Shown here in pieces: positions 1-64,000 of a DNA stretch of 64,000 nucleotides (position 1 is its first letter; the number at the start of each line of letters is the position of its first letter). A program made the translations under genes and the position numbers. The DNA is taken from the NCBI GenBank assembly GCA_029261855.1, contig JAJDAN010000026.1:1-64000 (forward strand), given 5' to 3'. The notes under the pieces are model-generated. The model saw only the letters and a program-made list of their open reading frames with translations. It was not told the origin of the DNA and ran no database searches. The DNA is from Deltaproteobacteria bacterium (GTDB taxonomy: Bacteria; Myxococcota_A; UBA9160; UBA4427).

Positions 1-71
1 AGCTGTCAGGGGATCTACTCACCCTCTGGCGAGTTGCTGCACGAGCCCCAGCTCGACTAACACTCGACCCA

Positions 72-96
72 ACGGGCCTCACGGGCCGCACGGGCC
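72..96. repeat. Three short direct repeats ahead of the first gene's 3' end
   Basis: ACGGGCC occurs three times with a 9-base period (72, 81, 90). The flanking stretch also has CTCTGGCG at 24-31 and its reverse complement CGCCAGAG at 127-134. The first 136 bases hold no convincing gene; they lie downstream of the minus-strand LLM gene. Confidence 0.4.
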
Positions 97-136
97 ACCC
101 AGCTCGACTGGCGCACGAGCCCCCGGCGCCAGAGGT

Positions 137-1192
137 CTAGAGCATCTCTTCGGCGAGCAGCTGGAACAGCTCGGGCTGCCCACCGCCGACCAGCATCGAT
201 TCGACGTGGCCCTTGCTGCCCGCCTGCTTCCACGCCTGCAGGCGATCCCGGATGCGGTCCTTCGGACCGACCAGCGCACAGGCATCCACCAGCTCATCGG
301 GAACCGCCGCCGCGGCCTCCGCCTTCTTGCCGCCGAGATAGAGGTCCTGGATCTTGGCCGCCGCTTCCTCGAACCCGAGGCGCTTCGCGTAGTCGTTGTA
401 GAAGTTCTTGTCGCGTGCGCCCATGCCGCCGATGTAGAGCGCCATGTTGCCCTTCACGGGCGCGCGGCACTGCTCGACGTCGTCGCCCATGATCGCGGTA
501 ATGAACGGGCAGACCGCGAAATCGTCCAAGGTCTTCTTCTTGCCGTCAGCGCCGGGCGCCGCCTTCGCAAAGCCCTTGTTGAGGCTCTGTTCGAAGATGT
601 CGAAGCGGTCCGGGTTCATCCACACCGGGAACACCCCGTCGGCGACTTCCCCTGCGCACTCCATACCGGCGGCCGAAATCGAAGCCGTATAGATCTTCAG
701 CGACGGGTCTCCGTGCAGGATGCTCTTGAGGGGCTTGCCGAGCCCGCTGGCTCCCTCGCCCCGGAACGGAATCTGGTAGTGGAAGCCCTCGTGGGTGAGC
801 TTCTCTTCGCGCGCGAGAATCTTCCTGATGATCGAGATGTACTCCTTCGTGCGCGTGAGCGGGCGACCGTAGGCGACGCCGTGCCAGCCCTCGATCACCT
901 GCGGACCGGACGGCCCGAGCCCGAGGATGAAGCGTCCGCCGGACATGGCGTCCAGGGTCATTGCGGTCATCGCAGTCGCCGCGGGCGTGCGCGCAGGCAT
1001 CTGCATGATGGCGGTGCCGACCTTGATCTTCGTCGTCTTCGCGAGAATCCAGGCCGCGGGAGAGACGGCGTCCGAGCCCCAGGCTTCGGCCGTCCAGACC
1101 GAGTCGTACCCGAGATTCTCCGCTTCAAGAATACGGTCCATCGGGACGCTCATCTGGGCGGGCGAGTAACCGGCGATGATTCCGAGCTTCAT
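137..1192 (-). CDS. LLM-class flavin/F420-dependent oxidoreductase
   Basis: A 351-residue TIM-barrel protein of the luciferase-like monooxygenase (LLM) superfamily. The N-terminus MKLGIIAGYS, the early block around LGYDSVWTAE and the FILGLGPSGPQV region followed by an EY.SI.R segment are typical of F420-dependent LLM enzymes. They oxidise or reduce small organic substrates in the cytoplasm with F420 or FMN; the substrate cannot be read here. The start at 1192 is chosen because GGAGA lies 8 bases upstream; an ATG 24 bases further upstream would add an unconserved peptide. It is monocistronic as far as visible and lies 66 bases from the histidine kinase stop. Family assignment is firm; cofactor and substrate are inference. 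Confidence 0.85.
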   Translation of the reverse strand: MKLGIIAGYSPAQMSVPMDRILEAENLGYDSVWTAEAWGSDAVSPAAWILAKTTKIKVGTAIMQMPARTPAATAMTAMTLDAMSGGRFILGLGPSGPQVIEGWHGVAYGRPLTRTKEYISIIRKILAREEKLTHEGFHYQIPFRGEGASGLGKPLKSILHGDPSLKIYTASISAAGMECAGEVADGVFPVWMNPDRFDIFEQSLNKGFAKAAPGADGKKKTLDDFAVCPFITAIMGDDVEQCRAPVKGNMALYIGGMGARDKNFYNDYAKRLGFEEAAAKIQDLYLGGKKAEAAAAVPDELVDACALVGPKDRIRDRLQAWKQAGSKGHVESMLVGGGQPELFQLLAEEML

Positions 1193-1258
1193 TGGGGGGT
1201 CTCCATCTGAGCACAAGATCTGGGCTTGGCTGGGCTGGGGCTTGGAAGAGGAGAGACT

Positions 1259-3793
1259 CTATTCGGCGGTCGGGGTCGCGTCCAGAGGCAGGTCGATCAC
1301 GAAGCTCGTGCCCTCCCCCGGTGCAGAGATCACCTGGATCCTGCCCCCGTGTCGCTCGATGATGCCGTGGGACAGCGACAACCCCAGCCCCGTTCCCTGG
1401 CCGACCGGCTTGGTGGTGAAGAACGGGTCGAAGAGCCGGCTCTGGACGTCGGCCGGAATGCCCGGGCCATCGTCGTGGAAATCGAGGCGTACGCCCTGAT
1501 CGCTCCGCTCGCTGCGGATCGTGATCTGGCCTCCGCCGTCGACCACGTCGCAGGCATTCATCAGCAGGTTCAGGAAGACCTGGTTCAGCTGGCCGGGATA
1601 GCAGCGCACCCGAGGCAGGTCGCCGTAGTTCCGCACGACCTCGATGTCGTTCTTGAGTCGCGGTTCCATCAACGCCAGCGTGCGGTCGATCTCCTCGTGC
1701 AGATCGACGTCCTGCAGCTCGGCCTGGTCCATGCGGGAGAAGGTGCGCAGGTCCATCACGATCTGCTTGACACGGTTGGTGCCTTCGAGGCTTCGGGTCA
1801 ACAGCTTGTGGATGGCGTCCCGGATCTTCTCGACGTCCTCGCCCTTCTCGCGGGCGGCCTCGAGCTTGACGACGAACTCGTCGAGCAGCTTCAGGTTGGC
1901 GTGCACGAATCCGATCGGATTGTTGAGCTCGTGCGCAACGCCCGCGACGAGCTGGCCCAGCCCCTTGAGCTTGTCGGCCTGCATCAGCTGGTCCTGGGTT
2001 TCGCGCAGCTCGCGGGTGCGCTCCTCGACTCGCGCCTCGAGGGTCTCGTTCAGCTGTGCGATCTCGTCGAAGGCCTTGGCGTTCTCGATGGCGATGGCGC
2101 TGTTGTTCGCGAGGGTACGCAGCAACTGCCGTTCATCGCTGCCGAGACGATCTCCCGAGATCTTGCGCCCCACCGCGACGACGCCCAACAGATCGACGCC
2201 GTAGAGGATCGGGACGAGTAGCTCGACTTCGAGGGTGTCGAAGATGTCCCAGCACGCTTCGCGCTTCTCGGGGTCGGGCTCGTCGTCGAAATCCGACCGG
2301 GTCAGCTCTTCGCGGCGCATCCAGAGCTGCTTCCAGATGGGGTGGTCCGAGGGAATGGAGGTGCGGGTCTCGCGTTCGTCCCATTCACCGCGCCAGGCCA
2401 CCGGCGCCAGGGCCTTCTCGCCCTCGTCCATGATCAGCACCATGGCGCTCTCCGCGCCCAGGGTGTCGGTCACTGCCACCAGGATGCGGTCGCTGATCTC
2501 GCGCTGAGACAGCATCGAGACCATCGCCTCGGAGATCTCGCGAAGCGCCGAGCGGTAGCGCGAACGGTCCCTGTCGAAGAAGGTGTCGACGAGGCGCTGC
2601 ATGCGATCGCGCAGCGGGTAGACGGCCAGGATCGCGAGAAACAGAAAGGCGATCTGCACCGACCGCGCATCGACCCCGATCTGCGGAAAGATGGCGTCGG
2701 CAAAGGTGATGATGAAGGCGTACAGCCCGGTGATTCCGAGACTGACTGCACCGTAGGCGGCGGAAGAGCGCGCGATGAAGCGGAAGTCGAAGAGCTGCTT
2801 CCGCACCATCCCGTAGCCGACCGTCGCCGGGAAGAACACGACCCACATCATCGCGAGGTACCACGGCAGCGAGAGCTGCAGGAAGTACTCGACGAGCAGC
2901 ATCACGAGGATCGGCAAGAGACTGACGATGCCCGCGAGCAGCATCAGGTCCGCGCGATCTCCGAAGCCCGCCTGATGGGCGCGCTTGCGCTCGGCGGCGA
3001 GCACACCGAGTGAGCAGAGCGAAAGCACGACCCCGTACAGGAACGCTCCCTCGTGCAGCCACTCCCCCGAGATCCCCATCATCTCGTCGATGAACAGGCT
3101 GCCGGAGATCCCCGCGGCGAGCGCGTAGGGGACCGCCCGTATTCGCCGGTGCCGCACCACCCATTCGGGCTCGGTGGGATAGGTGGTGAAGAGATGGAAG
3201 GTCGCGGCGCCCAGCCAGGGCATGTTGGTGAGGATCACCGACGCCGACCACGGAATCAGATGGACTCGCACCGCCGAGGCGATCAGCACGGACATCGTCG
3301 CGCAGAAGATCATCATCGCCCACGTCTCGCTGGCGCTCGGCTTGTTCCACCAGACGATCATCCCGATGCCGAGATAGGAGATGCTGACGAGGAGCAGCCC
3401 CATGTGCAGTGCGACGTCATAGGGGCGTTCGCTGAAGGCGCGCGGCGCCGGCGCGAGCCGGACCTCGCGAACCTCGCCGTCGCGCTTCTGGACCCGGTAG
3501 ACGTTCTCGCGACCCGACTCGAGGTGCGAGTCCACGTCGCGCAGGACGACGAAGACGGGCAGATCGTCGATGGCGAGCAGGCGGTCGCCTTCCCGGACAC
3601 CCGCTTCCCGCGCCTGGGCCGTCGCCGCCTCGACGATCGCCGCCGCACCGACGAAGGAACAATTCACCGGAAGCGTCAGCGTGCTACGGGGAGCGAACAG
3701 CGCCGAGACCGAAAGGCCAATGGCGAGCAACGCCCAGACGACGGCGAGTATCCCCGTGAGCCGCCGGAAGCGACGAGTGGTTTCAGGGTTCAT
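1259..3793 (-). CDS. Membrane sensor histidine kinase with PDZ-like sensor and GAF domain
   Basis: An 844-residue orphan histidine kinase. Order: one N-terminal membrane helix (about 12-34), a soluble PDZ-like segment (about 45-115, with a VREGDRLLAIDDLPV core), a block of about seven membrane helices (125-400), a GAF-like domain (about 420-570), a coiled coil, HisKA with the phosphoacceptor His621 in GVAHELNNP, and HATPase_c with N box (NQVFLNLLMNACD), G1 (DDGPGIP), F box (FDPFFTTK) and G2 (GTGLGLSLS). It should autophosphorylate on His621 and pass phosphate to a response regulator, but none is encoded nearby. The signal is unknown. No clear ribosome-binding site precedes the ATG at 3793; only a GAGAG run is nearby. 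Confidence 0.9.
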   Translation of the reverse strand: MNPETTRRFRRLTGILAVVWALLAIGLSVSALFAPRSTLTLPVNCSFVGAAAIVEAATAQAREAGVREGDRLLAIDDLPVFVVLRDVDSHLESGRENVYRVQKRDGEVREVRLAPAPRAFSERPYDVALHMGLLLVSISYLGIGMIVWWNKPSASETWAMMIFCATMSVLIASAVRVHLIPWSASVILTNMPWLGAATFHLFTTYPTEPEWVVRHRRIRAVPYALAAGISGSLFIDEMMGISGEWLHEGAFLYGVVLSLCSLGVLAAERKRAHQAGFGDRADLMLLAGIVSLLPILVMLLVEYFLQLSLPWYLAMMWVVFFPATVGYGMVRKQLFDFRFIARSSAAYGAVSLGITGLYAFIITFADAIFPQIGVDARSVQIAFLFLAILAVYPLRDRMQRLVDTFFDRDRSRYRSALREISEAMVSMLSQREISDRILVAVTDTLGAESAMVLIMDEGEKALAPVAWRGEWDERETRTSIPSDHPIWKQLWMRREELTRSDFDDEPDPEKREACWDIFDTLEVELLVPILYGVDLLGVVAVGRKISGDRLGSDERQLLRTLANNSAIAIENAKAFDEIAQLNETLEARVEERTRELRETQDQLMQADKLKGLGQLVAGVAHELNNPIGFVHANLKLLDEFVVKLEAAREKGEDVEKIRDAIHKLLTRSLEGTNRVKQIVMDLRTFSRMDQAELQDVDLHEEIDRTLALMEPRLKNDIEVVRNYGDLPRVRCYPGQLNQVFLNLLMNACDVVDGGGQITIRSERSDQGVRLDFHDDGPGIPADVQSRLFDPFFTTKPVGQGTGLGLSLSHGIIERHGGRIQVISAPGEGTSFVIDLPLDATPTAE

Positions 3794-3975
3794 GGCTCTC
3801 TCGGCTCCCCGTCACGGGGAGGGGAGTCAGGGCGCGAGCCAGAGGATGGCACAGACGAGCGACGCGGAGCCAAGCCGCTCAGGAGCGGCCCCCGCAGGAA
3901 TCACACGCAGATCGGGAGGCGCGCAGATCGGGAGGACGGAAGTCTGGGATCGGAAGCGCCCGCGTCTCGATCGCG

Positions 3976-4410
3976 TCAGGGAGTCGGGTCTGGATCGCCC
4001 TGGCGATACGGCCGGTAGTTGTAGCCCCGGCTGTTGAGCACGATGCCCTGGTCAGTCTCCGCCACCCACGGCTGTCCCGGCGGCACGTTCTGCGCGTGCT
4101 TCGCAATCGCCCGCACCATCTGCTTGGCCTGGTGCTCGATCATCGCGTTCTCGAGCGTCGTGCCGACGCCCGGGTTCGCGCAGCTCGGGCCCGAGTCCAC
4201 CGGAAGGACGAGCTTGGCCATCTCGTCTGAGTCGTCTACGAGAACCTTCTGGGCCTCGACGAGAGTGGGATCGACGCTCATGAGTGCGGCCTCTTCGGCG
4301 TGCGCCGTTCGAACGCCCGGCCAGGCCAGTACGAGGGTGGCCGCGACAGCCGCGAAGCCGAGTGTGTCCATCAGCAGGCGACGTGCGGAGGGCATGCGAG
4401 TCGAACTCAT
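3976..4410 (-). CDS. Small exported protein of unknown function
   Basis: A 144-residue protein with an N-terminal signal peptide: basic MSSTRMPSARR, a hydrophobic stretch (LGFAAVAATLVLAWPGV) and a likely cleavage site after AHA. The mature part is hydrophilic, has a single cysteine in SCANPGVG, and ends in a Tyr/Pro/Asp-rich tail (YNYRPYRQGDPDPTP). I recognise no family. The frame stays open further upstream, but the start at 4410 has GGAGG 8 bases before it and begins exactly at the signal peptide. It is divergent from the FAH gene, with 178 bases between the starts. Likely periplasmic; function not inferred. Confidence 0.7.
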   Translation of the reverse strand: MSSTRMPSARRLLMDTLGFAAVAATLVLAWPGVRTAHAEEAALMSVDPTLVEAQKVLVDDSDEMAKLVLPVDSGPSCANPGVGTTLENAMIEHQAKQMVRAIAKHAQNVPPGQPWVAETDQGIVLNSRGYNYRPYRQGDPDPTP

Positions 4411-4588
4411 GGGATGAACCTCCGTGGTACTCTGGGCCAGAACCCTGGAGCCGTTCCGTCCCACTGCAATCATCGGCGCCTTCGGACCTCGACTTGAGGG
4501 GCGACCCTCACCGGACAGAGCCGTACGCGGGGCCTGCGAGAGACCGGCGGGAAACCGGCAACCAGGGCGCAACGAAGGAGCGAAGGGC

Positions 4589-5641
4589 ATGCAACTGGTG
4601 ACCTTCGACGCGCATCCCGAAGACGCGCCGCAGACGGCGTCACACGCGCTGTCCGACGGAGCGCTCGGCCTCGAAGCGCTCGAGATCGGCTGGCCCGGAC
4701 GCAACCGACTCGGGGCAGTCATCCCGGACGGATCGCGAAGCGGCGACATCGTCGACTTGAACCGCGCCCTCGCGGTCAAGCTCGCGTTCGACGACGTGGG
4801 CGCGCCCGAGGTCGAGGCGGACTCCCTGCTACCCGCGGATCTGCTTGGCTTCCTGCAGCACGGCCGGGATGCCAGGCGCATCGCGCGCGAGACCCTCGCA
4901 TTCTGTCTCGACAACCTCGCCCGCTACGACGGACCGGATCTCGCGCGCGCCGGTGTCGTGCTGGCGCGCTCGTCGGTGCGTCTGCGTGCGCCGATTCCTC
5001 GACCCGGCAAGCTGATCGGTGTCGCCCGGAACTACGCGGCGCACGCTGCCGAAGTGGGCCAGCAGGAGCCTCCGAAGGAACCGGTCCTCTTCATCAAGGC
5101 TTCGAGCGCGGTGATCGGCCCCGAAGAGGACATCCTGATCCCGCAAGCGAGTCGCCAGACCGACTACGAAGGCGAGCTCGGCGTGGTCATCGGCACCAGC
5201 GCGCGCGACGTTCCCCGCAGCCAGGCCCTCGCGTGCGTGGCGGGCTATCTGGTGGCCAACGACGTCACGGCGCGCGACTTCCAGAACGTCCGCGGCCAGC
5301 ACTTCCTCGGCAAGTCGTGCGACACCTATGCACCGACGGGCCCGGCCCTGGTCACGTCGGACGAGATCGACGACCCGCAGGACCTCGCGATCCAGACCAC
5401 CGTGAACGGCGCCGTGAGACAGTCTGCCTCGACGGGGGACATGATCTTCGGGATCGCGGAGCTGATCGAGTTCGCATCGAGACTGATGACCCTCGAGCCC
5501 GGGGACATCATCCTCACCGGCACCCCGTCCGGTGTCGCCGCCGGACAGGACGACCCGAGCTGGCTGAAGGACGGAGATGTCGTCGAGATCGAGATCGAAG
5601 GCGTCGGACGGCTCAGAAACCACGTCCGCCAGCAGCGATAG
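4589..5641 (+). CDS. Fumarylacetoacetate hydrolase (FAH) family protein
   Basis: A 350-residue FAH-superfamily enzyme. The catalytic domain starts near residue 130 with the standard block P.PGKLIGVARNYAAHAAE, then the metal-site region (YEGELGVVIG), NDVTARDFQ, GKSCDTYAPTGPALVT and LTGTPSGVAAG near the C-terminus. Such enzymes hydrolyse or decarboxylate acylpyruvates, 2-hydroxyhepta-dienedioates and related diketo acids from aromatic or sugar breakdown; the substrate is open. The N-terminal 100 residues are the less conserved FAH cap. The start at 4589 has GGAG 9 bases upstream; the open frame before it reads as low-complexity shadow. The gene ends in a hairpin shared with cysH. Confidence 0.88.
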   Translation: MQLVTFDAHPEDAPQTASHALSDGALGLEALEIGWPGRNRLGAVIPDGSRSGDIVDLNRALAVKLAFDDVGAPEVEADSLLPADLLGFLQHGRDARRIARETLAFCLDNLARYDGPDLARAGVVLARSSVRLRAPIPRPGKLIGVARNYAAHAAEVGQQEPPKEPVLFIKASSAVIGPEEDILIPQASRQTDYEGELGVVIGTSARDVPRSQALACVAGYLVANDVTARDFQNVRGQHFLGKSCDTYAPTGPALVTSDEIDDPQDLAIQTTVNGAVRQSASTGDMIFGIAELIEFASRLMTLEPGDIILTGTPSGVAAGQDDPSWLKDGDVVEIEIEGVGRLRNHVRQQR

Positions 5642-5647
5642 CCCGAC

Positions 5648-5678
5648 TAGCCCTGATCCGTCATGCGGATCGGGGCTA
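5648..5678. terminator. Bidirectional hairpin between FAH gene and cysH
   Basis: TAGCCCTGATCCG (5648-5660) pairs with CGGATCGGGGCTA (5666-5678): 13 pairs with one G-T wobble, loop TCATG. It begins 7 bases after the FAH stop and contains the cysH stop. There is no T run, so termination is inferred from position. A closely related hairpin sits at 14845-14871. Confidence 0.6.
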
Positions 5679-6512
5679 GATGCCGCCGCCCTGGTCCTGC
5701 TCTTCGGCGACGTGGAGCCCGCACTCCTTCGTCTCGGCGTTCTCCCACCACCAGCGACCGTCCCGCTCGTCCGCACCCTGGGGCACGGACCGGGTGCACG
5801 GCGCACATCCGACGGACGGATAGCCCGTCTTGTGAAGACGGTTGACCGGCACGTTGTGCTGCTGGACGTACTCCCAGACCTGCTCGCGGGTCCAGTCTGC
5901 GAGAGGGTTGACCTTCACGACCTCGCCGTTCGCGATATCCACCGTGACCTTCGGCGTGTCCGCGCGCGTGAGATTCTGGTCGCGTCGCAGGCCGGACACG
6001 TATGCGTCGAGCCCGGTGAGGTATCGACGCATGGGCGCGACCTTGCGGACGAAGCAACAGCTCTTGCGGTTCTCGAGGGACTCGTAGAAGAGGTTGGTCC
6101 CCTTGCTGCGAACCATCTCTTCGACTTCGTCGGCGCGCGGGAACACGACCTCGACGGGCTTGTCGTAGCGGTCCCGAACGCGGTCGATCAGGTCATAGGT
6201 GGCCTCGTGCATGCGGCCCGTATCCAACACGAAGACCCGGCTCGTGGGTTCGATGGCGTGCATCATGTCGAGCAGCGCCATGCCCTCGGGCGCGCCGAAG
6301 GAAGCCGACAGCGCGAGCCGGGGATGGAAATTCCCGATCGCCCAAGTCAGGATCTTTTCCGCCGGCCAGTCCTCGAAGGTTCGCTCGTCGATCATCTTCC
6401 GGATGTCACTGGAGATCGGGGCGCGCGCAGACGGATCCGGGCGCCCCGCAATCGTCGCGACACGCTTGCCGGCAGCCGCAACGCTGCGCGCTTCTCCAGA
6501 TAGAGTCGACAT
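5676..6512 (-). CDS. cysH: Assimilatory adenylyl-sulfate (APS) reductase
   Basis: A 278-residue APS reductase of the [4Fe-4S] type. Cluster ligands are Cys152-Cys153 (SCCFVRK) and Cys236/Cys239 (GCAPC); the catalytic cysteine is Cys264 in the ECGLH tail. The PP-loop region reads SASFGAPEG, with GLRRDQ in the substrate pocket. It reduces APS to sulfite for cysteine synthesis, with thioredoxin as donor. The paired cysteines argue for APS rather than PAPS as substrate. No sulfate adenylyltransferase or sulfite reductase is adjacent. The start at 6512 has GGAGA 8 bases upstream. Its 3' end lies inside the shared hairpin. Confidence 0.93.
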   Translation of the reverse strand: MSTLSGEARSVAAAGKRVATIAGRPDPSARAPISSDIRKMIDERTFEDWPAEKILTWAIGNFHPRLALSASFGAPEGMALLDMMHAIEPTSRVFVLDTGRMHEATYDLIDRVRDRYDKPVEVVFPRADEVEEMVRSKGTNLFYESLENRKSCCFVRKVAPMRRYLTGLDAYVSGLRRDQNLTRADTPKVTVDIANGEVVKVNPLADWTREQVWEYVQQHNVPVNRLHKTGYPSVGCAPCTRSVPQGADERDGRWWWENAETKECGLHVAEEQDQGGGI

Positions 6513-6638
6513 CGGGGGGATCTCCCTGGATCCGGACCTCGATCGGACCAACGAGGCAATATCTTGATTACCGAACCGTATTGAAGGCTGCAATTTACCT
6601 ACCTCGTGACCGTATAAACTGTAGACTGGGATCAGGGT

Positions 6639-6953
6639 TCAACGGAGCTTGTCCTCGACCGCCTGGACCTTGCTCTCCATGGTCGCGGGGCGGTCCCGGC
6701 GATCGTCGATCTTGATCACCGTCCCCACCCGCAGGGCCCCCGCCTCGAACACCGCTTCCTGCATCTGGCGGATCAGGGCGAATATCTCGTCCAGGTCGCC
6801 CTCGAGGGTCGTGAACATGGAGTCCAGCTGGTAGCGGACGGCGCTCTGGGCCCGGACGACTTCCAGGGCTCTCGCCACGGACCGGGAAACCGAGACCCCT
6901 TCGTCTCCGGGAACCGCACCGGTGGGCGAGATGCTGACGGCTACGATCGCCAT
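6639..6953 (-). CDS. MTH1187-family thiamine-binding protein
   Basis: A 104-residue protein of the MTH1187/YkoF (DUF77) fold, full length for the family: MAIVAVSISPTG start, YQLDSMFTTLEGDLDEIF middle and RVGTVIKIDDRRDRP near the end. Family members bind thiamine or related pyrimidines as small ferredoxin-like oligomers; their role in the cell is poorly defined. GGAG lies 8-9 bases before the ATG. No TPP riboswitch signature was seen in the 80-base leader. It follows folK on the same strand, so the two may be co-transcribed. Confidence 0.85.
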   Translation of the reverse strand: MAIVAVSISPTGAVPGDEGVSVSRSVARALEVVRAQSAVRYQLDSMFTTLEGDLDEIFALIRQMQEAVFEAGALRVGTVIKIDDRRDRPATMESKVQAVEDKLR

Positions 6954-7034
6954 GCCTTCGTCTCCTGACTGGGTTGGGATGCCCAGCAGGGCTCCCGGTC
7001 ACTCGGCGAGCTGAATCGGAGCGGCGCGCAGGGC

Positions 7035-7580
7035 TCAGGAGCTTGGCGGCCCCACCCGGAGACAGCGCTCCCAAAGCCGCACGCCGGTCGGCAACCCGCC
7101 GGCACTCCCCTCCGGAAGCGCCCCCAGCAGCTCGCGCAGCGTGCGGCGAACCACCGGATGGACGAGATCGGGCGCGATGTCGCACAGCGGGACCAGGACG
7201 AAGCTCCGCTCCGCTATGCGCGGATGCGGGACGACGAGGTCCGGCTCGTGGATCACTTGTCCGCCCAGGAAGAGCAGGTCCAGATCGAGGGTTCGGGCGG
7301 TCCAACGCGGCGCCTCCCGTGTGCGGGTACGGCCGGCCCGCGCTTCGATCGCCTGCAGGACCGTCAGCAGCTCGCGTGCCGCGAGTCGGGTTTCCAGGCA
7401 GACCACCGCGTTCAGGTAGGCGGACTGCCTTCCGGGGCCGATCGGTTCGGTCTCGTAGATCGGCGAGCACTCCACCACCCCGATCCCGTCCGTATCCTCG
7501 AGGGCGGCGACCGCGGTCAGCAGATGGGCGTCGCGATCACCGAGGTTCGAGCCGAGCGCCACGTACGCCGTCGTGCTCAC
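7035..7580 (-). CDS. folK: 2-amino-4-hydroxy-6-hydroxymethyldihydropteridine pyrophosphokinase
   Basis: A 181-residue HPPK, which transfers pyrophosphate from ATP to the pterin alcohol in folate synthesis. Signatures: YVALGSNLGDRDAHL at the N-terminus, SPIYETEPIG, FLNAV-like YLNAVVCLET, and the ATP/Mg block RWTARTLDLDLLFLG followed by PHPRIAERSFVLVPL. The start is GTG at 7580, supported by GGGAGGA 5 bases upstream; the open frame further upstream is unconserved. No other folate gene lies in the window. It is divergent from the aminotransferase gene with only 50 bases between starts. Confidence 0.93.
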   Translation of the reverse strand: MSTTAYVALGSNLGDRDAHLLTAVAALEDTDGIGVVECSPIYETEPIGPGRQSAYLNAVVCLETRLAARELLTVLQAIEARAGRTRTREAPRWTARTLDLDLLFLGGQVIHEPDLVVPHPRIAERSFVLVPLCDIAPDLVHPVVRRTLRELLGALPEGSAGGLPTGVRLWERCLRVGPPSS

Positions 7581-7618
7581 GGCCGTCCTCCCGCGATCCG
7601 AGCGGTTCAGTCTACAGC

Positions 7619-7624
7619 TACAAT
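7619..7624 (+). promoter_or_regulatory. Leaderless-type -10 element (TACAAT) for the aminotransferase cassette
   Basis: TACAAT followed by exactly 6 bases (CGCGCG) and ATG, with no ribosome-binding site. The expected transcription start falls at or next to the start codon. The same spacing recurs at many operon heads in this window. Confidence 0.6.
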
Positions 7625-7630
7625 CGCGCG

Positions 7631-8920
7631 ATGGCGCTTCCGCCGACCCTCGCACCTGCGCTCACGACCGAACTTCCGGGCCCCCGTTCTCGCGAGCTCG
7701 CGACACGCCTCGCTCGCGTCGAGAGTCGCAACGTCACCTGCCTCGAACCCGTACCCATCTTCTGGGAGCGGGCGTCCGGCGCGAACGTCTGGGACGTGGA
7801 CGGGAATCGCTTCGTCGACCTCACGGCGGCCTTTGGTGTGGCGACGACGGGACATGGACATCCCCAGGTCGTCGCGGCGATCCGGGACCAGGCCGGCGAC
7901 CTGATTCACGGGATGGGCGACGTGCATCCTCCCGCCGCAAAGGTCGAGCTGCTCGAGGCCCTCGCAGGCCTATATCCCGGCGGTGGTCCCGTACGTACCG
8001 TGCTCGGCTCGTCGGGATCGGACGCAGTCGAATCCGCACTCAAGACCGCCATGCTCGCCACCGGCCGAGCCGGCGTGGTCGCGTTCGAAGGCGGGTACCA
8101 CGGTCTCTCTCTCGGCGCCCTGGACACGACCTGGCGTCCCGACTTCCGCGAGCCGTTCGCCGCGCGTCTGCCGGGACGCACGGTCTTCGCCCGCTACGGT
8201 GATGTCGATGACGTCGCTCGTTGCGCGGCGGAGAGCGGTACGCCGATCGGCGCCGTGTTGGTCGAGCCCGTGCAGGGCCGCGGGGGCGAACGCGTTCCCC
8301 CCACCGGCTTTCTTCGGGCACTGCGGGATCTCTGCACGCGCGAAGGCTGGCTGCTCATCGCCGACGAGGTCTATACGGGCTTCGGACGCACGGGCCGCGT
8401 CTTCTGCTGCGACCACGAACAGGTGGTGCCGGACCTCCTCTGCGCCGGGAAGGGCCTGGCCTCGGGCATGCCTTTTTCCGCGTGCATGGGTCGAGCCGAG
8501 GTGATGGACCGTGCGTGGCCCGCGTCCCAGGGCGAGGCGCTGCATACCCAGACCTTCATCGGCCATCCGCTGGGCTGCGCCGCCGCCCTCGCGTCCATCG
8601 ACGTACTCGCGAAGGAAGACCTGGCGGCGCGGGCGGGTGAAACGGGCAAGCGCGCCATCGAGCGACTCCGGTCCGGCCTCTCGGACTGCGACGCGGTCGC
8701 GGAGGTTCGCGGGCTCGGTCTCATGATCGGCGTCGAGCTTCGGCGCCCCGAGCACGCACTCGCGATCACCCGGCAGTGCCTCGCTTCCGGGGTCATCCTG
8801 CTGCCGTCCGGCGAGGGAGGCCGCGTGTTGTCCGTGACCCCTCCGCTCAGCATCGAGCCCACTGCGCTGCTCACCGCCCTCGACGTCGTGATCGAACACA
8901 CCCGGGCCTGTTCGGGATGA
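7631..8920 (+). CDS. Class III PLP-dependent aminotransferase
   Basis: A 429-residue fold-type I aminotransferase of the class III (omega/GABA/ornithine) group. Seen: FWERASGANVWDVDGNRFVD, GHGHPQVV, SSGSDAVESALK, GYHG, the VEPVQGRGGERVPP loop, ADEVYTGFGRTG and the PLP lysine Lys274 in CAGKGLASGMP, then THTQTF-like LHTQTFIGHPLGCAAAL. Class III enzymes move an amino group between an amino acid and a terminal aldehyde or ketone. It heads a cassette with LuxE- and LuxC-like genes, whose product would be an aldehyde, so amination of that aldehyde is a reasonable inference. Its stop overlaps the next start by 4 bases (ATGA). Confidence 0.9.
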   Translation: MALPPTLAPALTTELPGPRSRELATRLARVESRNVTCLEPVPIFWERASGANVWDVDGNRFVDLTAAFGVATTGHGHPQVVAAIRDQAGDLIHGMGDVHPPAAKVELLEALAGLYPGGGPVRTVLGSSGSDAVESALKTAMLATGRAGVVAFEGGYHGLSLGALDTTWRPDFREPFAARLPGRTVFARYGDVDDVARCAAESGTPIGAVLVEPVQGRGGERVPPTGFLRALRDLCTREGWLLIADEVYTGFGRTGRVFCCDHEQVVPDLLCAGKGLASGMPFSACMGRAEVMDRAWPASQGEALHTQTFIGHPLGCAAALASIDVLAKEDLAARAGETGKRAIERLRSGLSDCDAVAEVRGLGLMIGVELRRPEHALAITRQCLASGVILLPSGEGGRVLSVTPPLSIEPTALLTALDVVIEHTRACSG

Positions 8921-10047
8921 ACCGACCCGAAGGCAACCGCACCGCACTCGACCAGAAGGTCCTCGCCTGGATGGGAGAGGGCAGCTGGGCCCGGGACGAC
9001 GAGCGCTTCGGTGCACTCGCTCTCGAGACCTTCGCGTACCAGCTCGAGCACTGCCTGCCGTATCGCCGTTTCTGCGAAGCGCGCGGCGCCAGCGTCGACA
9101 AGGTGCGTGACTGGCGAGCCATCCCGGCCGTTCCCACCGGCGCCTTCAAAGAGATCGCCCTGCGCAGCTTTGCGCCGGAATGCGAAGTCGCGACATTTCG
9201 AACCAGCGGAACCAGCGGCGTCGCGAACGCCCGTCGCGGCGAGCTGCACCTCGACACGCTTGCGCTCTACGAGGCGTCGCTGCTGCCGAGTCTGCGCCGC
9301 CATGTCCTCCCCGACCTCGGGGAGGGCGACCGCATTCGGATACTGGTGCTGACGCCAGCGGCGGAAGAGACCCCCGACTCGTCGCTGTCGCACATGTTCT
9401 CGTGCGCGGTCGCCAGCTTCGGGACGCCCGACAGCGGCTTCTTCGTGGAGCGCGACGAATTGCAGGTGGACGCAGCCTGGCGAGCGCTGTCCGAGGCAGG
9501 CGAGCCCGTCGCCCTGTGCGGGACCGCCTTTTCCTTCGTGCACCTGCTCGAGGCCCGACCGGACAGCATCTCGCTGCCCGCGGGCTCGCGCATCATGGAG
9601 ACCGGCGGCTTCAAGGGGCGTGCGCGGGAGATTCCTCGCGACGAGCTGTACGCCTGGCTGGAAGCGCGCCTCGCCGTGCCGCGCGAGCGGATCGTCAACC
9701 AGTACGGCATGACCGAGCTCGGCAGCCAGTTCTACGATTCGGTACTCGCCGAACCCGACGCTCCGAGGCGCAAGCTCGGACCGCCCTGGGTGCGCGTGCG
9801 CCTGATCGATCCGACGAGCGATCGCGATGTCGAGCCGGGGCAGCCCGGCGTGATCACCGTCCACGATCTCGCGAACACGGGCAGCGTCGCAGCCGTCACG
9901 ACCGCCGACCTTGGCGTGCGAATCGAGGGCGTGCGAATCGAGCCGGGCGAACACGGAAGCGAGTGGGGCTTCGAGGTGCTCGGCCGCGAGCCGGGCGCCG
10001 AAGCGCGCGGTTGCTCGATCGCCGCCGACCTGATGCTCGGCGGATGA
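8917..10047 (+). CDS. LuxE-like acyl-protein synthetase
   Basis: A 376-residue adenylate-forming enzyme of the LuxE family (acyl-protein synthetase). Motifs: the ATP-binding FRTSGTSGVANARRG, METGGFKGR, NQYGMTELGSQFYD and VITVHDLANTGS. A cysteine near the C-terminus (Cys366, in ARGCSIAAD) matches the position of the acylated cysteine in Vibrio LuxE. Expected reaction: carboxylic acid plus ATP to acyl-AMP, then acyl-enzyme that is handed to the LuxC-type reductase. Start and stop overlap both neighbours by ATGA, so translation is coupled. No luciferase (luxAB) or thioesterase (luxD) gene is present here; the acid substrate is unknown. Confidence 0.85.
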   Translation: MNRPEGNRTALDQKVLAWMGEGSWARDDERFGALALETFAYQLEHCLPYRRFCEARGASVDKVRDWRAIPAVPTGAFKEIALRSFAPECEVATFRTSGTSGVANARRGELHLDTLALYEASLLPSLRRHVLPDLGEGDRIRILVLTPAAEETPDSSLSHMFSCAVASFGTPDSGFFVERDELQVDAAWRALSEAGEPVALCGTAFSFVHLLEARPDSISLPAGSRIMETGGFKGRAREIPRDELYAWLEARLAVPRERIVNQYGMTELGSQFYDSVLAEPDAPRRKLGPPWVRVRLIDPTSDRDVEPGQPGVITVHDLANTGSVAAVTTADLGVRIEGVRIEPGEHGSEWGFEVLGREPGAEARGCSIAADLMLGG

Positions 10048-11303
10048 CGACGCGAGTGGACATCGAGGCGGCCTGGGCTCGACTCGCAGGCGCAGGCGAT
10101 GCGCTGGCAGGGCGCGACCGGAACCAGACCCTGGGATCCCTCGCCGCAGTCTTCGACGCGTGGAGCGATCCGCAATCGACCTGGCAGCGCCGACTCGTGG
10201 ACGAGCTGCCGGGCGCGACCGGCATGAACCGGGAGAATGTCCGACGAGGCCTCGCCGCAGGCCTGGCGCACTGGAACGGCGACGCCCTGCGCGAGGTCTT
10301 CGAGCGCGAGGTCGCCGGCCTGGGGCCGCGGGTCCGAGTGACCGGCTTCCCGACGACGAGCGTCCTGCTCGCCGGTTCGATTCCCATGCCGACCCTGCTG
10401 TCGCTGGCCCTGCCACTGGCCTTGCATTCACCCACGCTCGCGAAGTCCGCCTCGCGCGACCCGGTGACGGCCGGCCTGTTTCGGGAATCCGTGCTCGCGG
10501 TGGACGAGGCGCTCGGCGCCGCGCTCGAGGTCCTCTCCTTTTCCAGCTCCGACCCGGTCTGCAGCGACGCCTTCCTCGACGCCGACTGCGTCGTTGCAAC
10601 GGGATCGGACGAGACGATCGCAGCCGTGGCGCGGAGGACCCGCCCGGGCGCGCGCCTCGTTCGCTACGGGCACCGGCTTTCGATCGGCGTCGTCGCCGAC
10701 GCCGCGATGAGTGACGAGACCCTCGCCGACGCCGCGCAAGCACTCGCCCTGGACGTCAGCCTGTGGGACCAGCTCGGTTGTCTCTCGCCCGTGGCCGTCT
10801 TCTACCTGGGGAGCGGCAGCGAAGTCTTCGCCGAGCGACTTTCCGAAGCCCTCGCCGCCGAGGACGAGCGGGCGCCTCGGGGCGAACTGCCGACCGCCTC
10901 GGCGGCCGTCGCACGCGCCGAGCGCGACGGCGCGGCCATGCGTCACGCCGCGGGATCCGAGGTCCGCGTATTCGGTGATCCGAAGCTGCGTTTCACGGTG
11001 ATCCACGAGGCGGACGCCGCACTTCGTCCCGCACCCCTGCACCGCTTCGTCCGGGTGCACCCGGTTGCCGACCGGGACGCGTTGCTGGCGGCGATCCGTC
11101 CCCTGTCCCCTCATCTGGCGGGCGTCGCATTGGCGGCAGGGAGCGGCGAGCGGCCTTCGCTGGCGCACGATCTCGCCGGGCTCGGTGCATCTCGAATTTG
11201 CGAGCCCGGTACCCTGCAGGCGCCGCCTCTCGGCTGGCATCACGACAACCAACCGATCGTGCTGCCGCTGGCGCGAGTCGCCGATCTGGAAGCGCCCCGG
11301 TAA
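10044..11303 (+). CDS. LuxC-like acyl-CoA/acyl-protein reductase
   Basis: A 419-residue member of the LuxC acyl-CoA reductase family, related to aldehyde dehydrogenases. The catalytic cysteine is Cys246 in WDQLGCLSPVAVF, preceded by DCVVATGSDETI and RYGHRLSIGV. The C-terminal signature SRICEPGTLQAPPLGWHHD is typical of LuxC. Expected reaction: NADPH-dependent reduction of an acyl group, delivered by the adjacent LuxE-like enzyme, to an aldehyde. Coupling to the previous gene by ATGA overlap supports a reductase complex. Since luxD and luxAB are missing, the aldehyde probably serves biosynthesis rather than light. Substrate chain length cannot be read. Confidence 0.87.
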   Translation: MTTRVDIEAAWARLAGAGDALAGRDRNQTLGSLAAVFDAWSDPQSTWQRRLVDELPGATGMNRENVRRGLAAGLAHWNGDALREVFEREVAGLGPRVRVTGFPTTSVLLAGSIPMPTLLSLALPLALHSPTLAKSASRDPVTAGLFRESVLAVDEALGAALEVLSFSSSDPVCSDAFLDADCVVATGSDETIAAVARRTRPGARLVRYGHRLSIGVVADAAMSDETLADAAQALALDVSLWDQLGCLSPVAVFYLGSGSEVFAERLSEALAAEDERAPRGELPTASAAVARAERDGAAMRHAAGSEVRVFGDPKLRFTVIHEADAALRPAPLHRFVRVHPVADRDALLAAIRPLSPHLAGVALAAGSGERPSLAHDLAGLGASRICEPGTLQAPPLGWHHDNQPIVLPLARVADLEAPR

Positions 11304-11315
11304 GCTCGAAACACC

Positions 11316-11840
11316 TTGGACCTGATCCCCGCCGCGCTTCTCGATCGTCCCGTCGTCGGCGTGGGACTGTCCCCGGGGAGCCTCCGCGACCAGCTGGGTG
11401 ACGACACGACCCTGTTGGTCTTCCTGCGCCACTTCGGCTGCATCTTCTGCAAGGAAGCCGTGGCGGATCTTCGTGCGGCGGCCGAGGCGGCGCCCAGCTA
11501 TCCCGACATCCTGTTCTTCACCCAGGGCACGCCGCGCGAGTCCCGAGCCTTCCTCCGCGTCTGGCCCGGAGCACGCGCCGTTTCGGACCCCGAGATGGCC
11601 TTCTACGAGGCCTTCGGGATCCGTCGAGCGTCCTTCCTGGAGGCCCTCGGCCCGAAGGTGCTGCGGGCAAGATCGAGAGCCGCCGCCAAGGGCCACCGGA
11701 ACGGGACGCGCAACGGAGACATCTGGCGCATGCCGGGCTGCCTGCTCGTGCGGGGTCAGCAGGTGTTCTGGCGCTTCGAGCCCGTCCACGCCGCCGAGCA
11801 CCCGGACTTCACGACGATCCCGGCGCTCTGCAGGGCCTGA
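11316..11840 (+). CDS. Peroxiredoxin-like (AhpC/TSA, SelL-related) redox protein
   Basis: A 174-residue thioredoxin-fold protein. The active-site region reads FLRHFGCIFCKEAVADL, a CXXC (C-I-F-C) at the end of the first strand, as in PRXL2/SelL-like AhpC-TSA proteins. The later MPGCLLVRGQQVFWRFEP block is also typical. It begins with TTG 12 bases after the LuxC-like stop and has no strong ribosome-binding site. A role in protecting or reducing a thiol in the same pathway, or in general peroxide defence, is inference. It ends in a small hairpin shared with the convergent sulfatase. Confidence 0.75.
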   Translation: MDLIPAALLDRPVVGVGLSPGSLRDQLGDDTTLLVFLRHFGCIFCKEAVADLRAAAEAAPSYPDILFFTQGTPRESRAFLRVWPGARAVSDPEMAFYEAFGIRRASFLEALGPKVLRARSRAAAKGHRNGTRNGDIWRMPGCLLVRGQQVFWRFEPVHAAEHPDFTTIPALCRA

Positions 11841-11859
11841 GGCCCGACGCCCGCCTCAG
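11837..11859. terminator. Small hairpin between convergent genes
   Basis: CTGAGGC (11837-11843) pairs with GCCTCAG (11853-11859) across a 9-base loop and spans both stop codons. There is no T run, so a bidirectional terminator role is only suggested by position. Confidence 0.35.
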
Positions 11860-13415
11860 TCGATCCCCATGCGTTGGAAGTGCTCGTCGGGGGCCTCCAC
11901 CTCTTCGAGCGCACTGCGCAGCAGGTCGACGGCGTCCTTCTCGGCCGCGGACCCGACGAGGTTCCTTCGCTCGCCGGGATCGGCTTCGAGATCGAACAGG
12001 AAGTGCTCGCTGCGCGCGCCCATCGCCCAGTACGGCAGTAGATCCCCCTGCGCGAACGGCTGCCGAATCACCGGCACGTCGCTGCCGGGCATGGTGTCGA
12101 GCCAGGCGCGCTGGTCGGGACGCGGGATGCGATAGCCCGGAAACGCGTGGATCGGCATCGTCGACCAGCGGTTCGACCACATGGAAAGGGGGGCGTTGTC
12201 TCCTTCGTGCGCGCGTGCGTACTTGGTCTTGCCGTCGATCACGTGTACCCAGCGGCCCCACACCCCCGCCAACGCCCACTCGCGAATCGAGTCCTGGCTG
12301 CCGTCGAGCAGCGGGATCAGGCTCTTGCCGTGGGTGCGGTGCTCGGGTTCGAGATCGAACAGGTCCAGCAGGGTCGCGTTGATGTCGACGTTCGTGGTGA
12401 GCGCATCGACCTGACCGGCGCCCCGCCCCGGCCAGGACACGAAGAGTGGCGTGTGTCCGAGGGGCTCGTAATGCGGAACCCCGGGCTTCCCCCAGATGTC
12501 CTGACCGTCCGGCGTCTGGTCTCCGAGATAGTGGCCATGGTCGGTGCAGACGATGATCGCGGTGTCCTCCGCGAGACCCAGGTCGTCGATGGTGTCGAGC
12601 AGGCGTCCGAACCACGCATCGATCAGGGTGAGCTTCGAGCCGTAGTTCGCGCGGACCTGACGCCCGTCTCTTTCGGGCATCTCCCCGCGTGCGATGGGAC
12701 CGACCGCGTAAGGGGGCCAGATCAGACGCGGGCCTTCCCAGCTGTCGTCGTACATCGACGCGTAGGGCTCGGGCGTATCGAAGGGCTCGTGAGGGTCGAA
12801 TTCGTCGATGAAGAGCAGGAAGCGATCGTGCTGGCCGGCGTTCGTCCGCAGCCAGTCGGCCGCGGTGGCCATCGTCTTCGGACCGGGGAAGTCGGCCTCG
12901 CTGCGAAACCAGCTCCGGGAAAGATCGTAGGGACGCTCGATCCCCGCCGGGCGCGCCTGCGGGATCCCGGGCGCACCGACTGCGCTGGGGTCCGGAACCG
13001 TCTTCCAGGGGTCTCCTTCGTGCCCGCGCACGTACTCCCAGGCGTGGAACTCGGTGTGGTAGTTCTCGCCGCCGCTCTCGAACAGGTGCGGATGGTCGGA
13101 GACCAGCATCGTCGTGATGCCCTTCTGACGAGCGTGGAAGGTGATCGCGTCCTCCCAGATCTCGACCGAGCCCCAGGGCTTCCACAGGAAGTCGAGCGCG
13201 CCGCACAGGATGTCGTGACGAGCCGGCATACACGGGAGCGAGCCCACGAAGTGCCCGTCGAAGCGCACCGAGCGGGCGGCGAAACGATCCAGGTTCGGCG
13301 TGTCGAACTCGTTCGCGGTGGCGCACCCGTAGCTCCCCAACAGGTGCCGATTCAGGCTGTCGAGCAGCACGACGATGGCGTTCCTCGGCTTCGGGCTCGT
13401 TTCCGCTTCGCTCAT
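11856..13415 (-). CDS. Sulfatase (formylglycine-dependent)
   Basis: A 519-residue sulfatase of the alkaline phosphatase superfamily. The modification motif is Cys62-M-P-A-Arg66 (LPCMPARHDIL), the CxPxR signature converted to formylglycine. Other landmarks: LLDSLNRHLLGSYG (metal Asp near the N-terminus), FDEFDPHEPFDTP-like DEFDPHEPFDTPEPY, and the metal site CTDHGHYLGDQ. No signal peptide is evident, so it is probably cytoplasmic. Substrate unknown; the paired Gfo/Idh dehydrogenase suggests a sugar or inositol ester. Its start overlaps the upstream dehydrogenase stop by ATGA. A formylglycine-generating enzyme is not in the window. Confidence 0.9.
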   Translation of the reverse strand: MSEAETSPKPRNAIVVLLDSLNRHLLGSYGCATANEFDTPNLDRFAARSVRFDGHFVGSLPCMPARHDILCGALDFLWKPWGSVEIWEDAITFHARQKGITTMLVSDHPHLFESGGENYHTEFHAWEYVRGHEGDPWKTVPDPSAVGAPGIPQARPAGIERPYDLSRSWFRSEADFPGPKTMATAADWLRTNAGQHDRFLLFIDEFDPHEPFDTPEPYASMYDDSWEGPRLIWPPYAVGPIARGEMPERDGRQVRANYGSKLTLIDAWFGRLLDTIDDLGLAEDTAIIVCTDHGHYLGDQTPDGQDIWGKPGVPHYEPLGHTPLFVSWPGRGAGQVDALTTNVDINATLLDLFDLEPEHRTHGKSLIPLLDGSQDSIREWALAGVWGRWVHVIDGKTKYARAHEGDNAPLSMWSNRWSTMPIHAFPGYRIPRPDQRAWLDTMPGSDVPVIRQPFAQGDLLPYWAMGARSEHFLFDLEADPGERRNLVGSAAEKDAVDLLRSALEEVEAPDEHFQRMGID

Positions 13416-14764
13416 CCGTTCTCCTGTTCGCCCCAGACGGCGACGGCCGCTTCGCGCGCACAGCGATCCGCCGCGAACGCCATTCGATGACTCCAGAGTG
13501 CTTCGCGCGCGGTCGTGATGGCATCGGACTCGCCGCGAAGCGCCGCCAGGAAGGCGCGGAACAGCCTCGGGTCCGAGCCGCCGTGAGCGCCGGTCTCGAC
13601 ATCGAGGGCGACTCGACGCCGGCGCCCGCTCTTGTGATCACTGACCATCGCGGACTGCTCGAGGGTATAGAAGCCGGCGACCAGGCTGCCGCGGGTGCCG
13701 TCGATGCGCGTCTCCCGGCCCTCGCGGTGAGACGTCGAGTGCATCGTGAAGCTCGCGTTCACACCGTTCGCGAAGAGCACATCGACGTTCTGGCTCGACG
13801 GCTGGTCGTTGTCACCCACCCGATAGACGCAACGGCCGTAGCGCGTCTCGCGCAGTGCCCGTTCGACACCCTCGGCGCTGGTGTCGGCGGTGATGGCCGA
13901 GACGGGCCAACCCGTCCAACCGTTGGCTCGCGGAACGTCTTCGGCCTGAGGTTCCGCTTCCGCGTCGGGACCCGACCGGGCCCGCAGATCGAGCAGGATC
14001 GGACTGAGATCGCGGTACATCGCGACCGCATCGTACGGACAGCTCTCCGCATGGGCGCAGCCCTCGATGCAGAAGGCCGGTGCTCCTTCGGGCGCGTTCG
14101 CATCCGTGAGCTCGGTGGGCCTCTCGAGAGAAGTCAGGCGCACCGGCGCAGCGTCTGCCAGCCAGCACAGCAGGTCGAGGTCGTGGCACGACTTCGCGAG
14201 GATCATGGGCGAAGACTCCGTGCGATTTCGCCAATGTCCCCGTGCATAGGAGTGGGCGTAGTGCCAATAGGACACGTTCTCCGAATGCTGGATGGTGACG
14301 ATCCGGCCGAGCTCGCCGGATTCGATCACCTGCTTCACGGCCGCGTAGAGCGGTGCGTACCGCAGTACGTGACAGATCTGCAGCAGGCGCCCGGCCTTCT
14401 CGCTCGCCCGCACGAGGCGCTCGCAGTCCGGCTCGTTCGTCGCCATGGGCTTCTCGAGGAGCACGTGGTAGCCGCGCTCGAGAGCCTGCAGCGCTGGATC
14501 GACGTGGAGAGCGTCTGGCGTGGCGATCAGCGCGAAGTCGGCAAACGCGGGCTCCGCGAAGAGATCCCGGTAGTCCGCGAAGCACCGCTCGGCCGGGATC
14601 GCGAAGCGTTCGGCCAGCGCGCGCCTTCTCGCCGCATCGGGCTCGGCGACTCCGACGATCCGCGCGAGGTCCGGCTCGGCCTCGAGGAGCGACACGTAGG
14701 CCTTCGCGCCGCGCTCCCCGGCCCCGATCACGACGCCCGCTGTGACCCCCGACGGATCCCGCAT
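13412..14764 (-). CDS. Gfo/Idh/MocA-family oxidoreductase
   Basis: A 450-residue NAD(P)-dependent dehydrogenase. The Rossmann start is VVIGAGERGAKAY; the EKP motif is LLEKPMATN; the following HVLRYAPLY and CHDLDLLCWL (catalytic His/Asp) are typical. A cysteine-rich insertion (FCIEGCAHAESCPYDAV, near residue 235) is seen in a subset of this family and may bind metal. It probably oxidises or epimerises a sugar or cyclitol freed by the sulfatase downstream; this is inference from the operon. TAGCAT lies exactly 6 bases before the ATG, so it is likely leaderless. Confidence 0.88.
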   Translation of the reverse strand: MRDPSGVTAGVVIGAGERGAKAYVSLLEAEPDLARIVGVAEPDAARRRALAERFAIPAERCFADYRDLFAEPAFADFALIATPDALHVDPALQALERGYHVLLEKPMATNEPDCERLVRASEKAGRLLQICHVLRYAPLYAAVKQVIESGELGRIVTIQHSENVSYWHYAHSYARGHWRNRTESSPMILAKSCHDLDLLCWLADAAPVRLTSLERPTELTDANAPEGAPAFCIEGCAHAESCPYDAVAMYRDLSPILLDLRARSGPDAEAEPQAEDVPRANGWTGWPVSAITADTSAEGVERALRETRYGRCVYRVGDNDQPSSQNVDVLFANGVNASFTMHSTSHREGRETRIDGTRGSLVAGFYTLEQSAMVSDHKSGRRRRVALDVETGAHGGSDPRLFRAFLAALRGESDAITTAREALWSHRMAFAADRCAREAAVAVWGEQENG

Positions 14765-14770
14765 GCGCGG

Positions 14771-14776
14771 ATGCTA
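14771..14776 (-). promoter_or_regulatory. Leaderless-type -10 element (TAGCAT) for the dehydrogenase-sulfatase operon
   Basis: On the minus strand TAGCAT is followed by 6 bases (CCGCGC) and the ATG at 14764. No ribosome-binding site is present. Confidence 0.5.
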
Positions 14777-14825
14777 GCCCCAATCCGTCATTGTCATGGT
14801 TCAGCGCGCGGCCTCGCGCAATTCA

Positions 14826-14871
14826 GGGCGCGAATTGGGGTCGCGCCCGGATCCGCATGACGGATCCGGGC
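14826..14871. repeat. Two overlapping, mutually exclusive hairpins
   Basis: Hairpin A: GGGCGCGA (14826-14833) with TCGCGCCC (14841-14848), loop ATTGGGG. Hairpin B: GCCCGGATCCG (14845-14855) with CGGATCCGGGC (14861-14871), loop CATGA. They share four bases and cannot form together. Hairpin B carries the same core (GATCCGCATGACGGATC) as the hairpin at 5648-5678 read on the other strand. A partial relative, TAGCCCCAATCCGTCA, starts at 14775. All lie in the divergent region between the dehydrogenase and SDR genes. Confidence 0.6.
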
Positions 14872-14906
14872 TGGCTCACGGCATCGGCTGCGGTTCGCGT
14901 TTGAGA

Positions 14907-14912
14907 TAGGCT
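14907..14912 (+). promoter_or_regulatory. Leaderless-type -10 element (TAGGCT) for the SDR gene
   Basis: TAGGCT followed by 6 bases (TGCACG) and ATG at 14919, with no ribosome-binding site. Confidence 0.55.
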
Positions 14913-14918
14913 TGCACG

Positions 14919-15671
14919 ATGCAGACACGCTTCCAGGGCAAGGCAGCAATCGTCACGGGCGCAGCATCCGGCATCGGCCGGGCGACCGCCCTCCGGCTCG
15001 GCGAAGAGGGCGCACACATCTTCGCCTGCGACGTCGACACCAGTGGGCTCGAGGACTTCGCGACCGAGGCCAAGGGCGCCGGCATCCGGGTCGACACCCT
15101 GGCGCTCGACGTATCCGATGGCGAAGCCTGCCGCGACGCGGTCGCACAGGCCGTCGATACCTGCGGGAAGCTCGACGTGCTCTGCAACATCGCCGGCATC
15201 TCCCAGCTCGACCTGCTCGAGAACTACAGCGACGAACTCTGGAACCGAATGATCGGGATCAACCTCTCGAGCGTCTTCTTCCTGAGCCAAGCCGCCATGC
15301 CTCACCTGATCGAGACCGGGGGCAACATCGTCAACATGGCGTCCACTGCCGGGCTCCAGGGTCAGGCCTACAACGCCATCTACTGCGCCGCAAAGCACGG
15401 TGTCGTCGCACTGACGAAGTCCAACGCCCAGGAGTTCGCGCGGCGTGGCGTACGTGTGAACGCGGTGTGTCCGGGCGGCGTTCTCACGCCGCTGTTGCGA
15501 GCGACCAAGATGCCCGAGGGCGCCGACGCCGAGCTCTTCGGCAGGATGATGCCGCTGCTATCGCTTGGAAGGCCGGAGGAGATCGCGACTGCCGTCGCCT
15601 ATCTCGCTTCGGACGACGCGCGCTACATCACCGGTCACACCCTCACCCTCGACGGCGGTCAGACGATCTGA
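14919..15671 (+). CDS. Short-chain dehydrogenase/reductase (SDR)
   Basis: A 250-residue classical SDR. Seen: the cofactor motif TGAASGIG, DV acidic residue after the second strand (CDVDTSG, favouring NAD(H)), NIAGIS for the NNAG position, the catalytic Ser in NMASTAG, Tyr155 and Lys159 (YCAAK), and the C-terminal ITGHTLTLDGG. These enzymes oxidise or reduce hydroxyl or keto groups; the substrate is not predictable. The Nudix gene follows within 6 bases and may be co-transcribed. Confidence 0.9.
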   Translation: MQTRFQGKAAIVTGAASGIGRATALRLGEEGAHIFACDVDTSGLEDFATEAKGAGIRVDTLALDVSDGEACRDAVAQAVDTCGKLDVLCNIAGISQLDLLENYSDELWNRMIGINLSSVFFLSQAAMPHLIETGGNIVNMASTAGLQGQAYNAIYCAAKHGVVALTKSNAQEFARRGVRVNAVCPGGVLTPLLRATKMPEGADAELFGRMMPLLSLGRPEEIATAVAYLASDDARYITGHTLTLDGGQTI

Positions 15672-15676
15672 CCGGC

Positions 15677-16318
15677 GTGGGCCGGGACTTCCGCCGCGGG
15701 CTCGAGGTGCTGCGCGACCGCTCTCCCTTTCGCTTCCCGGGCGAGGCGATCCCCGACGACTTCCAGCAGGCTGCGGTGCTGATCGCGTTCTGGCCCGACG
15801 CGGACGACGTGCGCTGTGCACTCACCCGACGCACGACCCGGGTGTCGAGCCACAAGGGGCAGGTCGCGTTTCCGGGGGGGCGGCTCGACCCGGGCGAGAC
15901 CTGGCGCGAAGCCGCGCTGCGCGAAGCCTGGGAGGAGGTTGGCCTCGAGCCTGAATCGGTCGACGTCATCGGCGATCTCGACGATGCGTGGAGCGGCGCC
16001 GGGCACCACATCGTTCCGGTGGTGGGTTGGGTCGAAGAGAGACCGCAGCTCCGCGCGAGCCCTGCCGAGGTCGACGAGATCCTGCTGCCTCGTGTATCCG
16101 ACCTCGTCGCACCTCACGCCCTCAGCGTCGAGGAGGTGACGCATCACGGGCGGCTCTACATCAATCACTCGCTGGTCTGGCCCGGCGGAAGCGTGTTCGG
16201 GCTCTCGACCGATCTGCTGCTCGAAGCCCTGGCCTGGGCCCGGGGCGAGCGCCCCGAAAGAGGCCCCGAGCGCCTGCAGGAACTGAAGGACTTCAGCGGC
16301 CCTCGTTATTCCGGGTAG
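15677..16318 (+). CDS. Nudix hydrolase, CoA pyrophosphatase type
   Basis: A 213-residue Nudix protein. The Nudix box is complete in the segment from GGRLDPGETW to EAWEEVGL (about residues 63-86), with the conserved REAxEExG core. The upstream block LTRRTTRVSSHKGQVAFPGG matches the CoA-diphosphatase variant (NUDT7/YeaB-like), so cleavage of CoA or acyl-CoA to phosphopantetheine and 3',5'-ADP is likely. The start is uncertain: GTG at 15677, 6 bases after the SDR stop, is chosen as the first in-frame start leaving a full domain; no good ribosome-binding site is visible. Confidence 0.85.
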   Translation: MGRDFRRGLEVLRDRSPFRFPGEAIPDDFQQAAVLIAFWPDADDVRCALTRRTTRVSSHKGQVAFPGGRLDPGETWREAALREAWEEVGLEPESVDVIGDLDDAWSGAGHHIVPVVGWVEERPQLRASPAEVDEILLPRVSDLVAPHALSVEEVTHHGRLYINHSLVWPGGSVFGLSTDLLLEALAWARGERPERGPERLQELKDFSGPRYSG

Positions 16319-16654
16319 ACGCCTCCCGTGCGGGGTTGCCCGAAGGAGACCGCGGGCATACACTGCGGCGCGATTCGAACCCGCGGAGTCCATTCATGCC
16401 GTACGACTCGAGCCACGAGCAACGAGCATTCCACCCGGCCACCCGGCCCCAGGCCTCCTCCGCGGCCGACTCTTTCGGTCGATCTGTCCGTCGATCCAGC
16501 GCGTCGCTCTAGCGCCCCGATCGATCGATCGACCTGCCGCGGTGCGAGGCGCCCTTGGACGCCCTTCGTACCTCCGTGCGTCTCGCTCTGCGAGACCGGA
16601 GGCCGTGTCTGGACCGGCGCGCCCGCGCGCCAATCGTCGAATCGAGAACCCTTC
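16319..16654. other. 336-base stretch without a supported gene
   Basis: It lies between the Nudix stop and the RNHCP start. It is rich in GTCGATC motifs and holds a short CGAT tetranucleotide run (16518-16531). An open frame runs through it into the RNHCP gene, but its translation is Arg/Pro/Ser-rich and unconserved. No promoter or RNA gene could be supported. A tRNA-like GTTCGAATC on the minus strand near 16375 lacks the rest of a tRNA. Confidence 0.4.
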
Positions 16655-17107
16655 ATGTCGAGATCTCGTCGCTTCGGAGACGAACGACCGCTTCGCCCGG
16701 ATCGCCACCCGCAACAGCGCCGCCCGAAACATCGCCGGGAACCCACAGAGGACGCCTTTCGCTGCAGTCATTGCCACCTGATGGTGTCCGCCGCTGCGCC
16801 CGGCACGCGCCATCGCAACCACTGCCCCGGCTGCCTCTGGAGCCGACACGTGGACGAAACCACAGGAGACCGCTCGTCCCACTGCGGCGGCGGCATGGAG
16901 CCCATCGCCATCTGGGTGCAGCCCGACGACGAGTGGTCGCTCGTGCATCGCTGCGGGGCTTGCGGCAGTCTCCGCTGCAACCGCATCGCGGCGGACGACA
17001 ACGAGTTCGCGTTGGCGTCCCTGGCGGCGCGACCCGTCGCAAGACCGGCGTTTCCGCTGGAGCGAATCGGGCGAAGACCAGCGGGCGGGAACGAGGACGG
17101 ACCGTGA
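16655..17107 (+). CDS. RNHCP domain zinc-binding protein
   Basis: A 150-residue protein with a basic N-terminal region (to about 45, RSRRFGDERPLRPDRH type) and an RNHCP domain: FRCSHCHLMVS, the name-giving RHRNHCPGCLWSRHVD, the middle SHCGGGMEPIAIWV and HRCGACGSLRCNRI. The CxxC pairs should hold zinc. Family members are small, uncharacterised, and may bind nucleic acid. The ATG at 16655 is the only methionine close to the domain; it has no clear ribosome-binding site. Proline/arginine-rich ends flank the domain. It is not obviously linked to its neighbours. Confidence 0.75.
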   Translation: MSRSRRFGDERPLRPDRHPQQRRPKHRREPTEDAFRCSHCHLMVSAAAPGTRHRNHCPGCLWSRHVDETTGDRSSHCGGGMEPIAIWVQPDDEWSLVHRCGACGSLRCNRIAADDNEFALASLAARPVARPAFPLERIGRRPAGGNEDGP

Positions 17108-17144
17108 GGGGTCGTGTTGGATCCCGAGACCCGAGGAGACGAGC

Positions 17145-18749
17145 ATGCAGATGGTGAGGCGCGGCGGTGCGCTGGCCCTCCTGGTCCTGATGTTGGCGAT
17201 GCCAGCGCACGCGCGGGTCGTTCTCGTCGGCCTCGACGGTGCGTCCTGGAACGTCATCGACCCGATGATCGCTGCGGGCGAGCTTCCGAACCTGGCGGCC
17301 GTCGCCGCCGAAGGTGTCGCCGCTGAGCTCGAGACCGTCGAGCCCGTCACCTCGCCAGTCGTCTGGACGAGCATCGCCACCGGGCGCAGCCCCGAGCATC
17401 ACGGGGTGACCGACTTCTTCTCGACTGCGGCGGACGTGACGACGCCGACGGTCTTCGAGCGGTTGGCAGCGCGCGGCGTGAGGGTAGGGCTCTACGACTT
17501 CCTGATGACCTGGCCACCCGCCGTCCTGCCGGAGGGCTTCGTCATCCCGGGCTGGCTACGCCGGGACGACACGGTGACGCCCGCAGACGTATGGTCTCGC
17601 ATCGAGCTCGAGCCCTACGTCAATGCGTACCGACCACTCAAGACCAACGACGACTACCGTCGCAACGCCCTGACGGAGATCCGGCTCAAGGCCGCGCGCT
17701 GGAACGCCCTGGCTCGGCACTTCGATGTCGAAGTCGGCGCCGTCAGCTTCTATGCCCCCGACGGCATGTCCCATCGTTTCTGGCACGGCGCCTATCCGGA
17801 TCAGTTCCCTCCCGAGGTGGCGGCGCTCGCGACGGCCGAGGAGCGAACCGCCTTGCGCGACGCCATGCACGGCGTCGATCGCGCCATCGGTGAGATCCGC
17901 GCTGGACTCTCGCCGGAAGACACGCTCATCATCGTGTCGGACCACGGCTTTCGCGCCCGGTCCAAGCCGCGAACCGTCTGGGTCGGGCGTTTCGAAGACC
18001 GCCTGGCGGCGGCGGGTCTCGATCCGGAACGGGACGGTTTCACGGTACTCACCGAGTTCGGGCAGCTCGTCGTGCAGGTGCACCCGGACGAGTTCGAAAA
18101 GGCCGCGGCCACGACCGAACGACTGGCCGCGCTGATCGAAGCCCACGAAACCGTGGACGGAGACGGGCTCTACTGGGCCGCCGAAGTCCTGGACATCGCA
18201 CCGCGACCACCGGGCAAGGAACGCGGTGTGCTGAACCGCCTGCGTCAGTGGGTGCTGCTCACCGTCCTCGACCTGGCATACGACGTAGAGCTCGACCCGG
18301 ACTCGCACGCGGTGATCATCGCGTTGCCCCGAACGGGCGTCGTCGAGGATCAGCCGGACGACGCACCGGTTCGCGTCGCCGGGAAGACTCACGCGCTTGG
18401 AGAGGTCTTCGGCCGCCAGCTCTTCACGGGGGAACACGATCCCACTGCGATCTTCCTGGCCGCGGGCGGACCGGTCGCAACGACGTCCGACCGCGGGCGC
18501 ATCAGCGTCCTCGACGTCGCGCCGTTGATCTTCTACCTGGCGGGGGCGCCCGTCCCGGACGACGCGGAAGGCCGCGTCCCCACGGAACTGCTCGAGCCGG
18601 CCTTCCTCGCAAGCCACCCGGTCGCGACGGCAGCTGCCGCGACCCTGCCCGGTGTCGAGCGTGCGGAACCCCGCGGAGCGGGATCGGAACCCCCGGCCGA
18701 CGACCCGGAGCTGCGCGAAAAGCTCCGCCGCCTCGGCTACATCGAATAG
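17145..18749 (+). CDS. Exported alkaline phosphatase-superfamily protein (phosphodiesterase/pyrophosphatase type)
   Basis: A 534-residue protein with a signal peptide (ALALLVLMLAMPAHA) followed at once by the superfamily start RVVLVGLDGASWNVIDPM, whose Asp binds metal. The likely nucleophile Thr/Ser lies in EPVTSPVVWTSIATGRSPEHHGV, as in type I phosphodiesterases. Later metal ligands are YAPDGMSHRFWH and IIVSDHGFRARS. It should hydrolyse a phospho- or sulfo-ester outside the cytoplasm; the substrate is unknown. The C-terminus DPELREKLRRLGYIE resembles tails of related proteins. GAGGAG lies 6 bases before the ATG. The next gene, a membrane protein, starts 123 bases downstream behind its own control region. 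Confidence 0.88.
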   Translation: MQMVRRGGALALLVLMLAMPAHARVVLVGLDGASWNVIDPMIAAGELPNLAAVAAEGVAAELETVEPVTSPVVWTSIATGRSPEHHGVTDFFSTAADVTTPTVFERLAARGVRVGLYDFLMTWPPAVLPEGFVIPGWLRRDDTVTPADVWSRIELEPYVNAYRPLKTNDDYRRNALTEIRLKAARWNALARHFDVEVGAVSFYAPDGMSHRFWHGAYPDQFPPEVAALATAEERTALRDAMHGVDRAIGEIRAGLSPEDTLIIVSDHGFRARSKPRTVWVGRFEDRLAAAGLDPERDGFTVLTEFGQLVVQVHPDEFEKAAATTERLAALIEAHETVDGDGLYWAAEVLDIAPRPPGKERGVLNRLRQWVLLTVLDLAYDVELDPDSHAVIIALPRTGVVEDQPDDAPVRVAGKTHALGEVFGRQLFTGEHDPTAIFLAAGGPVATTSDRGRISVLDVAPLIFYLAGAPVPDDAEGRVPTELLEPAFLASHPVATAAAATLPGVERAEPRGAGSEPPADDPELREKLRRLGYIE

Positions 18750-18823
18750 GGACACTCTTGTCACAGCCCCTGCCACTAACTGCCCGGGGGCGGCCCAGGG
18801 GCGCCTAACGCGGCGATTCGGCT

Positions 18824-18867
18824 TGGATTTATCCGGTTGAATCCAGACATCGTTTCATGAAACGATG
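18824..18867 (+). promoter_or_regulatory. Operator-like inverted repeats ahead of the membrane protein gene
   Basis: A perfect 20-base palindrome, CATCGTTTCATGAAACGATG, occupies 18848-18867 and ends 5 bases before the ATG at 18873. Just upstream TGGATT (18824-18829) and AATCCA (18840-18845) form a second inverted repeat. The region is AT-rich compared with its surroundings. A dimeric repressor site is the simplest reading; no regulator gene is adjacent. Confidence 0.55.
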
Positions 18868-18872
18868 GAGCC

Positions 18873-20561
18873 ATGAGCGCCACCGCTGCCCCGACTCGCT
18901 CGTGGCTGGTGGGACCCGCAGCCGATCTGTTGCTGGGCTGTGGCGTCCTCTACATGGGCGTATTCGTCGTCTTCGCAGCGGCGGGGCCCGAGCTTCGCGC
19001 GGCGGCGCCCCTGACGCTCCCGGTGCTGCTTGCATTGCTGCTCTCTGCACCGCACTACGGCGCCACCTTGCTGCGCGTGTACGAGAACCGCGCGGACCGT
19101 GGCAAGTACTTCCTCTTTGCCGTCCATCTGACGCTAGGCATCGGACTGCTCTTCGTGCTCGGCCTCCATTCGGTCGCGCTCGCCTCGTGGCTCTTCACCA
19201 TCTTCCTGATCTGGAGCCCCTGGCATTACACCGGACAGAACTACGGCCTGGCCGTGATGTTCCTGCGCCGCCGGGGCGTGCCGGTGCCACCGGGCGTCAA
19301 GCGGCTCCTCTATTTCTCGTTCCTGCTGTCGTGGGTGATGCTGGTGCTCGTTCTCTACACGGGCGGCGAGGGAGCCGATGCCGCTCGCAGCTACGGCGCT
19401 CTGGGTCACGAGAAGATCCGCATCCAGAGCCTCGGCATCCCCGCCGTCGTGGGCGAGATCGGCACGCCCCTCGTGGGCCTCGCCTATCTCGCGACCACCC
19501 TCGCCGCGGGCATCGGCTTGCTTCGAAGAGCGCGACCGATGGACCTGCTGCCCGCAGGGCTACTCGTCGTCACCCAGGCGCTCTGGTTCTCGCTGCCGGC
19601 ACTGGTTCGCTTCACGGGAGTCGGCGCGGGCATCGATCCCCTCGATCCCGACTTTCGCGTCCAGAGCTTCGTCTGGGTCGCCTTCGGTCACGCCGTCCAG
19701 TACCTCTGGGTGACGAACTACTACGCCCGGTCGTCGCCCGAATGGCACGGTACGCCGTACTTCCTGGCGAAGGCGGCGGTCGCGGGAACCGCGCTCTGGA
19801 CCTTCCCCTTGCTGCTGTTCGCGCCCTGGTCCCTGGGTGCCGGGGGGCTCATGACGGGCGACGCGGGCTTCTACCTGCTCGTCTCGTCGTGCATCAACAT
19901 CCATCACTTCGTTCTGGACGGGGCCATCTGGAAGCTGCGCGATTCACGCATCGCACGCGTACTGCTCAGCGATCCGACCCAGGCCCGCCCCCCACGCATG
20001 TCCCGAAGGCCCTGGCTGCGCATGCTCACCTGGGGCATCGCGGGCGCGGGCGCTTGTCTCGCCATCTTCCAGTACCAGCTGGAGGCCCAGCTGACGTCGG
20101 CGGGTGCGCGCGGGGACGCGGTGCGCATGGAGAACGCCCTCGCGGGCCTCGATTGGTTCGGACGCGACAGCGCGCTCCAGCGCAAGCTGCTCGCGAAGGC
20201 GTGGCTCGATGCGGGAGACCTGCCGAGGTCCATCGCCGCGCTGCGACGCAGCCTCGCGCTCGAGCCCGACGTGAAGAGCTACAGCGAGCTTTCCATGCTC
20301 GAAGCCCAGCGCGGCGACAAGCTTGCGTCCCTGGCGGCGCTCGAGGCGGCCCTCATGCTGGAACCCGAACGTCTCGGGTTGCTGCACCGGGCGGGTGAGG
20401 CTCAGCTCGCGCTCGGTCGTCCGGACCTCGCGAAGCCGCTGCTTCTGCGCGCGGTCGCCCAGGACCCCACGCACATCGCGAGCCGCGTCGCGCTGCAGCG
20501 CGCGCAGAAGGCGCTGGCCGAGCAACCCGAGCTGGCTTCGCAGACCCTCGATCCGCTCTAA
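18873..20561 (+). CDS. Polytopic membrane protein with conserved-looking histidine motifs and repeat tail
   Basis: A 562-residue protein with about 9-10 membrane helices (residues 10-400) and a soluble C-terminal part (about 410-562) that reads as TPR-like helical repeats (AWLDAGDLPRSIAALRRSLALEPD, then LASLAALEAALMLEPERLG). Histidines sit at membrane edges: SAPHYGATL, SPWHYTGQNYG, AFGHAVQYLW and NIHHFVLDGAIWK. That pattern resembles membrane metal-dependent oxygenases or desaturases, but no named family can be assigned by eye. It might instead be a transporter-like scaffold. A perfect palindrome overlaps its leader. The preceding exported phosphodiesterase may be functionally linked. Confidence 0.75.
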   Translation: MSATAAPTRSWLVGPAADLLLGCGVLYMGVFVVFAAAGPELRAAAPLTLPVLLALLLSAPHYGATLLRVYENRADRGKYFLFAVHLTLGIGLLFVLGLHSVALASWLFTIFLIWSPWHYTGQNYGLAVMFLRRRGVPVPPGVKRLLYFSFLLSWVMLVLVLYTGGEGADAARSYGALGHEKIRIQSLGIPAVVGEIGTPLVGLAYLATTLAAGIGLLRRARPMDLLPAGLLVVTQALWFSLPALVRFTGVGAGIDPLDPDFRVQSFVWVAFGHAVQYLWVTNYYARSSPEWHGTPYFLAKAAVAGTALWTFPLLLFAPWSLGAGGLMTGDAGFYLLVSSCINIHHFVLDGAIWKLRDSRIARVLLSDPTQARPPRMSRRPWLRMLTWGIAGAGACLAIFQYQLEAQLTSAGARGDAVRMENALAGLDWFGRDSALQRKLLAKAWLDAGDLPRSIAALRRSLALEPDVKSYSELSMLEAQRGDKLASLAALEAALMLEPERLGLLHRAGEAQLALGRPDLAKPLLLRAVAQDPTHIASRVALQRAQKALAEQPELASQTLDPL

Positions 20562-20572
20562 GCTCCCGCGGC

Positions 20573-21703
20573 ATGAATGACCGCCGAACCGGGCTCTCGA
20601 ACCGCGAGGCACTTGTGGCCGTCGCCGTCGCCCTGGCGGTGGGGGTCGTGGCGTCGCTGGCATTGCGCCCGCCGTCGCGCGCGCCCGGCGCGGACCCGCG
20701 CGGCGCCGACGCGCCGGTCGCCGAGCAGCACCAACGTTGGCGGCTACCCGCCGCCTTCGGCACGAACCTGCCCGCCCTCGGTGACAACATCCTCTACGTC
20801 GCCGAGAGCATCCAGTCGGCGAGCGCCGGCTCGCTCGAGGTCGAGGTCTTCGAGCCGGGCGAACTCGTCCCCGCCTTCGGCATCACCGAGGCGGTACGCG
20901 ACGCGAAGGTCGAGGCGGGATACACCTGGCTCGGCTACGACCAGGGCAAGCTGCCGTGGTCGACGCTCTTCGGCGCAGTGCCCTTCGGCATGGAGCCCTG
21001 GGAGTACACCGCCTGGTGGTACGAAGGGGGCGGCCGCGAGATCGCCGAGGATCTCTACGCCGACTGGGGCGTCCACGTGATGCTCTGCGGGATCATCGGC
21101 CCCGAGTCTGCAGGCTGGTTCCGCGAGCCCGTGCGAACCCTCGACGACATCCGTGGGCTCAAGATCCGCTTCGCCGGAATCGGTGGCGCCGTACTGCAGC
21201 GCCTGGGCGCAAGCGTGACCTTGCTGCCGGGCGGTGAGATCTTCCAGGCCCTCGAGAAAGGCGCCATCGACGCCACCGAGTACTCGATGCCCGCCATCGA
21301 CCAGCGACTCGGCTTCGACCGGGTCGCGCGCTTCAACTACTTCCCAGGCTGGCACCAACCCTTCACGGCCTTCCACCTGGTGGTGAACCCGGCGGTCTGG
21401 GCCGCGCTGTCCCCCGCGCAACGAGCCGTCGTCGAAACGAGCTGCACAGCGGGAGTCGCTCGCAACCTCGCTCACGGCGAGGCCATCCAGGGCGCCGTGC
21501 TGAACCGCTCGCGCGAGAACGGCGTGCAGGTGGAGAGCCTGCCGGACGACGTGCTGCGCGAGCTGCAGCGTGTGACGGGAGAGATCCTCGAAGAAGAGGC
21601 CGCAGCCGACGCCGACTTCCGCCGGGTGCTCTCGTCCCAACGCGCCTTCTCCGCCGAGTATCAGGGCTGGAAGGGCGTCGGCTACCTGCCGCGCGACTTC
21701 TGA
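20573..21703 (+). CDS. dctP: TRAP transporter substrate-binding protein
   Basis: A 376-residue DctP-type periplasmic receptor. The N-terminal helix (ALVAVAVALAVGVVASLAL) is a signal peptide or anchor. Family features: RWRLPAAFG, VEVFEPGELVPAFGITEAV, PFGMEPWEYTAWWYEGGG, the conserved GLKIRFAGIGGAVLQRLGAS with Arg for the carboxylate, EIFQALEKGAIDATEYSMP and YFPGWHQPF. The last resembles receptors for 2-oxo acids, such as TakP; that specificity is inference. It leads a dctP-dctQ-dctM operon, joined to dctQ by a one-base TGATG overlap. TAAGCT lies 8 bases before its start, overlapping the upstream stop. Confidence 0.92.
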   Translation: MNDRRTGLSNREALVAVAVALAVGVVASLALRPPSRAPGADPRGADAPVAEQHQRWRLPAAFGTNLPALGDNILYVAESIQSASAGSLEVEVFEPGELVPAFGITEAVRDAKVEAGYTWLGYDQGKLPWSTLFGAVPFGMEPWEYTAWWYEGGGREIAEDLYADWGVHVMLCGIIGPESAGWFREPVRTLDDIRGLKIRFAGIGGAVLQRLGASVTLLPGGEIFQALEKGAIDATEYSMPAIDQRLGFDRVARFNYFPGWHQPFTAFHLVVNPAVWAALSPAQRAVVETSCTAGVARNLAHGEAIQGAVLNRSRENGVQVESLPDDVLRELQRVTGEILEEEAAADADFRRVLSSQRAFSAEYQGWKGVGYLPRDF

Positions 21704-22230
21704 TGGATCTTCCGCACACGAGACTGTCGCGACGGATCGACGCGGCCGTGCGACGCGTCGGGGATGCCGCGTCCTGGCTGTGGGCCGTGTTGCTGGTCGT
21801 CGTCGTGCTGAACGTGGTGCTTCGCTACGCGTTCGGCGAAGGCCGGATCGAGCTGGAAGAAATCCAGTGGCACCTCTATGCCGCAGGCTTCCTGGTGGCC
21901 CTCGGGTACACCTTCGAGTCCGACGACCACATCCGCGTGGACTTCCTGCGCGCGCGTCTGTCTCCGCGGACGCGCGGCTGGGTCGAGCTCTACGGGATCC
22001 TGCTGCTGCTGCTGCCCTTCGTCGCACTCGTGCTCGTGAGCGCGGTGCCCTTCGTCGCGTCGTCCTGGCAGCAGGCCGAGGTCTCCGTCGCACCGGGCGG
22101 GCTTCCCTTCCGTTGGGCCATGAAGGGGATGATCCTCGCCGGCTTCGCGCTGCTGCTGCTCGCCGCCTTCGCGCGGCTGGTGCGCGTGACGTGCTTCTTG
22201 TTCGGGTTCCCGAAACCGGACCGGAACTGA
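21703..22230 (+). CDS. dctQ: TRAP transporter small permease
   Basis: A 175-residue protein with four membrane helices, the usual size for DctQ. Landmarks: WLWAVLLVVVVLNVVLRYAFGEGRIELEEIQWHLY and the DDHIRVDFL motif typical of the family. It forms the membrane complex with DctM and moves substrate bound by DctP, driven by a Na+ or H+ gradient. It starts inside the dctP stop (TGATG) and ends 2 bases before dctM. Confidence 0.92.
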   Translation: MDLPHTRLSRRIDAAVRRVGDAASWLWAVLLVVVVLNVVLRYAFGEGRIELEEIQWHLYAAGFLVALGYTFESDDHIRVDFLRARLSPRTRGWVELYGILLLLLPFVALVLVSAVPFVASSWQQAEVSVAPGGLPFRWAMKGMILAGFALLLLAAFARLVRVTCFLFGFPKPDRN

Positions 22231-22232
22231 CG

Positions 22233-23585
22233 ATGCCCTGGAACGACCTCCTGGTCATCGCCATGTTCGCCGCCTTCATCGGGCTCATCTTCACGGGCTT
22301 TCCCGTGGCCTGGGTGCTGGGCGGGCTCGCCGTCGTCTTCACCGCGCTCGCGATCGTTCTCGACGTGGACTTCGACATTCCGCTCGGCGTCGACTGGCCC
22401 TACGCGTCCCTGACGGTCGACCGCATCTGGAACCTGATGGAGAACTGGGTGCTCGTCGCCCTGCCACTCTTCGTCTTCATGGGGCTGATGCTCGACCGCT
22501 CGGGCGTCGCCAACGACCTGATGACGAACTTCGCGCGGCTCTTCGGTCGCGTGCGAGGCGGTCTGGCGGTGGCGGTTTCGGTGATCGGCGTACTGCTCGC
22601 GGCCTCCACGGGGATCATCGGCGCCTCGGTGGTGCTGCTCGCCCTGCTCGGGCTGCCGATCATGCTCGAGAACGGCTACCGCCCGAGCCTCGCGGCGGGC
22701 ACCGTGGCTTCCGTCGGTACCCTCGGCATCCTGATCCCACCGAGCATCATGCTCGTGATGATGGCCGACCGCCTGGCCATGTCGGTGGGAGATCTCTTCC
22801 TCGGCGCCTTCTTCCCGGGGCTTCTTCTCGGCGCGCTCTACATCGCCTACATCCTGATCGTCGCGACGGTCGACCCCGACGCGGCGCCCCTGCCCGAAGC
22901 CGCGCAGCCCATCGACCTGGCCATCGTCGGCGACGTCGTGCGCGCGGTGCTGCCCGCCGCCGGGCTCATCCTGGCCGTGCTCGGGAGCATCTTCTTCGGC
23001 ATCGCGACGCCCACCGAAGCCGCCGGCGTGGGAGCCGCCGGCGCCCTGTTGCTGGCAGGCTCGCGCGGAAATCTGCGGGGCGGCGTCCTCCCCCAGGTGC
23101 TTTCGGAAACCAGCCGCACCACCGGCTTCATCTTCGGCATCTTCGTCGGCGCCACCGCCTACTCGCTGGTGCTGCGCGGGCTCGGTGGCGACCACCTGAT
23201 CGAGCGCGCCTTCCTGGGGCTGCCCTTCGGGCCGACGGGCATCCTGATCTCGATCCTCGCGTTCACCTTCCTGCTCGGCTTCTTTCTCGACTGGATCGAG
23301 ATCACCCTGGTGGTGCTGCCGCTGGTGGCGCCCGTGGTCGAGAGCCTCGGCTTCGACCTCGTCTGGTTCACGGTGCTGTTCGCGGTCTGCCTGCAGACTT
23401 CCTTCCTGACGCCGCCCGTCGGCTTCGCGCTCTTCTATCTCAAGGGCGTCGCACCACCCGAGATCGACATCCAGACCATCTACCGCGGCGTCGTCCCGTT
23501 CATCCTGCTGCAGCTGCTCGGCCTGGGGCTGATCTTCGCCTGGCAGGACCTGGTGACCTGGCTACCCAGCGTCGCCTACGGCTGA
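22233..23585 (+). CDS. dctM: TRAP transporter large permease
   Basis: A 450-residue DctM with about 12 membrane helices. Typical segments: FTGFPVAWVLGG, NWVLVALPLFVFMGLMLDRSG, GGLAVAVSVIGVLLAASTGIIGAS, VGTLGILIPPSIMLVMM, ATPTEAAGVGAAGALLLA and FFLDWIEITLVVLPLVAPVV. It is the ion-coupled transport subunit. Charged insertion residues around VDPDAAPLPEAAQPID form a cytoplasmic loop. Its last 24 bases overlap the end of the convergent znuB-like gene. Confidence 0.93.
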   Translation: MPWNDLLVIAMFAAFIGLIFTGFPVAWVLGGLAVVFTALAIVLDVDFDIPLGVDWPYASLTVDRIWNLMENWVLVALPLFVFMGLMLDRSGVANDLMTNFARLFGRVRGGLAVAVSVIGVLLAASTGIIGASVVLLALLGLPIMLENGYRPSLAAGTVASVGTLGILIPPSIMLVMMADRLAMSVGDLFLGAFFPGLLLGALYIAYILIVATVDPDAAPLPEAAQPIDLAIVGDVVRAVLPAAGLILAVLGSIFFGIATPTEAAGVGAAGALLLAGSRGNLRGGVLPQVLSETSRTTGFIFGIFVGATAYSLVLRGLGGDHLIERAFLGLPFGPTGILISILAFTFLLGFFLDWIEITLVVLPLVAPVVESLGFDLVWFTVLFAVCLQTSFLTPPVGFALFYLKGVAPPEIDIQTIYRGVVPFILLQLLGLGLIFAWQDLVTWLPSVAYG

Positions 23586-24431
23586 CAGACCCGACCGAAG
23601 CCGCACCCAGAGCCAGGCAACCGCGAGCACCCCGCACTGCAGCGCAACAGTGAGCTGCGCCGGCGGAAGGTCGACGGTGTTCGCCACGACGAACGCGATG
23701 ATCGCGGTCGCGAGCCCGAGAACGGGCGCGACCACGAACATCGGTCGGACTTCGCGACACAGCTTGCGCGCGGCCATGGCGGGCAGCACCAGGCAGCCGA
23801 AGCTGTAGATCATACCCGCCGAGTGGATCGAGAGCCCGACCGCGAGGCCCAACCAGGCCGCGAGCCCTACGCGCCACAGAGCCGGCCGCATGCCGACGGC
23901 GGCCGCCATTTCCGGGTCCATGGCATAGAGCACGATGCGGTCGCGCAGCTGCCAGACTGCGACGAGCGAGGCCCCGAGCAGCCCGCCAAAGAGCCAGACG
24001 TCCGTACGCGACGCCCCCAGGATCGACGAGAACAGGATGCGGTGAACCTCTTCCAGGCCGTGGGGACTGTGCGCGAGCAACAGCACGGGAACGCTGCTGC
24101 CGACCAGGAAGATCCAGCCCGTGACTGCTTCGGCGCTCTCACCGCCGGGTTTCGCTTCACGCGCGCTGGCCAGCGCCGTCAACAGGGATGCCGTCACGGC
24201 GAAGAGGAAGGTGACCGCGTCCGCCTGGAAGGCGTGGATGACCGTGACGCCCTGCAGCCAGATCGCGACGGCCGTCCCCAACGTCGACGCCTGGGAGACC
24301 GCGGCGCCGAGGAAGATCTGGTCGCGGGCCACCACCTGCACGCCCACCACCGAAAGCAGGCAGGCCACCGCCCAGCCCGCAAGATAGGTATCGCCGAACA
24401 GCGGCCAGGATGCGAGGAAGGCCTCGATCAC
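23562..24431 (-). CDS. Metal ABC transporter permease (ZnuB/TroC type)
   Basis: A 289-residue ABC-3 family permease with about 8 helices. Seen: QVVARDQIFLGAAVSQASTLGTAVA near the N-terminus, LFSSILGAS, YAMDPEMAAAVGM and SIHSAGMIYSFGCLVLPAMAARKL. It transports Zn2+ or Mn2+ in a complex with the ATPase and binding protein upstream. It starts with GTG overlapping the ATPase stop (GTGA). The 3' end overlaps dctM tail-to-tail. Confidence 0.9.
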   Translation of the reverse strand: MIEAFLASWPLFGDTYLAGWAVACLLSVVGVQVVARDQIFLGAAVSQASTLGTAVAIWLQGVTVIHAFQADAVTFLFAVTASLLTALASAREAKPGGESAEAVTGWIFLVGSSVPVLLLAHSPHGLEEVHRILFSSILGASRTDVWLFGGLLGASLVAVWQLRDRIVLYAMDPEMAAAVGMRPALWRVGLAAWLGLAVGLSIHSAGMIYSFGCLVLPAMAARKLCREVRPMFVVAPVLGLATAIIAFVVANTVDLPPAQLTVALQCGVLAVAWLWVRLRSGLSAVGDAG

Positions 24432-25216
24432 GCTTCGCTTCCCGTAGCGAGGGCACGTGCCATGGTCGCCGCCCGGTTGCCGAAGGCGCGCGCGAGCGCG
24501 GCGGGCTGAAGCACCTCGTCCCGCGTGCCGGCGAGGACGCGGCCCTCACCCGCCAGCGCGACGTGCGTCGCATACCGGACCGCGATCTCGAGGTGGTGCG
24601 TGATGAAGAGCACCGTCGAGCCCCCGTCGCGGTGGAGCGTTTCGAGTGTCTCGAGAAAGTCGTCCTGGGAGGCGACGTCCATGCCCTCGGTCGGCTCGTC
24701 CACGACGAGCAGGCTGGGACGTCGGACCAGAGCGCGCGCCACCAGCGCTCTCCGCCGTTGCCCACCCGAAAGCGACCAGTAGTCCCGGGCCGCCAGTCCA
24801 CCGAGACCCGACCGTTCGAGCGCCCAGGCGATGTCGGCTTCTCGCTCGGCGCGCGGCCGATCCCCGCCGATGCGACCCAGGGAGACGAACTCGCGCACGC
24901 TGGTCGGGAGCGCCGGGCTGAACGAGCACTGCTGGGGGACGAAACCCGTGCGCGCGAGCGCCGCGTGCCGGGGGTCCCGAACGGCGCGACCCGCGAGCAG
25001 CGGGGTCAGGCCCAGCAAGGTTCGCAGCAGGGTGGTCTTGCCGGAACCATTGGGACCGAGCAGGAACCAGAACTCGCCTTTGCGGATCTCGAGATCGACG
25101 TCTCGCAGCACGACGGTGCCGGGGTAGCCGACGCGCGCCCCCGAGAGCCGCAGCACGACTCCCTTCTCCGTTTCGGGCCCTTGGTAGGACTCGAGGCCGG
25201 ACTCAGCGGAGCGCAT
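24428..25216 (-). CDS. Metal ABC transporter ATP-binding protein (ZnuC type)
   Basis: A 262-residue ATPase. Walker A is GPNGSGKTTLL, the Q-loop follows in GFVPQQCSFS, the signature is SLSGGQRRRALVARAL, Walker B is LLVVDEPTEGMD and the H-loop is LFITHHLEIA. It powers the zinc/manganese-type importer. Its start overlaps the end of the binding-protein gene by 14 bases, and its end overlaps the permease start by 3 bases. Confidence 0.92.
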   Translation of the reverse strand: MRSAESGLESYQGPETEKGVVLRLSGARVGYPGTVVLRDVDLEIRKGEFWFLLGPNGSGKTTLLRTLLGLTPLLAGRAVRDPRHAALARTGFVPQQCSFSPALPTSVREFVSLGRIGGDRPRAEREADIAWALERSGLGGLAARDYWSLSGGQRRRALVARALVRRPSLLVVDEPTEGMDVASQDDFLETLETLHRDGGSTVLFITHHLEIAVRYATHVALAGEGRVLAGTRDEVLQPAALARAFGNRAATMARALATGSEA

Positions 25217-26222
25217 CGGTCAGCTTCCTCACGTTCCAGTCCGTCATGGCGAGATAGTCGTCGACGCCAGCGCGCGCGCCGACCTGATTCGCCATCTCCA
25301 CCACCTTCGCCCCGCTCGCCGCCGCCACCTTCTCGGCGTAGCGCGGATGGAAGTAGGAGGACGACAGGATCGCCCGGATCCCGCGCTCTTCGATCAGCAC
25401 CGCCACCTCGGACAGATGCCTGGTGGTGGGGGTGATCCCGGGCAACGGCTCGAGGAACGCCGCCACCGTCAGATCGAAGCGTTTCGCGAAGTAGGGCCAC
25501 AGATCGTGATCCGCGACGACCTGGGCCCCGCGGTACGGCTGCATGGCGCCGAGCCAACCCCCCGGAGCCGCGCCTTCCAGTAGGCCGTCGAGACGATCGT
25601 CGAGAACGGCCGCGGCGAGCGGCGCGGAGCCGAACCGGGAAACCAGGTCGTCCCCCACGAGCCGCGTGAGCAACGCGACCGCGAAGGCGTCGGCGCGACC
25701 CGCGAAGCGCTCGCTCGCCTCGGGACGCAACGTGGAAAGGCGGTCGCGGATGGCCCGGGCTACGCGCAGACCGTTCACGGGGTCGGTGAGATAGTGCGGA
25801 TTCCCGGACGCGTGCACGTCGCCCATGGAACGGTCCACGACGCCCGTCGCGGCCCCCAGCAGCGGCACCACCGTCGAGGCGTCGAGGTTGCCCTCCGCAC
25901 CGGGCTGCACGCGGCTGTTGCGCGCGCTGCGCAGCAGTGCCGGCACCCAGCCAATCTCGAGCTGCAGTCCCACGTGGACGAACAGGTCCGCGCGGGACAA
26001 CACCCGGATGAAGCTGGGCCGCGCCTCGATGAAGTGGGGGTCCTGGCCCCCCCGAACGAATGCGGTGACCTCGACATCGTCTCCGCCGACGGCCTCGACG
26101 AGATTCGCGAGGTCGGGGGTCGTGGCCGCGACCCGAAGGGGATCGGCCATGGCCGCGGGAGCGAGCAGGCAGCACGCCGCCAGAGCGAGACACCGAGCGA
26201 GCGTTCGAAGGAGTGCCCGCAT
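25203..26222 (-). CDS. Metal ABC transporter substrate-binding protein (ZnuA type)
   Basis: A 339-residue cluster A-I metal receptor with a signal peptide (RCLALAACCLLAPAAMA). Likely metal ligands: His in GGQDPHFIEARPS, His in SGNPHYLTDP, His in SSSYFHPRYAEKV and Asp in AGVDDYLAMTD. The usual His-rich flexible loop of ZnuA is absent, so Mn2+ cannot be excluded. The start overlaps the preceding outer-membrane protein stop by one base (TGATG), which ties the two into one unit. Confidence 0.9.
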   Translation of the reverse strand: MRALLRTLARCLALAACCLLAPAAMADPLRVAATTPDLANLVEAVGGDDVEVTAFVRGGQDPHFIEARPSFIRVLSRADLFVHVGLQLEIGWVPALLRSARNSRVQPGAEGNLDASTVVPLLGAATGVVDRSMGDVHASGNPHYLTDPVNGLRVARAIRDRLSTLRPEASERFAGRADAFAVALLTRLVGDDLVSRFGSAPLAAAVLDDRLDGLLEGAAPGGWLGAMQPYRGAQVVADHDLWPYFAKRFDLTVAAFLEPLPGITPTTRHLSEVAVLIEERGIRAILSSSYFHPRYAEKVAAASGAKVVEMANQVGARAGVDDYLAMTDWNVRKLTDALR

Positions 26223-27658
26223 CAGTAGTTGTGCGCCTGGTGGACGCCGATGCTGATCTCGAGACCGATCCACACCGTGTGGGCGGCGTTGCCCTTCAGG
26301 TAGTCGGCATGGTCGTAGTTGTACTGCAGCCGAATGCGCGAGAACTCGCTCGGGTCGAAGAAGAGAACCGGCGAGATACGGTGTCGCGTCGCGCGGTACG
26401 GGTCGTCGTTGCGCGGCGTCCGGGCGCCGGCTCCGTCGTAGTTCGTGCCGCCACCCGTCCCGAATCCGTACCGCACACCCGTCGACCAGCCGCGGCGAAA
26501 GCCCCAGATGGCTTCCGCGTAGAGCCCCCAATCCTTCAGGTGGTCCTTCGGGATGTACACGAGAGCCTCCGACCCGTCGTCCTGTTGCAGGTCGCCGAGG
26601 AAGTCGTCGGCCGCGTAGTTGCGGTACATGACCTCTGTGGTGAAGCGCAGGTAGGGCCAGCCCCGATCCGACTGCAGGGGTTGCCACTTGGCAACGATGT
26701 CCGTGCCGTAGATCTGGGTGCGTCCGTCCGAGCCCGTCGCGTTCGGACCGAATAGCACCGACGCGCCGACCTGACTGCTCCACTCGTCGCTGATGTCGAA
26801 GCCGTTGACCCAACGCAGCAGGTACACGAAGTCATTCAGGCTGTGAACCGAGTCGTACTCACGAGGCCTTCCGCCGATGGGCCTGTCCTCGAAGACTTCG
26901 TCGTTGGCGAGGAAGCTCGGCAGCGTCTCGCCGCGACTGTTCTGCATGCCGACGTGAAGCTCCGAGAACCAGGGCAGGGGGGTCAGCCAGCCGACCCGAA
27001 CCCCGGGCGCGCGCTGGCCGTCGCCGCCCAGGAAGCGCGTGACGATGAAAGGCTGGTCGACGAACGCCCAGCTGTGGGGATGGCTGGGGTTGTTGCGCCC
27101 GAATTCGGTGAAGAACTGCCCCGCCTCGATCTGGAAGCCCAGATCCTGCAGCCCGAAGGGCAGGCTCTGGGTGGTGGCAAATGCCTCCTCGAGCTCGGTG
27201 CCAGTCTCGCCCTCGTCGTCGATCTGAAAGACCAGGTACGCCTCGGCGCTGAAGTACGGATCGACGGCGCCCTGGAACGAGACCTCGACCTGGTTGATGG
27301 TGAAGCCCCGCTGGCGGGGATCGTGGGCGCCGCCCTCGAGATTCCGGAGCACACTGCCGCCCTTGGACGACGAGCCCGCAGTGGCGAGCAGGTCGAGTCC
27401 GATGTCGATCAGTCGCAGCTGGGCGCCGCCCACTGGACGGGACCACAAGTCACCCGAGCTACCCTCGTCTGCGTCCGGTTCCTCGAGGCGTCGCTCGAGC
27501 TCGGCGATCCGTTCGCGGCTCTCGGCTTCTCGTTCCTTCAGGACCTCCAGCTCGCGCCGGATGTCTTCTTCTGCGTCTTCTGCGCTCGCGGGGAAGAAGC
27601 CCGCGCACAGCAGCGCGACAGCCAGCGCTGTCGCACGCACAACCGCTCGATTCGTCAT
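26222..27658 (-). CDS. Outer-membrane beta-barrel protein in a metal-uptake operon
   Basis: A 478-residue protein with a signal peptide (ATALAVALLCAGFFPASA), a short coiled coil (about 25-65, EEDIRRELEVLKEREAESRERIAELERRL) and a long region of alternating aromatic/polar strands ending in IGLEISIGVHQAHNY, typical of an outer-membrane barrel. Resembles phosphate-selective (OprP/OprO-like) or uncharacterised porins with an N-terminal coiled coil. It is joined by a one-base overlap to the metal-binding protein gene, so it may admit metal or a metal complex through the outer membrane. That role is inference. Confidence 0.82.
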   Translation of the reverse strand: MTNRAVVRATALAVALLCAGFFPASAEDAEEDIRRELEVLKEREAESRERIAELERRLEEPDADEGSSGDLWSRPVGGAQLRLIDIGLDLLATAGSSSKGGSVLRNLEGGAHDPRQRGFTINQVEVSFQGAVDPYFSAEAYLVFQIDDEGETGTELEEAFATTQSLPFGLQDLGFQIEAGQFFTEFGRNNPSHPHSWAFVDQPFIVTRFLGGDGQRAPGVRVGWLTPLPWFSELHVGMQNSRGETLPSFLANDEVFEDRPIGGRPREYDSVHSLNDFVYLLRWVNGFDISDEWSSQVGASVLFGPNATGSDGRTQIYGTDIVAKWQPLQSDRGWPYLRFTTEVMYRNYAADDFLGDLQQDDGSEALVYIPKDHLKDWGLYAEAIWGFRRGWSTGVRYGFGTGGGTNYDGAGARTPRNDDPYRATRHRISPVLFFDPSEFSRIRLQYNYDHADYLKGNAAHTVWIGLEISIGVHQAHNY

Positions 27659-27765
27659 GATCTCTCGTCTCGGGTCTGCCGGACTGCAGCAGACAGCGAC
27701 CCGTGTCCCCGCTCGAAGACCCGGGGCACGGGTGTTGTTCGAACCAGGATCGTTCGGGACGAGAG

Positions 27766-28113
27766 CTAGACGGGAGGCGCGCGGGGCGGGGCCGCGGCCC
27801 GGACGAGCCGTGCGGCGGCGGCCACGACATCGGGCGAGTGGAGCGTGCCCGCGTGTTGGGTCTCGGCAGGTGCTGTCAGGTCGCGCGTCGGGGCGACCCC
27901 ATGACGCGTCGACTGTCCGCTGCGACAAGCCGTGCACTCACCGGAATCGGATACAGCCGCTGCCGGCGCACCGGCGTCGGCGGCCGCCGAGACCGCCTCG
28001 GACCCGTTTGAGGCGGCGACGTGGAAATGGGGAGCCAGCCCCCCGGACAGAACCGAGAGGAGGAGCGCCGAAACCGCTGCGATGCGCGAGAGGCGTTCAC
28101 CCACAGCCGGCAC
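27766..28113 (-). CDS. Small exported His/Cys protein (DUF2946-like)
   Basis: A protein of about 115 residues with a signal-like hydrophobic stretch (IAAVSALLLSVLSGGL) followed by HFH and, further on, an ECTACRSG pair of cysteines and a histidine-containing tail. The layout, exported with an H...CxxC motif, resembles DUF2946-type proteins found beside metal transport genes. It lies just ahead of the outer-membrane protein and importer genes. The start is uncertain: GTG at 28113 has GAGGG 7 bases upstream, while another GTG at 28131 is possible. A zinc- or copper-handling role is inference from context. Confidence 0.55.
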   Translation of the reverse strand: MPAVGERLSRIAAVSALLLSVLSGGLAPHFHVAASNGSEAVSAAADAGAPAAAVSDSGECTACRSGQSTRHGVAPTRDLTAPAETQHAGTLHSPDVVAAAARLVRAAAPPRAPPV

Positions 28114-28164
28114 CGATAGCCCTCGGCGCACCTGCGCGCAAGCTTGCAGCCCCTGGCCCCGCGC

Positions 28165-29595
28165 TCAGCCGAAGAGCGTCGGTCGGCGGTCCGCCCAGGG
28201 CTGGGCTTCTTCGAGCTGGGCGGCCAATCGGAAGAGCGTCGCCTCGTCGGCGTAGCGCGCGGCGAACTGCATGCCGATGGGGAGTCCCTCGGCGCTCTGC
28301 ATCAACGGCACGGACATGGCCGGCTGCCCGGTGAAGTTGAAGGGCGGCGTGAAGGGGAAGGCCTTGGCCTGACGCTTGCCGACCTCGCGCGGCTCGAGCC
28401 GCACCGGGTCGATGTGCCCGACCCGCGGCGGCGGCGTCCCCATCACCGGCGTCAGGAAGACGTCGAACTCCTCGAACAGCGCCATGACCTGTCGGTTCAG
28501 GACCCGCAGACGGCGCCAGGCACCGAACACGCGCTCGCCCGAGAGCCGCTGACCGTTGCGGATGCCCGCCCAGGTCAGGGGCTCGAGCTCGTCCTCGTTC
28601 GCTTCGCGTCCCATGCGAGCCACCATCTCCGCGTAGCCCGCCGCGGCGTTCGCCGCGCCGCAGATCCCCTGGGTCTTGTAGAGCGCGCGGTAGTCGATCC
28701 CGAGTCCGCGTTCTTCGACGTCATGGCCGAGGGCCTCGAGCAGCGCCGCGGTCTCCTTCAGCGCCGCCTCGACTTCCGGGTCGATGGGTCGACCACTCGG
28801 CGTCTCCGTCGAGAATGCGACGCGCAGGCGACCGGGAGGCGTCGCGATCTCGTCCATGTAGGGACGCGCCTTGTGTGGCGTCGCATAGGGCGAGGCCGGC
28901 TCGGGGAGGCCCGTGCAGTCGAGCATGGCCGCGCTGTCGCGAACGCTGCGGCTCACCACGTGATCGACCCCGAAGCCGAGGGCGCGGTCGCCGTCGTCGG
29001 GCCCAGACGGGTTTCGTTCGCGGGTCACCTTGAGGCCGAACAGCCCGCAGCAGGCGGCGGGAATGCGGATCGATCCCAGGCCGTCGCTGGCGTGGGCGAG
29101 GGGCACGATACCCGCCGCGGTCGCCGAAGCCGAGCCGCCGCTCGAGCCGCCGGAGATGTGGTCGGAGTTCCAGGGATTGCGACACGGCCCGAGCAGGGCC
29201 GACTCCGTCGTGCCGGTAATGCCCAACTCGGGGGTGTTCGTCTTGCCGAGCAGGACCACGCCCGTGGCGCGGTAGCGCTCGGTCAGGCGACCGTCTGCAA
29301 CGGACACTTCGCCTTTCAGGAAGCGACTGCCGCTGGTTCGAGGCCAGCCCGCAACGTGCATGCCGAGGTCCTTGATGAGGAAGGGGACCCCGCGGAACGG
29401 GCCGTCGGAAAGCTCGCCCGCGGCGACGCGACGCGCCTCGTCGCGCGCGTCGTACACGATGGCGTTGAGCGCCGGGTTGTGGCGATCGATGGCCGAGATG
29501 GCGGCCTCGACGAGCTCGCTGGCACTCACCTCACCGTTGCGGACCAGCTCCGCCAATCCCAACCCGTCGTAGCGCGCGTACTCGCTGAAGCCCAT
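28165..29595 (-). CDS. Amidase signature family hydrolase
   Basis: A 476-residue amidase. The Ser-cisSer-Lys triad is visible: Lys in PFLIKDLGMHV, the GGSSGGSASATAAG glycine/serine stretch and the nucleophile Ser in DGLGSIRIPAACCGLFGLK. Full length for the family. It cleaves amide bonds of small substrates or plays a part in nylon-oligomer-like degradation; substrate unknown, and GatA is unlikely without gatB/gatC nearby. The start at 29595 has GAGGAGGAG immediately upstream. The importer operon follows 50 bases downstream on the same strand. Confidence 0.9.
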   Translation of the reverse strand: MGFSEYARYDGLGLAELVRNGEVSASELVEAAISAIDRHNPALNAIVYDARDEARRVAAGELSDGPFRGVPFLIKDLGMHVAGWPRTSGSRFLKGEVSVADGRLTERYRATGVVLLGKTNTPELGITGTTESALLGPCRNPWNSDHISGGSSGGSASATAAGIVPLAHASDGLGSIRIPAACCGLFGLKVTRERNPSGPDDGDRALGFGVDHVVSRSVRDSAAMLDCTGLPEPASPYATPHKARPYMDEIATPPGRLRVAFSTETPSGRPIDPEVEAALKETAALLEALGHDVEERGLGIDYRALYKTQGICGAANAAAGYAEMVARMGREANEDELEPLTWAGIRNGQRLSGERVFGAWRRLRVLNRQVMALFEEFDVFLTPVMGTPPPRVGHIDPVRLEPREVGKRQAKAFPFTPPFNFTGQPAMSVPLMQSAEGLPIGMQFAARYADEATLFRLAAQLEEAQPWADRRPTLFG

Positions 29596-29619
29596 CGGAT
29601 CTCCTCCTCGGTCGCTTCC

Positions 29620-29649
29620 TTCACCTTCACCGTCACCTTCAGCTTCCAG
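29620..29649. repeat. Six-base tandem repeat before the amidase start
   Basis: Five imperfect copies of TTCACC (TTCACC, TTCACC, GTCACC, TTCAGC, TTCCAG) in a row, in the leader of the amidase gene. Could vary by slippage; no function assigned. Confidence 0.45.
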
Positions 29650-29688
29650 CCTACCCGTTTGACGCGGTCTCGTGTTCCGAATTCCGGG

Positions 29689-29694
29689 TAGAAT
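29689..29694 (+). promoter_or_regulatory. Leaderless-type -10 element (TAGAAT) for a CoA-transferase gene
   Basis: TAGAAT followed by 6 bases (GGCGCC) and the GTG start at 29701. No ribosome-binding site. Confidence 0.6.
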
Positions 29695-29700
29695 GGCGCC

Positions 29701-30915
29701 GTGCGCCCCGACGACCGCTCTCGCCCCGCCGCCGGCTTCGAGCAGGGCCCGCTCCAGGGCGTCCGCATCCTGGACCTCGCCCGGGTAGTCGCCGGCCCCT
29801 ACGTGAGCCGAGTGCTGTGTGATCTCGGTGCCGAGGTCGTGAAGGTCGAGCCGCCCGAGGGCGACGTGGTGCGCCAGATTGCCCCGGGTCACGACCGCGG
29901 CATGTCCGCCTTCTTCCAGTGGACGAACATCGGAAAGCGCGCCATCAGCGTCGACCTGCAGCGTCCGGAAGGGCTGCGCGTCGTGCAGGACCTGGTGCGC
30001 TGCTGCGACGCCGTCGTCGAGAACTTCCGACCCGGGGTGATCGATCGGCTCGGCCTGGGATGGGACGCGATCCACGCCCTGAACCCGCGCGCGATCCTGC
30101 TCTCGCTGAACGGCTTCGGGTCGGACTCAGCCTGGAGCCAGCGCCGCGCGTATGCGCCGATCATGCACGCCATTACCGGAATCCTCGCCGACCAGTCCGT
30201 CTACGCCGGGCAGCCCGTCGCCCAGATCAACGAAGCGCACGCGGACACTACCGTCTCGTTGCACGGAACGATCGCGCTACTCGCCGCACTGCGTGTCGCC
30301 GAAGCGACAGGCGTCGGCCAGCACGTCGAGGTCCCGATGTTCGACGCCGTGCTCGCCAGCTATTCCGAAGCGAACAACGCGCTGCTGCCCGAGCCCGACG
30401 ACCGCACCATGAACCCCATCTACGACGCGGGCCTCCACGGCGTCATCGCCACCGCCGGCGCCGCGCGCCTGGTGTGGCGACTGCTCGTCCGCACCCACGC
30501 CCTGGCGGACCCGAGCCCGGCAGACGCAGACCTCGAAACCAAGAAATCCCTGCGCCACCAGGCCATCGAAGCCTGGATGACCGCCCAGCCGGGCCGCGAG
30601 GCCATCCTCGAGAAGCTCGCCGAGGCCGGTATCGCGGCCGCACCGGTCGTCCCCATCCTCGACGCGCTCACTGGAGAGCTCGCGAAGGAACGCGACCTGC
30701 TCGTCGAAGTCGACGATCGCAGGGGCGGGACACGCCCCCTGGTGAGACCCCCCGCGCGCTTCTCCGAGTCGCGCAACGAGATCCGGGGCCGCGCCGCGAG
30801 ACGCGGCGAGCACAACCGCGAGGTACTGCGGGACCTGCTCGGCTACGACGACGACGCGATCGACACGCTGGAGGCGACGGGCGTGCTCCACACCGGAAGC
30901 CACGAAGAGCGCTAG
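29701..30915 (+). CDS. Family III acyl-CoA transferase (CaiB/BaiF type)
   Basis: A 404-residue family III CoA-transferase. Seen: GVRILDLARVVAGPYVSRVLCDLGAEVVKVE, GKRAISVDL, VVENFRPGVIDRLGLGWD, LLSLNGFG and the catalytic Asp182 in NEAHADTTVSLHG. These enzymes swap CoA between an acyl-CoA and a free acid. Substrate unknown. The start is GTG without a ribosome-binding site but with a perfectly spaced TAGAAT. Its stop codon lies in the left end of a 168-base palindromic element. Confidence 0.9.
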   Translation: MRPDDRSRPAAGFEQGPLQGVRILDLARVVAGPYVSRVLCDLGAEVVKVEPPEGDVVRQIAPGHDRGMSAFFQWTNIGKRAISVDLQRPEGLRVVQDLVRCCDAVVENFRPGVIDRLGLGWDAIHALNPRAILLSLNGFGSDSAWSQRRAYAPIMHAITGILADQSVYAGQPVAQINEAHADTTVSLHGTIALLAALRVAEATGVGQHVEVPMFDAVLASYSEANNALLPEPDDRTMNPIYDAGLHGVIATAGAARLVWRLLVRTHALADPSPADADLETKKSLRHQAIEAWMTAQPGREAILEKLAEAGIAAAPVVPILDALTGELAKERDLLVEVDDRRGGTRPLVRPPARFSESRNEIRGRAARRGEHNREVLRDLLGYDDDAIDTLEATGVLHTGSHEER

Positions 30916-31079
30916 CAGGTTGCGGAAGAACTCCGGACCGAGCCCGGTGCGCAGATTTCGCACGGCATCAAGGCGCGGAGCCGAAGCTGTAGTTGCCCTA
31001 CAGCGAGGTTTCGCAACGCAGAGGCCGGGCGAAAGATGCGTGCCCGGCGACGGGAGCGAGTTCTTCCGCAGCCTGCTAG
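30912..31079. repeat. 168-base palindromic element with 22-base terminal inverted repeats
   Basis: The ends are 22-base inverted repeats with one mismatch: 30912-30933 (begins CTAGCAGGTTGCGGAAG) and 31058-31079 (ends CTTCCGCAGCCTGCTAG). The exact centre is a perfect stem, GCTGTAG (30986-30992) and CTACAGC (30998-31004). The arms between also match imperfectly. It fills the gap between two convergent genes and includes the first gene's stop. No coding capacity. A related copy is at 59428-59525; both share a GCGAA(A)GATGC(C)GTGCC segment (31029-31044). Confidence 0.75.
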
Positions 31080-31097
31080 TCGGGCGCCGGCGCCGCT

Positions 31098-31706
31098 TCA
31101 GTGCGGGGTCGGCGCGGACAGATGCTGGGGGTCTTCCTTCGCCTCCCAGCGCGGCTGGTATTCGGGCTTCATCTTGCGCAGCCGCTTTAGGTGGGCGGCG
31201 CCCACGGAGCGGCCCTTGTCGGTGGGCTCGACCTCGGACGAGTTGGCGATCCACTCGACGAGGCGGGTCTCCTTCGGATCGTTGATCGCCTCGAAGCGGT
31301 AGTGGCCGTAGGAGTTCCGCATCGCCATGGTCGGCGCCATGTAGTCCACCACGATGCCGTGATAGGTCTTCCCGGCCTCCACGCTCACCCGCATCAGATC
31401 GACCGTATCGCCGACGACCGAGAGCAGATAGCTGCCCGGATCCAGCTGGAGCACGAGGTGGGTCTTGTTGAAGAGGGTCCCCACGTAGCGGTCCTGCCCC
31501 GATTCGTCCTCGATGAACAGGTACGCAAAGGTGCCACCCCAACCCGAGCCGGTGTAGAGAACGTAGACGAGGGCCTTCCCGGGGTCGGGGCCGGTCGTCC
31601 ACTGGTCCCGGGGCTTGTGGGCGAAGGGGATGGCGCACGAGACGGAAGCGGCGAGCACACCGCCTAGCAGGAGAACGAGGAGGGCTGATGCCCCGCGACT
31701 TCGCAT
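31098..31706 (-). CDS. Lipoprotein of unknown function (DUF2846-like)
   Basis: A 202-residue lipoprotein: signal peptide with lipobox ending AASVSC (Cys24). The mature part has a beta-sandwich pattern: KALVYVLYTGSGWGG, YLFIEDESG, LDPGSYLLSVV and VSVEAGKTYHGIVVDY, similar to DUF2846-type lipoproteins. The C-terminal 60 residues are charged. No enzymatic motif. TAGGGT lies exactly 6 bases before the ATG, with no ribosome-binding site. It is convergent with the CoA-transferase across the palindromic element. Confidence 0.75.
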   Translation of the reverse strand: MRSRGASALLVLLLGGVLAASVSCAIPFAHKPRDQWTTGPDPGKALVYVLYTGSGWGGTFAYLFIEDESGQDRYVGTLFNKTHLVLQLDPGSYLLSVVGDTVDLMRVSVEAGKTYHGIVVDYMAPTMAMRNSYGHYRFEAINDPKETRLVEWIANSSEVEPTDKGRSVGAAHLKRLRKMKPEYQPRWEAKEDPQHLSAPTPH

Positions 31707-31712
31707 GCCACC

Positions 31713-31718
31713 ACCCTA
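31713..31718 (-). promoter_or_regulatory. Leaderless-type -10 element (TAGGGT) for the lipoprotein gene
   Basis: Minus-strand TAGGGT, then 6 bases (GGTGGC) and ATG at 31706. TTGCTT lies 18 bases upstream as a possible -35. Confidence 0.55.
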
Positions 31719-31827
31719 CACGCAACCGTTTCAGCGAAGCAAGCCGAAACCGCTCGCTGACTCGCAGCCCCGAACGCTAGCTGCGGCCTCGCGACCTTTG
31801 CGTCGTCGCCTGTTTCCCCAAGACATC

Positions 31828-32916
31828 CTAGTTGACTTCGAGGGCGTCTCGGTCGGGCAAGGCCGCGAAGGGCGCCGTGGGCAACGTCTGGTACCAGTAG
31901 GCGACGGACGCAATGTCGTCCTGCAGCGGCAGGTAGCGCGGGCCAGCGCGCCAGCCGAGGGCCTGGATGGTGACACGAAGATCCTCTTCGAAGCGGACCG
32001 GATCGGTGACGTGCCAGCGGTACATGCCGAAGCGCTGCTGGCTCGAATAACGTCCGTCCGGCCGGATCACCTGGTGGAGGCCCGCGTAGGGGGTGGTGAA
32101 CTCGCGGTAGCCGCCCTGTTCCTTGCCGACGTCGAAGTTGTAGGAGCCCAGGAAGTAGTCTTCGGTGCCCGTTCCGCAAATCGTCGGGTACTCGCCGTCG
32201 CCATCGAGAAAGAACTTGATCTCGCCTTCGCCCCACCAGCCCCGGTTGTTCGATCCCCACTGCATGACGGTGCCCACGTACTGGCCGCGACCGCTGACGC
32301 CGTCGACGATGGGGTAGACCTCACCGTAGGGCAGGGGATTGCTGCGACGGAAGTGCGCGTGGAAGTAGGCGACATCGTCGGGGACCTCGGTCAGCGTGTA
32401 GTTGACCTGGTAGTAGAGGGTCATCTCCTCGTCGGCGACGTTCTCGAGGGTGATGCGGCAACGTTTGCGGAAGGGCATCTCCCAGAAGCAATTGAATGCG
32501 CTGCCCGGGTTCACGCACACCGGCAAGGAAGAGATCTGCGCGTACTTCCCCCAGCCGAGGCCGAAGAAGTCGCCCACCGGGCACTCGACCGACGGCTGCT
32601 CCTGGTCGTCCCAGTAGAAGCGCAGGATGCTGAAGCGCCAGTTGCCGGTGGGCGTCAGCCAGATCTGCTGGATGGCGCCGGAATCCTGGATGTCGGCCAG
32701 GGTGAAGGTCTGGCCCGCCTCGACCTTGACCGAGGGCGAGATCTTCCAACCCCGGCCGAGGTCGCGCGCATACGGGGCGCCGGTCCCTGCGGTGGCAGCG
32801 CCACCGCCGCCTTTCTCGCCCGTGAAGTTTTCCGGACTGATCGAGCGCGTCTTCGCGCTCGAGAGCCGGGACAGGTTTCCGAGATGTACGCCGAGTCCGT
32901 TCCAGGGAGTGCTCAT
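31828..32916 (-). CDS. GH172-like (DUF2961) carbohydrate-active protein
   Basis: A 362-residue DUF2961 protein, the family now known as glycoside hydrolase 172. Landmarks: IQQIWLTPTGNWRFSILRFYWDDQEQPSVECPVGDFFG, YAQISSLPVCVNPGSAFNCFWEMPF, YYQVNYTL, GEGEIKFFLDGDGEYPTICGTGTEDYFLGSYNF and YRWHVTDPVRFE. Known members act on fructo- or arabino-furanosyl linkages. The acidic EGEIKFFLDGD and GTGTEDYF blocks fit that family. No signal peptide is seen, so it may act inside the cell. It sits alone between a lipoprotein gene and the fused CoA-transferase gene. TAGAAT lies 7 bases before the chosen ATG. Confidence 0.87.
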   Translation of the reverse strand: MSTPWNGLGVHLGNLSRLSSAKTRSISPENFTGEKGGGGAATAGTGAPYARDLGRGWKISPSVKVEAGQTFTLADIQDSGAIQQIWLTPTGNWRFSILRFYWDDQEQPSVECPVGDFFGLGWGKYAQISSLPVCVNPGSAFNCFWEMPFRKRCRITLENVADEEMTLYYQVNYTLTEVPDDVAYFHAHFRRSNPLPYGEVYPIVDGVSGRGQYVGTVMQWGSNNRGWWGEGEIKFFLDGDGEYPTICGTGTEDYFLGSYNFDVGKEQGGYREFTTPYAGLHQVIRPDGRYSSQQRFGMYRWHVTDPVRFEEDLRVTIQALGWRAGPRYLPLQDDIASVAYWYQTLPTAPFAALPDRDALEVN

Positions 32917-32923
32917 ACCTCGC

Positions 32924-32929
32924 ATTCTA
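32924..32929 (-). promoter_or_regulatory. Leaderless-type -10 element (TAGAAT) for the GH172-like gene
   Basis: Minus-strand TAGAAT, then 7 bases (GCGAGGT) and ATG at 32916. Confidence 0.5.
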
Positions 32930-32936
32930 CAGGCAG

Positions 32937-35342
32937 CTACAGCCCGATGGGCCGATTCCCGACGATGCCCGCATCTTCGAGGGCGTCGATCTCGATGTCG
33001 TCGTAGCCGCAGAGATCCTTCAGGATCTCGCGGTTGTGCTGCCCGAGCGTCGGCGCCGCGCGCGTCAGCCAATGGTCGACGCCCGCGTAGCGAAACGGGA
33101 GGGTCGGCGCGGCGTGACGACCCACGACGGGGTGTTCGAAGTCTTCGAAGAAGCCGCGGTGAACGAGCTGGGGGTCGGACCGGACACCACGCGGATCGGC
33201 GACCGGGGCGGCAGGTACGCCGTGGGAGAGCAGCGTCTCCACGAGCGGCTCGCGTTCCCGGGCTGCAGCCCAGGTCCGCAGCCGGTCATCGATGGCGTCG
33301 TGTCCGGCGCGGCGCCCCGCATGGGTCGCCAGGGCGGGGTCCCTCGCCCAGGCAGGGTCTCCCAGCAGACGGACGAGGCTGCGCCACTGCTCGTCGGTCG
33401 CGACCGAGAGCGCCAGCCACTTCTCGAGTCCGGGCTCACTGCCCGCACAGGCATACAGGCCCTGGGGCGCTACGGCGGGCGAGCGATTGCCCTCGCGCGT
33501 GAGGCGTCCGCCGTAGGCGCTGAATTCGATCAGCTGCTCGGCGGCTGCGTTGAGCGCGCCCTCGACCATCGTGCATTCCACGTGGACACCTTCGCCCCGG
33601 GCATCGCGCTCTTCGAGGGCCACGAGCAGCGCGAACGCGGCGTGCATTCCGGCGAGCGGATCGCAGGGTCCGCGTTGGATCCGCGGTTGGTCGTCGCGGT
33701 GCCCCGTGAGCCAAGCGAGGCCCGTCAGCTGTTCCATGGTCTGGGCAAAACCCGTGTTGTCGCGCCAGGGTCCACTCAGCCCGAATGCCGGCATCCGTAC
33801 GAGGATCGTCTGCGGGTTGGCCCTGTGGATCGTGTCCCAGCCGAGACCGAAGTTCTCGATGACTCGAGGCGTGAAGTTCTCGACCACTGCGTCGGACCGT
33901 TCGATCAAGCGCAGCATGGCTTCGCGGCCACGCGGCGTCGCGAGGTCCAGCGCAAGGCCGCGCTTGTTGGCGTTCGCCGCCAGAAAGAAGGAGCTGCACT
34001 CCCACCAGTCGGCGTACTTGCTGGCCAGCATTCCGCCCACCATGCGCATGCCGTCGGGACGGCCGGCGGATTCGACGTGGATCACATCCGCGCCGAGGCT
34101 GGCGAGCATGTGGGTCGCGGACGGGCCCGCCCACCACGCCGTCATGTCGACGATGCGGAGGCCCGCGAGCGGTAGCGCCGGTTCCCCACGTGCCTCGATT
34201 GTCGGGCGAGTCCGCGCTTCGATGCGTCGGCTGTGCTGACCGAGCGTGGGTGCAGGGCCCGCCAGCGGCGGGTCCTCGTCGTCGATCCGATACGGCGGTC
34301 GCGGGAACACGAAGCGCGGACCACTGGCCCCGCCCGCTTCCGGCGAATCCCGGAACACGCCGCGCGCGACCAGCTGCTCGTGGTGGCGCACGCTCTCGCC
34401 GTCGTTCACCGGCGCAACCGGGATCCGCAAGAGCGACGCAGCTTCGACGACTTCCGCAGTCGTGTGCTTCCGCGTGAAGCCGTGCACGATCTCGTTCCAT
34501 TCATCGAGACGCGCGAGACGCCCGCCCACCTGGGCGAAGCCTGCGTCGTCGTGCAGGTCGCTACGTCCGATCAGGGTCAGGAAATCCGAGAACTGCTGAC
34601 GGCTGTTGGTGCAGAAGCCCACCCAACCGTCCCGGGTCGGCTCGACGGACGGGGTCTCGATGGACTGGGGAAGTCGGCCGCCGGACTCGATGCCGAGCAG
34701 GCTGCACATCAGGTTCGCGTAGTTGGTGCCGGCGATGTTCGTGACCTCCGCAATCGAGAAGTCGATGTACTCGCCGTGTCCAGAACGCCGGGCGCGTTGG
34801 ACTGCCGCCAGAGCGGCCACCGCCGCGAAGGTGCCCGCCAACCACAAGGTCGTGCGTCCGCCCGCCTGGAAGGGCTCGGCGCCCGGGAGGCCCCGGGTTC
34901 CGATGGACCCGCAGCTCGCCTGCACGGTGAACTCCGTCGCCGGCCGCCCGGCGTCCGGGCCCGTGCGTCCGAACGGCGAGATCGACAGCACCACGAGCCC
35001 GGGTTCCGAATGCGCGAGCGCCGCAGCGTCCAGCGTGCCCGGTGCGAGCGCCTCCACGACCAGGTCTGCGCCGTGCATCAACGCACGCAGATCCGGATCC
35101 CCTGGCTCACACACGACCGAGCGCTTGCCCAGATGCAGGAAGCGGAAGAGAGCACCGTCCTCTTGTGAGCCTTGCGGGATCCCGCCCGTCGCCGACCAAC
35201 GCCGCAACGGGTCGCCCCCGGGAGGCTCCACCCTCACCACGTCGGCGCCCGCGTCCGCGAAGAGCTTCGTCGCGTAGGGGCCCGCGATGTCCCCGGACAG
35301 ATCGAGGACCCGCAGGTCGCGAAGGCCGCGTGCCAAGGTCAT
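32937..35342 (-). CDS. Fused tandem family III CoA-transferase
   Basis: An 801-residue protein made of two family III CoA-transferase units, about 1-395 and 400-801. The first opens with LRVLDLSGDIAGPYATKLFADAGADVVRVE, the second with LAGLRIVDMTAWWAGPSATHMLASLGADVIHVE. The second keeps the catalytic aspartate (Asp561 in GPCDPLAGMHAAFALL). In the first the matching place reads GGRTTLWLAGTFAAVAAL, without Asp, so that half is probably inactive or structural. Such proteins normally work as interlocked dimers, and the fusion may mimic one. Start at 35342 chosen because the domain begins there; a TTG at 35381 is possible. Substrate unknown. Confidence 0.87.
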   Translation of the reverse strand: MTLARGLRDLRVLDLSGDIAGPYATKLFADAGADVVRVEPPGGDPLRRWSATGGIPQGSQEDGALFRFLHLGKRSVVCEPGDPDLRALMHGADLVVEALAPGTLDAAALAHSEPGLVVLSISPFGRTGPDAGRPATEFTVQASCGSIGTRGLPGAEPFQAGGRTTLWLAGTFAAVAALAAVQRARRSGHGEYIDFSIAEVTNIAGTNYANLMCSLLGIESGGRLPQSIETPSVEPTRDGWVGFCTNSRQQFSDFLTLIGRSDLHDDAGFAQVGGRLARLDEWNEIVHGFTRKHTTAEVVEAASLLRIPVAPVNDGESVRHHEQLVARGVFRDSPEAGGASGPRFVFPRPPYRIDDEDPPLAGPAPTLGQHSRRIEARTRPTIEARGEPALPLAGLRIVDMTAWWAGPSATHMLASLGADVIHVESAGRPDGMRMVGGMLASKYADWWECSSFFLAANANKRGLALDLATPRGREAMLRLIERSDAVVENFTPRVIENFGLGWDTIHRANPQTILVRMPAFGLSGPWRDNTGFAQTMEQLTGLAWLTGHRDDQPRIQRGPCDPLAGMHAAFALLVALEERDARGEGVHVECTMVEGALNAAAEQLIEFSAYGGRLTREGNRSPAVAPQGLYACAGSEPGLEKWLALSVATDEQWRSLVRLLGDPAWARDPALATHAGRRAGHDAIDDRLRTWAAAREREPLVETLLSHGVPAAPVADPRGVRSDPQLVHRGFFEDFEHPVVGRHAAPTLPFRYAGVDHWLTRAAPTLGQHNREILKDLCGYDDIEIDALEDAGIVGNRPIGL

Positions 35343-35450
35343 CCGGGGCTTGTACCCGACTGTCTCTTCCTCGGCCAGCAATCGTCGGCCCCCAGCCCAT
35401 CCGGTAGGCTGCTACCCCCCGCAGAGAGTGAGCGTCCGGAGAGAGAACGC

Positions 35451-36545
35451 ATGCCGTCCGTTGCCCGTTCGTCCCGCAGCCTGCTCGCGCTGGCCATGCT
35501 GTGGCTCGCTTGCGGCGAGCCCCCGGAACCGGTGGTGCCGCCGAGCGACGACCCGGTGGCAGTGCGCCAGACCGACGGCAGCGTGTGGATCCGTTGGCAG
35601 GCCGCCGGCCCGGAGAAGGTGCGGGTGTTCGTCGGGGACGACCCCGACGCCATCGCGCGCGATGAGTCGATCGGAAGTCTCGAACGCGGTGAACTCGTCG
35701 TCCGCGACCTGCCCGAAGACCGGCGCCCCTATTTCGCCCTCGTACCGGAGAACGGCCGTGCGCTGATCGTCGCCGAGCGGTTGCTACCCCTCGAAGGCGC
35801 CCACAACTTCCGCGATCTCGGCGGCTACCCGACGAGCGACGGTCGACGCGTGAGGTGGGGCCAGGTCTACCGGTCGGATCAGCTGGGGGACCTGACCGAC
35901 GCCGACCTCGCGTACCTGGCGCGGCTCGGCATCCGCACGGTGTGCGACTTTCGCAGCCAGGTCGAGCGCGAAGCATCCCCCGACCGGCTCGGTGCTTCGG
36001 GATCACCGCGCACCGTGAACCCGGACATTTCCGACGAGCGCTTCGCCATGGACGAGCTGAAGGATCGCATCCTGTCCGGCGACCTCGGCGACACCGACTT
36101 CACGAACCTGCTGATCGAGGGAAACCGAGCCTTCGCGCGAGACTACACCCGTCAGTATGCGCACTTCCTGAAGCTGGCCGAGAACCCGGAAGACCTGCCC
36201 CTCGTGTTCCACTGCACCGCGGGCAAGGACCGCGCGGGCTTCGGGGCGGTGCTGCTGCTGATCGCGCTCGGCGTGCCCGAGAAGCTCGCCATCGACGACT
36301 ACCTGCTCACGGGGCCGTACACCGTGGCCCATACCGAGCGCACCCTGCAGGTCATCCGCTTCGCATCACTGTTCCGCACCGACATCCAACGTATCCGTCC
36401 GCTCTTCGGCGTGCAGCTCGCCTACATTCGGGCGGCCATCGACACCGCCGAGCGCCAGTACGGCAGCATGGACGCCTACCTCGAGAGCGGACTCGGTCTG
36501 ACCCCTGAACGTCGCGCGGCGCTGCAGGACCTGTTGCTCGAATAG
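35451..36545 (+). CDS. Tyrosine phosphatase-like lipoprotein
   Basis: A 364-residue exported protein. The N-terminus has a lipoprotein signal (SLLALAMLWLACGEPPEP). A fibronectin-like strand region (about 35-100) precedes a PTP-like domain: HNFRDLGGYPTSDGRRVRWGQVYRSDQL, IRTVCDFRSQVERE and the P-loop HCTAGKDRAG with catalytic Cys255 and Arg261. This matches the bacterial PTP (Y_phosphatase3/MptpB-like) family. It may remove phosphate from phosphotyrosine, phosphoserine or phosphoinositides at the cell surface. The ATG at 35451 sits 12 bases after a GGAGAG stretch. Confidence 0.87.
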   Translation: MPSVARSSRSLLALAMLWLACGEPPEPVVPPSDDPVAVRQTDGSVWIRWQAAGPEKVRVFVGDDPDAIARDESIGSLERGELVVRDLPEDRRPYFALVPENGRALIVAERLLPLEGAHNFRDLGGYPTSDGRRVRWGQVYRSDQLGDLTDADLAYLARLGIRTVCDFRSQVEREASPDRLGASGSPRTVNPDISDERFAMDELKDRILSGDLGDTDFTNLLIEGNRAFARDYTRQYAHFLKLAENPEDLPLVFHCTAGKDRAGFGAVLLLIALGVPEKLAIDDYLLTGPYTVAHTERTLQVIRFASLFRTDIQRIRPLFGVQLAYIRAAIDTAERQYGSMDAYLESGLGLTPERRAALQDLLLE

Positions 36546-36555
36546 CAGGACCGGT

Positions 36556-37743
36556 TCAGCCGCCTCGGGCCTTGGCGATCGCGTCCGCGTCGAGGCCGAG
36601 CGCACCCAGCACCGCGTCGGTATCTGCACCCAGGCGCGGGGGCAGACGCCGCACGTTCGACGGCGTCTCACTGAAGCGGGGCGCGCTGCTGAACAAGGTC
36701 ATCGGCCCGGCCTCGGGATCGTCCAGCTCGAAGACGGTCTGGTTGTGCACGATCTGGGGGTCCTGCAGGAAGCTCTTCAGGTCGTTGACGGCAGCGAGGG
36801 GAGTGCCGTAGCGATGGGCGCGCTCGACCAGGACCTTCGTGGGGAACTTCGCGATCTCCGCCCCCAGCAGCGGAAACAGCTCGGCGGCGTGGCCGATGCG
36901 TCCCGCGATGCCCTTGTACCGCTCGTCCTCGAGCAGGTCCTCTCGCTCGAGCACCTTGCAGACGCCCTCGAACTGGTGGTCCTCGATGACGAGCAAAGCC
37001 ACGTGTCCGTCCGCAGTCGCCCAGGTGCGGTAGATGAGCGCGAGGCCCGCGGAAGGCGGCACCTCTCCAAAGGTGTTGGGCGCGAACGCGTCCGGGTGTA
37101 CGAAGGACGCGAAGGCGTCGATCATGGGGATGTCGATGCGCTGACCGCGGCCACCGTTCTTCTCCCGCGCGTAGAGCGCCGCCATCACGGAGTAGGTCGC
37201 GGTCAGACCGCTGGTCTTGTCCGCGACGAGGTTCGAAATGAGCTTGGGGTTCTCGTTGTCGCCGAGCAGCTTGGCGAAGCCCGACATGCCCTGGATGACC
37301 ATGTCGTATGCGGGCTGATCCTTGTAGGGTCCGTCCGGACCGAAGCCGCTGATCGCCGCCCAGATGAGACCCGGGTTCTTCTCGCGACAGAACTCGAAGC
37401 CGATCCCCAGACGATCCGATACACCCGCGCGGTAGTTCTCGACGACGATGTCCGTCTCGGCCACGAGGGCGAAGAAGGCCTCGCGACCCGCCTCCTGCTT
37501 CAGATCGAGGGTCACGCTGCGCTTGTTGCGGTTGAACTGGGCGAAAATGCCCGATAGCGCCGGCGGACCTTCCGTCCCGAGGTAGCGCGCCGTGTCGCCG
37601 ACGGGAGGTTCGACCTTCACCACGTCCGCACCGAAGTCACCCAGGATCTGTGCGCAGAGCGGTCCTGACACGATGCTCGAGATGTCCAGCACCTTGACGC
37701 CAGCGAGCGGACCCTTCGCGTCGCCACCGAGATCGACCTGCAT
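36556..37743 (-). CDS. Family III acyl-CoA transferase
   Basis: A 395-residue family III CoA-transferase. Seen: GVKVLDISSIVSGPLCAQILGDFGADVVKVE, NRNKRSVTLDLKQ, VENYRAGVSDRLGIG, ISGFGPDGPYKDQPAYDMVIQGMSG and the catalytic Asp175 in LVADKTSG. It resembles formyl-CoA/succinyl-CoA:acid transferases and alpha-methylacyl-CoA racemase relatives; the substrate is open. The start at 37743 has AGGAGGG 7 bases upstream. It is convergent with the phosphatase gene, with 10 bases between stops. Confidence 0.9.
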   Translation of the reverse strand: MQVDLGGDAKGPLAGVKVLDISSIVSGPLCAQILGDFGADVVKVEPPVGDTARYLGTEGPPALSGIFAQFNRNKRSVTLDLKQEAGREAFFALVAETDIVVENYRAGVSDRLGIGFEFCREKNPGLIWAAISGFGPDGPYKDQPAYDMVIQGMSGFAKLLGDNENPKLISNLVADKTSGLTATYSVMAALYAREKNGGRGQRIDIPMIDAFASFVHPDAFAPNTFGEVPPSAGLALIYRTWATADGHVALLVIEDHQFEGVCKVLEREDLLEDERYKGIAGRIGHAAELFPLLGAEIAKFPTKVLVERAHRYGTPLAAVNDLKSFLQDPQIVHNQTVFELDDPEAGPMTLFSSAPRFSETPSNVRRLPPRLGADTDAVLGALGLDADAIAKARGG

Positions 37744-37810
37744 TCCCGAACCCTCCTGCTTTCCCCCGAGTGGCCCTCTCGACACGGTCGTGAGCATGGC
37801 ACGACTCGGG

Positions 37811-37816
37811 TAAGCT
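37811..37816 (+). promoter_or_regulatory. Leaderless-type -10 element (TAAGCT) for the membrane protein gene
   Basis: TAAGCT, then 6 bases (CGCCCC) and GTG at 37823. No ribosome-binding site. Confidence 0.5.
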
Positions 37817-37822
37817 CGCCCC

Positions 37823-38830
37823 GTGGAACCCCGGCCGCGCTCATGGCTGCGTCGTGGCTTCGAAGGGGTCGGTCTGCCGACCCCCGTCGTCGGCCTGGCT
37901 CTGTTCGCACTCGGCTGCGCGGTCTTCGGCATCCAGGAAGTCGCCCTCCAGCGCTTCTCCGCCCGCGAACCGGTGCCCAACCTGCTCACGGACGTTCGCA
38001 TTGCGATCACGCACATCGCGATCGTCGCCTACCTGCTCTCGGCGATGGTCTACTACGAACAGGTTCGCGACGAGTGCGCGTCCAGACTCGCTGGCATGAT
38101 CGGCGAGGTCGACGATGGGGTCGGCAGCGCAAGAGCCCCGAGCGACAAGTGGGCGCTGCTCGGCGCCAGCCTCGCAGGCCTGATCGCCGCGGCCGTCATC
38201 AGCGTCACCATGAGCCCGGTGCCCACCTCCTATGCCCCGTCGACCTTGAACCCGGAAAACAGCTGGCACCGGGTGCTCGGACTCGTCCTCGGGCTCGCGA
38301 CGGGCCGACTCTCGGCGCTGATCATTCTCGAATCCGGACGCTTTTCCGACCTGGCGAGGCGGGTTCGCAAACTCGACCTGCTCGAGCCCGACGCGCTTTC
38401 GCCCTTCGTCCGTCTGGGAATGAGCGGTGCTCTGCTGACGATCGGCAGTGTCGCCGTCTACGGGCTCTTCCTCGTCGACGCGGGCTACCTCGCGCTCGTC
38501 GTGAGCCTGCTCGTCTTCAGCCTGGTGATCGGCGGACTCGCGCTGTTCCTCCCACTGCGCGGGGTGCGCGAACGGATCCACGCCGCCAAGGCGGAGGAGC
38601 TGAGCTGGTGCCGGGAACGCATCCGGCAGGCGCGCGATGCCCTGGCGACCGGGAGCTCACGCGGCGATCTCGAAGAGCTGCTCGCCTGGGAGGCGCGGAT
38701 CACGGCGGTCGCCGAGTGGCCCATCGACTCCTCGACACTCAGCCGCTTCGCCCTCTACCTGTTGATCCCACTGGGGTCCTGGGCGGGCGGCGCGCTGGTG
38801 GAACGCTTGATCGACACGCTGCTCGACTGA
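37823..38830 (+). CDS. Polytopic membrane protein of unknown function
   Basis: A 335-residue protein with about six membrane helices: VVGLALFALGCAVFGI, IAIVAYLLSAMVYY, LLGASLAGLIAAAVI, SGALLTIGSVAVYGLFLV, LALVVSLLVFSLVIGGLALFL and a last one near ALYLLIPLGSWAGGALV. Between them is a soluble helical stretch (about 240-310, ERIHAAKAEELSWCRERIRQARDAL) that could form a coiled coil. I recognise no family. The GTG start lacks a ribosome-binding site but has TAAGCT at the leaderless spacing. The thioesterase follows 30 bases on. Confidence 0.7.
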   Translation: MEPRPRSWLRRGFEGVGLPTPVVGLALFALGCAVFGIQEVALQRFSAREPVPNLLTDVRIAITHIAIVAYLLSAMVYYEQVRDECASRLAGMIGEVDDGVGSARAPSDKWALLGASLAGLIAAAVISVTMSPVPTSYAPSTLNPENSWHRVLGLVLGLATGRLSALIILESGRFSDLARRVRKLDLLEPDALSPFVRLGMSGALLTIGSVAVYGLFLVDAGYLALVVSLLVFSLVIGGLALFLPLRGVRERIHAAKAEELSWCRERIRQARDALATGSSRGDLEELLAWEARITAVAEWPIDSSTLSRFALYLLIPLGSWAGGALVERLIDTLLD

Positions 38831-38860
38831 GTCGAGCGGGGGACATCCGACCGGGAAGCA

Positions 38861-39352
38861 ATGAGCGACCTCTTCGACGCCTACAGACACACGGTCGAGC
38901 CCGACTGGATCGACGAGAACGATCATCTCAACATGGGCTTCTACCTCGTCGTCTTCGACAAGGCGACGGATGCCTGGCTCGACCACATCGGGCTCGGTTT
39001 CGAGGTGAAGCGCAGTCACGGGGTGACCACCTTCACCCTGGAAGCGCACATCAACTATCTGAAGGAAGTGCGCCGCGCTGCGCCCCTGCGCTTCACCACC
39101 CAGCTGCTCGGCTTCGACGAGAAGCGCATCCACTACGTGCACCAGATGTTCGACGAGAGCCGGACGGACGAGCCGGCCGGGCCTGCCGCCACCAACGAGC
39201 TGATGTCGCTGCACGTCAGCGAGCAGACACGGCGGGCTACGCCCATGGCGCCGGAGGTCCAGGACCGGCTCCACCAGATCCTCCTCGAGCACCGGGAGGT
39301 GACCCCACCGACGACCGTGGGGCGGTCCATCGGGCTGCGTTCAAGGCCCTAA
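38861..39352 (+). CDS. Hotdog-fold acyl-CoA thioesterase
   Basis: A 163-residue hotdog-fold protein of the 4HBT/acyl-ACP thioesterase-like group. Typical features: VEPDWIDENDHLNMGFYLVVFDKATDAWLDHIGLG, where the DxNxHLN-type stretch precedes the active site, followed by TTFTLEAHINYLKEVR and RRAAPLRFTTQLLGFDEKRIHYVHQMFD. It should hydrolyse a thioester of CoA; a link with the neighbouring CoA-transferases is plausible. The last helix region has RRATPMAPEVQDRL. The ribosome-binding site is weak (GGGAAG). Confidence 0.85.
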   Translation: MSDLFDAYRHTVEPDWIDENDHLNMGFYLVVFDKATDAWLDHIGLGFEVKRSHGVTTFTLEAHINYLKEVRRAAPLRFTTQLLGFDEKRIHYVHQMFDESRTDEPAGPAATNELMSLHVSEQTRRATPMAPEVQDRLHQILLEHREVTPPTTVGRSIGLRSRP

Positions 39353-39385
39353 CTACCCGCTTTCATTGAAGCTTGATTCAATTCA

Positions 39386-39432
39386 GACCAAATGGGTCCC
39401 CTATTTACGGAACCAGATTGGTCCGATATGCT
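39386..39432 (+). promoter_or_regulatory. suf promoter with two operator-like inverted repeats
   Basis: A promoter can be read: -35 TTTACG (39404-39409), 17-base spacer, -10 TATGCT (39427-39432). The spacer holds AACC-AGATT-GGTC (39411-39423). A second inverted repeat, GACC-AAATG-GGTC (39386-39398), lies just upstream, centred 25 bases away. Both have ACC-N5-GGT. Their place over the core promoter fits repression by the adjacent Rrf2-family regulator, presumably in its [Fe-S] form. The repeat sequence is not the E. coli IscR type 1 or 2 consensus. Confidence 0.65.
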
Positions 39433-39499
39433 CTGGACTTCTTCCACCCTTACCGCCCCGCCTCTATCCCACCACCCCGCACCCCCCAGGAGTTCCGCC

Positions 39500-39966
39500 T
39501 TGTTCCGCCTCAGCAAGGGCACCGACTACGGGATCCGCATCCTCGCGTACCTCGCGCGAGACGAGGCGGTCTCGGGTCCCAACGCGACCCGCAACGCCCG
39601 CGAGGTCGCGGAGGCGCTCCACCTCCCGGTGCCCATGGTGAGCAAGGTGATGAAGTCCCTGGCGCGAGCCGGGATGCTCGCCTCTCACCGCGGTGCCAAG
39701 GGCGGCTTCAGTCTGTCGCGACGGCCGGACGAGCTGAACGTCGCCAACATGATCGCCGCCCTCGAAGGGCCGGTGGCGCTCACCGAATGCCAGGTCGGCC
39801 CGTCCCTGTGCGCCCACGAAGGCAGCTGTCACGTGCAGGGCCCCTGGAGCGTCATCAACCGCTCGGTAAAGAACACCCTGGCCACGATCACCCTTTCCGA
39901 TCTGATCAATCCCCAGTTCCCCCTTTCCGACGTCCCCCTGATGGACGTCCAGGTAGCGGATCCCCG

Positions 39967-39970
<4 letters not shown>
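39500..39970 (+). CDS. sufR: Rrf2-family SUF regulator
   Basis: A 156-residue Rrf2 winged-helix regulator of the SUF type. N-terminus [20 protein letters not shown]; recognition helix near [27 protein letters not shown]; and the cluster-binding cysteines [16 protein letters not shown] (C-x6-C-x6-C counting from the first). TTG at 39500 is chosen as start because AGGAG lies 7 bases upstream and the family start [11 protein letters not shown] follows. It overlaps sufB by ATGA and is the first gene of the operon, so it is likely autoregulated through the operators upstream. Symbol by function; not the cyanobacterial SufR. Confidence 0.88.
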
Positions 39971-41433
<1,463 letters not shown>

Positions 41434-41489
41434 GGACGAGTTCTCTTCCCGATCCCACGCACAGACCCAAGCACGAAACGGAGAAGCCA

Positions 41490-42250
<761 letters not shown>

Positions 42251-42254
<4 letters not shown>

Positions 42255-43489
42255 GTGGGAAGAACGCGGGCCGGGTGAATCCGGTCTATACCGCGCAGCT
42301 TGGTCACTACCGGGACGCACAGGCCGCGTTCGCGAGCGAGCGTTCGGGCGACCCTGAATGGCTGGTCGGTCTGCGCGCGAACGCCATCGATCGCTTCGCC
42401 GAGATCGGTTTCCCGAGCACGCGGCTCGAAGAGTGGAAGTACACGAACGTCGCTCCTATTGCGAAGGACGCGCTCGTGCTTCGCGATGGCGATGCACCGG
42501 AAATCGAGGGCGCCGAGAGCTTGAGCTCGGCGATCGCGCGCGACCCGGAAGCCCTGCGTGCGCGCTTCGCACGCTGCCCGGCTTCCAAGGACCGCGCGTT
42601 CGCGCTGCTGAACGACGCCTTTCTCGCGAACGGGTGGTGGGTCTCCGTGCCGACGAACGCCGATGTCGGCGCGCCGATCCACCTGCGCATCGACGGGGCA
42701 GCCGCCGGCGAGGTCCTCCATCCCCGCGTACTCGTCGATGTCGCTCCCGGCGCACGCGCGACCGTCGTCATCGAGCTGGAGGGCGGGCCGGGCCTGACGA
42801 ACCTCGTCGCCGACATCGAAGTCGCCGCGAACGCCTCCCTCGACCTCGTGCTGCTCCAGGCGAGCGAGGGGGACGCCCGTGGCGAGGCCGGGTTCCAGGT
42901 ATCGACCGCTTCCGCGCGCGTAGCACGCGACGGCCGCTTCCGGTCCCACACGCTGACCACTAGCGGTACGCTCGTGCGGAACGATCTCGACGTGCTCCTG
43001 GCCGAGGAGGGCGCCGACTGCGAGCTGCGCGGGCTCTTCCTGGGGTCGGGCTCGCGCCTGATCGACAACCACAGCGCCGTCGATCACGCGGTTCCCCACT
43101 GCAACAGCCGCGAGCTCTACAAGGGCATCCTGGGTGGCCGTTCCAAGGGCATCTTCCGCGGGCGTGTACTGGTGCGACCGGACGCTCAGAAGACCGACGC
43201 CACGCAGTCGAACCCGAACCTGCTGCTGGGCGAGGGCGCCGAAATCGACACGAAGCCCCAGCTCGAGATCTACGCCGACGACGTGAAGTGCTCCCACGGC
43301 GCCACCGTCGGACAGCTCGACGAAGACGCCGTCTTCTACCTGCGCAGCCGCGGCATCGGCGTCGCGGAGGCGCGAGCCCTGATGATCCTGGCCTTCGCGA
43401 ACGAGATCCTCGACGCTCTGCCCGAGGGGGTCGCGAGCGACGCGGTGGCGAAGGGCCTGCAGGCGGTACTCGAGGAGGCTACGTCGTGA
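42251..43489 (+). CDS. sufD: Fe-S cluster assembly protein SufD
   Basis: A 412-residue SufD. Landmarks: RLEEWKYTNVAPI near the N-terminus, HPRVLVDVAPGARATVVIELEG, LFLGSGSRLIDNHSAVDHAVPHCNSRELYKGILGGRSKGIFRGRVLVRPDAQKTDA (core of the family, positions about 255-315) and KPQLEIYADDVKCSHGATVGQLDEDAVFYLRSRGI. It pairs with SufB in the scaffold. Starts with GTG inside the sufC stop and ends inside the sufS start, again as GTGA. Confidence 0.95.
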
Positions 43490-44730
43490 GCGCCGCTCCC
43501 CAGCACGCAGCACCCCTGGACGTCCAGGCCGTCCGCAAGGACTTCCCGATCCTGTCGGACAGCTTCCACGGCAAGCCGCTCGTCTACTTCGACACGGCGG
43601 CCAGCTCCCAGAAGCCCCAGGTGGTAATCGACGCACTCGTCGATTTCTATAGTCACGGCTACGCGAACATCCACCGCGGCCTGTACGCGCTGTCGGTGGG
43701 CGCGACCCGCAGCTTCGAAGAGGCACGCGACAAGGTCCGCGGCTTCCTCAACGCTGCCGACGAGCGCGAGATCGTGTTCGTACGCAACGCCACCGAGGCC
43801 ATCAACCTCGTCGCCATGAGCTGGGGGCGTCAGGAAGTGGGCGCCGGCGACGAGATCGTCATCTCGGCCATGGAGCATCACGCGAACATCGTCCCCTGGC
43901 AGCAGCTGTGCGCCGAGAAGGGGGCGGTACTGCGCGTCACCCCGGTCGACGACCGCGGCGAGCTCGAGTTGGACGCCTACGAATCGCTGCTGAGCGACCG
44001 CACCAAGCTCGTGGCCATCACCCATGTCTCGAACGCACTCGGCACCATCAACCCCGCCAAACAGCTCGTCGAGAGCGCCCACGCGAAGGGCATCCCGGTG
44101 CTGCTCGACGGCGCCCAGGCCGTGCCGCACATGAGCGTCGACGTCCGCGACCTCGATTGCGACTTCTATGTCTTCTCGGGCCACAAGCTGTTCGCGCCCA
44201 GCGGGATCGGAGCGCTCTACGGCAAGCTCGGCGTGCTCGAAACCATGCCGCCCTTCATGACCGGCGGTGAGATGATCGAGAGCGTCACCTTCGAGAAGAC
44301 GACCTTCAAGGCGCCGCCCGGCCGCTTCGAAGCCGGCACGCCGGACATCGCCGGCGCCATCGGGCTGGGTGTTGCCATCGACTACCTCCAGGAGCTGGGG
44401 ATGGACGCCATCGCCGCCTGGGAGCACGAGCTGCTCGCCTACGCGACGGCGCGCTTCGAAGAGATCCCTGGCCTGCGCATCATCGGAACCGCGCGTGAGA
44501 AGGCGGGGGTCCTGTCCTTCGTGCTCGACTGCGCCCATCCCCATGATGTGGCGACCATCCTCGACCAGGAAGGCGTCGCGGTGCGCGCCGGTCACCACTG
44601 CGCCCAGCCGATCATGGACCGCTTCGACGTGCCCGCGACGACCCGTGCGTCCCTGTCCCTCTACAACACCCGCGAGGAGGTCGACGTGCTGGTCGCCGCC
44701 ATCGGCAAGGTGACGGAGCTGTTCGGCTGA
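43486..44730 (+). CDS. sufS: Cysteine desulfurase SufS
   Basis: A 414-residue class II cysteine desulfurase. PLP lysine Lys234 in SGHKLFAPSGIG, substrate pocket histidine in SAMEHHANIVPWQ, and the persulfide cysteine Cys372 in RAGHHCAQPIMDRF with the short group II loop. It releases sulfur from cysteine for the SUF system. Start GTG at 43486 overlaps the sufD stop. SufU, 26 bases downstream, is its likely sulfur acceptor. Confidence 0.95.
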   Translation: MSAAPQHAAPLDVQAVRKDFPILSDSFHGKPLVYFDTAASSQKPQVVIDALVDFYSHGYANIHRGLYALSVGATRSFEEARDKVRGFLNAADEREIVFVRNATEAINLVAMSWGRQEVGAGDEIVISAMEHHANIVPWQQLCAEKGAVLRVTPVDDRGELELDAYESLLSDRTKLVAITHVSNALGTINPAKQLVESAHAKGIPVLLDGAQAVPHMSVDVRDLDCDFYVFSGHKLFAPSGIGALYGKLGVLETMPPFMTGGEMIESVTFEKTTFKAPPGRFEAGTPDIAGAIGLGVAIDYLQELGMDAIAAWEHELLAYATARFEEIPGLRIIGTAREKAGVLSFVLDCAHPHDVATILDQEGVAVRAGHHCAQPIMDRFDVPATTRASLSLYNTREEVDVLVAAIGKVTELFG

Positions 44731-44755
44731 TGGACTGCCTCTTGATGGATGATTC

Positions 44756-45214
44756 ATGGACGATCTGAGAGAGCTCTACCAGGCGACGATCCTGGACCAC
44801 AACCGCGATCCGCGGAACTTCGGCGCGCTCGAGACGGCGAACCGCAGCGCCCGCGGCGACAACCCCGTGTGCGGCGACAAGCTCGTCGTGTACCTCGAGA
44901 TCGACGACGACGATCGGGTGACCGACGTCCGCTTCGACGGAAAGGGCTGTGCGATCTCCACCGCGTCCGCGTCGTTGATGACCGAGTTCGTGAAGGGACG
45001 CAAGCGCCAAGAGATCGACGAGACCTTCGAGCAGTTCCACGAGCTGGTCACCGGGAACCCAGGCGAGAAGGTCGACGGCGAAGGCCTCGGCAAGCTCGCG
45101 GTCTTCTCGGGCGTCCGCGAATACCCGGTGCGGGTCAAGTGCGCGACGTTGTGCTGGCATACCCTGCGCTCCGCCATGAGCGGCGGCGACGAAGTTGTGA
45201 GGACCGAATCATGA
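44756..45214 (+). CDS. sufU: SufU-type sulfur transfer/scaffold protein
   Basis: A 152-residue IscU-like protein. Conserved cysteines: NPVCGDKLVVYLE, GKGCAISTASASLMTEF and VKCATLCWHTLR, with the zinc/sulfur-accepting pattern of SufU. Starts MDDLRELYQATILDHNRDPRNFG. It takes sulfur from SufS in systems without SufE, which fits this operon, since no sufE is present. Ends in an ATGA overlap with sufT. Confidence 0.94.
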   Translation: MDDLRELYQATILDHNRDPRNFGALETANRSARGDNPVCGDKLVVYLEIDDDDRVTDVRFDGKGCAISTASASLMTEFVKGRKRQEIDETFEQFHELVTGNPGEKVDGEGLGKLAVFSGVREYPVRVKCATLCWHTLRSAMSGGDEVVRTES

Positions 45215-45579
45215 GCGAATCCGAAACGACCGCAACCGAGAAGGACGAAAGCGCGCCGGCTGCGGCGAGCGGTCCCAGAGTCATCACGAAGGACGACGTG
45301 ATCGCCGTCCTCAAGACCTGCTACGACCCCGAGATCCCCGTCGACATCTACGAGCTGGGCCTCATCTACGAAGTCGACGTGCGCGAGGGCAACCAGGCGT
45401 TCATCAAGATGACCCTCACCTCGCCCATGTGCCCGGTGGCCGAGATCCTGCCCGTCGAGGTCCAGGAAAAGGTGCGCGGCATGCCCGGCATCAGCGACTG
45501 CGAGCTCGACCTGGTGTGGGACCCGCCGTGGGGCATGGAGATGATGTCCGAAGCCGCGAAGCTGGAGCTCAACTTCTGA
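45211..45579 (+). CDS. sufT: SufT/MIP18-family Fe-S maturation factor
   Basis: A 122-residue DUF59 protein. Core: VLKTCYDPEIPVDIYELGLIYEVDV, then KMTLTSPMCPVAEILPVEVQEKV and ELVWDPPW-like LVWDPPWGMEMMSEAAKLELNF. The N-terminal 30 residues are low-complexity (Glu/Ala/Ser-rich). SufT aids maturation of Fe-S proteins when demand is high. Start overlaps the sufU stop by ATGA. The MFS gene begins at or near its stop. Confidence 0.93.
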   Translation: MSESETTATEKDESAPAAASGPRVITKDDVIAVLKTCYDPEIPVDIYELGLIYEVDVREGNQAFIKMTLTSPMCPVAEILPVEVQEKVRGMPGISDCELDLVWDPPWGMEMMSEAAKLELNF

Positions 45580-46811
45580 CGCGGGAGCCCCTGGACGCCG
45601 GCCCCGCTCCGGCGTCCGCACCGATCGCGATTCTGCCCTTCGGCGCACTGGGCTTCTGGCTCTTCGGCTCCTTCCTCGTGCTCGTCGGCGCCAGCCAGGA
45701 CGAGATACGCGCCGCCCTGCATCTCGACCTGACGCGCGCGGGGCTGCTGGTTTCCGCCGTCATGAGCGGAATCGGCGTCGGCGTCTTCGGCGGCGGCCCC
45801 CTGGTGGACCGGGTCCCGCGCCGCCCCCTCTTCGCCGCGGCGGCCGGGCTCACGGGTGCGGCGCTGATCGCAGTCGCACCGGGTCAGGGCTACTGGACCG
45901 TCTTCGGGCTGCTCTTCCTGGCGGGCGGTGGCGGCGGGCTCTACGAGACGATCCTCAACGCCGCCGCCATCGAGCACTACGGACAGCGATCGGTCCGGAT
46001 GGTCGCGATCCTGCACTCGTTCTCGTCCGTGGGCGCGATGCTGACCCCGTTCGGCATCGCCGCGCTGGTTTCGTGGACGGATGCGAACGACTGGACCCTG
46101 GCCTTCCGGATCACCGGCGGCGCGCACCTGCTGCTGGCCGCCGCCGCCTTCGCGGCGGCACTCGGAAGCCCGACCCGAGCGCACGGCACCGGTCCGTCCC
46201 GTCCGGGTGCACGCGTCCTCTCCGTGCCGCTGATCTTCCTGTGCGTCGCAACCTTCGCCTATGTCGGCGTCGAATCCGCCGTGACGGGTCTCGCCATCCC
46301 CTACGCCGAAGGCGCGCTCTCGTTGCCCCCGGACCGCGGGCGCAGCGCCATCAGTCTCTTCTGGCTCGGCGCACTCGCGGGTCGTCTCGCCTTTGCGCTG
46401 CGTTCCGGCCAAATCGACGACGCTCGCGCGGCCAGCTGGATGGGCGGCGTGGCGGCGGCAGCCTTCGCCCTGGGCGTCGGCTTCGGTTGGGGGGCCATCG
46501 AGCTGCTGTTCGCCGGGATCGGGTTCGCGCTGGGCGGCGTCTTCCCGTTGCTCGTCGCGCTGGCCGGTCGCCGGACCCCGCAGGCTCCGGCGACGGGCAT
46601 CGCCGTCGTCGCGGGCCTCGGGTCGGCCGGCGGCTTCGTGACGCCCTGGGTGACCGGATCCATCGGCGACGCCACGAGCATCGCCTTCGCGATGGGGACG
46701 CTGGCCATCTGGTGCGTGCTGATCGCCCTCGCCGCGGCACTCGCGGAGTGGACGCGCGACGATCTTCGCGGAGGGGAGTTCCCGCCACCCACCGGCGACG
46801 TCAGACCGTGA
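45576..46811 (+). CDS. MFS-family transporter
   Basis: About 410 residues with twelve membrane helices. Typical MFS features: GVGVFGGGPLVDRVPRRPLFAAAAG after helix 2, GLLFLAGGGGGLYETILNAAAIEHYGQRSVRMVAILHSFSSVGAMLTP, and the second half beginning VLSVPLIFLCVATFAYVGVES. Substrate unknown; some relatives move sugars. The start is uncertain: no ATG, GTG or TTG lies just before the first helix, so CTG at 45576 (overlapping the sufT stop) or CTG at 45591 are the candidates. Its stop overlaps the convergent hydrolase gene by 11 bases. Confidence 0.75.
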   Translation: MTREPLDAGPAPASAPIAILPFGALGFWLFGSFLVLVGASQDEIRAALHLDLTRAGLLVSAVMSGIGVGVFGGGPLVDRVPRRPLFAAAAGLTGAALIAVAPGQGYWTVFGLLFLAGGGGGLYETILNAAAIEHYGQRSVRMVAILHSFSSVGAMLTPFGIAALVSWTDANDWTLAFRITGGAHLLLAAAAFAAALGSPTRAHGTGPSRPGARVLSVPLIFLCVATFAYVGVESAVTGLAIPYAEGALSLPPDRGRSAISLFWLGALAGRLAFALRSGQIDDARAASWMGGVAAAAFALGVGFGWGAIELLFAGIGFALGGVFPLLVALAGRRTPQAPATGIAVVAGLGSAGGFVTPWVTGSIGDATSIAFAMGTLAIWCVLIALAAALAEWTRDDLRGGEFPPPTGDVRP

Positions 46812-48399
46812 TGGGCAGCACTGCTGCGAAGACCCAGCCCAGCCAGGCGGCTTCGACGAGCGCGGGCACCGCGTGGTTGCGCGAAGCCGCGTAGATCGCC
46901 GTCGAGAGGACTTCGAAGAGTACGAACAACAGCACCAGGACCGGCAGCATCAGCATCACCACCCCGGACAACACACCGGCCTGTACCGCGACCACGAGAA
47001 CCACCAATACCAGGACGCGTCCCAGCGAAGACGCGATCGTCGCGGAAAGCGTCCCACCCCGACGCAACAGGTCGTGGAAGACGAGCTGGAAGGGCAGCAA
47101 CAAGACGGTCACGCCCACCGCGACGGCGGCTCTCTCTGGCGTCAGCCCGAGACCGTGGAGGACGATCGCGAGCGGCGTCAACAAGAGGCCCACGGCGACG
47201 AGCCCCGCTCCCGCGGCTACGAGCGAGTCGCCGAGTCCCGCTCGCAACGCCGAACCCGGGGCGCGCTCGTCGAGAACCCGCAACACCAGCAGCCCGACTC
47301 CCGCGGCGAAGAGATGCACCACGACCGTGTTCGCGACCACCAGCGGCACGATCCGTTCGACACCGCCCACGGCGACGAGCGGCAGCGTCACGAACAGGGC
47401 GAAACCGAGCAGCGCGAACCGTCGCGCGGCACCGGACCGGGGTCGCTCGGCAAGTCGTGGCGCGAGTCGTCCGACGACCGCACCGAGCCCCGGCAGCAGC
47501 GCGAGGAACGCGAGCATGCCGACCCCTGCCGCGCGCAGCCGGGGGTCGGCACGCAGGAAGAAGGTGCCGCGCTCGACCCCGTAGCTCTGGTCGAGCCAGT
47601 CGATGATCTGGCGCGCCGCGTAGCTCGAGCTGAGAATCGTGATGTGATCGGCCTTCGCCACCTCGACGTGACTCACCGCGGTGCTGTTCGCGAAGTCGCC
47701 GTAGACGGCACCAGGCGTCGCCGCGTCCACCGCCGCGAGCTGTGCCACCAGGCTCGAGGACCGCTCGCGAATTCGCGGGGGATCACCGCTCGCATAGATG
47801 AAGAGCGCGTTCGCCGGCCGCTGGGGACCGTCCGCGCGCCATCCCCCGGAGATCATCACCGTTGCGTCGAGGGCGGGGTCGAAGCCCGCGTACTCGAGTG
47901 CGGCCCCCGCGCCCATGGAGTGGCCCATCACGGAAATGCGCCCGCCGTCCACGTCCGGCAAGGTGCGGAGAAAGTCGACGGCTGCGCGGAGATCGGCAAA
48001 GAGCGATTCGTCGCGGCTGCCTCTTCGTCCGAAGGGGGTGCGGTTCTCGCCGTGACCGCGGAAGTCGAGGGTCAGCACCGCGTAGCCGGCCTGGGTGAGC
48101 GCGCGAGCGAGGCCGCTCATCCCCATGCGGTCCGACGCGAACCCGTGCGCCAGCACCACCGCCGGCGGCCGTTCGGCATCCGCGGGGCGATCGGCGCCTG
48201 CCGTCCAGGGCAGGAAGAGCGTCGCCGGGACGCCGCCATCCAGCTGCAGCTCCATCCGCTCGGGGCCAGAGGCTTCGCGGCGCGCCAACCACAGGACACT
48301 CACGAGCAAGGTCGCCAGGGCGACGAGCGAGACGGCCGTTCGGATTCGAGTCACGACGTGATTGCAGCGGGACCGGCCCTGGAAGTCAATGAAGTCCAT
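46801..48399 (-). CDS. Alpha/beta hydrolase with C-terminal membrane domain
   Basis: A 532-residue protein. One membrane helix (about 20-40) leads into an alpha/beta hydrolase domain (about 50-290): oxyanion region VLAHGFASDRMGM, LDFRGHGENRTP, nucleophile Ser161 in GHSMGAGAALEYA, and a late histidine in VEVAKADHITIL. From about 300 to the end come seven or so further helices, with two charged loops. The union of a serine hydrolase with a polytopic membrane domain is unusual. It may cleave an ester of a lipid or lipoprotein at the membrane; function otherwise open. Start at 48399 not certain. Confidence 0.8.
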   Translation of the reverse strand: MDFIDFQGRSRCNHVVTRIRTAVSLVALATLLVSVLWLARREASGPERMELQLDGGVPATLFLPWTAGADRPADAERPPAVVLAHGFASDRMGMSGLARALTQAGYAVLTLDFRGHGENRTPFGRRGSRDESLFADLRAAVDFLRTLPDVDGGRISVMGHSMGAGAALEYAGFDPALDATVMISGGWRADGPQRPANALFIYASGDPPRIRERSSSLVAQLAAVDAATPGAVYGDFANSTAVSHVEVAKADHITILSSSYAARQIIDWLDQSYGVERGTFFLRADPRLRAAGVGMLAFLALLPGLGAVVGRLAPRLAERPRSGAARRFALLGFALFVTLPLVAVGGVERIVPLVVANTVVVHLFAAGVGLLVLRVLDERAPGSALRAGLGDSLVAAGAGLVAVGLLLTPLAIVLHGLGLTPERAAVAVGVTVLLLPFQLVFHDLLRRGGTLSATIASSLGRVLVLVVLVVAVQAGVLSGVVMLMLPVLVLLFVLFEVLSTAIYAASRNHAVPALVEAAWLGWVFAAVLPITV

Positions 48400-48409
48400 C
48401 GGGTACTGC

Positions 48410-48415
48410 TACCCT
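48410..48415 (+). promoter_or_regulatory. Leaderless-type -10 element (TACCCT) for the NAD(P)-binding protein gene
   Basis: TACCCT, then 7 bases (GCGGCGC) and ATG at 48423. The opposing hydrolase gene starts 24 bases away, so the region is very compact. Confidence 0.45.
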
Positions 48416-48422
48416 GCGGCGC

Positions 48423-49346
48423 ATGTCGAGTCCCGCTTCCGGCGCCGCCGGTCCCCTGCTGGTGACCGGCGCCAACGGCCACCTCGGCCGTGCGCTGATC
48501 GCGCAGGCCCCCTCAGACGACGACATCCGCGCGTTGGTGCGGTCCGAGCGTGCCGCGGATCAGGTCAGGGCAGTCCGTGAAGTCGACGTCCGCATCGTGG
48601 ACTACACGAGCCGGGAAGCGCTTTCCGAAGCCGCCCGCGGCTGCCGCGCCGCCGTTCACTTCGTCGGCATCATCAAGGAAGGCGGAGGCGCGAGCTACGA
48701 GGATGCACACGAGCGCACCTGCGACGCGCTGTCGGCTGCCGCCGAGGACGCCGGCCTCGAGCGAATCGTCTATCTCAGCATTCTCGGGTCCCGGCCCGAC
48801 GCAGGGAACGCCTGCCTGGCATCGAAGGGCCGGGCGGAGAAGATCCTGCTCGAGGGCGCGGTGCCGGCCTGCGTGCTGCGGGTGCCGATGGTTCTGGGAC
48901 CAGGTGACTTCGCATCCTTCTCCCTGCGCAAGCAGGCCACGAGCGGATTCGTCGCGCTGCCCGGTGGCGGCCGCACCCTGCAACAGCCCATCGATGCGGA
49001 CGATGTGCTGCGCGCCGTCATCGCCGCACTGTCCTGCGAGACACCCATCGCGGCCGCGCTCGACCTCGGCGGACCCGAATGCCTGCCACACCATGCACTC
49101 GTGACGCGGGCCGCCACGCTTTACGGCCGCCGACCGAGGGTCATCCCCATCCCGCTGGGTCTGGTCCGCGCCGGCATTGGCCTGCTCGAACGACTCAGCG
49201 CGAGCCCACCCATGACTCTCGCCATGTTCGACGTCCTCCAGCACGACGACCGGGTCGACGTCTCAGCCGCCTGCAAACAGCTCGATCTCGAGCTCACTCC
49301 CCTCGACGAGACCCTGCGTCGCTGCGTGGGGCCGGAGACAGCATGA
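48423..49346 (+). CDS. NAD(P)-binding protein of the atypical SDR (NmrA/NDUFA9-like) group
   Basis: A 307-residue extended/atypical SDR. The Rossmann motif is LLVTGANGHLGRALI; AVHFVGIIKEGGGASYEDAHERTCDAL and ERIVYLSILGSRPD follow, then ASKGRAEKILLEGAVPACVLRVPMVLGPGD. Similar proteins are annotated as NAD-dependent epimerases or complex I NDUFA9-like. No catalytic YxxxK is clear: ASKGRAE keeps the lysine only. It may bind NADPH as a sensor or assembly factor. The next gene starts in its stop (ATGA). Confidence 0.82.
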   Translation: MSSPASGAAGPLLVTGANGHLGRALIAQAPSDDDIRALVRSERAADQVRAVREVDVRIVDYTSREALSEAARGCRAAVHFVGIIKEGGGASYEDAHERTCDALSAAAEDAGLERIVYLSILGSRPDAGNACLASKGRAEKILLEGAVPACVLRVPMVLGPGDFASFSLRKQATSGFVALPGGGRTLQQPIDADDVLRAVIAALSCETPIAAALDLGGPECLPHHALVTRAATLYGRRPRVIPIPLGLVRAGIGLLERLSASPPMTLAMFDVLQHDDRVDVSAACKQLDLELTPLDETLRRCVGPETA

Positions 49347-50365
49347 CCGCATCCGAATCCCTGCCCGGCGACGCGGCCCCGCAGCCCCCGTCGCGACCGA
49401 AGACCCCGCTCTGGCAGAAGCTGATGCCGTGGGCGATCACGATCGCCTGCTTCGCGTACCTGTACGTGAAGATCAGCGGCGCAGCTGCCCGCGAAGGCAT
49501 GGGCGTCGCCCCCTACCTGGTCGGCGTCTTCAGTGGAGTCAGCTGGGGCGAGTGGCTGCTGCTGATGATCCCGTACTCGCTGCTCTTCTTCCTGATCGAC
49601 ACCACCGTTGTGTGGGCGGTGGTCAACTGGTTCAACGCCCGGCTCCGCTACTTCGACATCCTGCCCATCCGAGGCAGCAGCTACATCCTGTCGATCCTCA
49701 ACGAGCAGGTCGGCAAGGGCGCCATGGCCCTGTATCTCAACCGTCGCTACGACGTGCCGGGCTGGCAGGTGGGCTCGAGCATGCTCTTCATCATGTTCTG
49801 CGAGTTCTACTACCTGCTGTTCTGGGCCTCGATCGGCTACGCGACGCAGGGGGACGCGCTTCCCGAACAGTTCCGGTTGATCCCCATGATCGGCGGCGCC
49901 GCGCTCGTCTTCCTCTTCTTCTTCCTGCTCTTCTTCAGCGGACGCTTCTCGTTCGGAGAAGGGCTGCGTCAACGGGACATCCTGAAGGCCTTCCGCGAGG
50001 CCAAGCCGTGGCACTATCTGGCGGTGATCGGGCTGCGATCGCCGGCGCTGCTCTCGGCGGTGGTCGTCTATACCCTTGCCTTGCGACTCTTCGGCGTAGA
50101 GGTCGGCTTCGGCGCGATGCTGGGCTACCTGCCGGTGATCTTCTTCGGAGCGGCGACCCCCGGACCCATGCGAACGGTGGCGATCTCGCTGTGGGTCTTC
50201 CTGTTCCCCGGGCACGAGGGCCAGATGGCGGCGTTCGGCTTCGTCCAGCACAACTTCTTCATCTTCTTCAACGCCGCCATCGGACTGATCTTCTTGCGAC
50301 GGGCGAACCGCGAGCTCTTCGATGCCGAGGCGAGTCGCGCGGCGGCGGTCAGCGACGCGAACTGA
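49343..50365 (+). CDS. Flippase-like (lysylphosphatidylglycerol synthase TM-type) membrane protein
   Basis: A 340-residue protein with a short hydrophilic N-terminus (to about 25) and about eight helices: LMPWAITIACFAYLYVKI, GEWLLLMIPYSLLFFLIDTT, LSILNEQVGKGAMALYLNRRYD, LFIMFCEFYYLLFWASIGY, LVFLFFFLLFFSG, and others. The SYILSILNEQVGKGAMALYLNRR stretch resembles the UPF0104/LPG synthase transmembrane-domain family (flippase-like). It could move a lipid or lipid-linked precursor; this is inference. Ends 17 bases inside the convergent phosphatidyltransferase gene. Confidence 0.78.
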   Translation: MTASESLPGDAAPQPPSRPKTPLWQKLMPWAITIACFAYLYVKISGAAAREGMGVAPYLVGVFSGVSWGEWLLLMIPYSLLFFLIDTTVVWAVVNWFNARLRYFDILPIRGSSYILSILNEQVGKGAMALYLNRRYDVPGWQVGSSMLFIMFCEFYYLLFWASIGYATQGDALPEQFRLIPMIGGAALVFLFFFLLFFSGRFSFGEGLRQRDILKAFREAKPWHYLAVIGLRSPALLSAVVVYTLALRLFGVEVGFGAMLGYLPVIFFGAATPGPMRTVAISLWVFLFPGHEGQMAAFGFVQHNFFIFFNAAIGLIFLRRANRELFDAEASRAAAVSDAN

Positions 50366-50897
50366 CGAGTGCGACGAGGCGGTCGCCCATGGAGACGACC
50401 GTCGAGGCCACCAGCAGCCAGCCGATCCCCATCACCAGCCCGGCGCCGGGCCAGCCGAGCCCGAGTGCATCGCGCACCACCGGGATGCCGATCATCACGA
50501 AGTAGAAGATCCCGTTCCAGCGGCCGAGAAAGCTCGCGCGCAGGGGCTGTCCCGCGATGCTTCGCGAATCGAGCATGTACTGGGTAAACGCGAGCGCGAC
50601 CAGGAAGGGCAGCGGCGCGGGAACCGCGCCCGTGCATGCCAGCGCGCCCAGCCCGACGCTGCAGAAGAGTGCGTCCGCGCTGTGATCGAGCAGGCCGCCG
50701 AGGTTCGAGACTTCGCCACGGCTGCGCGCGAGACGGCCGTCGACCAGATCGGTCACGACCGCCCAGGTAAAGAGAGCCGCCGCGGAAAGGCGCGCGTCGC
50801 TGAGGACCGCGACGGCCAGCAGCGGCACGCACAGCACCCGCGTGAACGTGACGGCGTTGGCGAGGGTCCCGAGCCGGGGCGCTCGATCGGAGGTCAT
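50349..50897 (-). CDS. CDP-alcohol phosphatidyltransferase
   Basis: A 182-residue membrane enzyme. The catalytic signature is complete: DLVDGRLARSRGEVSNLGGLLDHSADA (D-x2-DG-x2-AR-x8-G-x3-D-x3-D). It joins an alcohol to a CDP-activated lipid head, for example in phosphatidylglycerol or inositol phosphate synthesis. The starting NAVTFTRVLCVPLLAV helix is typical. Which alcohol it uses is not visible. Starts from an SD-like AGGGAG 3 bases before ATG. Its gene is tail-to-tail with the flippase-like gene, so a shared lipid role is possible. Confidence 0.87.
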   Translation of the reverse strand: MTSDRAPRLGTLANAVTFTRVLCVPLLAVAVLSDARLSAAALFTWAVVTDLVDGRLARSRGEVSNLGGLLDHSADALFCSVGLGALACTGAVPAPLPFLVALAFTQYMLDSRSIAGQPLRASFLGRWNGIFYFVMIGIPVVRDALGLGWPGAGLVMGIGWLLVASTVVSMGDRLVALVSSRR

Positions 50898-50958
50898 GGC
50901 TCCCTACGATATCGCGACTCGTGGCTGCTATAACCTGCTCCCGCGTGCAGGAGGCAGG

Positions 50959-51375
50959 ATGAGATTCGAGAGCTGGGTACGACGACTGCGACCGGCAGCG
51001 GCCCTGGCCGTGACCATCACAGTGACCCTGGGCTGCTCGGACGATCGCGAGCCGGCGGCGGGCAGGTCCGACGCCCGCACTCCGACGCAAGCGGCGGCCC
51101 CGGCAGCGGCGCCGGAGCCGGTGGATCTCGTGGCCCAGGGACGCGGCGTGTACATGGGCAGCTGCATCGCCTGTCACAATCCCGACCCCAAGGTCGACGG
51201 TGCCCTTGGCCCGGCCGTCGCGGGAGCGTCCGAGGCGCTCATCGAGGCGCGCGTGATGCGTGCCGAGTATCCGGCGGGGTACACCCCGAAGCGCGATACG
51301 AAGCAGATGATCGCGATGCCCTTCCTCAAGGACAAGATCCCGGCGCTGGCCGCGTACCTCGCTTCGGAAGGCTGA
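50959..51375 (+). CDS. Cytochrome c lipoprotein
   Basis: A 138-residue small cytochrome c. The N-terminus has a lipoprotein signal ending in TVTLGCS (Cys26), then an Ala/Pro linker. The single heme motif is Cys69-I-A-Cys72-His73, with ARGVYMGS-like GRGVYMGSC before it. Axial Met is probably in KQMIAMPFLKDK, followed by the C-terminal IPALAAYLASEG helix. It should carry electrons at the membrane surface. Start ATG at 50959 with AGGAGG 4 bases upstream. It is convergent with the PuuD-like gene; in PuuD proteins of other bacteria a cytochrome c domain of this kind is fused to the membrane part. Confidence 0.88.
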   Translation: MRFESWVRRLRPAAALAVTITVTLGCSDDREPAAGRSDARTPTQAAAPAAAPEPVDLVAQGRGVYMGSCIACHNPDPKVDGALGPAVAGASEALIEARVMRAEYPAGYTPKRDTKQMIAMPFLKDKIPALAAYLASEG

Positions 51376-51382
51376 CACGAAA

Positions 51383-51422
51383 ACGGCCGCGGCCCCCTCG
51401 TGTGGAGAGCCGCGGCCGCCGT
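51383..51422. terminator. Bidirectional hairpin between cytochrome c and PuuD-like genes
   Basis: GGCCGCGGC (51385-51393) pairs with GCCGCGGCC (51409-51417), loop of 15 bases. It sits between two convergent stops. No T run follows on either strand. Confidence 0.6.
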
Positions 51423-51445
51423 TGGAACCGCGAAATGTGTTCTGG

Positions 51446-52147
51446 CTAGACGATGCAGCCCACCACGTAGAGCACCGCAGTCAGCGCAAGCCCGGCGTGG
51501 ATCGTCCCGGAGACGCTGGTGAGCGGCTTCTGGGTCGGCAGACCCGGGCCGATCAGCGCGTGGATCTCGACCGCGACGACGATCAGGATCATCAGCCCGT
51601 ACCAGGCGGCCAGACTCGAGCCCCCCAGGAAGGTCTGGAAGTGGCTCGCCGATCCCATGAAGAACAGCATCGGGATCGAGAACAGCGTGTTGATGCGCGA
51701 TGCAGCACCCGCGCGCGCGCCGCGAGCGGCGGCCTCGGGGATGGCCTCGCCACCACCGGCCACCTGCTCGGCCGATGCGATCACCACCTTCTGTGCGGGC
51801 CAGATGATGAACCACACGTTCGCCCACATGAAGGTGCCCATCAGGCCGCCCGTCAGGATCCGCGCGAAGTACGGATCCGTGAGCGCCGTCCCACCGTGGA
51901 GCTTGAGCAGGATGATCGTCCAGCCCGTGAGGAAGGTGAACATGGCGCCCCAGCGGAACCACCAGAGCGCGTTCGGTACGAGGCCCCGGGTCATCGCGCC
52001 CTTCGCACCACCGCCCAGCTCGCTTCCGAAGAACGGGGTCTGGACGAAGTTGAAGTACCAGAGCATGCCGATCCAGGCGACACCGGACAGGAAGTGCAAC
52101 CAGCGGATGAGGAATTCCCAGCCATAGGCTGTGGTGATGATGTCCAT
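51446..52147 (-). CDS. PuuD-like urate hydroxylase membrane domain
   Basis: A 233-residue membrane protein with six or so helices, matching the N-terminal (Urate_ox_N, DUF989) part of PuuD: GWEFLIRWLHFLSGVAWIGMLWYFNFVQTPFF, LVPNALWWFRWGAMFTFLTGWTIILLKL, GTFMWANVWFIIWPAQKVV and SIPMLFFMGSASHFQTFLG. PuuD oxidises urate and carries a C-terminal cytochrome c. That domain is missing here, and the convergent neighbour encodes a free cytochrome c lipoprotein. GGAGA lies 6 bases before the ATG. Urate oxidation is family knowledge; it is unproven for this short form. Confidence 0.78.
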   Translation of the reverse strand: MDIITTAYGWEFLIRWLHFLSGVAWIGMLWYFNFVQTPFFGSELGGGAKGAMTRGLVPNALWWFRWGAMFTFLTGWTIILLKLHGGTALTDPYFARILTGGLMGTFMWANVWFIIWPAQKVVIASAEQVAGGGEAIPEAAARGARAGAASRINTLFSIPMLFFMGSASHFQTFLGGSSLAAWYGLMILIVVAVEIHALIGPGLPTQKPLTSVSGTIHAGLALTAVLYVVGCIV

Positions 52148-52248
52148 TGACAGTCTCCTTGGTTCTGGCCGCGAGAGGGCACCAGCGGGGGCCTATTCTA
52201 TCCCCATTTTCCGTTGCTTGTCGGGAATTCTGGGCGGGAGTTGCGGAT

Positions 52249-52273
52249 GCGCTTTCCCGCTAGCGGGAAGCGC
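52249..52273 (-). terminator. Hairpin just downstream of proS
   Basis: GCGCTTTCCCGC (52249-52260) pairs with GCGGGAAGCGC (52263-52273) with one bulged T and a two-base turn. It lies 6 bases past the proS stop. No T run, so termination is inferred. Confidence 0.5.
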
Positions 52274-52278
52274 TGCGG

Positions 52279-53988
52279 CTAGCGACGCTCGTCCAGAACC
52301 GCCTCGATGACCGTCTCTGCCGCGCGGTCGATGGCCAGGTCGCGCGACTCACCCGTTCGACGAGTGCGCAGCTCGACGACCCCGTCCGCCAGGCCCTTCG
52401 GTCCGACCGTCAGGCGGTAGGGGATCCCCACCAGGTCCGCGTCCTTGAACTTCACGCCCGGGCGCTCGTCCCGGTCGTCGATCAGCACGTCGATACCGCC
52501 CTGCTGCAGGGCGTCGTAGAGCCGCTCGCCGGCCTCCGCGCAGGCGACGTCCTTGGGCTTCACGACGGTCACGACGACCTCGAAGGGCGCCACGTTGAGG
52601 GGCCACACGATGCCGGAGTCGTCGTGGTGTGCCTCGACGATGGCGGCGAGATTTCGTTCGATGCCGATGCCGTACGAGCCCATGACGACAGGGCGGGCCT
52701 TGCCGTTCTCGTCCAGGACCTTCGCGTCCATCGCCTCGCTGTACTTCGTGCCGAGCTTGAAGATGTGGCCAACCTCGATCGTCTTGAAGACGGCCAGCGC
52801 CTTCTCACACATGGGACACGGCTCGCCGTCCTGGACCTCGCGCAGGTCGAGCCAGGCCTTGACGTCGATATCGCGCGCGGTGTCGACGCCGCGCAGGTGG
52901 TGGTCGTCTTCGTTCGCGCCGGTGGTCATGTTGCGGCGACCCTGCAGTGCCTCGTCGGCGATCACGAACAGATCGACCCCCACGGCACCCAGGCTTCCGG
53001 GCGAAGCCCCGAGGGCCGCGCGGATCTCGTCGGCGGTCGCCGGCCGGATCTCTTCGGCCTCCACCGAATCGAGCAGCTTCTGCTCGGACAACGTGTCGCA
53101 ACCGCGCAACAGCAGGAGCACGTCCTTGTCGTCGACCCGGTAGACGAGGGTCTTGATCTGATTGATGCCGGGCGCGCCGCCCTCGAAATTCTCGAGGTCT
53201 TCGATGGTGCGAACGCCCGGAGTCGGGAACTTCTCCGGCGCCGCGAGGCCGGGCTCGTCTTCCACGGTCGGCAGCTTCGAGGTCGCCTTCTCGACGTTGC
53301 CCGCATAGCCGCAGCCTTCGCACGAAGCGATCCAGTCCTCGCCGGCGTCGCTCGCGAGCATGAACTCGATGGACTGATTGCCGCCCATCATGCCCGACGA
53401 AGCCTCGACCGCGATCGCCTCGAAACCGATGCGGCGGAAGATCTTCCGGTATGCCTCGAAGTGGCGATCGAAGGAAGCGTCGAGTCCCTTCTCGTCGATG
53501 TCGAAGGAGTAGGAGTCCTTCATCGTGAACTCGCGCACCCGCAGCAGCCCGCTCTTGGGTCGCGCCTCGTCCCGGAACTTCGCCTGGAACTGATAGAAGA
53601 CCTGGGGCAGCTGCTTGTACGAACGCATCTCGGTGGCGACGTGGGTGAAGATCTCCTCATGGGTCATGCCCAGTGCAACGTCCGCACCGCGACGGTCCTG
53701 GAAGCGGAACATCTCGGGCCCGACGGCGTTCCAGCGACCGGACTGCTCCCAGACTTCGCGCGGATGCATGGACGGCAGCAGGAATTCCTGTGCCCCGATC
53801 TCGTTCATCTCGCGCCGCACGATGTCGATGATCTTGAGGCGAACGCGCTGACCGAGCGGCAGCAGCGAGTAGACACCCGCCATCAGCTGTCGCGCGAAGC
53901 CCCCGCGCAGCAGCAGCTTGTGGCTTATGGCCTCCGCGTCGGCGGGGTCGTCACGAAGGGTCGGAATGAAGGCATGGGACCAGCGCAT
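52279..53988 (-). CDS. proS: Proline--tRNA ligase
   Basis: A 569-residue class II prolyl-tRNA synthetase of the bacterial type with an editing (INS) insertion. Motif 2 region FRDEARPKSGLLRVREFTMKDSYSFD, class II start MRWSHAFIPTLRDDPADAEAISHKLLLRGGFARQLMAGVYSLLPLG, motif 3 MGSYGIGIERNLAAIVE and the anticodon-binding tail IDVLIDDRDERPGVKFKDADLVGIPYRLTVG. INS spans about 220-410. It charges tRNA-Pro in the cytoplasm. The start at 53988 is chosen because the conserved N-terminus begins there; TATCCT lies 7 bases before it. Confidence 0.96.
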   Translation of the reverse strand: MRWSHAFIPTLRDDPADAEAISHKLLLRGGFARQLMAGVYSLLPLGQRVRLKIIDIVRREMNEIGAQEFLLPSMHPREVWEQSGRWNAVGPEMFRFQDRRGADVALGMTHEEIFTHVATEMRSYKQLPQVFYQFQAKFRDEARPKSGLLRVREFTMKDSYSFDIDEKGLDASFDRHFEAYRKIFRRIGFEAIAVEASSGMMGGNQSIEFMLASDAGEDWIASCEGCGYAGNVEKATSKLPTVEDEPGLAAPEKFPTPGVRTIEDLENFEGGAPGINQIKTLVYRVDDKDVLLLLRGCDTLSEQKLLDSVEAEEIRPATADEIRAALGASPGSLGAVGVDLFVIADEALQGRRNMTTGANEDDHHLRGVDTARDIDVKAWLDLREVQDGEPCPMCEKALAVFKTIEVGHIFKLGTKYSEAMDAKVLDENGKARPVVMGSYGIGIERNLAAIVEAHHDDSGIVWPLNVAPFEVVVTVVKPKDVACAEAGERLYDALQQGGIDVLIDDRDERPGVKFKDADLVGIPYRLTVGPKGLADGVVELRTRRTGESRDLAIDRAAETVIEAVLDERR

Positions 53989-53995
53989 GGGCGGG

Positions 53996-54001
53996 AGGAT
54001 A
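53996..54001 (-). promoter_or_regulatory. Leaderless-type -10 element (TATCCT) for proS
   Basis: Minus-strand TATCCT, then 7 bases (CCCGCCC) and the ATG at 53988. It begins 10 bases after the stop of the upstream GFA gene, so proS likely has its own promoter. Confidence 0.5.
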
Positions 54002-54010
54002 GCGGGTGGT

Positions 54011-54859
54011 TCAGGCGGGTGGACCTTCGAGGTGCTGGGGAAGATCGCCGGGGATGTCGTACCACGCCGCTCGCGAACCGACCCAGATGTGCTCGGACGG
54101 CTGAACCCCGGGATCGTCGTCGAGACTGCCCATGGGCACGACCGCGAAGCCGCGTCCCGTGTCGACACGCGGCGCTGGCGAGCCGCAGTCCGCGCAGAAG
54201 GCCTGGGTGAAGAAGCGCGCGTCGGGCAGCTTGAACTCGCGGACCCGGTCCGCGCCGCTCGTGAAGCGAACTCCGTCGATCGGAACGACCAGGTTGCTCG
54301 CATGCAGGGCGCCCCGGGCCCGACGGCATCGCAGGCAGTGGCAGTGGCGCGCAACGATGGGCTCGCCCTCGATCACGAAGCGGACGGCGCCGCACAGGCA
54401 GCTGCCCCGAATGCCCGCTCCAGCTGCATCGGGCGAAGCAGGCGTCGGATGCACGTCGGCGTCGTAGCCGGGCGGATAGGCGTCGAACGCCGGCAAGCCG
54501 TCTTCTAGCGGAAACCACGGTGCTTTCGACGCCGCGAAGATGTGCGCACCCGGACGACTCCCGGGGTCGCCTTCGAGGGGACCCGCCACCACGAAGGTCT
54601 CTCCCGAAGCGTTGGGCTCGCCCGGGATCGGCGAGCCGCAGCGCGCGCAGGATCGCCGGCGAAGGTCCGGCGACGACGCGTAGTCGATGGCTTCGCCCTG
54701 CGAGATCCAGCTGAAGCCTTCACGGGAGACCGCCCCGATGGTCGTGTAGGCCGACCCCTGGTGCTTGCGGCAATAGCTGCAGTGACAGTGGTGGAGGAGT
54801 TGCAGCGGCTCGTCGACTCGCCAGACGTGGTCACCGCAGAGACAACGCGACTCGGGCAC
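54011..54859 (-). CDS. Two-domain GFA (CENP-V/GFA) zinc protein
   Basis: A 282-residue protein with two GFA domains in tandem. First: CLCGDHVWRVDEPLQLLHHCHCSYCRKHQGSAYTT then SCARCGSPI. Second, near residue 150: GSCLCGAVRFVIEGEPIVARHCHCLRCRRARGALHAS then FCADCGSPAP. Each has a CxCG...CHCxxC...CxxCG zinc site. Named after glutathione-dependent formaldehyde activation, but most members have unknown function. Start GTG at 54859 with AAGGAG close upstream. Lies between ilvE-like and proS genes on the same strand. Confidence 0.87.
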   Translation of the reverse strand: MPESRCLCGDHVWRVDEPLQLLHHCHCSYCRKHQGSAYTTIGAVSREGFSWISQGEAIDYASSPDLRRRSCARCGSPIPGEPNASGETFVVAGPLEGDPGSRPGAHIFAASKAPWFPLEDGLPAFDAYPPGYDADVHPTPASPDAAGAGIRGSCLCGAVRFVIEGEPIVARHCHCLRCRRARGALHASNLVVPIDGVRFTSGADRVREFKLPDARFFTQAFCADCGSPAPRVDTGRGFAVVPMGSLDDDPGVQPSEHIWVGSRAAWYDIPGDLPQHLEGPPA

Positions 54860-54878
54860 GACTTCTCCTTGTTCAGGT

Positions 54879-55772
54879 TCAGAAGGGCGTCCCGTGGGCC
54901 CTCGTGAATGCCGGATACGCCTCGATGATGCTGCACGTGATCGGCCGGCTCCCCGGCGCCGTATCGTCCCACCCTACGGGCTGACCGTCCAGCCCCGATA
55001 CCGGCACGATGCGCGCGCCGCTGCCCGTGAGGAAGACCTCGTCGGCTCGCAGCAGGTCGATTCGCGACAGGCTCTGCTCCCGGGCGTCGATCCCCAGATC
55101 GCGGGCGATCCGGAGAACGCTGTCTCGGGTGATGCCGTCGAGAGACCCGTCGGTGGTAGGTGGCGTCAGCAGGGCGCCGTCCCGCACGACGAAGACGTTC
55201 GCCACACTGGCCTCGGCGATGGTCCCGGACGCGTTGAGCACCAGGGCTTCATCCGCGCCGCGCAGCTTCGCTTCCTGCTTGGCGAGCGCGTTGTTCAGGT
55301 AGTTGAGGCTCTTGACCCGGGGATCGAGGGCGTCGAGGGCCGGGCGCCTGAAGCTGACGGTCGCCAGGGAGATGCCCGCCTGCAGCTGCTCGGCGGAGAA
55401 GATGTCGATGCAGGCTGCGATGCAGAAAATTCGCGGGTTGTGGCAGGGAGTCGGGTCGACACCGAGATTGCCCTCGCCGCGCGTTACGACCAGACGCAGG
55501 TAGGCCTCGTCCTCGTCGAAGGCGCGCGCCGTCTCGAGCACGATCTTCTCGATCCCCGCCAGGTCGACGGGCAACGTCAACCCGATGGCGCGGGCGCCAC
55601 TGGCGAAGCGCTTGAGGTGGTCGGGCAGGCGGAACACGCTGTGTCCATAGATGCGAATCCCCTCGAACACCCCGTCGCCATAGAGAAGACCGTGGTCCAG
55701 GACGGAGATCTTGGCCTCGCTCGCGTCGACCACCTGTCCGTCGATCCAGACACGCATGCGCTTGCTGCTCAT
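54879..55772 (-). CDS. ilvE: Branched-chain amino acid aminotransferase (class IV)
   Basis: A 297-residue class IV PLP aminotransferase. Seen: MRVWIDGQVVDASEAKISVLDHGLLYGDGVFEGIRIYGHSVFRLPDHLKR, the catalytic lysine in PRVKSLNYLNNALAKQEAK, and ALVLNASGTIAEASVANVFVVRDG with the PLP phosphate site at GITRDSVLRIA. It fits the branched-chain (IlvE) subgroup best; D-amino-acid transaminase or aminodeoxychorismate lyase are less likely alternatives. Its start overlaps the IclR regulator stop (ATGA), so the two form an operon; its substrate range may be what the regulator senses. Confidence 0.87.
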   Translation of the reverse strand: MSSKRMRVWIDGQVVDASEAKISVLDHGLLYGDGVFEGIRIYGHSVFRLPDHLKRFASGARAIGLTLPVDLAGIEKIVLETARAFDEDEAYLRLVVTRGEGNLGVDPTPCHNPRIFCIAACIDIFSAEQLQAGISLATVSFRRPALDALDPRVKSLNYLNNALAKQEAKLRGADEALVLNASGTIAEASVANVFVVRDGALLTPPTTDGSLDGITRDSVLRIARDLGIDAREQSLSRIDLLRADEVFLTGSGARIVPVSGLDGQPVGWDDTAPGSRPITCSIIEAYPAFTRAHGTPF

Positions 55773-56572
55773 CGCCCGCTTCCTTCCAATCTTGCAGCGA
55801 TCCGACGGCCCGCAGCGACGACTCGTCTCGCCAGGGCCTCTTCGCCGAACTCTTCGAGTCGTTGGGACGGCATGGCCAAAGCCACCGCGCAGAGCATTCG
55901 CTCTCCGGACAGAACGGGCGCTGCCAGCACCGACAGGCCGGGGATCCACTCGTCCCGGTTCGACGCCCAGCGCCGCAGCTTGGTCTCGGCGACCGCCGCC
56001 CGCAGCGCTCCGACATCGACCGCGGTCTTGGGCGTGAAGGCCTCGAGGGCGCCGGCCGGGAAGGCGACGTCTCCGCTGGCAAAGGCCAGGAATAGCTTGC
56101 CGACCGCCGTCGCGTGCACGGGAACCGTGGACCCGACGCGAGGAGCCGCCCTCAGGAAGCCGGTGCCCTCGACCTTGTCGAGCACGACGATTTCGTGGGC
56201 ACGCTGGCCGACGAGGAAGAAGGTCTCACCGAGGGCCTCGGCCTCGTGCTCGAGTACCGGGCGCCCGGCCACCACCACGGGCTCGCGCTCGAGTGCACCG
56301 AGGCCGAGCGCCACGAGACCGATGCCCGGGCGATAACGCCCCTGCTCGTCCTGCTCCACGAGACCGCGCCGGCCGAGGGTCGCCAGCAAGCGGTGGACGC
56401 TCGACTTGGGCAGACCGAGGGCGGCGGCGATTGCGGTCACGCCGCGCGCCGAAGACGCCGCGTTCAGATGAAAGAGCACATCGATGGCCTTCTCGACCGT
56501 GCCCGATTGAGCGGGACTACCGGCGGGGCCATCGAAAGGGGGCTGAACGGGGGTAGAACTCACGAGGATCAC
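55769..56572 (-). CDS. IclR-family transcriptional regulator
   Basis: About 267 residues. Winged helix GTVEKAIDVLFHLNAASSARGVTAIAAALGLPKSSVHRLLATLGRRGLVEQDEQGRYRPG, followed by the effector domain: VPVHATAVGKLFLAF and SVLAAPVLSGERMLCAVALAMP. It should bind DNA as a dimer or tetramer and respond to a small acid. The start is uncertain: GTG at 56572 is used here; GTG at 56563 and TTG at 56581 also fit. Operator-like repeats lie immediately upstream, so autoregulation is likely. It precedes the aminotransferase gene with an ATGA overlap. Confidence 0.87.
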   Translation of the reverse strand: MILVSSTPVQPPFDGPAGSPAQSGTVEKAIDVLFHLNAASSARGVTAIAAALGLPKSSVHRLLATLGRRGLVEQDEQGRYRPGIGLVALGLGALEREPVVVAGRPVLEHEAEALGETFFLVGQRAHEIVVLDKVEGTGFLRAAPRVGSTVPVHATAVGKLFLAFASGDVAFPAGALEAFTPKTAVDVGALRAAVAETKLRRWASNRDEWIPGLSVLAAPVLSGERMLCAVALAMPSQRLEEFGEEALARRVVAAGRRIAARLEGSGR

Positions 56573-56613
56573 CTGTTCCAAATAACGGGACTATGTGCTG
56601 AATACCGGAACAG
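56573..56613 (-). promoter_or_regulatory. IclR-type operator
   Basis: CTGTTCC (56573-56579) and GGAACAG (56607-56613) form a perfect 7-base inverted repeat. Within it GTTCC-N7-GGGAC (56575-56591) makes an internal half-pair. The arms touch the start of the IclR gene, fitting autorepression. The exact motif is not a known consensus. Confidence 0.5.
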
Positions 56614-56652
56614 CCTAGCCGATAGTGGTCTACGATCAAACCCACTGGTCGA

Positions 56653-57786
56653 TCACAGCCCTTCGACGACAGCCAGGGCACCCGCATATGTGAGGACGGA
56701 GACCACCTTCGCGCCGGGCTGCCTCATGAGCTGAAAGGGCCCGGTCACCCCGGCCACCGGTCGATCTGCGAACGCATTCGCAAGCTGTGTCGCCTCGATC
56801 CCGGGCTCGCCGAAGAGCGCCGCGCCGCGTGCCCGGCAGTTCAGATAGAGACCGAAGCTCGCGGTCTTGCAGGGGATCTCGGCCAGCCGGGCGGCGAGGT
56901 CCGCGCGTGCGGTGGCGGCGTCGAGCTCGACGAGAGCCAATTGCTGGCCCGACCACATCGCCTCTGGGACCGAGAAGGCTCGGCGCTCGGGATCGAAGCC
57001 AACCACATTGCGGACCAGCAGCTCACCGGTTGCCTGGGCGATTCCGACCAGCAGAGGCGGCGTGGATTCCGAGTCAACGCGCAGGCCCCGGTGATGTGCG
57101 GTCTCCTCGTAGACGTCCAGGGCCGGGCGACCCCCGAGACCCAACACCCAGTTGCCCCTCGCGCGGGTCACCGGCATCGGCTCGGTGACGGGCCTTCCCG
57201 CCTGCGTGACGGCGACACGCGCCCGAGCGCCGCGGTGCACCCAACCCACCAGCGCATCGCTCTCGATCTCGCGTCCCGACCACAGCAGTGGTCGCCGACG
57301 AGGTGGGGACGTCGCCCCGGCGCCGATCACGGTGGCTCCGTCCAGGCCCTTGGGCAAGCCGGCAGCGAGCGCCCCGACATCCACAGTCTGGGAATCCGCC
57401 AGAACGACGACCAGATCGTCCTCCCCCGGCTCGCCGACCCGGGCCGCGATCTCCTCGCCCGCCCGGGCCTCGGCCCCCGCAGCTTCCGGGACGAAGAAGG
57501 GAACGAGCTCGGCGCCCGAGATCGCCAAGACCATCACCGCGGGATTTCCGCTGACCTCGATACCCGAGGCGACGATTCCCTCGATGCTTCCCCCGACGAC
57601 GGGCGCGCCGACGGCTTCCCGGGCCGCGGCGACCGCGGTCGGCAGCCCCTCGCCGTGAGCCGTCGACCCCAGGACGATGGCCAGGCCCGGCGAGTCGGAT
57701 CCCAGGCGCGCCACTGCGCGCTCGGCCGCGTCGCGGCCGGCTGCTTCCGGGTCGAGCAGCGTCGACACGCCGAGTCCAGCATTCAT
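56653..57786 (-). CDS. FIST domain sensor-like protein
   Basis: A 377-residue protein with FIST_N and FIST_C domains. Seen: LAIVLGSTAHGEGLPTAV, VGGSIEGIVASGIEVS and, C-terminal, FGLYLNCRARGAALFGEPGIEATQLANAFADRPVAGVTGPFQLM. FIST proteins are thought to sense small ligands, amino acids among them, and are often linked to signalling proteins. No signal peptide is seen. No partner kinase is adjacent; the histidine kinase lies 53 kb away. TACGCT lies 7 bases before the ATG. The upstream open frame has no conserved sequence, so the ATG at 57786 is used. Confidence 0.84.
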   Translation of the reverse strand: MNAGLGVSTLLDPEAAGRDAAERAVARLGSDSPGLAIVLGSTAHGEGLPTAVAAAREAVGAPVVGGSIEGIVASGIEVSGNPAVMVLAISGAELVPFFVPEAAGAEARAGEEIAARVGEPGEDDLVVVLADSQTVDVGALAAGLPKGLDGATVIGAGATSPPRRRPLLWSGREIESDALVGWVHRGARARVAVTQAGRPVTEPMPVTRARGNWVLGLGGRPALDVYEETAHHRGLRVDSESTPPLLVGIAQATGELLVRNVVGFDPERRAFSVPEAMWSGQQLALVELDAATARADLAARLAEIPCKTASFGLYLNCRARGAALFGEPGIEATQLANAFADRPVAGVTGPFQLMRQPGAKVVSVLTYAGALAVVEGL

Positions 57787-57793
57787 GACCCGG

Positions 57794-57799
57794 AGCGTA
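57794..57799 (-). promoter_or_regulatory. Leaderless-type -10 element (TACGCT) for the FIST gene
   Basis: Minus-strand TACGCT, then 7 bases (CCGGGTC) and ATG at 57786. Confidence 0.45.
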
Positions 57800-58045
57800 G
57801 CGGGATCACCCGCGGGAAGCGCGAAACGGCTCTCAGGCAGCTCCAAGCTTGCAAGGTCTTTGTGAGCTAGGATGCCTCCCGCATCGCCCGCCTCCGTGGC
57901 GCTGCAACCCCCCGCATTCATTGGCTCGGCCCGGCCGGGCACCACCAGCCGCGAGACGCCGAATCGGGCGTCCACGCGGGGAAGCGGCGGTCGCGCAACA
58001 ACGGCGCACCGAAGGCCGGGTCGGGAGCCCCACAGCGAGGTCGGG

Positions 58046-59317
58046 TTGGCGGACTATCAGATCATCGATCGCTTGAGCGACCTGGAAGCTCTTGCGCGCG
58101 ATCTGCTCCGCGAAGACGTCATCGGCGTCGATACCGAAGCGGACAGCTTCTATCACTACTTCGACAAGACCTGCCTGGTACAGATTGCGACTCGCAAGAA
58201 CTGCTACCTGATCGATCCGCTGGCACTCGGCGGACCCGCAGAGATGGCGCCGCTGGCGCCGGTCTTCGCGTCGCCGAAGGTTCGCAAGATCTTCCACGCT
58301 GCGGAGTACGACATCTTCGTGCTCAAGCGCGATTGCGGGTTCACCTTCAAGAATCTCTTCGACACGATGGTGAGCGCGCAGCTCCTCGGGTATCCGTCGA
58401 TCGGGCTGGCCGCGCTGATCGAGCATCACTTCGGGCTCACCGTCCCGAAGGACGAGCAGCGCTCGGACTGGTCCCGGCGACCGCTCACCGACAAGCAGCT
58501 GAAGTACGCGGCCGGTGACGTCCTCTATCTGATCAAGCTCACGCAGAAGCTCGAGAAGGAGCTGACTCACGCAGGTCGTCTCGAGTGGGCGCAGGAAGAT
58601 TTCGAGACACTCACCCATCGCAAGTGGGCCGAGCGCGAGTTCGACGAACACGGGCACCTGCGGATCAAGGGCGCAAAGAAGCTCGACACGCGGTCGGCAA
58701 CGGTCCTGCGCGAGCTCTACCTGATGCGTGATCGACGAGCGCGAGAGATCGACCGCCCCACCTTCAAGGTGCTCGGCAACCGCACCCTGCTGGAATTGGC
58801 AGAGACGAAGCCCAAGCGACTCTCGGAGCTGAGCAACGTCAAGGGCGTCACCGATCTGATCGTAAGACGGATGGGCAAGGATCTGCTGGACGCCATCAAG
58901 GAAGGACGGAGCGCCGCCGCGAAGCCCGCGCCGAAGGCGCCGTCCAACGGCCGCAAGCGAGTCGACCGCAAGACCGAGCGGGTCGTGAACCGACTGAAGC
59001 GCTGGCGAGCCGCAAGAGCCCAGGAACTCGAGCTGGACCCCGGCGTCCTGTGCCCGAACTCATCCCTGGAAGCCATCGCCTGGAAGAACCCCGAAAAGGG
59101 ATCGGACCTCGAAGACGTCCCCGAGCTGAAGGGATGGTTCGTCAAAGCCTTCGGCGACGAGCTCGCCGAAATCGTCAGCCGCGTCGAAGAACCCCAAACC
59201 GACGCCGACCCCGAACCGGCCAAGGCAACCGCCACCCAAACCGATGCCGACCCCCCGCGCAAAAAGAAGCGCCGCCGCCGCAAGAAAAAGAAAACCGCCG
59301 CCCCCGCCAGCAACTAA
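58046..59317 (+). CDS. rnd: Ribonuclease D with C-terminal basic tail
   Basis: A 423-residue RNase D: a 3'-5' exonuclease of the DEDDy type with HRDC domains. Exonuclease motifs: VIGVDTEADSFYHY (DE), FHAAEYDIFVLKRD (D) and LKYAAGDVLYLIKL (YxxxD). HRDC regions follow at about 215-290 and 310-375. The last 45 residues are Ala/Asp/Thr then a run of Lys/Arg (RKKKRRRRKKKK), which would bind RNA. Start at 58046 (TTG) is inferred from GAGG 5 bases upstream and the domain start LADYQIIDR; an ATG at 57872 would add a Pro/Arg-rich extension. Confidence 0.87.
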   Translation: MADYQIIDRLSDLEALARDLLREDVIGVDTEADSFYHYFDKTCLVQIATRKNCYLIDPLALGGPAEMAPLAPVFASPKVRKIFHAAEYDIFVLKRDCGFTFKNLFDTMVSAQLLGYPSIGLAALIEHHFGLTVPKDEQRSDWSRRPLTDKQLKYAAGDVLYLIKLTQKLEKELTHAGRLEWAQEDFETLTHRKWAEREFDEHGHLRIKGAKKLDTRSATVLRELYLMRDRRAREIDRPTFKVLGNRTLLELAETKPKRLSELSNVKGVTDLIVRRMGKDLLDAIKEGRSAAAKPAPKAPSNGRKRVDRKTERVVNRLKRWRAARAQELELDPGVLCPNSSLEAIAWKNPEKGSDLEDVPELKGWFVKAFGDELAEIVSRVEEPQTDADPEPAKATATQTDADPPRKKKRRRRKKKKTAAPASN

Positions 59318-59343
59318 ACCAACCGCGCAAGCACCAACAAACG

Positions 59344-59397
59344 CGCGAGCGCCAAAGGCGCAAGCCGAACAAACTCGCGAGCGCCAAAGGCGCAAGC
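59344..59397. repeat. Two 22-base direct repeats with mini-hairpins
   Basis: Copies at 59344-59365 and 59376-59397, period 32. Each contains GCGCC-AAA-GGCGC, a 5-base stem with a 3-base loop, flanked by CGCGA and AAGC. They begin 27 bases after the RNase D stop. Confidence 0.55.
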
Positions 59398-59427
59398 TCC
59401 CACCGCAGAACCCGCGAGACCGCTGAG

Positions 59428-59525
59428 GGTGCGGCAGACTCGCGGCCCGCGGAGTGGAGGGCGACGAAGACGTAGTCCCCTACGTCGAGGAGCCCGGAGC
59501 GAGCAGGTCGCGAAGATGCCGTGCC
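59428..59525. repeat. 98-base imperfect palindrome, second copy of the element family
   Basis: Centre: GACGTAG (59469-59475), loop TCCC, CTACGTC (59480-59486). Outer arms GGTGCGGCA (59428-59436) and TGCCGTGCC (59517-59525) pair with two G-T wobbles. The segment GCGAAGATGCCGTGCC (59510-59525) is nearly identical to GCGAAAGATGCGTGCC in the 30912-31079 element, at the same place relative to the centre. Here the long terminal arms are absent. Confidence 0.6.
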
Positions 59526-59548
59526 ATCGGCGGCCGCAGCACGAAGCA

Positions 59549-59584
59549 GGGCCCTGGTGGGATGCGCTCCACCAGGGCCCTTTT
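59549..59584 (+). terminator. Strong Rho-independent terminator
   Basis: GGGCCCTGGTGG (59549-59560) pairs perfectly with CCACCAGGGCCC (59569-59580) across an 8-base loop, followed by TTTT. It would end transcripts from the RNase D gene. The 235 bases beyond it (59585-59819), up to the lipoprotein start, show no supported gene. Confidence 0.85.
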
Positions 59585-59819
59585 CGATCTGACACCCGGG
59601 TCCGAGAATGCGGGGTGCTGTTCTGGGGGAAAGCGCCTCGGTTGATGGGGCCTCGGAGTACCGGGCTTTGTTTAACCACCTCGGATGAACGCGCCCGTTA
59701 CCATCCGCTGTAGCCAAGCCAGATTCACCCCATTGCTAGAGCAGGAAGCGTGCCAGTTGTCGTCGATGCGAAGTCCCTTGAAAACGCTCGTCTTTCGAAG
59801 ATCCCGCCGCGGAGGTGAC

Positions 59820-61166
59820 GTGCAACGCCAGACGGCACCGGCCACCACCGCATCCGGTCCGGGTCCCGCACTCGCCGGGGGGCTGGCCAATAACGCTTTC
59901 GGTATCAGTCATTTACGCAATCCTGGCCGAGCCGCCGCGCAGTGCGGCACCGCCATCTCGCGCTGCGGCGCGCTGCTGGCGGTCGCTCTCTTCGCCGGCA
60001 CGGGCTGCGGCAGCGCACCGGTCCCGCCTGGGCCGCCGGCGATCCGGGTCTACAGCGAGCCTGCCCCGTCCGAGCACGAGCGGTACTGCGCCTGGTACGG
60101 AGAATCCGATGGCGAGATCCTGTACTTCGGGCAGTCCGCCTTCTGGTCGAGCTATCGCGCAGCGAAGAACGACCCGAAGGCCGACCTGGCAGCCGCCGGA
60201 CCGCGGCCCATCGGCCGCTTCGACCTCGATACCAGACAATTTCTCACGCCCATCGAGACCGGCCCCCGAGCGAACGGCGGCGAGACGCGATCCGGCGTCT
60301 GGGACGTGCTGCCCCTCGCGGGCCGCGTCTACTTCACGACGTACTTCGAGGAGGCTGGCTTCGTCGAACTCGAGACCGGCAAGGTCACGCTGCTGCCCGA
60401 CTCGCAGTTCTGGAACGAGCTTGCGCGCGGGCCGCTCGCCCAGAACACCCGCGGCTTCTCGACGACGACCCGGACGCTCATCCTGGCGACCCGCTACGCG
60501 GACGCCGAAGCGGGGGGCGGTGCCGTCCTCGTGATGGACCCCGACGGCGTGCTGCTGTCGACCGTGCCCCTCCCGTCGGAGCCCGGAACCTCCCTGGCGC
60601 CCAAGACCCCCGCGTGGGACCCGGTGCGGCGAGAGATCTGGGTGACCACGGACCGCCTGCCGCTTCCGCCGCCGGACGACGAGAATGTGCCGTTCGCCCA
60701 TCCGACGCTGGTGCTCGACCTCGAGGGACGCGAGGTTGCACGCTTCGGCACTGCCGACGACCCGATGGAGATCCAGTTCGTCCGCTTCGACCACCAGGGA
60801 ATGGGCTACCTGGCGATCAGCCAACGAAACGTCCTCGAGCTGGTCATCCTGGGGCCGACCGCTGACCGCAGGAACCTGAACGCCGCCCCGCGTGTGCTCC
60901 TCGACGATCAGTTCGCGCCCGGCCTCGACTTCACCCAGGACATCCAGATCGCCCGGGACGGCAGCGTGATCGTGACCCGCTGGAGCGGTCGCATCCACGA
61001 GGTCAACCCCATGAACGGCAGGACGCGTACCGTCGATCTGCCGCGGGACCACGACGCCCTCTACTACAGCGCGGTCGCGGGGCGCGCCGACGGCTCGCTT
61101 TGCGCCACGCGCTGCGGTGGGGTTGAGGTGGTCTGCGCGTCGCCCCCTTCCGCAGGAACGCGATAG
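59820..61166 (+). CDS. Lipoprotein with beta-propeller-like repeats, function unknown
   Basis: About 448 residues. A lipoprotein signal occurs at about 40-60 (CGALLAVALFAGTGC, lipobox AGTGC); the first 35 residues before it look unnatural for a secreted protein. The mature part has repeated strand patterns (VLPLAGRVYFTTYFEEAGFVELETGKV, TLILATRYADAEAGG and GAVLVMDPDGVLLSTV), suggesting a propeller. Cysteines appear near the end (LCATRCGGVEVVCAS). GGAGG lies 4 bases before the GTG start. No family is recognised. The start could lie further downstream. Confidence 0.65.
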   Translation: MQRQTAPATTASGPGPALAGGLANNAFGISHLRNPGRAAAQCGTAISRCGALLAVALFAGTGCGSAPVPPGPPAIRVYSEPAPSEHERYCAWYGESDGEILYFGQSAFWSSYRAAKNDPKADLAAAGPRPIGRFDLDTRQFLTPIETGPRANGGETRSGVWDVLPLAGRVYFTTYFEEAGFVELETGKVTLLPDSQFWNELARGPLAQNTRGFSTTTRTLILATRYADAEAGGGAVLVMDPDGVLLSTVPLPSEPGTSLAPKTPAWDPVRREIWVTTDRLPLPPPDDENVPFAHPTLVLDLEGREVARFGTADDPMEIQFVRFDHQGMGYLAISQRNVLELVILGPTADRRNLNAAPRVLLDDQFAPGLDFTQDIQIARDGSVIVTRWSGRIHEVNPMNGRTRTVDLPRDHDALYYSAVAGRADGSLCATRCGGVEVVCASPPSAGTR

Positions 61167-61169
61167 ACT
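61164..61169 (+). promoter_or_regulatory. Leaderless-type -10 element (TAGACT) for the aminopeptidase gene
   Basis: TAGACT, then 6 bases (GCGCGC) and the GTG at 61176. Its first three bases are the stop of the upstream lipoprotein gene. Confidence 0.5.
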
Positions 61170-61175
61170 GCGCGC

Positions 61176-62474
61176 GTGTTCGCCGCACGACGCCAGCGCT
61201 TCCTGGACGCCCTGGGACCCGACTCCGTCGCGATTCTCGTCGGCGCCCGCCTCGCTACGCGCTCGGCCGACACCGAGTACCCGTTCCGGCAGGACAGCGA
61301 TTTCTGGTACCTCACGGGCTTCGACCAGCCGGACGCAGTCGCCGTCCTGCGCAACGACGCTGGCCCTGCCTTCACGCTCTTCGTCCAACCCAAGGACCGC
61401 GCGGCCGAAACCTGGACCGGCATCCGACCGGGGGTCGAGGGTGCCGTCGAACGCTACGGCGCCGACGAGGCGTATCCGTCGGGCGAGCTGATCGAAAAGC
61501 TGCCGACCCTCCTCGAACGCGCGCGCCACGTCTACCACGTCCTGGGACGCCGGAAGGACGTGGACCGCAAGCTCATCGCCGTCCAGGAAGAGCTCCGCAC
61601 GCGCACGAAGCTCGGCTTCGCGCCGGCAGCAGATCTCATCGATCCGCGTCATCTGCTGCACGAGATGCGTCTCTTCAAGGACCCGGAAGAACTCGACTGG
61701 ATGCGCCGCGCCGCAGCCATCTCCGCCGAGGGACACGAGCGCGCCGCAGGGCTCGCGCAACCGGGCAAGTACGAGTACCAGCTCGAAGCCGAGTTGTTAC
61801 ATGCCTTCCGCAGCAACGGCGCCAGCGGGCCGGCGTACGGCTCGATCGTCGGCGGCGGCAAGAACGCCGCCATCCTCCACTACGTCACCAACGATCAGCG
61901 ACTCGCGAAGGACAGCATGGTGCTGATCGACGCCGGCGCCGAGCTTGCCGGCTATGCGTCCGACGTGACCCGCACCTACCCTGTCGGCGGACGCTTCAGC
62001 GGCGCCGGGCGCGCCGTCTACGAGGTCGTGCTCGCCGCACAGGAAGCAGCCCTCGCGTTGTGTCGTCCCGGCGCGACGCTTCCCCAGATCCACGAAGCTG
62101 CCGTGCGGTCGCTGATCGAGGGCATGGTTTCCCTCCAGCTCGTCGAGGGGACGGTGGATGATGTCTTCGCGAACGAGAGCTACCGGCCGTGGTACATGCA
62201 CGGCACCAGCCACTGGCTGGGACTCGACGTCCACGACGTCGGGACCTATTCGCGCGGCAAGGAGCCGCGAAAGCTCGAGCCCGGGATGGTCTTCACGGTC
62301 GAGCCCGGACTCTATGTTCGCGACGACGACGAGAATGCTCCCGAATCACTGCGTGGTCTCGGTGTTCGCATCGAAGACGACGTGATCATCACCGACGATG
62401 GTCACGAAAACCTGAACACCGCCATCGCGAAGCGCATCCCGGACGTCGAAGCCTGGGTGCGCGCAGGCTCCTGA
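61176..62474 (+). CDS. pepP: Xaa-Pro aminopeptidase
   Basis: A 432-residue pita-bread-fold metallopeptidase. N-terminal domain [36 protein letters not shown]; metal ligands in [22 protein letters not shown] (two Asp), [14 protein letters not shown] (His), FTVEPGLYV and [10 protein letters not shown] (two Glu). It removes N-terminal residues before proline using two Mn2+ or similar ions. Start GTG at 61176 lacks a ribosome-binding site but has TAGACT 6 bases upstream. acs follows 19 bases later. Confidence 0.92.
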
Positions 62475-62493
62475 AACCGGAACCCGAGGAAAC

Positions 62494-64000
62494 ATGCCCG
62501 ACATCGAATCCCTGTTGAAGGAAAAGCGCGTCTTCAAGCCGGCGCCGGAATTCACCCGCCAGGCGAACTGGAACAAGAAGACCATCGACGAGTACCGCAA
62601 GCTCGCCGCTCGCAGCCCCGAGCGCTTCTGGGCCAAGATGGCGAAGGAGAACGTCTCCTGGTTCAGCCCCTGGAAGAAGGTGCTGGACTGGAAGCCTCCC
62701 TTTGCGAAGTGGTTCGTCGGCGGCAAGCTCAACGTCGCCTACAACTGCCTCGACCGACATCTCGAGGGCGAGCACGCCTGGCGCCGCAACAAGGCCGCGA
62801 TCATCTGGGAAGGCGAGCCCGGGGACTCGCGTGTGCTCACCTACGGCGAGCTGCACCGGGAAGTCTGCAAGTTCGCAAACGTACTCAAGGGTCTGGGCGT
62901 CAAGAAGGGCGATCGCGTCTGCCTCTACATGCCGATGGTGCCGGAGCTCGCCATCGCCATGCTCGCCTGCGCGCGCATCGGCGCGCCCCACAGCATCGTG
63001 TTCGGAGGCTTCTCGGCCGAAGCCCTGCGCGACCGCATCAACGACGCGGAAGCAAAGGTCGTGATCACCGCCGACGGCGGCTACCGCAAGGGAGCGGGCT
63101 TCGCCCTCAAGCCGGCGGTCGATGAGGCCCTGGACGGCTGCGCCTGCGTCACCGACGTCGTCGTCGTCGAACGCATCCAGAACGGCACGCCCATGCAGAG
63201 CGGGCGCGATCACTACTGGCACGAGCTGATGAAGGACGCCAGCGCGACCTGCGCGCCCGCGAAGCTCGACGCCGAGCACCCGCTCTTCATCCTCTACACG
63301 AGTGGTACCACGGGCAACCCGAAGGGAATCCTGCACACCACCGGTGGCTACCTCACGCACGTCACGACCACCTTCAAGGCGATCTTCGACATCAAGGACG
63401 AGGACGTCTACTGGTGCACCGCCGACATCGGGTGGGTCACCGGTCACTCGTACGTCGTGTACGGACCGCTCGCGAACGGCGCCACCACGATGATGTACGA
63501 AGGCGTACCCACCCATCCGGGTCCCGACCGCTGGTGGTCGCTGATCGCGAAGTGGGGCGTCAGCATCTTCTACACGGCGCCGACGGCGATCCGTACCTTC
63601 ATCCGCCTGGGCGACGACCTGCCCAAGGCGCACGATCTGTCGTCCCTGCGGCTGCTCGGCAGCGTCGGCGAGCCGATCAACCCCGAAGCGTGGATGTGGT
63701 ACCACCGGGTCATCGGCAAGAAGAAGTGCCCCATCGTCGATACCTGGTGGCAGACGGAGACCGGCGGGATCATGATCACACCGTTGCCCGGTGCGGTTGC
63801 CACGACACCCGGGTCCGCAACGCTTCCCTTCCCGGGCATCGACGCCGCCATCTACGACGAGGAAGGCAACGAGGTTCCACCCGGCGCCGGCGGTCTGCTC
63901 GTCGTCCGCAAGCCGTGGCCCGGTATGTTGCGCGGTATCTGGGGCGACCCGGAGCGCTACAAGAAAACCTACTGGGGCACCTTCAAGAACACCTACCTGG
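62494..64000 (+). CDS. acs: Acetyl-CoA synthetase (runs off window end)
   Basis: The first 502 codons of an acetyl-CoA synthetase. The frame is open to the last base. Signatures: acs-type N-terminus [47 protein letters not shown], the P-loop [73 protein letters not shown]. It activates acetate to acetyl-CoA via acetyl-AMP. GAGGA lies just before the ATG. The C-terminal acetylation-site lysine is beyond the window. Confidence 0.94.

Follow-up and report, generated by a model that had tools for sequence, protein, structure and literature searches.

An aminotransferase-LuxE-LuxC module of Myxococcota as a candidate replacement of QueC and QueF in queuosine biosynthesis

In the genome of a Myxococcota bacterium (6.96 Mb), genes for relatives of the acid-reducing proteins LuxE and LuxC follow directly behind an aminotransferase gene. 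Which acid would these enzymes reduce, and which amine would be the product? A preliminary description of the window (the whole stretch of 64,000 nucleotides that was analysed) proposed a self-contained route leading from an acid, via an aldehyde, to a primary amine or amino lipid. We analyzed the operon, its relatives and the queuosine genes of the same genomes.

The operon and its catalytic residues

The ORF coordinates confirmed the four-gene operon described at positions 7631-11840 (Table 1). ATGA overlaps join the stop codon of the aminotransferase (AT) gene to the start codon of the LuxE gene and the LuxE stop to the LuxC start, and 12 bases separate the LuxC stop from the fourth gene. 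The family assignments of the preliminary description (AT, LuxE, LuxC and a CXXC peroxiredoxin-like protein) agreed with Pfam and NCBIfam. By NCBIfam, the fourth protein is a SelL-related redox protein (134 bits; cut-off 120), and the AT matches include the LysJ, ArgD and PigE models.

Table 1. Genes of the cassette and its divergent neighbour (positions in the window)
Feature	Position	Strand	Properties
Class III PLP aminotransferase (AT)	7631-8920	+	ATG start; 429 aa; Pfam Aminotran_3 (PF00202), 318.8 bits
LuxE-like ATP-dependent acyl-protein synthetase	8917-10047	+	ATG start; 376 aa; Pfam LuxE, 62.7 bits
LuxC-like thioester reductase	10044-11303	+	ATG start; 419 aa; Pfam LuxC, 167.9 bits
SelL-related redox protein	11316-11840	+	TTG start; 174 aa; CXXC motif CIFC; Pfam AhpC-TSA_2, 35.3 bits
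folK (HPPK), divergent neighbour of the cassette	7035-7580	-	context only

Neither luxD nor luxAB was found in the operon by ORF reading and Pfam, as had been stated previously. With the NCBIfam long-chain-fatty-acid equivalog models, LuxE scored 58 bits (cut-off 550) and LuxC 68 bits (cut-off 750). Because luxD and luxAB are missing and these scores lie far under the cut-offs, we rejected a lux operon for luminescence or fatty aldehyde. A luciferase-like PF00296 protein encoded at positions 140-1216 (minus strand) of the window is not LuxA; it is an F420-type LLM-class oxidoreductase (TIGR03559, 384.8 bits; cut-off 335), and related neighbours occur in several relatives.

The preliminary description had pointed to a C-terminal cysteine in LuxE and an active-site cysteine in LuxC. 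These are C366 and C246, which align with the cysteines of the solved LuxE/LuxC structure 7xc6 and are kept in the relatives. The position of the acyl-carrier cysteine C366 is occupied by Cys in 93/93 alignment rows with a letter there, and C246 is invariant in the alignment of relatives. The PLP-binding lysine of the AT, K274, was found in 77/77 aligned sequences. The structure predicted for the AT had low confidence (mean pLDDT 65.9) and was left out of the argument.

The AT carries a signature (YHG-L159, QG-R217 and a residue other than Arg at 401) in place of the carboxylate-binding residues of GABA-AT, which are Arg141, Glu211 and Arg398 in the E. coli enzyme. At these three positions, the AT of the window has Leu, Arg and Ser, which are not the residues of a GABA or omega-amino-acid AT. 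Since the three positions are replaced, the enzyme is unlikely to act on a GABA-like amino acid. All of the cassette-type ATs (76/76) possess Leu or Met for Arg141, Arg for Glu211 and no Arg at 398, and they differ in this from five of six paralogues. Thus, the AT subfamily can be recognised by its residues. A Methylomirabilis locus (L195) was not counted as a cassette because its adjacent AT is without the signature (YHGD, QGE and Arg).

Conservation of the module and its neighbourhood

The preliminary description suggested a search for the same gene order in related genomes. AT-LuxE-LuxC was kept in identical order and strand in 29/29 loci of the order, counting only loci whose contig reaches far enough, and LuxE was found in 59/61 genomes of the order, usually as a single copy. 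Among 237 evenly drawn Myxococcota genomes, 192 gave a LuxE match, and the AT lies directly upstream of LuxE in most of the families inspected. The module was also detected in Verrucomicrobiota and UBP4. This conservation is far above chance expectation, and AT-LuxE-LuxC belongs to the core of the Myxococcota gene set rather than to an accessory pathway. Only in the genus of the window does the SelL gene adjoin LuxC. It is a genus-level add-on, probably outside the pathway, and the peroxiredoxin-like gene, previously counted as a member of the cassette, does not belong to the conserved module.

Across the order, folK lies divergently beside the cassette, and the other neighbours are a thiamine-binding protein, PAPS reductase and SUF genes. 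Outside the order, folK is not beside the cassette, and the neighbours elsewhere are dnaN-recF-tRNA methyltransferase, gyrA, or rpoA and ribosomal genes. No lipid genes were found beside the cassette in the neighbourhoods examined, except for one LPG-synthase-TM protein (L178). An amino-lipid operon was rejected because the neighbours are mostly housekeeping genes (folK, SUF, dnaN-recF, gyrA and rpoA). A phage or DNA-modification origin was also rejected, since no LuxE relatives were found among viral contigs and phages. Downstream of the operon, at positions 11856-14764 (minus strand), the window encodes a sulfatase and a Gfo/Idh/MocA oxidoreductase; in many relatives from other genera, an Rrf2-SUF operon occupies this place.

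Queuosine genes and the exclusion of QueC and QueF

The product of QueE is 7-carboxy-7-deazaguanine (CDG). In the standard route, CDG is converted to preQ0 via QueC and to preQ1 via QueF, followed by Tgt and QueA (PMC5372724, PMC11130926). A survey of 41 genomes from the order found Tgt in all (41/41), with two copies in most, a QueE-like radical SAM match in 40/41 and QueA in 38/41. The QueE of the order is divergent and scores under the equivalog cut-offs. Its identity was checked for the copy in the host genome and for relatives; the PDB matches of the host copy are only QueE, and QueE models lead the NCBIfam matches. Both tgt copies of the host genome (G000:C32:204568-205632 and G000:C62:6772-7851) score above the TIGR00430 cut-off, and one of them adjoins queA.

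No true QueF was detected by family search in these 41 genomes, which gave only partial matches of 22-30 bits. Four QueF-like ORFs that were read in the order are presumably FolE (GTP cyclohydrolase I), named from its hallmark motif. The QueC matches in the order scored about 20-29 bits, except for one of 71 bits in the host genome. This protein was ruled out as a queuosine QueC because it sits in a type IV CBASS operon. The operon (G000 contig C42, L231:2523-6345) consists of OGG, a 2TM effector, an oligonucleotide cyclase, a TGT-like protein and the QueC-like protein. Rfam searches of the window and of ten relatives gave no match, either to a preQ1 riboswitch or to any other family. Since the order has QueE, Tgt and QueA but is without QueC and QueF, the step from CDG to preQ1 needs to be filled, and the cassette is a candidate for it.

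Other uses of the cassette near this pathway were considered. The enzymes might act elsewhere in deazaguanine metabolism, for example on CDG that the second Tgt has already inserted into tRNA, or toward a deazaguanine amine other than preQ1. The pair of tgt genes that almost all genomes of the order carry, one of them beside queA, would suit this, and its phylogenetic profile equals that of the conversion of CDG to preQ1. However, QueA, which acts on preQ1 in tRNA, is kept; LuxE, LuxC and class III ATs usually take small molecules or carrier-bound acyl groups; and the simplest gap is that from CDG to preQ1. We regard such a role as quite improbable. A pterin route, from 6-carboxypterin to 6-aminomethylpterin and tied to folate metabolism, could be read from the conserved divergent folK of the order and from the derivation of CDG from a carboxypterin. 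As folK is away from the cassette outside the order, and as this route leaves both the QueC/QueF exclusion and the QueE linkage described below unaccounted for, its probability is close to negligible.

Strong QueF (E up to 2e-20) was found in 24 of the 237 Myxococcota genomes, and LuxE in 0/24 of them versus 19.4 expected (Fisher p = 8e-21; this value is inflated, because kinship is uncorrected and there were few independent switches). Strong QueC and strong QueF occurred together in 23/237 genomes, with LuxE in 0/23. Strong QueC was found in 29/237 genomes, three of which are LuxE-positive (G120, G173 and G192). Together with the host genome (G000), four LuxE-positive genomes thus have a QueC-like match, and three are accounted for: the host protein by its CBASS operon, that of G120 by adjoining DpdB, a DNA deazaguanine-modification gene, and G173 by its LuxE, which groups with an SDR-linked clade in the LuxE tree. 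In G192, LuxE and strong QueC occur together, which counts against full exclusion. Two further results count against a bypass of QueC and QueF by the cassette. Of 45 LuxE-negative genomes, 21 are also without strong QueF. Moreover, intermediate QueF-family (T-fold) matches of about 60 bits were detected in seven genomes of families f22 and f24 (G084, G104, G135, G143, G186, G198 and G243), five of which are LuxE-positive. As a separate observation, the DpdB gene of the LuxE-positive genome G120 lies beside two queC and one queE in a DNA 7-deazaguanine modification cluster (L288, G120:C41).

In two Verrucomicrobiota genomes (L181 and L186), queE, a small ORF, AT, LuxE and LuxC follow in this order on one strand, and the queE product of L181 scores above the cut-off of TIGR04349 (303.6 bits). 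This tight link to a queuosine gene is limited to the two related genomes; the cassettes of Myxococcota lie beside other genes. In Myxococcota family f18 and in Gemmatimonadota, the AT is away from LuxE. An orthologous AT was found elsewhere in each of these genomes (417-506 bits), and the next-best class III AT scored about 263 bits or less. In the QueF-positive genomes G163, G202, G245 and G130, the best AT match was only 209-228 bits. Outside Myxococcota, QueF above the cut-off was found in 0/12 AT-linked, Gemmatimonadota or related LuxE genomes.

These results also bear on a cassette that makes a fatty or aryl amine (an amino lipid or small metabolite) apart from tRNA, the QueC/QueF pattern being a phylogenetic coincidence. 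The LuxE and LuxC of luminous bacteria take fatty acids, class III ATs accept many aldehydes, and few independent switches lie behind the pattern in the 237 genomes. On the other side stand the zero overlap with strong QueF, the QueE linkage in another phylum, the AT that tracks LuxE even where unlinked, the cassette-bearing Gemmatimonadota and Verrucomicrobiota genomes without QueF, and a neighbourhood free of lipid or natural-product genes. We consider this explanation improbable. The self-contained amino-lipid route of the preliminary description found no support, since no lipid genes lie alongside, the scores are far under the fatty-acid equivalog cut-offs and the phylogenetic profile points to CDG and preQ1.

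A second kind of LuxE-LuxC locus, with an SDR gene and without an AT, was found in Azospirillum, Limnohabitans, Geobacillus, Pantoea and Actinomycetota. Its LuxE is about 40-45% identical to that of the cassette, and LuxC is likewise adjacent. In contrast to the cassette, it has an SDR as partner, its LuxE forms a clade apart from the AT-linked proteins, and several of its genomes retain QueF. QueF above the cut-off was found in 4/7 SDR-linked LuxE genomes; the SDR type can thus coexist with QueF. The Gemmatimonadota LuxE is placed next to the SDR-linked proteins in the tree. The SDR-type loci (L034, L183-L185, L193, L196, L197, L200 and L202) represent an uncharacterised acid-reduction system, with the arrangement LuxE-LuxC-ABC (NMT1/THI5-like)-SDR in Azospirillum, Comamonadaceae and Geobacillus, and LuxE-LuxC-SDR in Pantoea and Actinomycetota. 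A role of the cassette in thiamine or pyrimidine salvage was raised by the NMT1/THI5-like ABC transporter of the Azospirillum and Geobacillus clusters and by the Thiamine_BP neighbour. It was dropped because the transporter-bearing clusters form a separate LuxE clade without an AT.

A proposed conversion of CDG to preQ1

Conversion of a carboxylate to an aminomethyl group needs activation, reduction to the aldehyde and transamination, which fits LuxE, LuxC and AT. In the proposed pathway, LuxE would use ATP to convert CDG to an acyl-adenylate and then to a thioester on Cys366; QueC also starts by ATP activation of the CDG carboxylate, so that the two routes would diverge only in the chemistry that follows. 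Cys246 of LuxC would receive the acyl group, and reduction with NAD(P)H would yield 7-formyl-7-deazaguanine. The AT, with PLP on Lys274 and an amino donor, would convert this aldehyde to 7-aminomethyl-7-deazaguanine (preQ1). Tgt would then place preQ1 in tRNA, where QueA would elaborate it, so that the bypass would rely on QueE upstream and on Tgt and QueA downstream. From the sequences, we infer which substrate, intermediate and product are involved and in which order the steps run.

The bypass is proposed on the basis of gene content and order, the catalytic residues, the QueC/QueF exclusion, the retention of QueE, Tgt and QueA, and the queE-linked operon of Verrucomicrobiota. From these, AT-LuxE-LuxC is probably a non-orthologous replacement of QueC and QueF in queuosine biosynthesis. 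In most Myxococcota, as well as in Gemmatimonadota and some Verrucomicrobiota, queuosine is likely to be made without preQ0, via 7-formyl-7-deazaguanine formed by LuxE/LuxC-type enzymes and its transamination to preQ1. Of the earlier route from acid via aldehyde to primary amine, the chemistry is well supported at the sequence level by conserved catalytic residues and by gene order across phyla; its lipid substrate is probably wrong.

Carboxyl activation, reduction to the aldehyde and transamination by a class III AT also occur in LysZ-LysY-LysJ, ArgB-ArgC-ArgD and PigE. Unlike the cassette, these systems use other enzymes for activation and reduction (PigE is a fused reductase-AT) and act on aliphatic substrates. 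With the fatty-acid reductase LuxC-LuxE (7xc6), the cassette shares two protein families, the conserved catalytic cysteines and the adjacency of the genes. It differs in the absence of LuxD and luciferase, in the AT partner, in scores far under the long-chain equivalog cut-offs and in being a core gene set of non-luminous phyla. QueC and QueF (PMC5372724, PMC11130926) resemble the proposed route in the substrate CDG, the product preQ1, ATP activation of the carboxylate and reduction by NAD(P)H. However, the protein families are all different, the intermediates are an amide and a nitrile versus the proposed aldehyde, and the nitrogen would come from an amino donor by transamination. In the open-licence PMC literature, we found no published account of this bypass and no paper with both 'queuosine' and 'LuxE'.

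If the proposal is true, there would be a second, preQ0-free route to preQ1, in which proteins related to bioluminescence enzymes carry out aldehyde chemistry. Automated pathway annotation with QueC and QueF as requirements would then mis-score most of the phylum as queuosine salvagers or non-makers. It would also give a function to the LuxE and LuxC homologues of non-luminous bacteria and to the signature-bearing AT subfamily.
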